Below are positions 1 to 24,976 of a DNA stretch of 24,976 nucleotides, piece by piece. The notes beneath the pieces are model-generated. The model saw nothing but the letters and a program-made list of their open reading frames with translations. It made no database searches and was not told the DNA's origin. The position numbers and the translations under genes are program-made. Where the stretch lies: the IMG/VR virus record IMGVR_UViG_3300021956_000073, positions 1 through 24,976 of that record; one strand, written 5' to 3'. Numbering within the stretch: the first letter of the stretch is position 1; the number at the start of each line of letters is the position of its first letter. The DNA comes from a virus.

Positions 1-50
1 ACATTTTCCTTTTTGCGGTACTGACGGCCACCACATACTACGATAATCAC
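1..50 (-). CDS. 5' end of a DUF2493/SLOG-like protein (partial)
   Basis: Only the first 16 codons are inside the window; the rest lies beyond the left edge. The frame begins with GTG at 50 and reads VIIVVCGGRQYRKKEN (first residue Met in the protein). This is the beta-strand plus CGGR turn that opens DUF2493 proteins of the SLOG (Rossmann, nucleotide-binding) superfamily, which often start like M-x-V-x-V-C-G-G-R-D. The start is supported by a consensus Shine-Dalgarno GGAGG six bases upstream. Such proteins are common in phages and are thought to bind nucleotides. The family call rests on about ten residues and is tentative. Confidence 0.5.
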   Translation of the reverse strand, partial: MIIVVCGGRQYRKKEN

Positions 51-83
51 CACACACCTCCGAGCTCTACCACGCGCCTAAAA

Positions 84-308
84 TCAAGTACGGATAGGCC
101 CACGGGCACACAGGCAATCCACCCGTGGGTTATCCAACAGCCCGGATGGTGTGCAGGCCGATAACATCTCCATACACACATCATGTTCCCTTGGTGCCGC
201 ATCCCACTCGGCCGTAGCCTGGGCACGTGTTTCATAGTGACGCACGACCTTCATATTAGGAGCGTGTGGGTGGTAGTGCCGGATGCGATATACGGTGAGT
301 TGTATCAT
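84..308 (-). CDS. hypothetical small protein
   Basis: A 74-residue protein I do not recognise. The N-terminal 50 residues (starting MIQLTVYRIRHYHPHAPNMK) look protein-like, with a beta-strand-like opening and a helix around ETRAQATAEWDAAPREHD. The C-terminus contains four cysteines in a less regular sequence. The start ATG at 308 overlaps the TGA of the frame 305-499 in an ATGA junction, but no clear Shine-Dalgarno is visible. A second frame on the same strand (47-235) overlaps it and is judged a shadow. The next gene leftward starts 33 bases after its stop. Confidence 0.6.
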   Translation of the reverse strand: MIQLTVYRIRHYHPHAPNMKVVRHYETRAQATAEWDAAPREHDVCMEMLSACTPSGLLDNPRVDCLCARGPIRT

Positions 309-499
309 AATAAAATACCCCGGGTGGTTGCGCGGTAGCAGTGCCTAGGCTGGTTATGCGGTCGGTAGTTTAGCTGGGCTCCGGAAGCACATAAACAAAC
401 CCCAACCCATTTGGTGCGTAGCCCGGCTGCGGTGCAGCGGTATGGCCACCCGGGGCAATTCCTTTTAACGGTAGCATTTCGGTTACTACAAACTATCAT
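305..499 (-). CDS. doubtful small ORF between two better genes
   Basis: A 64-residue frame, rich in Cys and Arg. It overlaps the end of the gene 486-773 by 14 bases and ends in an ATGA overlap with the next gene, an arrangement typical of this cluster. Its composition is not very protein-like and there is no Shine-Dalgarno. An alternative in another frame, 370-477 on the same strand, encodes a 35-residue Gly/Pro-rich peptide starting MLPLKGIAPGGHTA. I cannot decide between them, and the stretch may be partly non-coding. Confidence 0.28.
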   Translation of the reverse strand: MIVCSNRNATVKRNCPGWPYRCTAAGLRTKWVGVCLCASGAQLNYRPHNQPRHCYRATTRGILL

Positions 500-773
500 A
501 CGGCCCGGGCGGCGGCCGGTCTATAACGTCCAGTAACTCCCGTACCATACGATCATTACGGGCGACTTCCGATAATGCCACCAACTGACACTTGGAAGTG
601 AAGCTACCAAACCGCTGCCACACACGGCGGGGCAGTGGTAATGCCCGCCTCCAATTCTTCGTCCACGCACCATTTCTGTTGGTGTGCATGAAATACAGCC
701 CACCCCCATTCCTACAACAAAAAACAAACTCCTCCGGATCTTCAGCCGGATCGGTGATTATTGGGGTTCCCAT
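486..773 (-). CDS. hypothetical protein
   Basis: A 95-residue soluble protein of unknown function. The start ATG at 773 has a strong GGGGGAGG ribosome-binding site about eight bases upstream, located at the end of the preceding gene (stop at 777). The sequence opens with an acidic segment (DPAEDPEEF), followed by a beta-rich part (FVFCCRNGGGLYFMHTNRNGAWT) and a basic helix. It ends in a proline-rich tail PPPGPYDSL. It lies third from the end of the leftward chain and is probably translated from the same message as its neighbours. Confidence 0.72.
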   Translation of the reverse strand: MGTPIITDPAEDPEEFVFCCRNGGGLYFMHTNRNGAWTKNWRRALPLPRRVWQRFGSFTSKCQLVALSEVARNDRMVRELLDVIDRPPPGPYDSL

Positions 774-776
774 CGT

Positions 777-1124
777 CTAAGCCTCCCCCTGCTCATCGCC
801 TTCGATGTTCCGCACCGCCCGGGGGAGTACCTCGGCTAAGAATTTGGCATTTGCAAGGGAAATACCAACAAGCCGCACGTTGCCGCAGCCGCATGAGCAC
901 TGCATCGCCAATGCTATGGCCTTTGCACCATTATGGGCACCGCCGTTGGCTTCGAGTGCGCCCACCCCCAGGCAGATAGCCCACCACACTTCCTGGTTTT
1001 GCACCATGTCACCGGTGATGAGGGCGCGGGGGTGTTGCGGTGCCGGCCGGGGTGTTGGGGCGGGGGTGCGGCCGTGGCGGAGCAGCCGCCAGGTAGCGGC
1101 CAGTGTGTTTATAATGCTTTTCAT
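777..1124 (-). CDS. hypothetical cysteine-containing protein
   Basis: A 115-residue protein with no family I can name. Its ATG overlaps the stop of the 47-residue gene upstream in an ATGA junction and has an AGGAA ribosome-binding site. The N-terminus is basic and followed by a Pro/Ala-rich stretch (residues 18-32). The remainder contains a segment CSCGCGNVRLVGISLANAKFL that could bind a metal or form a small zinc-binding fold, then an acidic tail. A shorter product starting at an internal Met (MVQNQEVWWAICLG) is possible. It is probably co-translated with its neighbours. Confidence 0.72.
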   Translation of the reverse strand: MKSIINTLAATWRLLRHGRTPAPTPRPAPQHPRALITGDMVQNQEVWWAICLGVGALEANGGAHNGAKAIALAMQCSCGCGNVRLVGISLANAKFLAEVLPRAVRNIEGDEQGEA

Positions 1125-1264
1125 GTTTGTTTCCTTCTACCTACGGGGTAGGGTTGGCCCCATAGCGGGGCGTCCCACCACCAATCCCACCCACGTGTAA
1201 CACCATACCCAAGGTGGTTATGTACGTGTTCGGCCCATGCACGTATGCACACATCTATATTCAT
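1121..1264 (-). CDS. hypothetical 47-residue protein
   Basis: A tiny gene reading MNIDVCIRAWAEHVHNHLG and continuing with a Trp-rich stretch to a basic C-terminus GRRKQT. The frame is open further upstream to 1303. ATG at 1264 is preferred because it forms an ATGA overlap with the stop of the upstream gene (TGA at 1261-1263), and its own stop forms the same overlap with the gene downstream. Two perfect coupling junctions argue that it is real. The function is unknown; the amphipathic N-terminal helix with two His is the only structural hint. Confidence 0.6.
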   Translation of the reverse strand: MNIDVCIRAWAEHVHNHLGYGVTRGWDWWWDAPLWGQPYPVGRRKQT

Positions 1265-1512
1265 ACACCACCCCGGGCAACGGCGGCCGCATACACGGCA
1301 CATAACCGTTCCATCACCATCCGCTGCGTGTATGTAGCCGGGGCATAAAACCGGAACTCCGCACCATCCACCAAAAAACGGTGAAGGTGGTGGGGTATGA
1401 TATTACCCAGGGAGCTTCGGGCGGCGTCACGGAAATGAAAATAGGCGATGAGTTCGGTACAGGGTATCCGGTCGCCATCCCGGGGCCCGCCTACAACCAG
1501 TGCGTCATCCAT
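1261..1512 (-). CDS. phage hypothetical protein with VGGPRDG start
   Basis: An 83-residue protein beginning MDDALVVGGPRDGDRIP. An N-terminal VGGPRDG signature recurs in small uncharacterised proteins of actinobacterial and environmental phages. The middle section is beta-rich (CTELIAYFHF; EFRFYAPATYTQ) and the C-terminus is helical. An AAGGA ribosome-binding site lies about 11 bases before the ATG. The gene begins three bases after the stop of 1516-1845, and its stop overlaps the next start. No catalytic residues are obvious. Confidence 0.72.
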   Translation of the reverse strand: MDDALVVGGPRDGDRIPCTELIAYFHFRDAARSSLGNIIPHHLHRFLVDGAEFRFYAPATYTQRMVMERLCAVYAAAVARGGV

Positions 1513-1515
1513 AGT

Positions 1516-1845
1516 CTACCAAATCCTTTCGCCGGGGATGGTTCGGTTGATTTTTTCTAACTCGGCGGCAAACACATCATATTTAGCCCCAAACACCTCC
1601 TCTACCGCAGACACGTATGTAATTACGCCCTGCGCATCCGGTGCAAACCGGACGTCCATCCCCACACACCGGAGTGCCGGATCATACCGGAAGGCCACCT
1701 GCTTGCCGGTCCGTAGGGCCTCGATAATTTGCCCAAGCAGCGTGGTAGTATAAAGCCGCTGCTTTTCTTCATAAAGTTCCTCGACGCATCTAAGGCACCA
1801 ACCATCCTCGCTGTGGGGGCAATTCATTAAATGGGGCATTGTCAT
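1516..1845 (-). CDS. small protein with N-terminal zinc-ribbon-like Cys pair
   Basis: A 109-residue protein. The N-terminus has CPHSEDGWCLRCVEELYEE, a C-x6-C-x2-C cluster plus a His (residues 9-20) that looks like a short zinc-binding knuckle leading into a helix. Similar CPHS-x2-GWCL-x-C motifs occur at the start of small proteins in phages and planctomycetes. The rest resembles a compact alpha/beta domain (AFRYDPALRCVGMDVRF). The ribosome-binding site GGAGGG lies before the ATG at 1845; an in-frame ATG at 1839 is an alternative. The start overlaps the stop of the 40-residue membrane protein upstream by ATGA, implying coupling. Confidence 0.78.
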   Translation of the reverse strand: MTMPHLMNCPHSEDGWCLRCVEELYEEKQRLYTTTLLGQIIEALRTGKQVAFRYDPALRCVGMDVRFAPDAQGVITYVSAVEEVFGAKYDVFAAELEKINRTIPGERIW

Positions 1846-1964
1846 GGCGTCCCTCCGACGTTGAAGTATTTAAGCGTGACCAGCAGGATCGAAATAAACA
1901 CAAGGTAGACCCAGAGGATTATCCGCAGGGTGCTTTTGTATTCGGCGTCGTCATTTTGAGTCAT
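1842..1964 (-). CDS. 40-residue single-pass membrane protein
   Basis: A very short gene, ATG at 1964 to TGA at 1842. The protein opens with an acidic, polar segment (MTQNDDAEYKSTLR), has one hydrophobic helix (about residues 15-31, LWVYLVFISILLVTL within it) and ends KYFNVGGTP. The acidic N-terminus and Lys after the helix do not give a clear topology. It overlaps the upstream membrane-protein gene by 14 bases, and its stop overlaps the next start as ATGA. It has no lipobox cysteine, so an outer-membrane spanin role is unlikely. Function unknown. Confidence 0.65.
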   Translation of the reverse strand: MTQNDDAEYKSTLRIILWVYLVFISILLVTLKYFNVGGTP

Positions 1965-2124
1965 GGTTTATCTCTTTCCTACGTTCGGCGTCATGCGTGG
2001 CTTCAATCTCTCGCTCTGACTCGATAAGTAATTGAAGAATCTGGACACGACCGAGAAGCCAGCCTGCGCCGAATGAGACCGACACGCAAAACGAAATAAG
2101 GATGGTTAGTTGTGTATCATTCAT
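1951..2124 (-). CDS. 57-residue single-pass membrane protein with charged tail
   Basis: The protein starts MNDTQLTILISFCVSVSFG, has one hydrophobic helix at about residues 7-25 (ending GWLLGR) and a long charged helical tail rich in Glu and Arg that may form a coiled coil. ATG at 2124 is chosen over the upstream ATG at 2145 for two reasons: it forms an ATGA overlap with the preceding gene, and it has an ideal AAGGAGA ribosome-binding site six to seven bases away. The shape (N-terminal anchor, charged coil) recalls a very short inner-membrane spanin or holin accessory, but no partner supports this. Confidence 0.68.
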   Translation of the reverse strand: MNDTQLTILISFCVSVSFGAGWLLGRVQILQLLIESEREIEATHDAERRKEINHDSK

Positions 2125-2411
2125 GGCTTCTCCTTTCTCGGCCACTCAATTTCGATGCCGTAAGCGTGAAGGATGAGCAGAACTTGGGAGATTGACGATA
2201 CCGTTATGTCGCAAAGGACTATCTCTCTGTGTCGTGGCTGTAGCCACCATTCACCAACACCGTTTGAACCGATGAAGGCACGTTCGGTTTTTCTCACCGC
2301 ATCGGCAAACTCCTGCGTAATCTCTCCCGGCTGGTGCAGGTGGTCGTAGTGCTCGACCTTTCGCCGGTCGTCATCGCGTTGCAATTCGTGTGATGTTCTT
2401 TCGCCGATCAT
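2121..2411 (-). CDS. hypothetical protein, first gene of the leftward cluster
   Basis: A 96-residue protein starting MIGERTSHELQRDDDRRKVE. The N-terminal third is very hydrophilic with several His and Asp. The centre looks like a helical domain (ITQEFADAVRKTERAF) and the C-terminus like alternating strands and a helix (REIVLCDITVSSISQVLLIL). The start at 2411 has a GGAG box seven bases upstream and is preferred over the in-frame ATG at 2432. It is the first gene transcribed leftward from the non-coding region. Function unknown. Confidence 0.7.
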   Translation of the reverse strand: MIGERTSHELQRDDDRRKVEHYDHLHQPGEITQEFADAVRKTERAFIGSNGVGEWWLQPRHREIVLCDITVSSISQVLLILHAYGIEIEWPRKEKP

Positions 2412-3145
2412 AGTGTGTCTCCGAATACCCATAACACATCTTTATTTACGGGGCCATTGGCTATGGCCGTGTTATACCCTATTCGGCACTCGCCTCGTTC
2501 GTTTTTTACTGAAATTTTTTTAGTCCGGTGTGTTTTAACAGGGTAGAATAAATATAGGAACGGAGGACGCCGATTTTTTCTGGTGCAAATTTTACGGTGA
2601 TGCCTAGACTGAGCGTGCGAAAGAGAAGAGTGGGGGTGCCCACTAACCCCACAGCCCCTGGTGCCACCTGCCTGCAAAATTTTTATACATCCTTATGTTG
2701 AGTGACCCCTCCCTCCCTCAGCTCCCCTCCCCCCTAACCCTTTTGCACCCCACCGGGTGGCCTCACTCCTCCCACTCCTAGGCATCACTCACTCCTCCGG
2801 TAGTGGGGTGTGACGTATTACACTAGCGGTGAGTGGAGGCTCCCCAGGAGGATGGGTGGATGTGTGGGATGCCCGGATGTTGGGCAGGGGGTGCTAGGGG
2901 CGTGTATGGGGTAAGTTGGAGGAGTGGAAGGATGTGCATGAGTGGGAGGATGTATAGGAGCGGCCGGGGACGGTGGCCGGCCGGCCTGGGAGCGGAGAGC
3001 CCCGGCATTTGCGGTATGCGGGAATAGGTAGCGGGTGTCCCCACAACCCCTAACACACATAGCAACACCCCTAGCACACCACCGCACTAGCACGGCATGG
3101 CACCACCGCACGGTACCGGGGTGTGGTTTATTGGGTGCCCCGTGG

Positions 3146-3190
3146 TAACATTACACTAGGAGCGGGTGCATGGTGGCTAATGTAATGTTA
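3146..3190. repeat. 14-bp inverted repeat with one mismatch
   Basis: TAACATTACACTAG at 3146-3159 and CTAATGTAATGTTA at 3177-3190 are reverse complements except for one base, with a perfect nine-base outer arm (TAACATTAC/GTAATGTTA). The 17-base spacing puts the arm centres about three helical turns apart, which suits a dimer-of-dimers or looping protein site. No T-run follows, so a terminator is unlikely. Confidence 0.6.
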
Positions 3191-3302
3191 ATAGCCGGGT
3201 GCCAAAGGGGGCAAAATGCCAAACCACATCCCGGGCCACATGGGCCACAATGTAGGAAAATGGGAAAAACCCAATAAATTTTAACCCATTGATATTCATG
3301 GG

Positions 3303-3328
3303 CTTAGTGTAATGTTTGTTACACTAAG
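3303..3328. promoter_or_regulatory. perfect 10-bp palindromic operator-like site
   Basis: CTTAGTGTAA and TTACACTAAG form a perfect inverted repeat around the six bases TGTTTG. It lies about 25 bases upstream of the probable rightward -35 element, and another TTACACTAG copy lies between them. Position and symmetry fit an operator controlling the rightward operon. Confidence 0.6.
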
Positions 3329-3352
3329 GCAATAAAACATTACACTAGCGGG

Positions 3353-3379
3353 TTGCAATTTGCCGATGCGGTGTATACT
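3353..3379 (+). promoter_or_regulatory. probable sigma70-type promoter for the rightward operon
   Basis: TTGCAA at 3353-3358 and TATACT at 3374-3379 are separated by 15 bases, slightly short; GTTGCA one base earlier gives 16. A TG dinucleotide directly precedes the -10. It is located just after the TTACACTA cluster and about 90 bases before the first rightward gene. Inferred from consensus only. Confidence 0.45.
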
Positions 3380-3467
3380 CACACACGTGGCCAACGGCAT
3401 ACGGGCAACAATGCCCACCGTACCCACACCGTAGCGGCCGGTTGCCGCTAACACACATGGTGCAAAC

Positions 3468-3659
3468 ATGAAGAAGACCAAGAACAAGACCAATGACACC
3501 ACCGCAACCGTAGTGGCCACCGTGGTGGAAGCCGCGCCGGCCGTAGCCAAGCAACCCGCACGGCTAACCAACGCCCAGTATGCCGCTATGGTAGCGGCCG
3601 GGGTGCCGTTATGGCACATGCGGAAGAGACCGACCTGGTACGGGCCAACGAGGATCTGA
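3468..3659 (+). CDS. small basic Ala-rich protein
   Basis: A 63-residue frame opening with a lysine-rich segment (MKKTKNKTNDTTATVVATVV). It continues Ala-rich, with a possible helix LTNAQYAAMVAAGVPLW, and ends with a basic tail. It is the first candidate gene after the rightward promoter. No good Shine-Dalgarno is visible before the ATG, and it overlaps the next gene by 49 bases, which weakens the call. The composition up to about residue 50 is protein-like. Function unknown; nucleic-acid binding is only a guess from charge. Confidence 0.5.
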   Translation: MKKTKNKTNDTTATVVATVVEAAPAVAKQPARLTNAQYAAMVAAGVPLWHMRKRPTWYGPTRI

Positions 3660-3790
3660 CTACTATGGTCCAGGATTTGTTGTGCAACATCATGCACCTG
3701 TGTGACTTGGAAGGGGTTCATTTTAACGGGGTGCTTAGCTATGCAACAACCTGCTACGAAGAAGAAAAGGAGGAAGACAATGAAATCTAA
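3611..3790 (+). CDS. small acidic hypothetical protein
   Basis: A 59-residue frame starting MAHAEETDLVRANEDLTTMV and ending in an acidic tail EEEKEEDNEI. The composition is convincingly protein-like, with a predicted long helix (residues 5-35) containing Cys and His. Its last codons contain the AGGAGG ribosome-binding site of the next gene, which it overlaps by 11 bases. The ribosome-binding site of this gene itself is weak (GGGGTG). It overlaps the 3468 gene in another frame. Function unknown. Confidence 0.55.
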   Translation: MAHAEETDLVRANEDLTTMVQDLLCNIMHLCDLEGVHFNGVLSYATTCYEEEKEEDNEI

Positions 3791-4058
3791 CCCAGTATTC
3801 GTAAGAATTGTAGAAGAAATGGTTGAACAAGCAGCACGTGCCTGGGCCAGGACCACGGACGGGGCTATCCCGGAGGTGCGGCGCGAAGCGGCACAGGATG
3901 AATGTGACCGGCTCACTACCGACGTGGACAACCTATGCCGTGACACCTACGGCATCACCGTAGGCTGGCCGGGGCTCTACCCCACCTACACCCACAATGG
4001 CTATGAATTCGATGATCTGGCTCGCGCCATTGAGGTGGCTACGGAGGATGTGCAATGA
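3780..4058 (+). CDS. hypothetical protein
   Basis: A 92-residue protein starting MKSNPVFVRIVEEMVEQAARAW. The frame is open to 3702, but ATG at 3780 is chosen because of the perfect AAAAGGAGG ribosome-binding site seven bases upstream. The first 60 residues are helical and charged, and the C-terminus has YPTYTHNGYEFDDLARAIEVATEDVQ, a strand-helix unit. The stop overlaps the next ATG (ATGA). No known family recognised. Confidence 0.78.
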   Translation: MKSNPVFVRIVEEMVEQAARAWARTTDGAIPEVRREAAQDECDRLTTDVDNLCRDTYGITVGWPGLYPTYTHNGYEFDDLARAIEVATEDVQ

Positions 4059-4309
4059 ACACCATACCCCCAAACATCCGCCAACGGTTTAGATACGCCC
4101 AGCTTCCCCATGCGGGTACCCCGCTGCCGCTATGGGGCCTAGCTCGTAGCTGCGGGGTGGAGTTATTTACCACCCATGCCCCCGGTTACACGCCGCGATA
4201 TATCGCGGCCTATATGGGTGAGGTGCTAACCTCACCCGCTACGGCCGGTCGGCTGGTTACATTCCTGCGTGGCTACCGGGCCGCCCTTGAAACAAGGAGG
4301 GGTAAATAA
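4055..4309 (+). CDS. hypothetical protein
   Basis: An 84-residue protein beginning MNTIPPNIRQRFRYAQLPHAG. It has a PLWGLARSCGVELFTTHAPGYTP segment and a C-terminal basic helix (GRLVTFLRGYRAALETRRGK). Translation is probably coupled to the preceding gene by the ATGA overlap. An AAGGAGGGG site near its 3' end serves the next gene, which starts in a TAATG junction. Function unknown. Confidence 0.72.
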   Translation: MNTIPPNIRQRFRYAQLPHAGTPLPLWGLARSCGVELFTTHAPGYTPRYIAAYMGEVLTSPATAGRLVTFLRGYRAALETRRGK

Positions 4310-4569
4310 TGAAAAACGATCCAACTAAAGAAGACATGTTGGAACATACCAACCGCTGTGGTTTGTGTGGCGAGCCCGACGATATGTTTGATGTGGAGGC
4401 GGCTATTTATTGGTTTGCTAGCGACTGGCATGGTGGCCAGGCGAGCAACCTCTATAGCGCACTATCCACCTCACCGTATAAACCATCACCCCTACACTAC
4501 ACTGTTGCGGATGCGGGCGAAACTGCCCTTGAGATCTACGACTGCCTCGTATCCGAATTCACCCACTAA
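4309..4569 (+). CDS. conserved phage hypothetical protein (YWFASDWHGGQ type)
   Basis: An 86-residue protein. A CGLCGEPDD knuckle (residues 17-25) is followed by VEAAIYWFASDWHGGQ, then SNLYSALSTSPYKPSPL. I recall this combination (IYWFASD-x-HGGQ-x-SNLYSAL-x-x-SPY) from many uncharacterised phage proteins. The C-terminus is a helix (ETALEIYDCLVSEF). It has a strong AAGGAGG ribosome-binding site and a TAATG stop-start junction with the previous gene. It is unusually well conserved for a small phage gene, but its function is unknown. Confidence 0.8.
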   Translation: MKNDPTKEDMLEHTNRCGLCGEPDDMFDVEAAIYWFASDWHGGQASNLYSALSTSPYKPSPLHYTVADAGETALEIYDCLVSEFTH

Positions 4570-4581
4570 TGGAATCCTACC

Positions 4582-4887
4582 ATGCTCACGCGAATCACCG
4601 TAACCAATATCCCCCGTACACAAAGCCATGTAATCCAGGAAGCCCTTCTCGCGGCAAACCTGGCCCAAAACTGTACCATAGAACGATACACGCCCGGCGG
4701 CAGCCATGACCGCCTGGTGGGCGATTGGTGCAGCCACAACGACGCAGAAGAGATCCTTAACCAATTAGCCACATTAAGGAACAAATTCGATAACGGCATT
4801 AGATGGGCAGCCGAGTTACCGACCGGCCGTGAGCGTATGGACATGGCACTGCAACCGGTTAAACACCCCGAGGGGATGCGGTGGTAA
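4582..4887 (+). CDS. hypothetical protein
   Basis: A 101-residue protein starting MLTRITVTNIPRTQSHVIQEAL. The strand-helix pattern at the N-terminus (RITVTNIP, then a helix) recalls a ferredoxin-like fold, but no signature is present. The centre has NDAEEILNQLATLRNKFDNG, a clear helix. Only a weak ribosome-binding site (GGAATCC) precedes it. It sits in the operon 12 bases after the preceding gene. Function unknown. Confidence 0.72.
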   Translation: MLTRITVTNIPRTQSHVIQEALLAANLAQNCTIERYTPGGSHDRLVGDWCSHNDAEEILNQLATLRNKFDNGIRWAAELPTGRERMDMALQPVKHPEGMRW

Positions 4888-4910
4888 ACCCCACCCTCGG
4901 AGATACCAAA

Positions 4911-5120
4911 ATGACCATCATACTCGCGCCGAAATCGGCACACCGCCTTGAAGATGCCTGGCATAAAATCCAGGGTGTAATACAACAGCGATACCCCGGT
5001 ATATCCCAGGAAGATCTAGATGAAAAAACAGTAGACGTTGTGGAAACGGCGGCGCTGGTTATGTGCAGACCACCGCTCCCGGCTATCCCGGACGTGCCCG
5101 CACCGGGGACACACCAATGA
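4911..5120 (+). CDS. hypothetical protein
   Basis: A 69-residue protein starting MTIILAPKSAHRLEDAWHKI, with helices (LEDAWHKIQGVIQQ; EDLDEKTVDVVETAALVM) and a Pro-rich tail. The frame is open from 4881, but ATG at 4911 is preferred: it has CGGAG nine bases upstream and does not overlap the previous gene. The stop overlaps the next ATG (ATGA). Function unknown. Confidence 0.65.
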   Translation: MTIILAPKSAHRLEDAWHKIQGVIQQRYPGISQEDLDEKTVDVVETAALVMCRPPLPAIPDVPAPGTHQ

Positions 5121-5374
5121 CTATCACATACCGGTTACGCGCGGCCAACGTTCCCCTTAGGCTAGAATATCAAATAGCCGACCAATTAGCTACGGCATTC
5201 GAAACCACCGTGGACCACACAATGCCACCCCCGGGGCGGACGGCCGCCCTTACTACCCATTGGCTAACCACCACCACAACACCCGCCGACGACGCGTTGC
5301 AGTGGTGCGCATGGGCCTCGCAGGAATGGCCCGGCACACGCTGGATGTTGCAATTAGCAGAAGTTCCGTTTTAA
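5117..5374 (+). CDS. hypothetical protein
   Basis: An 85-residue protein starting MTITYRLRAANVPLRLEYQI, with a helix and a Thr-rich strand region (HWLTTTTTPADDAL), ending WMLQLAEVPF. The ATGA overlap with the preceding gene fixes the start at 5117 rather than the upstream in-frame ATG at 5063. It resembles 4582-4887 in general layout (N-terminal strand plus helix, then a Trp-Cys segment: GDWCSHND there, LQWCAWAS here). The two may be diverged paralogues. Function unknown. Confidence 0.7.
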   Translation: MTITYRLRAANVPLRLEYQIADQLATAFETTVDHTMPPPGRTAALTTHWLTTTTTPADDALQWCAWASQEWPGTRWMLQLAEVPF

Positions 5375-5401
5375 CCAACCCTAGTATAGAGGAACCGTCA
5401 A

Positions 5402-5932
5402 ATGAACAAGGCAATGGTTGCTATTTACAACACTCCTATCAACGATCTGCTTGACCTCACGCCACGGCAGATGGCCGGTGCCCGCAATGTGCGGGATTAT
5501 CTCATCGAGGCTGCTAGCAAGAAGGTCAAGGGACAGGGGATAGAATACACGGTAGAAAAGGAAGCCACCGGGTATACGGTCTACCGTACCACACCCCTCA
5601 CGCCCGGTACCGCCGTGCGTATCCGCAATGTCGACATGCAGGGGCTAACGGGCCGCATGTACCACCCACACACGAACCACACCGGCCGTGAGGGTTTGGT
5701 GGTGGGTTATTGGGTGGATAGTAATGGGCACCCGGAAGGGGAAGCCGTACACATCTACCGTGTTGCCCTCGTGCAACCCTGGAATGGTGGCTCCGACGGT
5801 TGTCTGAATAACATTGAACCGCAGGTGTTTGACTTTGCGGATTATGAGCTGCAATGGATCGACAAACTGACCCAACGGTTACCGGCACCGAACGGCCACG
5901 TAGGGGTGGAAGAGGATTACGAAGACGCATAA
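5402..5932 (+). CDS. hypothetical protein with possible SH3/KOW-like domain
   Basis: A 176-residue protein with a GAGGAA ribosome-binding site. The N-terminus is a helical segment (LLDLTPRQMAGARNVRDYLIEAASKKV) followed by a strand hairpin (IEYTVEKEATGYTVYRT). Residues 65-125 have beta-barrel character (PGTAVRIRNVDMQGLTG, then GLVVGYWV and AVHIYRVALVQP), resembling SH3/KOW-like domains that bind nucleic acid or ribosomes. The tail is acidic (VEEDYEDA). The fold assignment is an inference; no function can be given. Confidence 0.78.
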   Translation: MNKAMVAIYNTPINDLLDLTPRQMAGARNVRDYLIEAASKKVKGQGIEYTVEKEATGYTVYRTTPLTPGTAVRIRNVDMQGLTGRMYHPHTNHTGREGLVVGYWVDSNGHPEGEAVHIYRVALVQPWNGGSDGCLNNIEPQVFDFADYELQWIDKLTQRLPAPNGHVGVEEDYEDA

Positions 5933-5971
5933 TAACCGACCCACACCACCCCGACATCAAGGAATTTTATC

Positions 5972-6208
5972 ATGGTAAAAGAAGAAGGGCTATCACCCGA
6001 CGGTTTCAATCCGCTTGGATTTAGCTGGATCCATACAGAAACTTCCCTGGATAGCCTAGAGGCCTACATGGGCATCAAAATCAACACCCCACCAAAAGAA
6101 GAAGGGGAATCTTGTTGGTTTGCGGACGGCGAGCAGTGGTTTTTACTGATCGCCCTAACAAACCTCTACGTCCTGTATTTTTTTGTTTCGACCCTCGCGC
6201 CGGCCTAG
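5972..6208 (+). CDS. hypothetical protein with hydrophobic C-terminus
   Basis: A 78-residue protein starting MVKEEGLSPDGFNPLGFSW, with an AAGGAA ribosome-binding site. The first 50 residues are polar with a PPKEEGESCWFADGEQ segment. The last 24 (WFLLIALTNLYVLYFFVSTL within them) are hydrophobic enough for a C-terminal membrane anchor or a buried strand pair. Function unknown. Confidence 0.68.
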   Translation: MVKEEGLSPDGFNPLGFSWIHTETSLDSLEAYMGIKINTPPKEEGESCWFADGEQWFLLIALTNLYVLYFFVSTLAPA

Positions 6209-6254
6209 CCACATTGGCCGGGCTACCGGAAGTGACATCCAAAAGGAAAGGCCA

Positions 6255-6536
6255 GTGAATAAGCACACCGCAGAAATGCTCCACGCCTCCGCACAAAACC
6301 TGGGCATAGAGTGCCACCTGAATGCAGCATATAGCGGCAGGGGGATGTATGGCCGGGAAACCTACGGGTTGGTGTTGAATAACACCAATGACATCCACCC
6401 ACTAATTGCGGACGCCTGTGTGGCATTGGCGGCGGATGTGGGGGCACATGATTTAATCAAACAGATGAATGATTTCATCAAACAGACGAAGAAACTCAAA
6501 CAAGACAGTATGGGAAGGGGCTGCGTTTATTATTGA
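6255..6536 (+). CDS. hypothetical protein, GTG start
   Basis: A 93-residue protein beginning MNKHTAEMLHASAQNLG if initiated at GTG 6255. That start has an AAGGAAAG box six bases upstream. An ATG at 6183 in frame would add a low-quality Arg-rich leader and is rejected. The protein is alpha/beta (YGLVLNNTNDIHPLIADACVALAADVG) with a basic C-terminal helix. It ends about 50 bases before the internal promoter at 6583. Function unknown. Confidence 0.72.
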   Translation: MNKHTAEMLHASAQNLGIECHLNAAYSGRGMYGRETYGLVLNNTNDIHPLIADACVALAADVGAHDLIKQMNDFIKQTKKLKQDSMGRGCVYY

Positions 6537-6582
6537 TGGAGTCTTTTGTGAAACGCTACACACACCGGCCGCAATTGCGATA

Positions 6583-6611
6583 TTGCGTAATGTTTATTAC
6601 ATTGCTATAGT
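6583..6611 (+). promoter_or_regulatory. sigma70-type promoter with palindromic operator in its spacer
   Basis: TTGCGT at 6583-6588 and TATAGT at 6606-6611 are separated by exactly 17 bases. The spacer and -35 edge contain GTAAT-GTTT-ATTAC (6587-6600), an inverted repeat related to the GTGTAATGTTTGTTACAC palindrome of the intergenic region at 3307. The expected transcription start lies only about four bases before the next ATG (6622), and no Shine-Dalgarno is present. The message would be leaderless or nearly so. Confidence 0.6.
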
Positions 6612-6621
6612 GGTACCACAC

Positions 6622-6861
6622 ATGGAAACAAAACTATCCAAACTGAAGAAGATGATGGCAGCCGGTGACCAGCGTGGAGCACTCAAACTCGCCGCTGGTT
6701 GGGGCATGCGGGGCCTCGGCAATGGAGCCCATGCCGCCGCAATCACACGGGGCTGGGCGGCCATCACAAACAAGGGCACCTACGAGGCAATGGGTTACGA
6801 CCCGTCGCAGTTATTTGCAGCCGCCATCGCGGCAATCAAGGAAAAATACAATATCCCCTAG
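6622..6861 (+). CDS. conserved phage hypothetical protein (KLKKMMAAGDQRGAL type)
   Basis: A 79-residue, mostly helical protein starting METKLSKLKKMMAAGD. The pattern KLK-x-MMAAGD-x-x-GAL-x-LAA, then AITRGW and a C-terminal A-x-IAAIKEKY, is one I recall from small proteins of many phages and prophages of unknown function. ATG at 6622 is chosen because the frame upstream (from 6469) crosses the promoter and overlaps the preceding gene. There is no Shine-Dalgarno, which fits a leaderless message from the 6583 promoter. Confidence 0.78.
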   Translation: METKLSKLKKMMAAGDQRGALKLAAGWGMRGLGNGAHAAAITRGWAAITNKGTYEAMGYDPSQLFAAAIAAIKEKYNIP

Positions 6862-6872
6862 GAATGGAAATA

Positions 6873-7343
6873 ATGGCAACTAAAGTCGAAAAGGTACGGG
6901 CAGCCCGGGACTACCCTCAGTTCGGCATCCTCCGGGGTGAAGAACATTACGTTTGGTCGCTCTATCGACAACGGCCGCAACGCAGTAAGGTGTACCCTAA
7001 ACCATCCCAACTAACCTCATCAGAGTTTTTACAGACGGCCTACCAAATCGAAGAGATGATAGAGGAATCGGAGTGCGAAACTGCGGAAGATGTGGCTGCC
7101 CTGCGAGACACAATGGTTGAGCAGATCAATGAACTAGAAAGTGAACAACAAGAAAAATTCGACAATATGCCCGAAGGGTTGCAACAGGGCGATACCGGGC
7201 AATTGTTGCAGGAACGAATTGATAGCCTGCAGACGTGGGCAACGGAGTTGGGGTGTGTTGACATCGAAACAGAAGATCCGGGCAACACCCCGGATATCGA
7301 AAACCTCAAGGAACAACTAACCAACTGCAACCCGGGGTTCTAA
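6873..7343 (+). CDS. conserved phage coiled-coil protein
   Basis: A 156-residue protein starting MATKVEKVRAARDYPQFG. Residues 15-55 contain GEEHYVWSLYRQRPQRSKVYPKPSQLT followed by SSEFLQTAYQIEEMI. I recall this type of segment (KPSQLT-x-SEFL) from a family of phage proteins of unknown function. The rest is acidic and helical, with probable coiled coil at residues 50-100 and 110-150. ATG at 6873 has AGGA nine bases upstream; the ATG at 6864 is too close to it. The downstream GNAT gene starts four bases after the stop. Confidence 0.8.
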   Translation: MATKVEKVRAARDYPQFGILRGEEHYVWSLYRQRPQRSKVYPKPSQLTSSEFLQTAYQIEEMIEESECETAEDVAALRDTMVEQINELESEQQEKFDNMPEGLQQGDTGQLLQERIDSLQTWATELGCVDIETEDPGNTPDIENLKEQLTNCNPGF

Positions 7344-7347
7344 TAAC

Positions 7348-7677
7348 ATGCGAGAGCGACGGATCGCTAAGTATAACGACGCTACACCCTCCTGCACAGG
7401 CGGCCCAGAAATAGCCCATATCATCTACTCGGAAAATAAGCAGGTCATTTATGTGGAAGATGTGTGGGTGGACCCGCGCCACCGGGGCAATGGGCTAGCG
7501 TCCGAGATGCTGCAGGAATTAACCGAATGGGCAGACCGAAACGGCCAACGGGCTACCCTTACCATCGACCCTCGCGGCGATGGGTTGACGGCAGACCAGC
7601 TACGGGAGTGGTACGGCCGGTATGGCTTCGCCGCTCGTAATTCAACATCCCTCAGAATGGTGCGTGAACCACAATGA
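7348..7677 (+). CDS. GNAT-family N-acetyltransferase
   Basis: A 109-residue protein with the acetyl-CoA-binding motif A of GNAT enzymes: VEDVWVDPRHRGNGLASEML (residues 36-55), in which R-H-R-G-N-G is the pyrophosphate loop. The later GLTADQLREWYGRYGF is the usual motif B region preceding the final strand. It would transfer an acetyl group from acetyl-CoA to an amine on a small molecule or protein; the substrate cannot be told. It is shorter than a full GNAT (about 140-170 residues), consistent with compact phage versions. Its stop overlaps the methyltransferase start. Confidence 0.85.
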   Translation: MRERRIAKYNDATPSCTGGPEIAHIIYSENKQVIYVEDVWVDPRHRGNGLASEMLQELTEWADRNGQRATLTIDPRGDGLTADQLREWYGRYGFAARNSTSLRMVREPQ

Positions 7678-8657
7678 CAGAACTAAACGGCAAGCTATAC
7701 GGGCAGGGGCTCGTAGCACCGCTCGCGCCGGCCTCGCGCGGCCCCCTCAATGATCGCTTCCTTATGGCACCCTTTAGCGTGTGGAACACCCGCGAGGGTT
7801 TTTGGCAGGACCGTAAGCGGCGGTGGTTATCGTTGGGTATCCAGAGCGAGACGGGCCGTGACGACAAACTCACATTCAACATCCCCATCTATCTGAGCGA
7901 CGGCTCAACCGGCAACAAAATACGGGCGCAGACATCCATCTTTGATCCGGTGGTGTGTGAATTGTGTTATAGCTGGTGGTGCCGGCCGGGTGGTGTTATT
8001 GTCGACCCGTTTGCGGGCGGCTCGGTGCGTGGCATTGTGGCCAGCGTGCTAGGCTACCGTTATTGGGGTTGCGACCTACGTGCCGACCAGGTGGCCGCTA
8101 ACCGCGACCAGGTTGGCCCCACGACCCGGGGCAATTACCGGCCAAAGTGGGTGTGCGGCGATAGCCTGGTGGAAGTGCCCTCCCAGGCCCCACAGGCCGA
8201 CTTTATTTTCTCCTGCCCACCCTATGGAAACCTGGAGTGCTATAGCGAAGACACCCGCGACCTAAGCACAATGCCATACCGTGATTTCAATAAGTTGTAC
8301 AACTGCATCATCGCGGCGGCCTGTGCCAAATTAAAGAATGACCGCTTCGCCTGCTTTGTAGTAGCCAACTTCCGCGACAAAGACCCTAGGGACAGGCAGA
8401 TGCGGGACTTGGTAGGTGATACAATCCGCGCCTTCCAAAACAACGGCTTGGAGCTGTACAACGAAATTATCCTTGTGAATGCCGTAGGCTCGGCCGCCAT
8501 GCGGGCCAACAACACATTCATCCGTGGCCACCGCAAGGTAGTAAAGAGTCACCAAAACATCCTTGTTTTCCTTAAGGGCGATGCCAAGACGGCCGCCGAC
8601 ACGATCCCCCGACCGCCGGGTTTTGATAAGGAGGAAGAAACCGGCGAGACAATGTAA
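7674..8657 (+). CDS. DNA N4/N6-type methyltransferase
   Basis: A 327-residue S-adenosylmethionine-dependent DNA methyltransferase. The N-terminal segment has FSVWNTREGFWQDRKRRWLSLG, often found before the catalytic domain in phage versions. The SAM-binding motif I is VDPFAGGSVRG (residues 110-120), with an acidic residue in GCDLRADQ (about 132-139) ending the next strand. The catalytic motif IV is SCPPYG (180-185); Cys precedes PPY instead of the usual D/N/S, with Ser one place earlier. No separate target-recognition domain or restriction partner is seen, so it is likely an orphan enzyme for self-protection or regulation. Coupled to the GNAT gene by ATGA. Confidence 0.88.
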   Translation: MTELNGKLYGQGLVAPLAPASRGPLNDRFLMAPFSVWNTREGFWQDRKRRWLSLGIQSETGRDDKLTFNIPIYLSDGSTGNKIRAQTSIFDPVVCELCYSWWCRPGGVIVDPFAGGSVRGIVASVLGYRYWGCDLRADQVAANRDQVGPTTRGNYRPKWVCGDSLVEVPSQAPQADFIFSCPPYGNLECYSEDTRDLSTMPYRDFNKLYNCIIAAACAKLKNDRFACFVVANFRDKDPRDRQMRDLVGDTIRAFQNNGLELYNEIILVNAVGSAAMRANNTFIRGHRKVVKSHQNILVFLKGDAKTAADTIPRPPGFDKEEETGETM

Positions 8658-8700
8658 CCCAACCCAACCCATAACCCCGTAGCCCCAGGACTTTCCTGCA

Positions 8701-9252
8701 ATGATTGCACATGCCACTAACACCGTTATTGATAATAGCTATATCACCGAGGTGTATGAAACACACCGCGAGCTGATTGAAGTAACCGCCTTCCGTTTTT
8801 GGCGGCGGTACGGCGGCCACCTTCCCACCCTTCAAATGGATGCCCAGCACGCCTTCCTCCGTGGTATGGGGAAGGGTAAACCCGACAACGTGGCCTGGGA
8901 ACCGTGGGTGCGAAATTGGGTGTGGATGGAACTGTACGACGCTATGCGGACAGAAATGTCATGGCGCACCCAAACCAAGCGAGCCCGTAGCGACCACGGG
9001 CTCGAACATGCGGCGACCCGCCCGCCTCGCTTCACGGTTGCCGAGTTACTCGAAGGCCACACCCCGGACGTGCAATATGTGGCTAACCTGTGCATCAACC
9101 CGCCCGACGATCTCGCGGCAGCGGCGGAACGGCGCGGCGGTAAGCCACACAACTTCCGTGCCTGCCTCCGCATATACCTGCGGGCGGCGGCCTGGTCGGC
9201 CGCCCGCATTGCTGCGGCGTTCGAAGAAGTTTCGCAGGCCCTTACCTACTAG
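8701..9252 (+). CDS. sigma-factor-like protein
   Basis: A 183-residue protein resembling a minimal sigma70-family factor. Residues 15-80 match a region 2 layout: helix LIEVTAFRFWRRYGGHLPTLQMDAQHAFLRG, then WEPWVRNWVWMELYDAMR, comparable to the AFLRA...F-x-x-WV/A-x-x-x-IR-x-x-L-x-D-x-x-R core. After a variable middle, the C-terminus (FRACLRIYLRAAAWSAARIAAAFEEVSQAL) could be a degenerate region 4 or helix-turn-helix. It may redirect host RNA polymerase to phage promoters. An AGGAC site lies ten bases before the start. Match by pattern only; a DNA-binding protein of another kind is possible. Confidence 0.55.
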   Translation: MIAHATNTVIDNSYITEVYETHRELIEVTAFRFWRRYGGHLPTLQMDAQHAFLRGMGKGKPDNVAWEPWVRNWVWMELYDAMRTEMSWRTQTKRARSDHGLEHAATRPPRFTVAELLEGHTPDVQYVANLCINPPDDLAAAAERRGGKPHNFRACLRIYLRAAAWSAARIAAAFEEVSQALTY

Positions 9253-9264
9253 GAGCCCCCTACC

Positions 9265-9516
9265 ATGAATGACGAACAAATAAGAATACGTGCCGGTGTA
9301 CTATCAAAGGACTGCCGCTACCCCTGGTCCGAAACGGCTATCTACAAAGCCCTTTTACTCGCGCCGGACGATGAGTTATTGTCACGAGCTCTTATCCAGA
9401 ATGATCTGGAACCGGAATTCTATATACGACATACCGAGGAACGGCAGCTACGAGAAAGAGTTGCGCAAACCGCAAAGTCCCTTGATACACCCAACCAGAT
9501 GAATCTACCACTATGA
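9265..9516 (+). CDS. hypothetical protein upstream of SNF2 helicase
   Basis: An 83-residue, largely helical protein starting MNDEQIRIRAGVLSKD. It contains YPWSETAIYKALLLAPDDELLSRAL and a charged helix (HTEERQLRERVAQTAK), ending NQMNLPL. The ribosome-binding site AGGAG is nine bases upstream. Its stop overlaps the helicase ATG (ATGA), so the two are probably translated together and may act together. The QMNLPL-like tail could be a beta-clamp-binding peptide (Q-x-x-L-P-L resembles the clamp-binding QL[S/D]LF pattern), but this is speculation. Confidence 0.7.
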   Translation: MNDEQIRIRAGVLSKDCRYPWSETAIYKALLLAPDDELLSRALIQNDLEPEFYIRHTEERQLRERVAQTAKSLDTPNQMNLPL

Positions 9517-10919
9517 ATAAACGGCCCACCGCCCTACCATACCAACGGGAAGGCGTGCGGATGATTGAGCAATTTGGGGGCAAGGCCCTGTTATTCGATG
9601 AACAGGGCCTTGGCAAGACCGTCCAGGCGTTATGGACTATCCGCCGTAACCAGGCATACTGGCCGGCAATTGTAGTCTGCCCGGCAATTGTGAAAATCAA
9701 CTGGCAACGCGAGGCGGCATACCATGTGGGGATGAGGGCGGCGGTATGTAGTGGCCGCCGCCCTCCCCGCCCCGGGGTCCAGTTGACTGAAACCCACCAC
9801 ATATATGTCATCAATTATGACATTCTCGATAATTGGTTTGAGTGGCTCTATATGCTGGGTGCCGGCAGCATCTGGTTCGACGAATCACAGAACCTTGGCA
9901 ACCGGGAAACCGGATGGACGCAGGCGGCCAAAGAACTCTCGCGGCACATCCCGCACCGGGTAGCCATGTCCGGCACCCCGTTCATGAACTACCCACGGGA
10001 GTTATGGCCCACGCTCAATATAGTGCGGCCGGATTTATTTCCCAGCTTCCCGCAGTATGCCGTCGAGTATTGCGCCCCCAAGAAACAACCGTGGGGCTGG
10101 ACGTACAACGGGGCCACCAACCTCGAGGGGTTAAATACCCTGCTACGGGAACACATGATGGTTCGGCGGCTAAAGGTAGAGGTTGCTAGGGACCTACCAC
10201 CCAAGACCCGTAGCGTGCAGGTGGTGCCCCTTACTAACCGAGAAGAGTATGAACACGCCGAGGGTGACTTCCTTGGTTGGTTGGGTGGTGTGGATATTGC
10301 CCGTGCCGAGCGGGCGGCCCGCGCGGAAGCGGTGACCCGTGTTACCTACCTGCGGCAACTCGCGGCACGGGGGAAGGTAGCGGCTATCAAGGAGTGGCTC
10401 AAAAACTGGCAAGCCACCACAAACGAGAAACTCGTGGTGTTTACCTATCACCGTAAACTCATGGAAGTGCTGATAAAACACTTTGGCAAGGTGGCCGTGC
10501 ATATCGATGGTACGGTTACCGGCGAGGCTCGCCAGGCGGCGGTTGACCAGTTTCAACGGGACAAGAAATCAATATTCTGTTTCATACAAATCCGTAGTGG
10601 CGGTGTGGGTATTACACTCACGTCCGCTTCTTCCGCATTATTTTGTGAGTTGGATAGTGTGCCAGGCCGGCACAGCCAGGCCGAGGACCGCATCCACCGC
10701 ATCGGCCAAACTAAAAACGTATTCATCTACTACCTTATTGCCGAGGGTACGGTAGACGAAGATCTGGCGGAAGTGGTGCAGGGCAAGCAGGGTAATTTTG
10801 ACCAGGTGTTCGACGGGTCCAATAACGGCTCCCTCAATATCCTGAACCTATTGGTAGAGAAAATACAAACAAGGAGTAGAAGCCGTGCCACGACCAAGAA
10901 GAAACGTGTCCAGAAGTAA
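9513..10919 (+). CDS. SNF2-family DNA helicase/translocase
   Basis: A 468-residue superfamily 2 ATPase, similar in size to SMARCAL1/HepA-type phage enzymes. Motifs in order: Q-motif region LPYQREGVRMI (8-18), Walker A DEQGLGKT (29-36), and motif Ib around VVCPAIVKINW. Walker B is WFDESQ (121-126; DESQ instead of DEAH), motif III SGTPFMNYPRELW (153-165), motif V GGVGITLTSAS (363-373) and motif VI QAEDRIHRIGQT (389-400). It would use ATP to move along duplex DNA, remodelling forks or removing proteins. The Lys/Arg-rich tail overlaps the next gene by 35 bases. Placed just before primase and initiator, so a replication role is likely. Confidence 0.93.
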   Translation: MNKRPTALPYQREGVRMIEQFGGKALLFDEQGLGKTVQALWTIRRNQAYWPAIVVCPAIVKINWQREAAYHVGMRAAVCSGRRPPRPGVQLTETHHIYVINYDILDNWFEWLYMLGAGSIWFDESQNLGNRETGWTQAAKELSRHIPHRVAMSGTPFMNYPRELWPTLNIVRPDLFPSFPQYAVEYCAPKKQPWGWTYNGATNLEGLNTLLREHMMVRRLKVEVARDLPPKTRSVQVVPLTNREEYEHAEGDFLGWLGGVDIARAERAARAEAVTRVTYLRQLAARGKVAAIKEWLKNWQATTNEKLVVFTYHRKLMEVLIKHFGKVAVHIDGTVTGEARQAAVDQFQRDKKSIFCFIQIRSGGVGITLTSASSALFCELDSVPGRHSQAEDRIHRIGQTKNVFIYYLIAEGTVDEDLAEVVQGKQGNFDQVFDGSNNGSLNILNLLVEKIQTRSRSRATTKKKRVQK

Positions 10920-11220
10920 CGGGCACGCAATCAATGTGCGGGGCATACCGCCTATGGTCCACCAGGCGTTCAAGAGCTACTGCCACCGCCGCAACATTAG
11001 TATGATGGACGCTATTGTGTTCCTTATGGCCAAGTGCGTACAGCGGGGCATCCGGCTTGAAATCTACAACGGCCACCCACCGGAGACCGGTGCCGATTTT
11101 AGCCCCACGGCGGCCGAGGCGCGGGCCACAAACGAAGAACGGGCTAAGGTTAGCCGGGGCCTGCAACGGGCCGCCGACCCCCGGGTAGCCGCCGTGCTCA
11201 ATACAAGGATGGGTGTGTGA
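10885..11220 (+). CDS. ribbon-helix-helix-like DNA-binding protein
   Basis: A 111-residue protein with GTG start at 10885, supported by AAGGAG eight bases upstream. After a basic N-terminus (PRPRRNVSRSNGHA), residues 16-50 read as strand INVRGIPP, helix MVHQAFKSYCHRRN, turn ISM, helix MDAIVFLMAKCVQRG. This is the Arc/MetJ ribbon-helix-helix layout of small dimeric repressors. The C-terminus is helical and polar. It starts inside the 3' end of the SNF2 gene, and its stop forms GTGA with the primase start. It is a candidate for the repressor of the palindromic sites in the window. Confidence 0.6.
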   Translation: MPRPRRNVSRSNGHAINVRGIPPMVHQAFKSYCHRRNISMMDAIVFLMAKCVQRGIRLEIYNGHPPETGADFSPTAAEARATNEERAKVSRGLQRAADPRVAAVLNTRMGV

Positions 11221-12101
11221 ACTTCCGTGACATCCTAGACCGCTACAATATCCCCTACATAGCCGAGGGGCACGAGCACTGCCGCCCCGGGTGGTTGCAG
11301 CTAGACTGCCCTAACTGCTCGCCCAACAGCGGCCGGTGGCGGCTCGGGTACAACCTAGCCCACCACTACACGAACTGCTGGCAATGCGGCCGGGTGGACC
11401 TACTGCGGTTCTTTGAAACGGTAACGGGGGCCAGCCGCACAGAAACCAGGCAGGCACTAGCCGGCATCATACGCGAACGGGCGGCCTCGCGGCCTCGCGG
11501 CACATTAAAATTGCCGGCGGGTGTGGGTGAGCTCCTACCGGCCCACACCCGGTACCTACGCTCGCGCGGCTTTGACCCCGGGGCACTCGTCAAATTATGG
11601 GGCCTTGGCGGCATTGGGCTGGCCAAAGAACTTCAATGGCGTGTTTTTATACCCATCCACCTCTATGGGGATGTGGTCAGTTGGACTACACGGAGTATAT
11701 CGGATGAGCATAGCACACGTTACCGTTCGGCGGCGGCTACCGATGAAGCAATACCCCACAAAACCATCCTCTATGGTGAAGACTATGCCCGGCACACGGC
11801 CATCGTTGTCGAGGGGCCGGTGGATGCGTGGGCCGGTGGCCCGGGCGTTGTGGGGACTTGCGGTACGGGGTTTAGTCAATCGCAGGTCGCCCGGCTCGCC
11901 CGGTATGCTACGCGGGTTGTATGCTTTGATAATGCGGCGGATGCTCGCAAACGTTCACGTGAATTGGCGATGGCACTTTCTGCCTTTCCGGGCAAGACGT
12001 ATGAGGCGGAAATCGACGCCAAGGATCTAGCGGAGGATTTGCAGCGGACGGGTGGCAAGGAAATAAAACAATTACGAAAACACTTTTTGCGGGACACCTA
12101 A
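11217..12101 (+). CDS. DNA primase (zinc-finger plus Toprim)
   Basis: A 294-residue bacterial/phage-type primase starting at GTG 11217 in a GTGA overlap. The N-terminal zinc-binding domain has C31-x2-C34 and C54-x2-C57 (CPNC and CWQC), which bind template. The Toprim domain has VVEGPVDAW (197-205; catalytic Glu199) and a strand VVCFDNAADA (234-243). In canonical Toprim the second motif is D-x-D; here it reads D238-N-A, so the second Asp is missing or displaced to D242. It would make RNA primers for lagging-strand synthesis. It is short compared with DnaG (about 600) and has no helicase domain, which is supplied by 13446-14855. Confidence 0.88.
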   Translation: MNFRDILDRYNIPYIAEGHEHCRPGWLQLDCPNCSPNSGRWRLGYNLAHHYTNCWQCGRVDLLRFFETVTGASRTETRQALAGIIRERAASRPRGTLKLPAGVGELLPAHTRYLRSRGFDPGALVKLWGLGGIGLAKELQWRVFIPIHLYGDVVSWTTRSISDEHSTRYRSAAATDEAIPHKTILYGEDYARHTAIVVEGPVDAWAGGPGVVGTCGTGFSQSQVARLARYATRVVCFDNAADARKRSRELAMALSAFPGKTYEAEIDAKDLAEDLQRTGGKEIKQLRKHFLRDT

Positions 12102-12198
12102 CAATGACCGGCTAGGTGGTGGCGAATTAGTGCCCGCCTACGCACCACACGGCCCACCACGGGCCCGGCGGCCGTAAATAGCCCACAGGTAGCCAGTT

Positions 12199-12228
12199 TT
12201 TACAGCTACGTTTATACGGCCGTATAGG
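12199..12228 (+). promoter_or_regulatory. probable promoter with 14-bp palindrome before the initiator gene
   Basis: TTTACA at 12199-12204 is followed after 17-18 bases by GTATAG/TATAGG at 12222-12228. The perfect palindrome TATACGGCCGTATA (12213-12226) spans the downstream half of the spacer and the -10. A protein bound there would block the promoter. It lies in the 164-base gap between primase and initiator; the rest of that gap shows nothing else clear. Confidence 0.45.
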
Positions 12229-12265
12229 CATTTACACCACCTACACATGACGTGAGGTATGAGGT

Positions 12266-13459
12266 ATGGAAACCCAGGTGCAGCAATTCCGTGGGGTTTG
12301 GTATCCGCCGGAAATCTTTGGGTTATTGCGGGAGGGGCACATCAACGCCGGTGAGTTTGTCCTCATTGGCATCATCGACAGCTTCACCCGTAGTGGCGAG
12401 GGGTGCTTTGCCTCTAACGGCTACCTCGCCGGCTATATGGGTACTTCGGAAGAGTCTATACGGCGAATGTTGGCCAAACTAGAGGGCCTAAACGTCATCG
12501 CACGGGGTACAAACGACTCCAATCAACGGGTAATAATGACTGTGTGGAATCCCCCGATAGGAGGACCACAAATTTGTGGAGGGGGGGTCCACAAATTTGT
12601 GGACATAAGAGTATACCTTAAGAGCAAAGCTAAGCGCTTTGCTCAGACCGGGCCGGCTACACAACCCGAACAAACAAACACCACCGAACAAACAAACACC
12701 ACCGAACAAACCCCAACCCCACCAAACCCCAAAAAACAAAAAAAGATGCCATTCATACCAACAACACCAAAGGGCCAACCCGAGGCTATAGACCTTCAAT
12801 TGCAGGAACAACTACGCACCGCCCTACTCAAGACCATCCACCCCACCGGCGGCTATAGTGCTAGGGGTTGGGCCGGTGCCTTCCACCTCCTCCGGACCAA
12901 GGACGCAGTGCCCCTGCCACACCTGCAAGAAGTTCTAAATTGGTACTGTGAGAATATTGGGGGGCCCTACGTGCCCCAGGCACTATCTGCTGCCGGCTTC
13001 CGCCAAAAATTCAATGCCATTACCGCCGCTATGGAACGCGCCGGCGGGGCCGCGCCGGTGGTAACCCCGGAAGCAGAAGAAGTTTACCGGCGGCTATCGA
13101 TGTTGGGTTGGGGTGCGATCAGCTCTGACGTTCTACGCATCGAAATACAACGGACGATGGACACATACCGGGAATTAAAGGATAGAATCCTTATATTTGA
13201 ACCAGCACAGGGCACACCCCTTCACCAGTATCGTGTGATGCTATCCGAGCAATTAGAACCGGAAGCACACTTTGCCGAAAACTGGCTTCGCACTATCCAC
13301 CACCATTTCAGAACTAAGGAATACACCGACTTTGGGCGGTACCGATTCCGGGACGACCACCCGGATTACACGGCGCGGCAACGACATTGGGCGGAGGTGA
13401 ATTGTGGGCGGGCGGATTATTGGCCCCGGATGCTGGAGGCCATAAATGCAAATCCATGA
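12266..13459 (+). CDS. winged-helix replication initiator (lambda O/DnaD-like)
   Basis: A 397-residue protein with the layout of a phage replisome organiser. Residues 25-95 form a winged helix-turn-helix (GEFVLIGIIDSFTRSGEGCFASNGYLAGYM, then TSEESIRRMLAKLEGLNVI and a wing). A disordered linker (134-160) contains NTTEQT repeats and a Lys-rich stretch. The C-terminal domain (165-397) would contact helicase or primase. GAGGT about eight bases upstream marks the start. Position between primase and DnaB-like helicase supports the role. The DNA encoding residues 100-165 holds two palindromes, a hairpin and an A/C-rich repeat tract, like the origin inside lambda gene O. No specific family is named with certainty. 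Confidence 0.72.
   Translation: METQVQQFRGVWYPPEIFGLLREGHINAGEFVLIGIIDSFTRSGEGCFASNGYLAGYMGTSEESIRRMLAKLEGLNVIARGTNDSNQRVIMTVWNPPIGGPQICGGGVHKFVDIRVYLKSKAKRFAQTGPATQPEQTNTTEQTNTTEQTPTPPNPKKQKKMPFIPTTPKGQPEAIDLQLQEQLRTALLKTIHPTGGYSARGWAGAFHLLRTKDAVPLPHLQEVLNWYCENIGGPYVPQALSAAGFRQKFNAITAAMERAGGAAPVVTPEAEEVYRRLSMLGWGAISSDVLRIEIQRTMDTYRELKDRILIFEPAQGTPLHQYRVMLSEQLEPEAHFAENWLRTIHHHFRTKEYTDFGRYRFRDDHPDYTARQRHWAEVNCGRADYWPRMLEAINANP
12566..12602. repeat. pair of identical palindromes inside the initiator gene (candidate origin iterons)
   Basis: CCACAAATTTGTGG occurs at 12566-12579 and again at 12589-12602, each a perfect 14-base palindrome, with centres 23 bases apart and a run of seven G between. 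The second extends to an 18-base perfect palindrome (12587-12604). They are in the coding region just after the DNA-binding domain, where lambda-type origins carry their iterons. Encoded residues (GPQICGGGVHKFVD) differ between copies because the frame is shifted, so the identity is not due to protein repeats. Confidence 0.7.
12622..12644. repeat. 9-bp hairpin inside the initiator gene
   Basis: GAGCAAAGC at 12622-12630 and GCTTTGCTC at 12636-12644 pair perfectly around a five-base loop (TAAGC). It lies 18 bases after the second palindrome and just before the A/C-rich repeat tract. This is consistent with a structured origin or a single-strand priming site. It could also be fortuitous. Confidence 0.5.
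12666..12711 (+). repeat. 18-bp tandem repeat, about 2.6 copies, A/C-rich
   Basis: CCGAACAAACAAACACCA occurs at 12666-12683 and 12684-12701, with a partial third copy at 12702-12711. It encodes the NTTEQT linker repeats. The tract up to about 12744 is nearly free of G on the top strand and ends in A-runs (AAAAAACAAAAAAAG). This strong strand asymmetry resembles the easily melted segment next to iterons in lambdoid origins. Confidence 0.7.
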
Positions 13460-14855
13460 CCGTAGTGGTGACGAAGAGCGGCGGATCGTCATTGGTATGG
13501 TTGTGAGTCGCACGGTCACCGCTCGCATAGCCGGTATGTGGCCGGCACCGGGCGAACCGGGTCCGTTCGCAAGTAAGTGGGCCAACCTTGTGGGTCAGTG
13601 GTGTACGGTGTACTTCCGCAGATACGGGGAAGCACCCGGGGCAAATATCCGGGGTATGTTTGCCGCCTGGTGCGGCCGGCAGCAACGGGACAAGGACACA
13701 TTAGATTTAGTAGAGCGATTCCTTACGGCCATGTCAGAAGAATATGAGGCCGGAGAAGAACTCAATGCAGAATACATCATTGACATAGCCGGCAAGCACT
13801 TCACACAAACCCGGGCCCAGCGGTTGGCCGAGGTTATTACGGGGGCGATTGATAGCGGGGACCTGGAACAGGCGGTCACGGCCATAGCCGGGTTCCGCGC
13901 GGCCAGCCTTGGTGTGGGTGGGTATGTGGATGTGTTGCAAAATGAGGAAGCTATCCGGGCCGCCCTAGAGACGCAGGCCGGCAGCCTCATAACATACCCC
14001 GGTGCATTGGGTGAGTTTTATGGTAATGCTCTAGCACCGGATTCGCTCATTGCCTACATGGCACCGGAGAAGCGGGGCAAGTCATTTGTCCTGATGGACA
14101 ATGCCTGGGTAGCGATGGAGCAACGGCGGCGGTGCGCATTCTTTTCCATTGGCGATATGTCCCAGGACCAAATGCTCCGACGGCTCGCCGCCCGCATAGC
14201 ACGCCGCCCGCTCCGGGCCGGGCATATCGAATACCCTACCAAGATCCAGCGGTTGGGCACCGTGGACGAAGAGGCATTCATTGAAAAAGACACCCGGACA
14301 TGGGAGCAACCCCTTGATTGGAGGGAGGTGGTAGCCGGTGCGGACAAGGTCATGCAGCACCGTATCCGCAGCCGCCAATCATACTTCCGCCTAGCCACCC
14401 ACCCCTCCGGTACAATGAACGTAGCCAATATCGAAGATAAGCTATCACAGTGGGATGCGGAGGGGTGGGTGGCCGAGGTGGTTGTCATTGACTATGCCGA
14501 CATCCTAGCTCCGCCCCGTGGCCATGCGGAAGAGCAGGGACAGATCGACGCAACCTGGAGCCAACTACGGGGGCTATCCCAAAAACGACATAACCTCATT
14601 ATTACGGCGACCCAGGCAGATGCGGCGAGCTATACGGCCCGCACGCTAACACCACAAAACTTCAGCCGCGATAAACGGAAATTTGCCCATGTGACCGGTA
14701 TGGTTGGTATCAATTGCACCGAAATGGAGAAGCGGAATGGGGTGTTGCGGTTTAATTGGTTGGCCCTGCGTGAAGAGGATTACACGGTTAGCCGTTGCGT
14801 TCACCTGGCCGGGTGCCGGGCCATTGGGAACATTGCTATAAGGAGCTGCTGGTGA
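13446..14855 (+). CDS. DnaB-like replicative helicase (RecA fold)
   Basis: A 469-residue protein. The first 160 residues form a helical N-terminal domain (LDLVERFLTAMSEEYEAGEELNAEYIIDIAGKHF and on) comparable to the DnaB/phage Gp4 linker region. The ATPase core has Walker A APEKRGKSF (206-214; Gly-Lys-Ser 211-213), a GDMS segment (237-240) typical of DnaB-type catalytic Glu/Asp surroundings, and Walker B VVVIDYADIL (345-354). A later TATQADAAS segment is equivalent to motif H3. It would unwind DNA at the fork and work with the primase. GGAGG lies six bases upstream; it overlaps the initiator by 14 bases. The last about ten residues look irregular. Confidence 0.85.
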   Translation: MQIHDRSGDEERRIVIGMVVSRTVTARIAGMWPAPGEPGPFASKWANLVGQWCTVYFRRYGEAPGANIRGMFAAWCGRQQRDKDTLDLVERFLTAMSEEYEAGEELNAEYIIDIAGKHFTQTRAQRLAEVITGAIDSGDLEQAVTAIAGFRAASLGVGGYVDVLQNEEAIRAALETQAGSLITYPGALGEFYGNALAPDSLIAYMAPEKRGKSFVLMDNAWVAMEQRRRCAFFSIGDMSQDQMLRRLAARIARRPLRAGHIEYPTKIQRLGTVDEEAFIEKDTRTWEQPLDWREVVAGADKVMQHRIRSRQSYFRLATHPSGTMNVANIEDKLSQWDAEGWVAEVVVIDYADILAPPRGHAEEQGQIDATWSQLRGLSQKRHNLIITATQADAASYTARTLTPQNFSRDKRKFAHVTGMVGINCTEMEKRNGVLRFNWLALREEDYTVSRCVHLAGCRAIGNIAIRSCW

Positions 14856-15001
14856 TAACAATAGCCTTCTTCTATGGTATGGTTATCCTTGGTGGCCTAG
14901 CCTTCGGTATCGTCACCGCCCTGTTGGGGTTATTTGTCGCCGGGGTTGTTAATAGTGTGTCTTGGTTTGTGGGTGTTATCAAAAGGATTTTAGGCCAATG
15001 A
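14852..15001 (+). CDS. 49-residue membrane protein, GTG start
   Basis: A tiny, almost entirely hydrophobic protein beginning MITIAFFYGMVILGGLAFG and ending GVIKRILGQ, with room for two short or one long membrane segment. The GTG at 14852 overlaps the helicase stop (GTGA) and has AGGAG six bases upstream, which fixes the start against the upstream ATG at 14795. The next gene starts in its stop (ATGA). The glycine-rich helices and size would suit a holin-like or membrane-tether peptide, but nothing proves it. Confidence 0.65.
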   Translation: MITIAFFYGMVILGGLAFGIVTALLGLFVAGVVNSVSWFVGVIKRILGQ

Positions 15002-15237
15002 ATATGGAAGCAAAGCTACTGATCAAGGCGGCGGATAAACATGGACTACACCTTGAAGATGTAGCCACGTGCCCCTGGGCCCTGCGTGGTAGTGGTTTGA
15101 CGGCGGCCGAGGTCACCAACGGCGTGGTTCGCACCGCCCGCCGGTTAGTCATGGAACAATATGCCCGTTGGGGTGTGCGGCTCGCCGCAGCCGGCATACG
15201 GTTCACATACCAAACGCCCTATGGGAGCAAAACCTAA
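14998..15237 (+). CDS. hypothetical protein
   Basis: A 79-residue, mostly helical protein starting MNMEAKLLIKAADKHG. It has a CPWALRGSGLTAAEV segment and a basic helix (VRTARRLVMEQYARWGVRL). ATG at 14998 overlaps the previous stop; a second ATG at 15004 is possible. It is the last gene before a 145-base gap. Function unknown. Confidence 0.68.
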   Translation: MNMEAKLLIKAADKHGLHLEDVATCPWALRGSGLTAAEVTNGVVRTARRLVMEQYARWGVRLAAAGIRFTYQTPYGSKT

Positions 15238-15382
15238 GGGAATTACAACAACGGGCTTACAACTATTTTTGGAAACACACAAAAACTTCCGACGCCGCCG
15301 CCGATATAGTTGCATAGCCAACCACGGCCCAACCGGCCGCTACGGCAAAAACAACCCCCCAGTATCATTTGAGGTGAGTATC

Positions 15383-15955
15383 ATGCAGGTTACACGGAGT
15401 GCGGCCATCGCACTGTTTACCGCGATGGGTTTTACGGGAGTGGACAAGTGGGGCAAGGACAAGGTGCTCGAAAAGCTCAAGAACATCGATACCGTGATGG
15501 GCGAGCTGGACGAGGGCACCACACTCCCCAACAAGTTGGCCAAGTTGGTCGACGATCTTAAGGCCGCCGGAGAAGACATCCAGGTTACCGGAGACGCCAA
15601 GGCACCGGCCGCTGCCCCGGCCGCGCCGACACAGAAGAAGACTGCCGGTGGTGGAAAGGCTGCCGCCCCCGCCGCGAAGAAGCCGGCGGACAAGCCAGAA
15701 CCCAAGCCCGAGAAGACCGGCCCGGCCGGTGTGCGGGCCTCCCGCAGCCGCCCCTTCCTCGCCGGCGTGTTGGTGAAGAAGTACGGCCGCGATGCCGGTG
15801 TGACGGAAGCGATGGTTGCGGAACTCGATCAGGTGTACGGCACCGAGAACCCCACTGAATCGCTCTTTTGCCTGCGTAATGCGTGGCATGCGATCCGAGG
15901 GTTCAATGTGAAGGATACCGAGAAGGCATTGGCCCCGGCACCCGCCGCTGAGTAA
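15383..15955 (+). CDS. nucleoid-like basic protein with Ala/Lys/Pro linker
   Basis: A 190-residue protein with two small domains. The N-terminal helical domain (1-70; SAAIALFTAMGF, DKWGKDKVLEKLKNID, KLAKLVDDLKAAGE) is joined by a long Ala/Lys/Pro-rich linker (71-115), like histone H1 tails. The C-terminal domain (116-172) has GVRASRSRPFLAGVLVKKYG, then GVTEAMVAELDQVYG and ESLFCLRNAWHAIRGF. I recall this C-terminal pattern from planctomycete and associated phage proteins. GAGGTG lies seven bases upstream. Codons here favour C/G-ending choices (GCC, AAG, CTC) more than neighbours, and a strong terminator follows, suggesting an abundant single-gene transcript. DNA binding is inferred from charge. 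Confidence 0.8.
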   Translation: MQVTRSAAIALFTAMGFTGVDKWGKDKVLEKLKNIDTVMGELDEGTTLPNKLAKLVDDLKAAGEDIQVTGDAKAPAAAPAAPTQKKTAGGGKAAAPAAKKPADKPEPKPEKTGPAGVRASRSRPFLAGVLVKKYGRDAGVTEAMVAELDQVYGTENPTESLFCLRNAWHAIRGFNVKDTEKALAPAPAAE

Positions 15956-16010
15956 CGCCGCGCCGCCGAATTGTTAGTGAGCGACAGTAGTGGTTGGTTT
16001 GGTTACGGGT

Positions 16011-16061
16011 TCGCCGCCGTGTGTTAGCCATAGACGTGGCCGGGCACACGGCGGCGATTTT
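16011..16061 (+). terminator. strong rho-independent terminator
   Basis: A perfect 13-bp GC-rich stem (TCGCCGCCGTGTG at 16011-16023 with CACACGGCGGCGA at 16045-16057) is followed by TTTT. The 21-base loop can extend the hairpin through GCCA/TGGC. It lies 56 bases after the stop of the nucleoid-like gene and should end its transcript. Confidence 0.8.
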
Positions 16062-16063
16062 AC

Positions 16064-16155
16064 GAGCGGGTCGGTATTGGTAGGCCGACAAGCACCAAAG
16101 GTTCCTGCCCCGCCTAGGGTGTTTGTTATTGTAGGTTCGAATCCTATCCCGCTCA
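16064..16155 (+). tRNA. tRNA-like gene with enlarged, non-canonical anticodon arm
   Basis: The 5' end GAGCGGG (16064-16070) pairs perfectly with CCCGCTC (16148-16154), and A is at the discriminator position. The T arm is textbook: GTAGG, loop TTCGAAT, CCTAT (16131-16147). A D arm GGT-ATTGGTAG-GCC fits 16073-16086. Between them no normal 5-bp/7-base anticodon arm can be formed. Instead ACAAGCACC (16088-16096) pairs with GGTGTTTGT (16118-16126; one G-T), a nine-pair stem closing a 21-base loop. No anticodon can be assigned and CCA is not encoded. It may be a tRNA with a short insertion, a decayed tRNA or another tRNA-like RNA. Confidence 0.5.
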
Positions 16156-16269
16156 CTTTTACGAGACGACTGATCCCCGAACACACCCAATTACGGTGGT
16201 AGGGCCATTTTAGCCCATAAACCCACACCGAGGTTATGGCGGTGGTGTGTGTAGGCATAGCTGCCGCGT

Positions 16270-16355
16270 TTGGCCGGTGTGGCCACATTGAAGAAGACGC
16301 TAACCGCCGGTAACACGTTGTTAGTTTCCCACTCTTCCACACCGGCCAATTTTTT
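16270..16355 (+). terminator. terminator-like 13-bp hairpin with large loop and T6
   Basis: TTGGCCGGTGTGG (16270-16282) and CCACACCGGCCAA (16337-16349) are perfect reverse complements, directly followed by six T. The 54-base loop is large but can fold further (for example CTAAC/GTTAG around 16301-16325). It could terminate the tRNA-like transcript, or be an attenuator or structured leader before the PLP-enzyme gene. Confidence 0.55.
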
Positions 16356-16365
16356 ATTTGTGTTT

Positions 16366-16558
16366 TATTCATTTTGTGTGTCGCACAGGACCGCCCCGCT
16401 AGCCCCGAGGGCGAAGGCCGAAAAAATCAAAGCCAAGCAACACGACCCATAGGTAAGGTCTAGTACTCCCTGACTAATGGCGTGGCCGTCTGCAGCGGTG
16501 CGTAGGTTTCGGGGGATTGAGCAATGCCGCCCGTTCTGTGCGACACACAAAATGAATA
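16366..16558. repeat. 23-bp perfect inverted repeat enclosing 147 bases
   Basis: The arms 16366-16388 and 16536-16558 are exact reverse complements (core TTTTGTGTGTCGCACAG and CTGTGCGACACACAAAA). The right arm contains the ATG of the PLP-enzyme gene at 16552, so an RNA crossing both arms would bury the start codon in a stem. The enclosed 147 bases have no gene I can support. No flanking target duplication is visible, so a miniature mobile element is possible but unproven. Confidence 0.75.
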
Positions 16559-17403
16559 CGCAAGATTATACACCCGACTTGACACCCGTTGAGTATGCCC
16601 CAGAAAATGGTGTATACTACAAACGGGATGATTATCACCAAGTAGGTGGTATCCGTGGCGGAAAGGTGCGAGCCTGTTTGCGCATAATACACGAGGCCGA
16701 GATAAAAGCCGGGGGGCATGTGGGTGGCGTGGTAACGGCATCCGCCCGCAAATCCCCACAAATGCAAATCGTTGCCCGCCTCGCGGCCTACCGTGGCCTA
16801 CCGGCCCGGCTGCACACGGCTAGCGGGCCCAATACTCCGGAAATGGACGATGCCGTGGCTAATGGGGGTGTGTTAGTGCAGCACCGACCCGGGTATAACA
16901 GTGTGATATGCAGTAGGGCAGAACAGGATGCAAAAGACCTTGGGTATTGTTACATTCCCTTTGGTATGGAGCATCCCGTGGCTATGCAATGCACACGGGA
17001 ACAGGCCGCCGGGCTAAAACACACTCTGAAATGGGCAGGCAGCCATAATACAAAGGGCCCTCGCATTAAACGGATTGTCGTGGTATTGGGTAGCGGCATG
17101 ACCGCCGCCGGCATCCTTTGGGGCCTACGTGATATTGGCTGTACACTGCCGGTGGTGGGTGTGCAGATCGGTGCAGACCCACGGAAAAGGCTGAACAAAC
17201 ACGCCCCGCCGTTTTGGCACCAGCAGTTATCCATCATAACATCGCCCTATAAATATGAATCGGCAGCCACCCAATACGTTGGGAATGATAATGAAGCCGC
17301 TCAACTTGATCCACATTACGAGGCCAAGGCCCATTTCTACGTGGAACGGGGCGACCTATTTTGGGTTGTGGGTGTGCGTGCAGGAGCCCTAGAACATGAG
17401 TAA
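16552..17403 (+). CDS. PLP-dependent fold-type II enzyme (ACC deaminase/D-cysteine desulfhydrase-like)
   Basis: A 283-residue pyridoxal-phosphate enzyme of the tryptophan-synthase-beta superfamily. YYKRDD (22-27) and GGIRGGKVR (32-40) correspond to the substrate/PLP-lysine region, with K38 the likely Schiff-base lysine. TASARKSPQMQIVARLAAYRG (62-82) matches the S/N-x-x-R-x-x-A-x-x-A helix. VVLGSGMTAAGI (177-188) is the glycine-rich phosphate loop, and LDPHYEAKAH (252-261) matches the LDP-x-Y-x-x-KA motif. It likely acts on a small amino acid; the substrate is unknown, with amino-acid deamination or nucleobase decoration both possible. ATG at 16552 has no Shine-Dalgarno and lies in the inverted-repeat arm; an earlier ATG at 16477 would add a low-quality leader. 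Confidence 0.8.
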   Translation: MNTQDYTPDLTPVEYAPENGVYYKRDDYHQVGGIRGGKVRACLRIIHEAEIKAGGHVGGVVTASARKSPQMQIVARLAAYRGLPARLHTASGPNTPEMDDAVANGGVLVQHRPGYNSVICSRAEQDAKDLGYCYIPFGMEHPVAMQCTREQAAGLKHTLKWAGSHNTKGPRIKRIVVVLGSGMTAAGILWGLRDIGCTLPVVGVQIGADPRKRLNKHAPPFWHQQLSIITSPYKYESAATQYVGNDNEAAQLDPHYEAKAHFYVERGDLFWVVGVRAGALEHE

Positions 17404-17917
17404 GAGAAATCAGTTTCGCGCGTGGGTGTTTATTGGCATGGGAATTATCCTATCAGCGATTGCTACCCATGCGTGTGTGGGCTGCCGGCAACCATCTCGG
17501 CATTGGCGTCCGGCACCAAAACAAGAAACTACCAAAGAAAATACTGTGCCGGTCCTGTTTAATGGTGTACGGGCGTCTTGCTGGGATGTATGCAAGGCTT
17601 TACCAGATTACGAAGAAACATCCAAAATCCATACACAGGCCCAGAGCGCATTGCGTGTATGGCTTGCGGAACAGGGGCGATTGGCATCCAAAGAATCTAT
17701 CGAGAAATTGATGCAGCAGCACGCACAGCCCCATACGAAGGATATCCCGGGCTACGCTATGGAAGTCCGGGACGTTATAGAAGATGGTAAGATTACGGTT
17801 GCGGAGTTCAGCCGGCTACAAAGGTTGTGGGACACGGGCACATACCAAATACAAACCAAGGTGATGTTGGATGCTATGGGGCGGCAGTTTGCGGTACCCA
17901 CGGCACCGCGTGATTAA
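17396..17917 (+). CDS. membrane-anchored protein with EF-hand-like loop
   Basis: A 173-residue protein with an N-terminal anchor: a basic start (MSKRNQFR), then a hydrophobic helix at about 9-25 (AWVFIGMGIILSAIA), then cysteines (C27, C30). THAC is a poor lipobox. The exported part is polar; residues 126-137 (DVIEDGKITVAE) match an EF-hand loop at positions 1, 5, 6, 8 and 12 but have Ile at position 3. Similar EDGKIT-x-x-E segments occur in phage membrane proteins without proven calcium binding. GGAG upstream; overlaps the PLP-enzyme stop by eight bases. Function unknown. Confidence 0.72.
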   Translation: MSKRNQFRAWVFIGMGIILSAIATHACVGCRQPSRHWRPAPKQETTKENTVPVLFNGVRASCWDVCKALPDYEETSKIHTQAQSALRVWLAEQGRLASKESIEKLMQQHAQPHTKDIPGYAMEVRDVIEDGKITVAEFSRLQRLWDTGTYQIQTKVMLDAMGRQFAVPTAPRD

Positions 17918-17930
17918 AGGAGTTGTCGTT

Positions 17931-18143
17931 ATGCTTGCTAATATCCTCGCGCCAGGTGACCGCACAGTCAGTAATGCCCTGCTTGGTGCGGTTATTGGGT
18001 TTGCCCTTGTGGGGTTTGTTGCCTGGGTTATTTGCCAGGCGGTCGACCGGATAGCGGCAGACGATGATGATTGTTGTGAAGACGACGATGATATCGGATT
18101 CCCGCCAACAACCTATGACCGGGACGGTTATTACAAGGACTAG
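17931..18143 (+). CDS. small membrane protein with poly-acidic tail
   Basis: A 70-residue protein starting MLANILAPGDRTVSNALLG. A single hydrophobic helix spans about residues 15-37 (GAVIGFALVGFVAWVICQAV), followed by a striking acidic segment ADDDDCCEDDDD (residues 43-54) and a Tyr/Asp-rich tail. The start has an AAAGGAG site seven bases upstream, so the longer frame from 17871 is rejected. The acidic tail would face either the cytoplasm or outside; no partner is evident. Confidence 0.72.
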   Translation: MLANILAPGDRTVSNALLGAVIGFALVGFVAWVICQAVDRIAADDDDCCEDDDDIGFPPTTYDRDGYYKD

Positions 18144-18148
18144 AGTTT

Positions 18149-18367
18149 GTGTGCCGAATGCAATTACCGGTCCACGCCATACCGCAGATAATCCTTGGTT
18201 ACGCCCAATTTCGTTTTTGGCTTACTCCCGATAACATAAACGGGCCACTGGATGCGTTTTGGTTCTTTGTTGCACTGATGCTCCTTTATTTTGAAGATGG
18301 CCCTCCTACCGATAGGGAATGGAACGAGCTATGCGAATTGGTCGCGAAGATCTTCTCCGTACACTAG
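18149..18367 (+). CDS. hypothetical protein overlapping the clamp gene
   Basis: A 72-residue protein, GTG start at 18149 with AAGGA ten bases upstream; ATG at 18158 is an alternative. The sequence has an amphipathic start (LPVHAIPQIILGYAQFRFW), a hydrophobic helix (AFWFFVALMLLYF, residues 36-48) and an acidic helix at the end. Its 3' end overlaps the sliding-clamp start by 37 bases, so translation may be coupled. Function unknown. Confidence 0.55.
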   Translation: MCRMQLPVHAIPQIILGYAQFRFWLTPDNINGPLDAFWFFVALMLLYFEDGPPTDREWNELCELVAKIFSVH

Positions 18368-19374
18368 AATCCGTTAGCCCCGGGCTATCGCCGCGTGACG
18401 TGGTGGAGCAGAGCAGTTGTGTGGTGTTCACCGACAACAACGTGTTCGCATACAACGGCGAGGTCGCCTGCCGCCGTGCATGCAACCTGGGTATCTCCGG
18501 TGCCGTGGCCGCCGCACCATTTATCACCATGCTCTCAAAGTTTCCGGAAGAGTCCGTGGATATTGTACAGGGCCAAGGAGTTATTACCATCCAGGGTAAT
18601 AAGCGAAAGGCCGATATCCGCACGGAGGCGGAAATTTTAATGCCGATCGATAAGATCGAGGACCCCGGTGTATGGCAGCCCCTGCCGGCCGGTTTTTGTG
18701 AGGCGGTGGATGTGGTGCAATCCTGTGCCAGCCGTGGGGATGAGCATGGGTTCGCCCTTACCTGCGTACACATCCACCCCAAGTGGCTGGAAGCGTGCGA
18801 CAACCTGCAACTCGCCCGCTACCCGCTCGCTATACCCATCGAGCAGCCCACACTGGTCAAGCGGGATAGCATCAAGCACATAACCGGGTTAGGGGTACAC
18901 GAAGTATCAGAAACAACAAATTTCCTGCACTTCCGTAACCCCACCGGCCTTGTGATTAGTTGCCGCCGCTACCTCGAAACATTCGTGGATATGGAGAATG
19001 TGCTCGCCGTAAAGGGCAGCCCGATGGCGCTTCCCGGCGGCCTGGCGGATGCACTAGACCGTGCCGAGGTGTTTAGCCGCGAGCAGCAGGACAACAACCG
19101 CGTGCAACTAGAAATGAAGCCCGGCGGCCTGCGGATTATCGGCGAGGGTGCCAGTGGCAAATACACTGAAACGAAGACATCCGACTACAAGGGTCCGCCC
19201 ATCCGATTTCTCATATCACCCAAAATACTAGCGGACATTGGCAAACAACACAACGATTGCACCATCAACGAAGAACGCCTCAAAGTGAATGGTGCTGGGT
19301 ATACGATTGTTATCTGCCTTGAAAAGGTCGCTAAGGACACGCCATGCAAACCGACACATACACCTGCCCAATGA
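18331..19374 (+). CDS. beta-type DNA sliding clamp
   Basis: A 347-residue protein with the size and strand/helix rhythm of DNA polymerase III beta (usual length about 366). The most diagnostic section is ADALDRAEVFSREQQDNNRVQL followed by KPGGLRIIGEGASGKYTE, which matches the third beta-domain start (AL-x-R-x-x-x-x-S-x-E-x-x-x-x-V-x-L-x-x-x-x-G-x-L-x-I). The earlier DIVQGQGVITIQGNKRKADIRT and FRNPTGLVISCRRYLETF also read as clamp-domain edges. It would encircle DNA and tether the phage polymerase. ATG at 18331 has a GGAACGAG box; ATG at 18319 abuts AGGGA with no spacing. It works with the clamp loader at 24043. Confidence 0.8.
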   Translation: MRIGREDLLRTLESVSPGLSPRDVVEQSSCVVFTDNNVFAYNGEVACRRACNLGISGAVAAAPFITMLSKFPEESVDIVQGQGVITIQGNKRKADIRTEAEILMPIDKIEDPGVWQPLPAGFCEAVDVVQSCASRGDEHGFALTCVHIHPKWLEACDNLQLARYPLAIPIEQPTLVKRDSIKHITGLGVHEVSETTNFLHFRNPTGLVISCRRYLETFVDMENVLAVKGSPMALPGGLADALDRAEVFSREQQDNNRVQLEMKPGGLRIIGEGASGKYTETKTSDYKGPPIRFLISPKILADIGKQHNDCTINEERLKVNGAGYTIVICLEKVAKDTPCKPTHTPAQ

Positions 19375-19751
19375 CGGGCCGCCGTCGTCCCGTACCAACC
19401 CGCGAACAACTCTCGCGCATCAAACGGGTAACATTTGTGGAGCGTACCACATTCGCACAGTTGCCGGTGGGGGCATACTATCTGCGGGAAGGCGAGGACA
19501 ACGACCTCTTTTTCAAGCAGGCACAACCAATGGAAGACCCGACTACGGTACAACACAACATCGCACCGGTGGCACCAGAAGTACCAAAGTTCATCCGTAA
19601 TATCAAACCGGCCGGGGTACGTGTTGAGGGTGGTTTCCGCCCATTTACCGAACAGGAAATTCGGGACAGGATTATGAACCAGGTGGTTATCCACGTCGTG
19701 CCCGCACCGGATACGGACGTGGACGCCCCGGCATTGGATGGTAATGGCTAG
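19344..19751 (+). CDS. hypothetical protein after the clamp gene
   Basis: A 135-residue protein starting MQTDTYTCPMTGRRRPVPTR. The middle contains a beta segment, FAQLPVGAYYLREGEDNDLFFKQ, of a kind common in small phage proteins. A later FRPFTEQEIRDRIMNQVVIHVVPAP leads into an acidic tail. AAGGA lies seven bases upstream of the start, inside the clamp gene; the two overlap by 31 bases. Function unknown. Confidence 0.72.
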   Translation: MQTDTYTCPMTGRRRPVPTREQLSRIKRVTFVERTTFAQLPVGAYYLREGEDNDLFFKQAQPMEDPTTVQHNIAPVAPEVPKFIRNIKPAGVRVEGGFRPFTEQEIRDRIMNQVVIHVVPAPDTDVDAPALDGNG

Positions 19752-19763
19752 GAGGGCCGTGCG

Positions 19764-20087
19764 ATGATCGATGCCGTGTATTGTCGCATCCGCGACATAG
19801 TGGCCAACCTTACGCACATAATGCGGAACCGCCTTAGAGATGAATTCTCTGAAGACGAGGTAATGCAACAGGGGTTGGGGGTTATTATGCAGTTTGATGG
19901 TGATTGTGTTACCATCGAACTCCCGGGTATAACCATCTCCTACTTGGAGGTGCGCGGCGGTGACGGTTTTGAGAGCCAGCATGAGATTAGACAGAAACTC
20001 GTAGCGTATGGCAAGGATCTTATCCGCGTGTACGGCACCATAGAACAACGCCACTACGCAGACCACCTACCCCGGTACGGGGAGTAA
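19764..20087 (+). CDS. hypothetical protein
   Basis: A 107-residue protein starting MIDAVYCRIRDIVANLTHIM. It has an N-terminal helix, an acidic turn (DEFSEDEV), a beta section (GVIMQFDGDCVTIELPGITISYLEV) and a charged C-terminal helix. A consensus AGGAGG precedes the ATG. It ends three bases before the UDG-exonuclease gene. No family recognised. Confidence 0.75.
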   Translation: MIDAVYCRIRDIVANLTHIMRNRLRDEFSEDEVMQQGLGVIMQFDGDCVTIELPGITISYLEVRGGDGFESQHEIRQKLVAYGKDLIRVYGTIEQRHYADHLPRYGE

Positions 20088-20090
20088 CGG

Positions 20091-21323
20091 ATGCCACGAG
20101 GTTTTTTTGCCGCCTCGCGCCTCGGGCAATCCAAGGCACCACCACCATCAGAGCCCTATTGCGGGGCGTGCGGGCTCTACAAAACGTGCCGCAGCCCCAA
20201 AATGCCCTGGTCGGGTGCTGGCCGCCGCCGCGTGCTTATAGTAGCCGAGGCCCCGGGGCCCGACGAAGACGCAACAGGCACGCAACAGGCGGGCAAGGTG
20301 GGGCAATACCTACGCCGGGCATTGTTTGCCCTGGGCGTAGACCTAGACCGCGACTGCTGGACCACGAATACGTTGATCTGTATGCCCCAGGATGGCCGCA
20401 AACCCACGGGCAAGGAAATTAGCTACTGCCGGCCCAACCTCCTCAACACAATCCAAGAATTACAACCAGAAATAATTATCCTGCTAGGAGGCACACCACT
20501 AGAGTCATTGGTGGGGTATTATTGGAAGGAGGATACAGGAGGTATTGCATTGTGGGCCGGGGCCCGTGTGCCCCACCAACGGTCGAATACCTGGATATGC
20601 CCTACATTCCACCCATTGTCGGTAATGCGAGAAGAAGAAAAGTGCCGCGAAAAAGAAGTGTGTGTGTCCAAGCTATGGTGGGAACGGCATTTAGCCGCCG
20701 CGTTCGGGCTAACCGGGAGGCCGTGGCCGGTGGTTCCGGATTACCGTGGCGAAATCACCCGCATCATGGATCCCGGAGATGCGGCGGCGGCCATTGACCG
20801 TATTATCGAACAGGGCGGCCCGTGTGCATTTGATTATGAAACAAACATGCTTAAGCCGGACGGGGCGGACGCCCGCATTGTCAGCGTGTCTATCTGCCAC
20901 AAAGACAAACAAACCATCGCCTATCCCTACCACGGGGCGGCTATAGCGGCCACAAAACGGTTCCTGCAGTCTAACATCCCTAAAATAGCCTCAAATATGA
21001 AGTTCGAGGATCGTTGGTCCCTAGCCGTCGCACAAACTCCTGTTGCCAATTGGTACTTTGATACGATGCAGGGGGCACACCTCCTAGATAGCCGCCCCGG
21101 TGTCACATCCATCAAATACCAGGCGTTTGTACGGCTGGGGTTCGAGCGGTATGACACCCACATTGAGCCATACCTAAAAACACGCGGCTCACGGCAGGCC
21201 AACCAGGTACTCCGCGAAATTGATATTATGGATTTGTTGTTGTACAACGGGCTAGATAGCCTCCTGGAGTACCGGGTGGCGAAGAAGCAAACGCGAGAAC
21301 TTAATTACCCGCCACCACGATAG
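20091..21323 (+). CDS. uracil-DNA glycosylase fused to 3'-5' exonuclease
   Basis: A 410-residue two-domain protein. Residues 20-205 match family 4/5 uracil-DNA glycosylase: cysteines C24-x2-C27, C97 and C113 fit a 4Fe-4S cluster, with EAPGPDEDATG (53-63), GKVGQYLRRAL (68-78), LLGGTPLESLVG (131-142) and TFHPLSVMRE (172-181). Residues 243-400 are a DnaQ/Pol I-type exonuclease: ExoI FDYET (D248, E250), ExoII SNMKFED (N302, E306 where Pol I has Asp, D307 next), ExoIII YNGLD (Y385, D389). It lacks the polymerase domain, encoded at 22028. The UDG-exonuclease-polymerase order is known from phage SPO1, so this looks like a split version providing uracil recognition and proofreading. Confidence 0.88.
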   Translation: MPRGFFAASRLGQSKAPPPSEPYCGACGLYKTCRSPKMPWSGAGRRRVLIVAEAPGPDEDATGTQQAGKVGQYLRRALFALGVDLDRDCWTTNTLICMPQDGRKPTGKEISYCRPNLLNTIQELQPEIIILLGGTPLESLVGYYWKEDTGGIALWAGARVPHQRSNTWICPTFHPLSVMREEEKCREKEVCVSKLWWERHLAAAFGLTGRPWPVVPDYRGEITRIMDPGDAAAAIDRIIEQGGPCAFDYETNMLKPDGADARIVSVSICHKDKQTIAYPYHGAAIAATKRFLQSNIPKIASNMKFEDRWSLAVAQTPVANWYFDTMQGAHLLDSRPGVTSIKYQAFVRLGFERYDTHIEPYLKTRGSRQANQVLREIDIMDLLLYNGLDSLLEYRVAKKQTRELNYPPPR

Positions 21324-21343
21324 AGTTAGAAAGGAATAGACTA

Positions 21344-22015
21344 ATGGAAGACACCCCCACAACCACCGAGGCACCGGCTGCAGAGCAATCCACCATCAGC
21401 AGAAATGACATTATCGGCAGCCGCTTCCTATCGTCAACGGCAATCTCAAACCTTTTTACAATGGGTTGCGCGGCGGCGATAGACCCACGGCAGGCAATAC
21501 CCGGTAAACCCACGATGCCCGGGCCCGACGTGCGGTTAGTCCGTGACCGCCTGATCTTCGAAGAGGTGTTGGAATTGGTTGTGGCACTGGGCGGTACCAT
21601 CCACACAAAAGACACGAGCGCCGGCATTGTTAAGGGAAATGTGGAATTTGTGGACCACGGCAACCCAAACCTCGACGCGGCCATTGACGCCTGCTGCGAC
21701 ATCATTTATGTTGCCGTAGGCACGCTCCTTGCAATGGGGGTGCCGGACATTCCGCACATAAACCTCGTAAACCTCCGCAACAACCAAAAATTCCCCGATA
21801 TGATGGCGGTGGTTGACGCTAACGGCAAATTCCAGAAGCCGGAGGGGTGGGTGGCACCAAACCACGAGGAATTAATCGCCGAAATGCAACAACAATGCCC
21901 ACTCGACATAGCCCGGTTTCAGGCCGGGCTATTGGAACGGCACCGCAACCGGCGAGAGGCCCTAAAGCGGACCGAAACCGCCACAACCAACACACCACAA
22001 AACCCCGTAGGCTAG
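21344..22015 (+). CDS. MazG-like NTP pyrophosphohydrolase
   Basis: A 223-residue protein of the all-alpha NTP-pyrophosphatase superfamily. The metal-binding helices are visible as RDRLIFEEVLELVVAL (residues 67-82; E73, E74, E77) and DAAIDACCDIIYVAVGTLLAMG (111-132; D115, D119). A conserved-looking tail NNQKFPDM...ANGKFQKPEGWVAPN follows. It would hydrolyse a (d)NTP to (d)NMP, cleaning or shaping the nucleotide pool. The first about 20 residues are disordered and acidic/Thr-rich. AAGGAA lies eight bases upstream. It sits exactly between the exonuclease and polymerase halves of the replicase. Confidence 0.82.
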   Translation: MEDTPTTTEAPAAEQSTISRNDIIGSRFLSSTAISNLFTMGCAAAIDPRQAIPGKPTMPGPDVRLVRDRLIFEEVLELVVALGGTIHTKDTSAGIVKGNVEFVDHGNPNLDAAIDACCDIIYVAVGTLLAMGVPDIPHINLVNLRNNQKFPDMMAVVDANGKFQKPEGWVAPNHEELIAEMQQQCPLDIARFQAGLLERHRNRREALKRTETATTNTPQNPVG

Positions 22016-22027
22016 GCGGCACCGGCT

Positions 22028-23443
22028 ATGGTACGTGCTGCAACACCCGAGGCTTATGCACTGATGCACAATGGGGCCCTTGCCCTATCGCGCATGGAGG
22101 CCAATGGTGTGAAGATTGATCTAGACTATCTTCACAGGACCATGTCCGAGATCCAGGACCGCATACGCAGTATGGAGGGGCGTTTGTGGGAGTCGGAGGT
22201 GGGTGGACGGTGGCGTAGGCGGTTTGGTGACCGCGCGGCCGTGGATAGCCGAGAACAACTCGCCACCATCCTATTCTCAGATATGGGAGTAGGCGGTGGC
22301 AAAATAACGGCCGGCGGTAAACTATCGGCCGATGTGGAGGTGTTGGAGCGGCTGGATACGCCGTTTACCCGCAACTACACCAAACTCCAGAAACTAAAAA
22401 AGGTTTACGGAACCTACCTAACCGGGTTGTTGCGAGAGACAGAGAATGGCATCCTGCACCCATTTTTCTCACTCCACACTGTTCGCACATACCGCTCTTC
22501 CAGCAGTAACCCCAACCTGCAAAACATACCCATCCGCGACCCGGACATTGCGGCAATTATTCGCCCCAGTTTCCTACCACACCACCCCGACCACCATATC
22601 CTAGAAATAGATATCAAGGCAGCGGAGGTGCGGGTAGCCGCGTGCTACCACCAGGACCCGACGATGTTGAAGTACATCCGGGAAAATTACGATATGCACA
22701 GGGACATGGCCCTGGAATGCTTTAAGTTAGATGCAGATGACTTTAAGACATTGGGGCAGAAAAGCTATTTAGATGATATAAGGCAACAGGTCAAGGCCTT
22801 GTTTGTATTTGCCGAGTTCTACGGCAGTTACTGGCTCAATGTGGCACCCAGCCTATGGGAGGCGTGCGATAGATACAAACTGAATGGACCGGACGGGAGG
22901 CCATTAAAAGATTGGCTACTAACCCACGGTGTGGCAGAGTTGGGTGAAGTGCGTCGCGGCGAGCGGCCTCGCGCCGGCACATTCACCAACCATATTATGC
23001 AGGTGGAAGATAATTTTTGGAACCGCAGGTTCCCGGTATACCGAGATTGGAAGAAGCGGTGGTTTGCCGCCTACCAAAAGGAGGGGGGTTTTTCTACCCT
23101 CACCGGCTTCCGTATTGACGGTATCCTAGGTCGCAACGACGTGATTAACTACCCGGTACAGGGAAGTGCCTTCCATTGCCTCCTATGGTGCCTAACGGAC
23201 ATCACCAACTGGCTAACCGCCCGTAATATGCGTAGCATGTTGGTCGGCCAAATACATGATAGTTTGTTGGCTAGCGTACATACAAACGAACTAGCCGAAT
23301 TTGTAGCGTATGTGCGGCATGTGTTTACGGCAAAACTACCGGCAGCGTGGCGTTGGATTATTACACCGATGGATATTGACATTGCCCTAGCACCGTTAGG
23401 GCAATCGTGGCACCAAAAACAAAAAATGAAACTAACCGCATAG
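22028..23443 (+). CDS. family A DNA polymerase, polymerase domain only
   Basis: A 471-residue protein carrying only the polymerase domain of a Pol I-type enzyme. Signature segments: RSSSSNPNLQNIPIRD (156-171), motif A EIDIKAAEVR (193-202; catalytic D195), motif B R252-x3-K256 with FVFAEFYGSYW (259-269), YPVQGS (375-380) and motif C GQIHDSLLASVH (407-418; H410, D411). The extra residue in the K-x8-YG spacing is usual in several phage polymerases with FVF-x2-FYGS. There is no 5' nuclease and no 3'-5' exonuclease domain; the latter is in the separate UDG fusion upstream. It is the replicative polymerase of the phage. Confidence 0.93.
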   Translation: MVRAATPEAYALMHNGALALSRMEANGVKIDLDYLHRTMSEIQDRIRSMEGRLWESEVGGRWRRRFGDRAAVDSREQLATILFSDMGVGGGKITAGGKLSADVEVLERLDTPFTRNYTKLQKLKKVYGTYLTGLLRETENGILHPFFSLHTVRTYRSSSSNPNLQNIPIRDPDIAAIIRPSFLPHHPDHHILEIDIKAAEVRVAACYHQDPTMLKYIRENYDMHRDMALECFKLDADDFKTLGQKSYLDDIRQQVKALFVFAEFYGSYWLNVAPSLWEACDRYKLNGPDGRPLKDWLLTHGVAELGEVRRGERPRAGTFTNHIMQVEDNFWNRRFPVYRDWKKRWFAAYQKEGGFSTLTGFRIDGILGRNDVINYPVQGSAFHCLLWCLTDITNWLTARNMRSMLVGQIHDSLLASVHTNELAEFVAYVRHVFTAKLPAAWRWIITPMDIDIALAPLGQSWHQKQKMKLTA

Positions 23444-23452
23444 GAGGTACCC

Positions 23453-23698
23453 GTGGCGGGACGCATTAAACATCCAATGGTTGCGATCGAATGGGAACGT
23501 GAGGGGGCCATCGCCACCACGATGGGCTGGTTTATTGGGGATAAGGACGATCCGGTGCTACAAATCGCCGGAACGCTTGAGGCACGCACAGAAACCGATT
23601 ATGTTGCGTCCGCCATCACCGAAATACCAAAGGATGCGGTACGCCGCATGATCCAACCTATCGTGGAAATTGAAGGATGGCCGGCATCCGCAAGATAG
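23453..23698 (+). CDS. hypothetical protein, GTG start
   Basis: An 81-residue protein, GTG start at 23453 supported by TAGGAGG six to seven bases upstream. The sequence is beta-rich (HPMVAIEWEREGAIATTMGWFIG; PVLQIAGTLEARTETDYV) with a C-terminal helix (KDAVRRMIQPIVEIEGW). It overlaps the next frame by 22 bases. Its position between polymerase and clamp loader suggests a replication accessory, but no family is recognised. Confidence 0.7.
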   Translation: MAGRIKHPMVAIEWEREGAIATTMGWFIGDKDDPVLQIAGTLEARTETDYVASAITEIPKDAVRRMIQPIVEIEGWPASAR

Positions 23699-24042
23699 CC
23701 TTTTGCACCGGTTGCCCACACCTGCGGCAGCGGACCCGGCACGACTGCTACCCACCATTCCAAGAATATAAATGCGGGTTGCTGCAAGAATGGCTAGGAT
23801 TTCTCCCACACGCCCACGATAACTGCCTCACACAGGGACCGCCCAATGCCAGCCAAGAAGACACTTGCGGAGTTGTTAAACACAGCATCGGAGAAGTGCG
23901 GGTTTGGGATGGGACTGGCCTACGAAAGAGGTTTCTGGGAGGCGTGGCAATACACACGGGCGGCGGTGTACCGGGGCAAGACGGCGGAGGCCGCATTGGA
24001 GAAACTAATCAAGAACATGAAAGAAAAGAAGGGACGATAAAC
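23677..24042 (+). CDS. cysteine-rich reading frame running without a stop into the clamp loader
   Basis: ATG at 23677 opens MAGIRKIAFCTGCPHLRQR, continuing with cysteines at DCYPP, KCGLLQ and DNCLTQ: a C-x2-C-x10-C-x8-C pattern like small phage zinc proteins. This part (about 60 residues) looks genuine. After about 23865 the frame becomes Gly-rich and improbable where the gene 23846-24040 uses another frame. No stop occurs before the clamp-loader ATG at 24043, which is in the same frame 122 codons on, so the end given is only the junction. Options: a real N-terminal extension of the clamp loader, a gene whose stop was lost, or a sequence error. Confidence 0.45.
23846..24040 (+). CDS. small basic hypothetical protein
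   Basis: A 64-residue protein starting MPAKKTLAELLNTASEKCG and continuing as helices (LAYERGFWEAWQYTRAAV; AEAALEKLIKNMKEKKGR). The composition is clearly protein-like. The ribosome-binding site is weak (GGGACC). It is nested within the stop-free frame that begins at 23677, in a different frame, and ends two bases before the clamp-loader ATG. Function unknown; its lysine-rich C-terminus could contact nucleic acid. Confidence 0.68.
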   Translation: MPAKKTLAELLNTASEKCGFGMGLAYERGFWEAWQYTRAAVYRGKTAEAALEKLIKNMKEKKGR

Positions 24043-24976
24043 ATGCCCCCCGCCCAAAAACCAACGGCAACCGTACCGGCCCAAGAGTTGTACAAAAAAC
24101 TACGCCCTGCCGATTGGAGCGAGGTGCGTGGCCAGCCGGCGGCGGTGGCCCTATTGGGGGCTATGGTGCGGGACCGCAATGTACCGCACGCCCTATTGTT
24201 TTGCGGCCCCAGCGGGTGCGGCAAGACCACCCTGGCCCGCATCCTACGTCGTAAGATTGGCTGCCACGACGCCGGGTTTTACGAGATTAATTCGGCCGAC
24301 TTTCGTGGCATTGACTCAATCCGTGACATCCGTCAACGCATGTACGTCGCGCCGCTTAGTGGCCGGTGCCATGTGTGGCTCATCGACGAGGCCCACCAAC
24401 TCACGAAGGATGCACAGAGCAGCTTCCTTAAAATGTTGGAAGATACGCCCAAACATGTCTATTTTATGTTGGCCACTACAGACCCGGCAAAGTTGTTGCC
24501 TACCATTCGCAGCCGCTGCACCGAGGTGAAATTGGGTTTGGTGCAGGCCAACGAGATGATGGGTTTGTTGCGGGAAACCTGCACCACCGAGGGGTTGGAC
24601 GTAGATACCCCGGTATTAGAGAAAATCGTAGAGGTGGCAGAAGGCGGGGCCCGCAAGGCGATGGTCATGCTCGAGCAGGTGGCCATGTTTCCGGAGGCCC
24701 AGCGAATGGCCGCCGTGGAGCGGTTCGACCACAAACAGGAGGGCATTGCTATTGCCCGGGCCTTGTTTGATAGCAAAACAAACTGGAAGGCAATTGCGGC
24801 ACTTCTCAAGACCTGCGAAGAAGAACCGGAGACGGTGCGGTATATCGTACTGGGGTATGCTTCGGCCATCCTACTCAACAGCGGCAACCCTTATGCCGCC
24901 ACTGTGATTAATGAGTTCGGCACCAACTTCTACGACAGCAAAAAGGCCGGGCTTGTTTCCGCCTGCTACCACGCCA
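24043..24976 (+). CDS. DnaX-like clamp-loader ATPase (partial at right edge)
   Basis: The first 311 codons of an AAA+ clamp loader; the gene continues beyond the window. LYKKLRPADWSEVRGQ (16-31) is the typical RFC/DnaX opening, Walker A is GPSGCGKT (55-62) and Walker B WLIDEAHQL (112-120). The sensor 1/SRC region is ATTDPAKLLPTIRSRC (144-159). The C-terminal part is helical. Unlike bacterial DnaX there is no zinc-binding cysteine cluster between Walker A and B. It would open and load the clamp encoded at 18331 onto primed DNA. A GAAGGGA box lies about ten bases before ATG 24043. The same frame is open back to 23677. Confidence 0.92.
   Translation, partial: MPPAQKPTATVPAQELYKKLRPADWSEVRGQPAAVALLGAMVRDRNVPHALLFCGPSGCGKTTLARILRRKIGCHDAGFYEINSADFRGIDSIRDIRQRMYVAPLSGRCHVWLIDEAHQLTKDAQSSFLKMLEDTPKHVYFMLATTDPAKLLPTIRSRCTEVKLGLVQANEMMGLLRETCTTEGLDVDTPVLEKIVEVAEGGARKAMVMLEQVAMFPEAQRMAAVERFDHKQEGIAIARALFDSKTNWKAIAALLKTCEEEPETVRYIVLGYASAILLNSGNPYAATVINEFGTNFYDSKKAGLVSACYHA

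Follow-up and report, generated by a model that had tools for sequence, protein, structure and literature searches.

Replication origins that lie inside the gene for the replication initiator are textbook knowledge for phage lambda, and they are also known for phage SPP1, lactococcal phages, and RepA_N plasmids. In lambda, inverted-repeat iterons are bound by dimers of the O protein, which open the AT-rich DNA next to them (PMC5043065, PMC7466680), and two iterons together with the AT-rich region are enough for unwinding (PMC7466680). The SPP1 initiator gp38 binds direct repeats in its own gene 38 at oriL, with an AT-rich unwinding element adjoining (PMC6316719). The RepA_N initiator of plasmid pSK41 and the hybrid Rep of pPR9 both have a winged helix-turn-helix (wHTH) N-terminal domain, an origin-encoded central linker, and a C-terminal domain that binds the host machinery (PMC5703833). 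In pPR9, a PF13730 N-terminal domain and its origin region have replaced those of pSK41, and autonomous replication was supported (PMC5703833).

The stretch of viral DNA analysed here (the window, 24,976 bases, from an uncultivated phage) carries a plus-strand replication initiator gene (12266-13459), and sequence comparison makes it very probable that two identical palindromes within this gene are iterons bound by the encoded initiator and form the phage replication origin. The 397-amino-acid product consists of an N-terminal winged helix, a disordered linker, and a helical C-terminal part. It appears to belong with the HTH_36/phrog_270 replication initiators, given matches to phrog_270 (replication initiation protein, E=8.7e-7), to phrog_345 (O-like, E=1.3e-5), and, over residues 25-75, to PF13730 (HTH_36), where the score of 25.5 bits lies only marginally above the curated cut-off of 25. 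The winged-helix DNA-binding domain (residues 12-93; codons at 12299-12544, plus strand), with its recognition helix around SEESIRRMLAKL, was placed by AlphaFold and by fold matches. AlphaFold pLDDT is 66-90 over most of this block, and the full-length model is poor outside it. The fold matches are to MarR-type wHTH domains and to the N-terminal domains of pSK41-type Rep proteins (4pt7, 5kbj), with E about 0.02.

Residues 96-176 form a linker predicted by AlphaFold to be disordered, and the C-terminal region (residues 176-397; 12791-13456, plus strand) is modelled as low-confidence helices. This region, expected to be the partner-binding part, is conserved with the orthologue L297 described below. 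A weak match to the DnaD-like helicase loader profile phrog_2514 (E=2.9e-4) spans residues 131-263. No match to PF04492 (Phage_rep_O) was found in the initiator up to E=1, whereas lambda O itself scores 5.7e-36, so membership in the lambda O family by sequence is excluded. Likewise, the initiator gives no match to the RepA_N family PF06970 up to E=1 and resembles the Rep N-terminal domain only weakly in fold.

Putative iteron 1 (CCACAAATTTGTGG, 12566-12579, unstranded) is read as PQICG at codon position 0, and putative iteron 2, an identical palindrome (12589-12602, unstranded), is read as VHKFVD at codon position 2. Both are perfect and lie 23 bp apart from centre to centre, which reproduces the coordinates and identity given in an earlier note on this DNA. 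Palindrome 2 extends further to an 18-bp dyad, GTCCACAAATTTGTGGAC. The pair begins at codon 101 and covers residues 101-112, directly after the wing. Because the spacing is 23 bp, the two copies fall in different frames, and because they are read in two frames, the repeated unit is DNA and not peptide. The out-of-frame repeat has p=0.001 when the protein is held fixed (2,000 synonymous shuffles), and the palindromes are selected at the DNA rather than the protein level.

Just four perfect 14-bp palindromes occur in the window, two of which make up this pair. No further copies of CCACAAATTTGTGG were found with up to three mismatches in the window or with up to two mismatches in a 41-kb IMG/VR contig of the same virus (identity 99.9-100% over 21.5 kb). 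Only two of 2.9 million IMG/VR contigs contain the exact pair, those of the present virus and of an unrelated phage (L005). A palindrome search of annotated phages and plasmids gave no relevant match, and an exact-word search of papers returned none for the palindrome. Another perfect 14-bp palindrome, TATACGGCCGTATA, lies at 12213-12226 in the gap just 5' of the initiator start and is possibly an operator or promoter element.

A candidate DNA unwinding element (12604-12634, unstranded) adjoins palindrome 2, at a position that is also AT-rich in L297 and in lambda. Its 30-bp stretch 12605-12634, chosen as the best among about 120 positions, falls among the least stable 0.74% of the window's 30-bp stretches; the stability of the candidate is modest. 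The 9-bp hairpin reported previously at 12622-12644 was found again, as the unstranded inverted repeat GAGCAAAG..CTTTGCTC with a 5-nt loop. Beyond it, a G- and T-poor A/C tract on the plus strand (12661-12744; 47 A, 34 C, 3 G, and 0 T) encodes the linker QPEQTNTTEQTNTTEQTPTPPNPKKQKK. Its A+C content is 96%, compared with a maximum of 74% elsewhere in the window, and it is the window's most strand-asymmetric stretch. An 18-bp tandem repeat of 2.6 copies (12666-12711, plus strand) is in frame, and therefore these repeats alone are no sign of DNA-level selection. The codon choices of the tract have log10 P = -6.9, which is an overestimate since the tract is a tandem repeat.

The earlier note had described this tract as nearly G-free and asymmetric, with 18-base tandem repeats, and as easily melted. 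All of this holds except the last point, because the tract ranks no lower in stability than the bottom 15-24% of the window, against 0.74% for 12605-12634. The segment 12604-12634 is thus more likely than the A/C tract to be the unwinding element, and the tract may serve as a single-strand loading tract for the helicase or may be plain repetitive linker. The palindromes, the hairpin, and the A/C tract are thus all encoded in the disordered linker, which leaves room for a signal at the DNA level.

The locus can now be set beside the described systems. In lambda, inverted-repeat iterons directly follow the codons of the DNA-binding domain within the initiator gene, as the putative iterons do here (from residue 117 in lambda and 101 here; PMC5043065). 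The lambda iterons are likewise distributed over several frames, at spacings of 20-24 bp, and the DNA after them is unstable, for which 12604-12634 is the candidate counterpart here. Lambda differs in having four iterons of 18-19 bp rather than two of 14 bp, a PF04492 protein, and a strong 40-bp AT-rich region. Moreover, the loader gene P follows O in lambda, whereas here a DnaB-like helicase gene follows the initiator gene and a primase gene precedes it. The proposal of a lambda-O-like origin is supported for the in-gene arrangement, by L297, by wider relatives, and by lambda O in the same test. It needs adjusting in that the protein is not a lambda O family member by sequence, the A/C tract is the less likely melting element, and the gene that follows does not encode a P-like loader. 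SPP1 is comparable by arrangement, and it has a second origin (oriR) elsewhere and a loader, gp39. The rep gene of phage Tuc2009, annotated as containing the origin, encodes a lactococcal DnaD-like protein of another family and has out-of-frame repeats with a spacing of 22 bp at residue 114. The pSK41 and pPR9 systems are plasmids with four Rep boxes, and RepA_N is a different Pfam family; however, the N-terminal domain of pPR9 Rep belongs to PF13730, as does that of the present initiator (PMC5703833). We regard pPR9 as the strongest external support for an in-gene origin of the HTH_36 type.

Only one full-length orthologue of the initiator was found, in IMG/VR contig 3300032259_000396 (L297), recovered by a search with the neighbouring helicase. 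The gene order there is identical (SNF2, primase, initiator, helicase), and the two initiators share 23% identity (E=3e-19); the window and L297 gave no reliable alignment at the DNA level. L297 lacks CCACAAATTTGTGG and instead carries two copies of the dyad GGGTTATGGATAACCC, which begin 22 bp from each other, at residues 128 and 136, and are read in two frames (p=0.0005). The DNA directly after these dyads is the least stable of that locus. The layout and number of sites are thus the same and the spacing is similar, whereas the dyad differs and the unwinding stretch is much more AT-rich. The earlier note had asked whether the palindromes persist in related phages; what persists in L297 is a pair of dyads at the same place, with a different sequence. 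The orthologue therefore does not show the loss of palindromes that the note had named as refuting. When a site and its binder evolve together, position, number, spacing, and frame shift should be kept while the sequence of the site changes, and the comparison of these two genes fits that expectation. Three features of an in-gene origin are found together: the repeats follow the DNA-binding domain, they are out of frame, and their layout is kept in the orthologue.

Phage L005, which is AT-rich, carries CCACAAATTTGTGG, ACACAAATTTGTGT, and CCACAAATTTGTGG at 22-bp intervals after the wHTH codons, in three frames (PQICG, TNLC, HKFVE), and its gene product matches phrog_11233 (replication initiation).

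We also searched wider sets of initiator genes for out-of-frame repeats 13-45 bp apart, comparing each gene with 300 synonymous shuffles. Among 17 non-redundant viral relatives, picked by protein motif only, 10 have significant out-of-frame repeats, nine of them spaced 22-23 bp, compared with one of 86 control genes. These repeats mostly start at residues 89-132, and one open frame apparently starts too far upstream. The prophage set comprised 63 open frames at phrog_270/345 matches in bacterial genomes, some of which are not true initiators. Sixteen of them scored at p<0.01 versus four of 106 other genes from the same loci (Fisher p=4e-5), and one of those four genes is itself an HTH_36 initiator missed by the locus rule. 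The spacing is 22 or 23 bp in 13 of the 16 positives, five of which form one Micromonospora family; with that family collapsed and the missed initiator moved, 10 of 13 still have this spacing. Repeats with a period of 21-24 bp are enriched in the prophage initiators and nearly absent in the controls. One initiator-like prophage gene (L261:922-2241) carries a run of 23-bp out-of-frame repeats of the TTTGCCCCAAACGGGCAAAC type over about 150 bp.

The same test is positive for lambda O (annotated iterons at residues 117-144, spacing 20/24/23, frames 0,2,2,1, p=0.0045) and for Tuc2009 rep (p=0.0005). It misses some known cases, as TP901-1 rep does not score (p=0.2). For about 40% of the viral relatives and for most prophage candidates, this out-of-frame test finds no significant repeat, partly because in-frame or imperfect repeats escape it. 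Viral matches to the pattern CCACANNNNTGTGG fall in wHTH genes, after the wHTH, in 11 of 20 cases, and a further match lies in a lambda O relative of family PF04492; one family dominates these matches, and six are intergenic and mostly DnaA-box-like. In genome contigs, CCACANNNNTGTGG pairs were set aside as mostly unrelated repeats or DnaA-box-like sites. The palindrome GGTGTNNNNACACC was rejected as a neutral control, being an abundant palindrome pair itself. Pairs of GGTGTNNNNACACC are very common in viral contigs (L082-L161), with a modal spacing of 23 bp among the matches listed; they occur between genes and inside open frames and are possibly repressor operators.

Recognition-helix and iteron sequences are correlated across 23 proteins (r=0.415, p=0.0002), in a comparison where four entries were chosen by their iteron and where p=0.053 without near relatives. 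That the two change together is only suggestive from these sequences, and any recognition code is not one-to-one, because L005 combines the iteron of the present virus with a different helix. On balance, we lean slightly toward a shared rule among the wHTH initiators of many phage families, by which iterons would immediately follow the wHTH codons at a spacing of 21-24 bp, in most cases out of frame, with a dyad that changes with the recognition helix. Such a rule is not universal, as HTH_36 plasmids of Paracoccus have been assigned origins upstream of rep, where their iterons are also predicted (PMC3832669).

The in-gene arrangement is already known, and the interest of these data is the generality of the spacing rule. 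We found no description in the open-access literature of a survey of in-gene phage origins, a quantitative spacing rule, or helix-iteron co-change. Most phage origins are unmapped, and if the rule is true, the origin of a phage with a wHTH initiator could be located within about 150 bp from sequence alone, as could most wHTH-type phage origins. Each initiator gene would then be a self-labelled protein-site pair, so that a wHTH recognition code could be tested on many natural pairs, and the rule would explain why a DNA-binding domain and its origin can be swapped as one cassette, as in pPR9.

Other roles for the palindromes must be weighed. They could be operators through which the wHTH protein or another regulator controls transcription via its own gene, with no replication role. 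Operator pairs are also typically about 23 bp apart, as the abundant GGTGTNNNNACACC pairs illustrate (modal spacing 23 among the matches listed), and the best fold matches of the initiator include MarR/ArsR repressors. However, the sites are 300 bp into the coding sequence, a search of 12080-13480 revealed no promoter-like site, and no copy of the palindrome is present at any promoter of the virus. The primase-initiator-helicase neighbourhood, the annotation of homologous families as replication initiators, and the AT-rich DNA after the repeats in L297 and lambda also speak against this role. A pure operator function is possible and poorly placed, and we judge it unlikely. The resemblance of the palindrome arms CCACA/TGTGG to the 3' part of DnaA boxes raises the question of whether host DnaA, and not the phage protein, recognizes the sites as paired boxes. 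ATGTCCACA at 12598 (minus strand) is one mismatch from TTGTCCACA, and the L297 dyad contains TTATCCATA, which is also one mismatch away. Nevertheless, TTRTNCACA is absent from the whole window, palindrome 1 is at best four mismatches off, the iterons of most relatives are two to five off, and iterons tend to differ in sequence when the recognition helix of the protein encoded with them differs, so that DnaA recognition seems very improbable.

An equally doubtful role is that of an RNA or single-strand hairpin, in which the palindromes would pair in a 15-bp stem acting in the mRNA or as a single-strand origin. The folding energy of 12555-12750 is low (z=-5.4), but any two identical palindromes would pair in this manner, repeats that show little dyad symmetry (such as TAAAGGGGGGTATT in L338) follow the 22-23 bp rule too, and there is no Rfam match. 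Finally, the repeats might serve the protein as a repetitive linker peptide, and repetition in the DNA would then be a by-product. Repetition is common in linkers, and both the 18-bp repeats and the SHKxVG repeats of L011/L014-L016 are in frame. Yet the frames and peptides of the palindromes differ here and in L297, L005, HU1, BcepMigl, and lambda, and the synonymous-shuffle tests reject this explanation. It is contradicted for the palindromes, where we give it almost no credence; the A/C tract may be plain linker.

The genes around the initiator are those of a replication region, with plus-strand genes for a SNF2-type helicase, a primase-like protein, the initiator, a DnaB-like helicase, a sliding clamp, and a two-gene family A polymerase. 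The primase-like (TOPRIM) gene lies just 5' of the initiator gene (11217-12101, plus strand; phrog_47 DNA primase, E=2.5e-19), and the DnaB-like replicative helicase gene (13446-14855, plus strand; phrog_19, E=6.1e-20) overlaps the initiator stop by 14 bp. No helicase loader was recognized beside the helicase gene. In a more distant relative (L299), a loader lies between initiator and helicase. Two other relatives (L298 and L301) have a primase adjoining the helicase, with no recognizable initiator between them. Cumulative GC skew over the 41-kb contig, a check proposed previously, forms a broad valley that is lowest at about window position 9548 and follows gene direction. There is thus no clear minimum elsewhere to contradict an origin in the initiator gene, and the skew does not mark the site either; we discarded it as an uninformative origin marker.

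We infer binding by the encoded protein, its dimer mode, strand opening at the site, and the hand-off to the helicase. By analogy with lambda, the initiator should bind the palindromes and open 12604-12634. Its winged-helix N-terminal domain would bind both palindromes, either as a dimer or with two wHTH domains on each. With a spacing of 23 bp, about two helical turns, the bound proteins would sit on almost the same side of the DNA, which they would bend. Bending would open the AT-rich segment 12604-12634, and the opening might reach into the A/C strand. The C-terminal domain might then recruit the DnaB-like helicase encoded by the next gene, with the phage primase supplied from the preceding one.

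Several observations concern other genes of this virus. The family A DNA polymerase is split into one gene with uracil-DNA-glycosylase-like and 3'-5' exonuclease parts (20091-21323) and another with the polymerase domain (22028-23443). The two match adjoining positions of phrog_17, and a nucleotide pyrophosphohydrolase gene (21344-22015) lies between them. In contig L203 of the same virus (3300021952_000010), a gene of the di-haem cytochrome c peroxidase/MauG type (L203:9699-10760; PF03150, E=4e-42) is located among structural genes. The replication region of the window also includes a pyridoxal-phosphate-dependent enzyme-like gene (16477-17403; PF00291, E=4.6e-9; phrog_3650), which has a similar-looking counterpart close to the L299 helicase gene.
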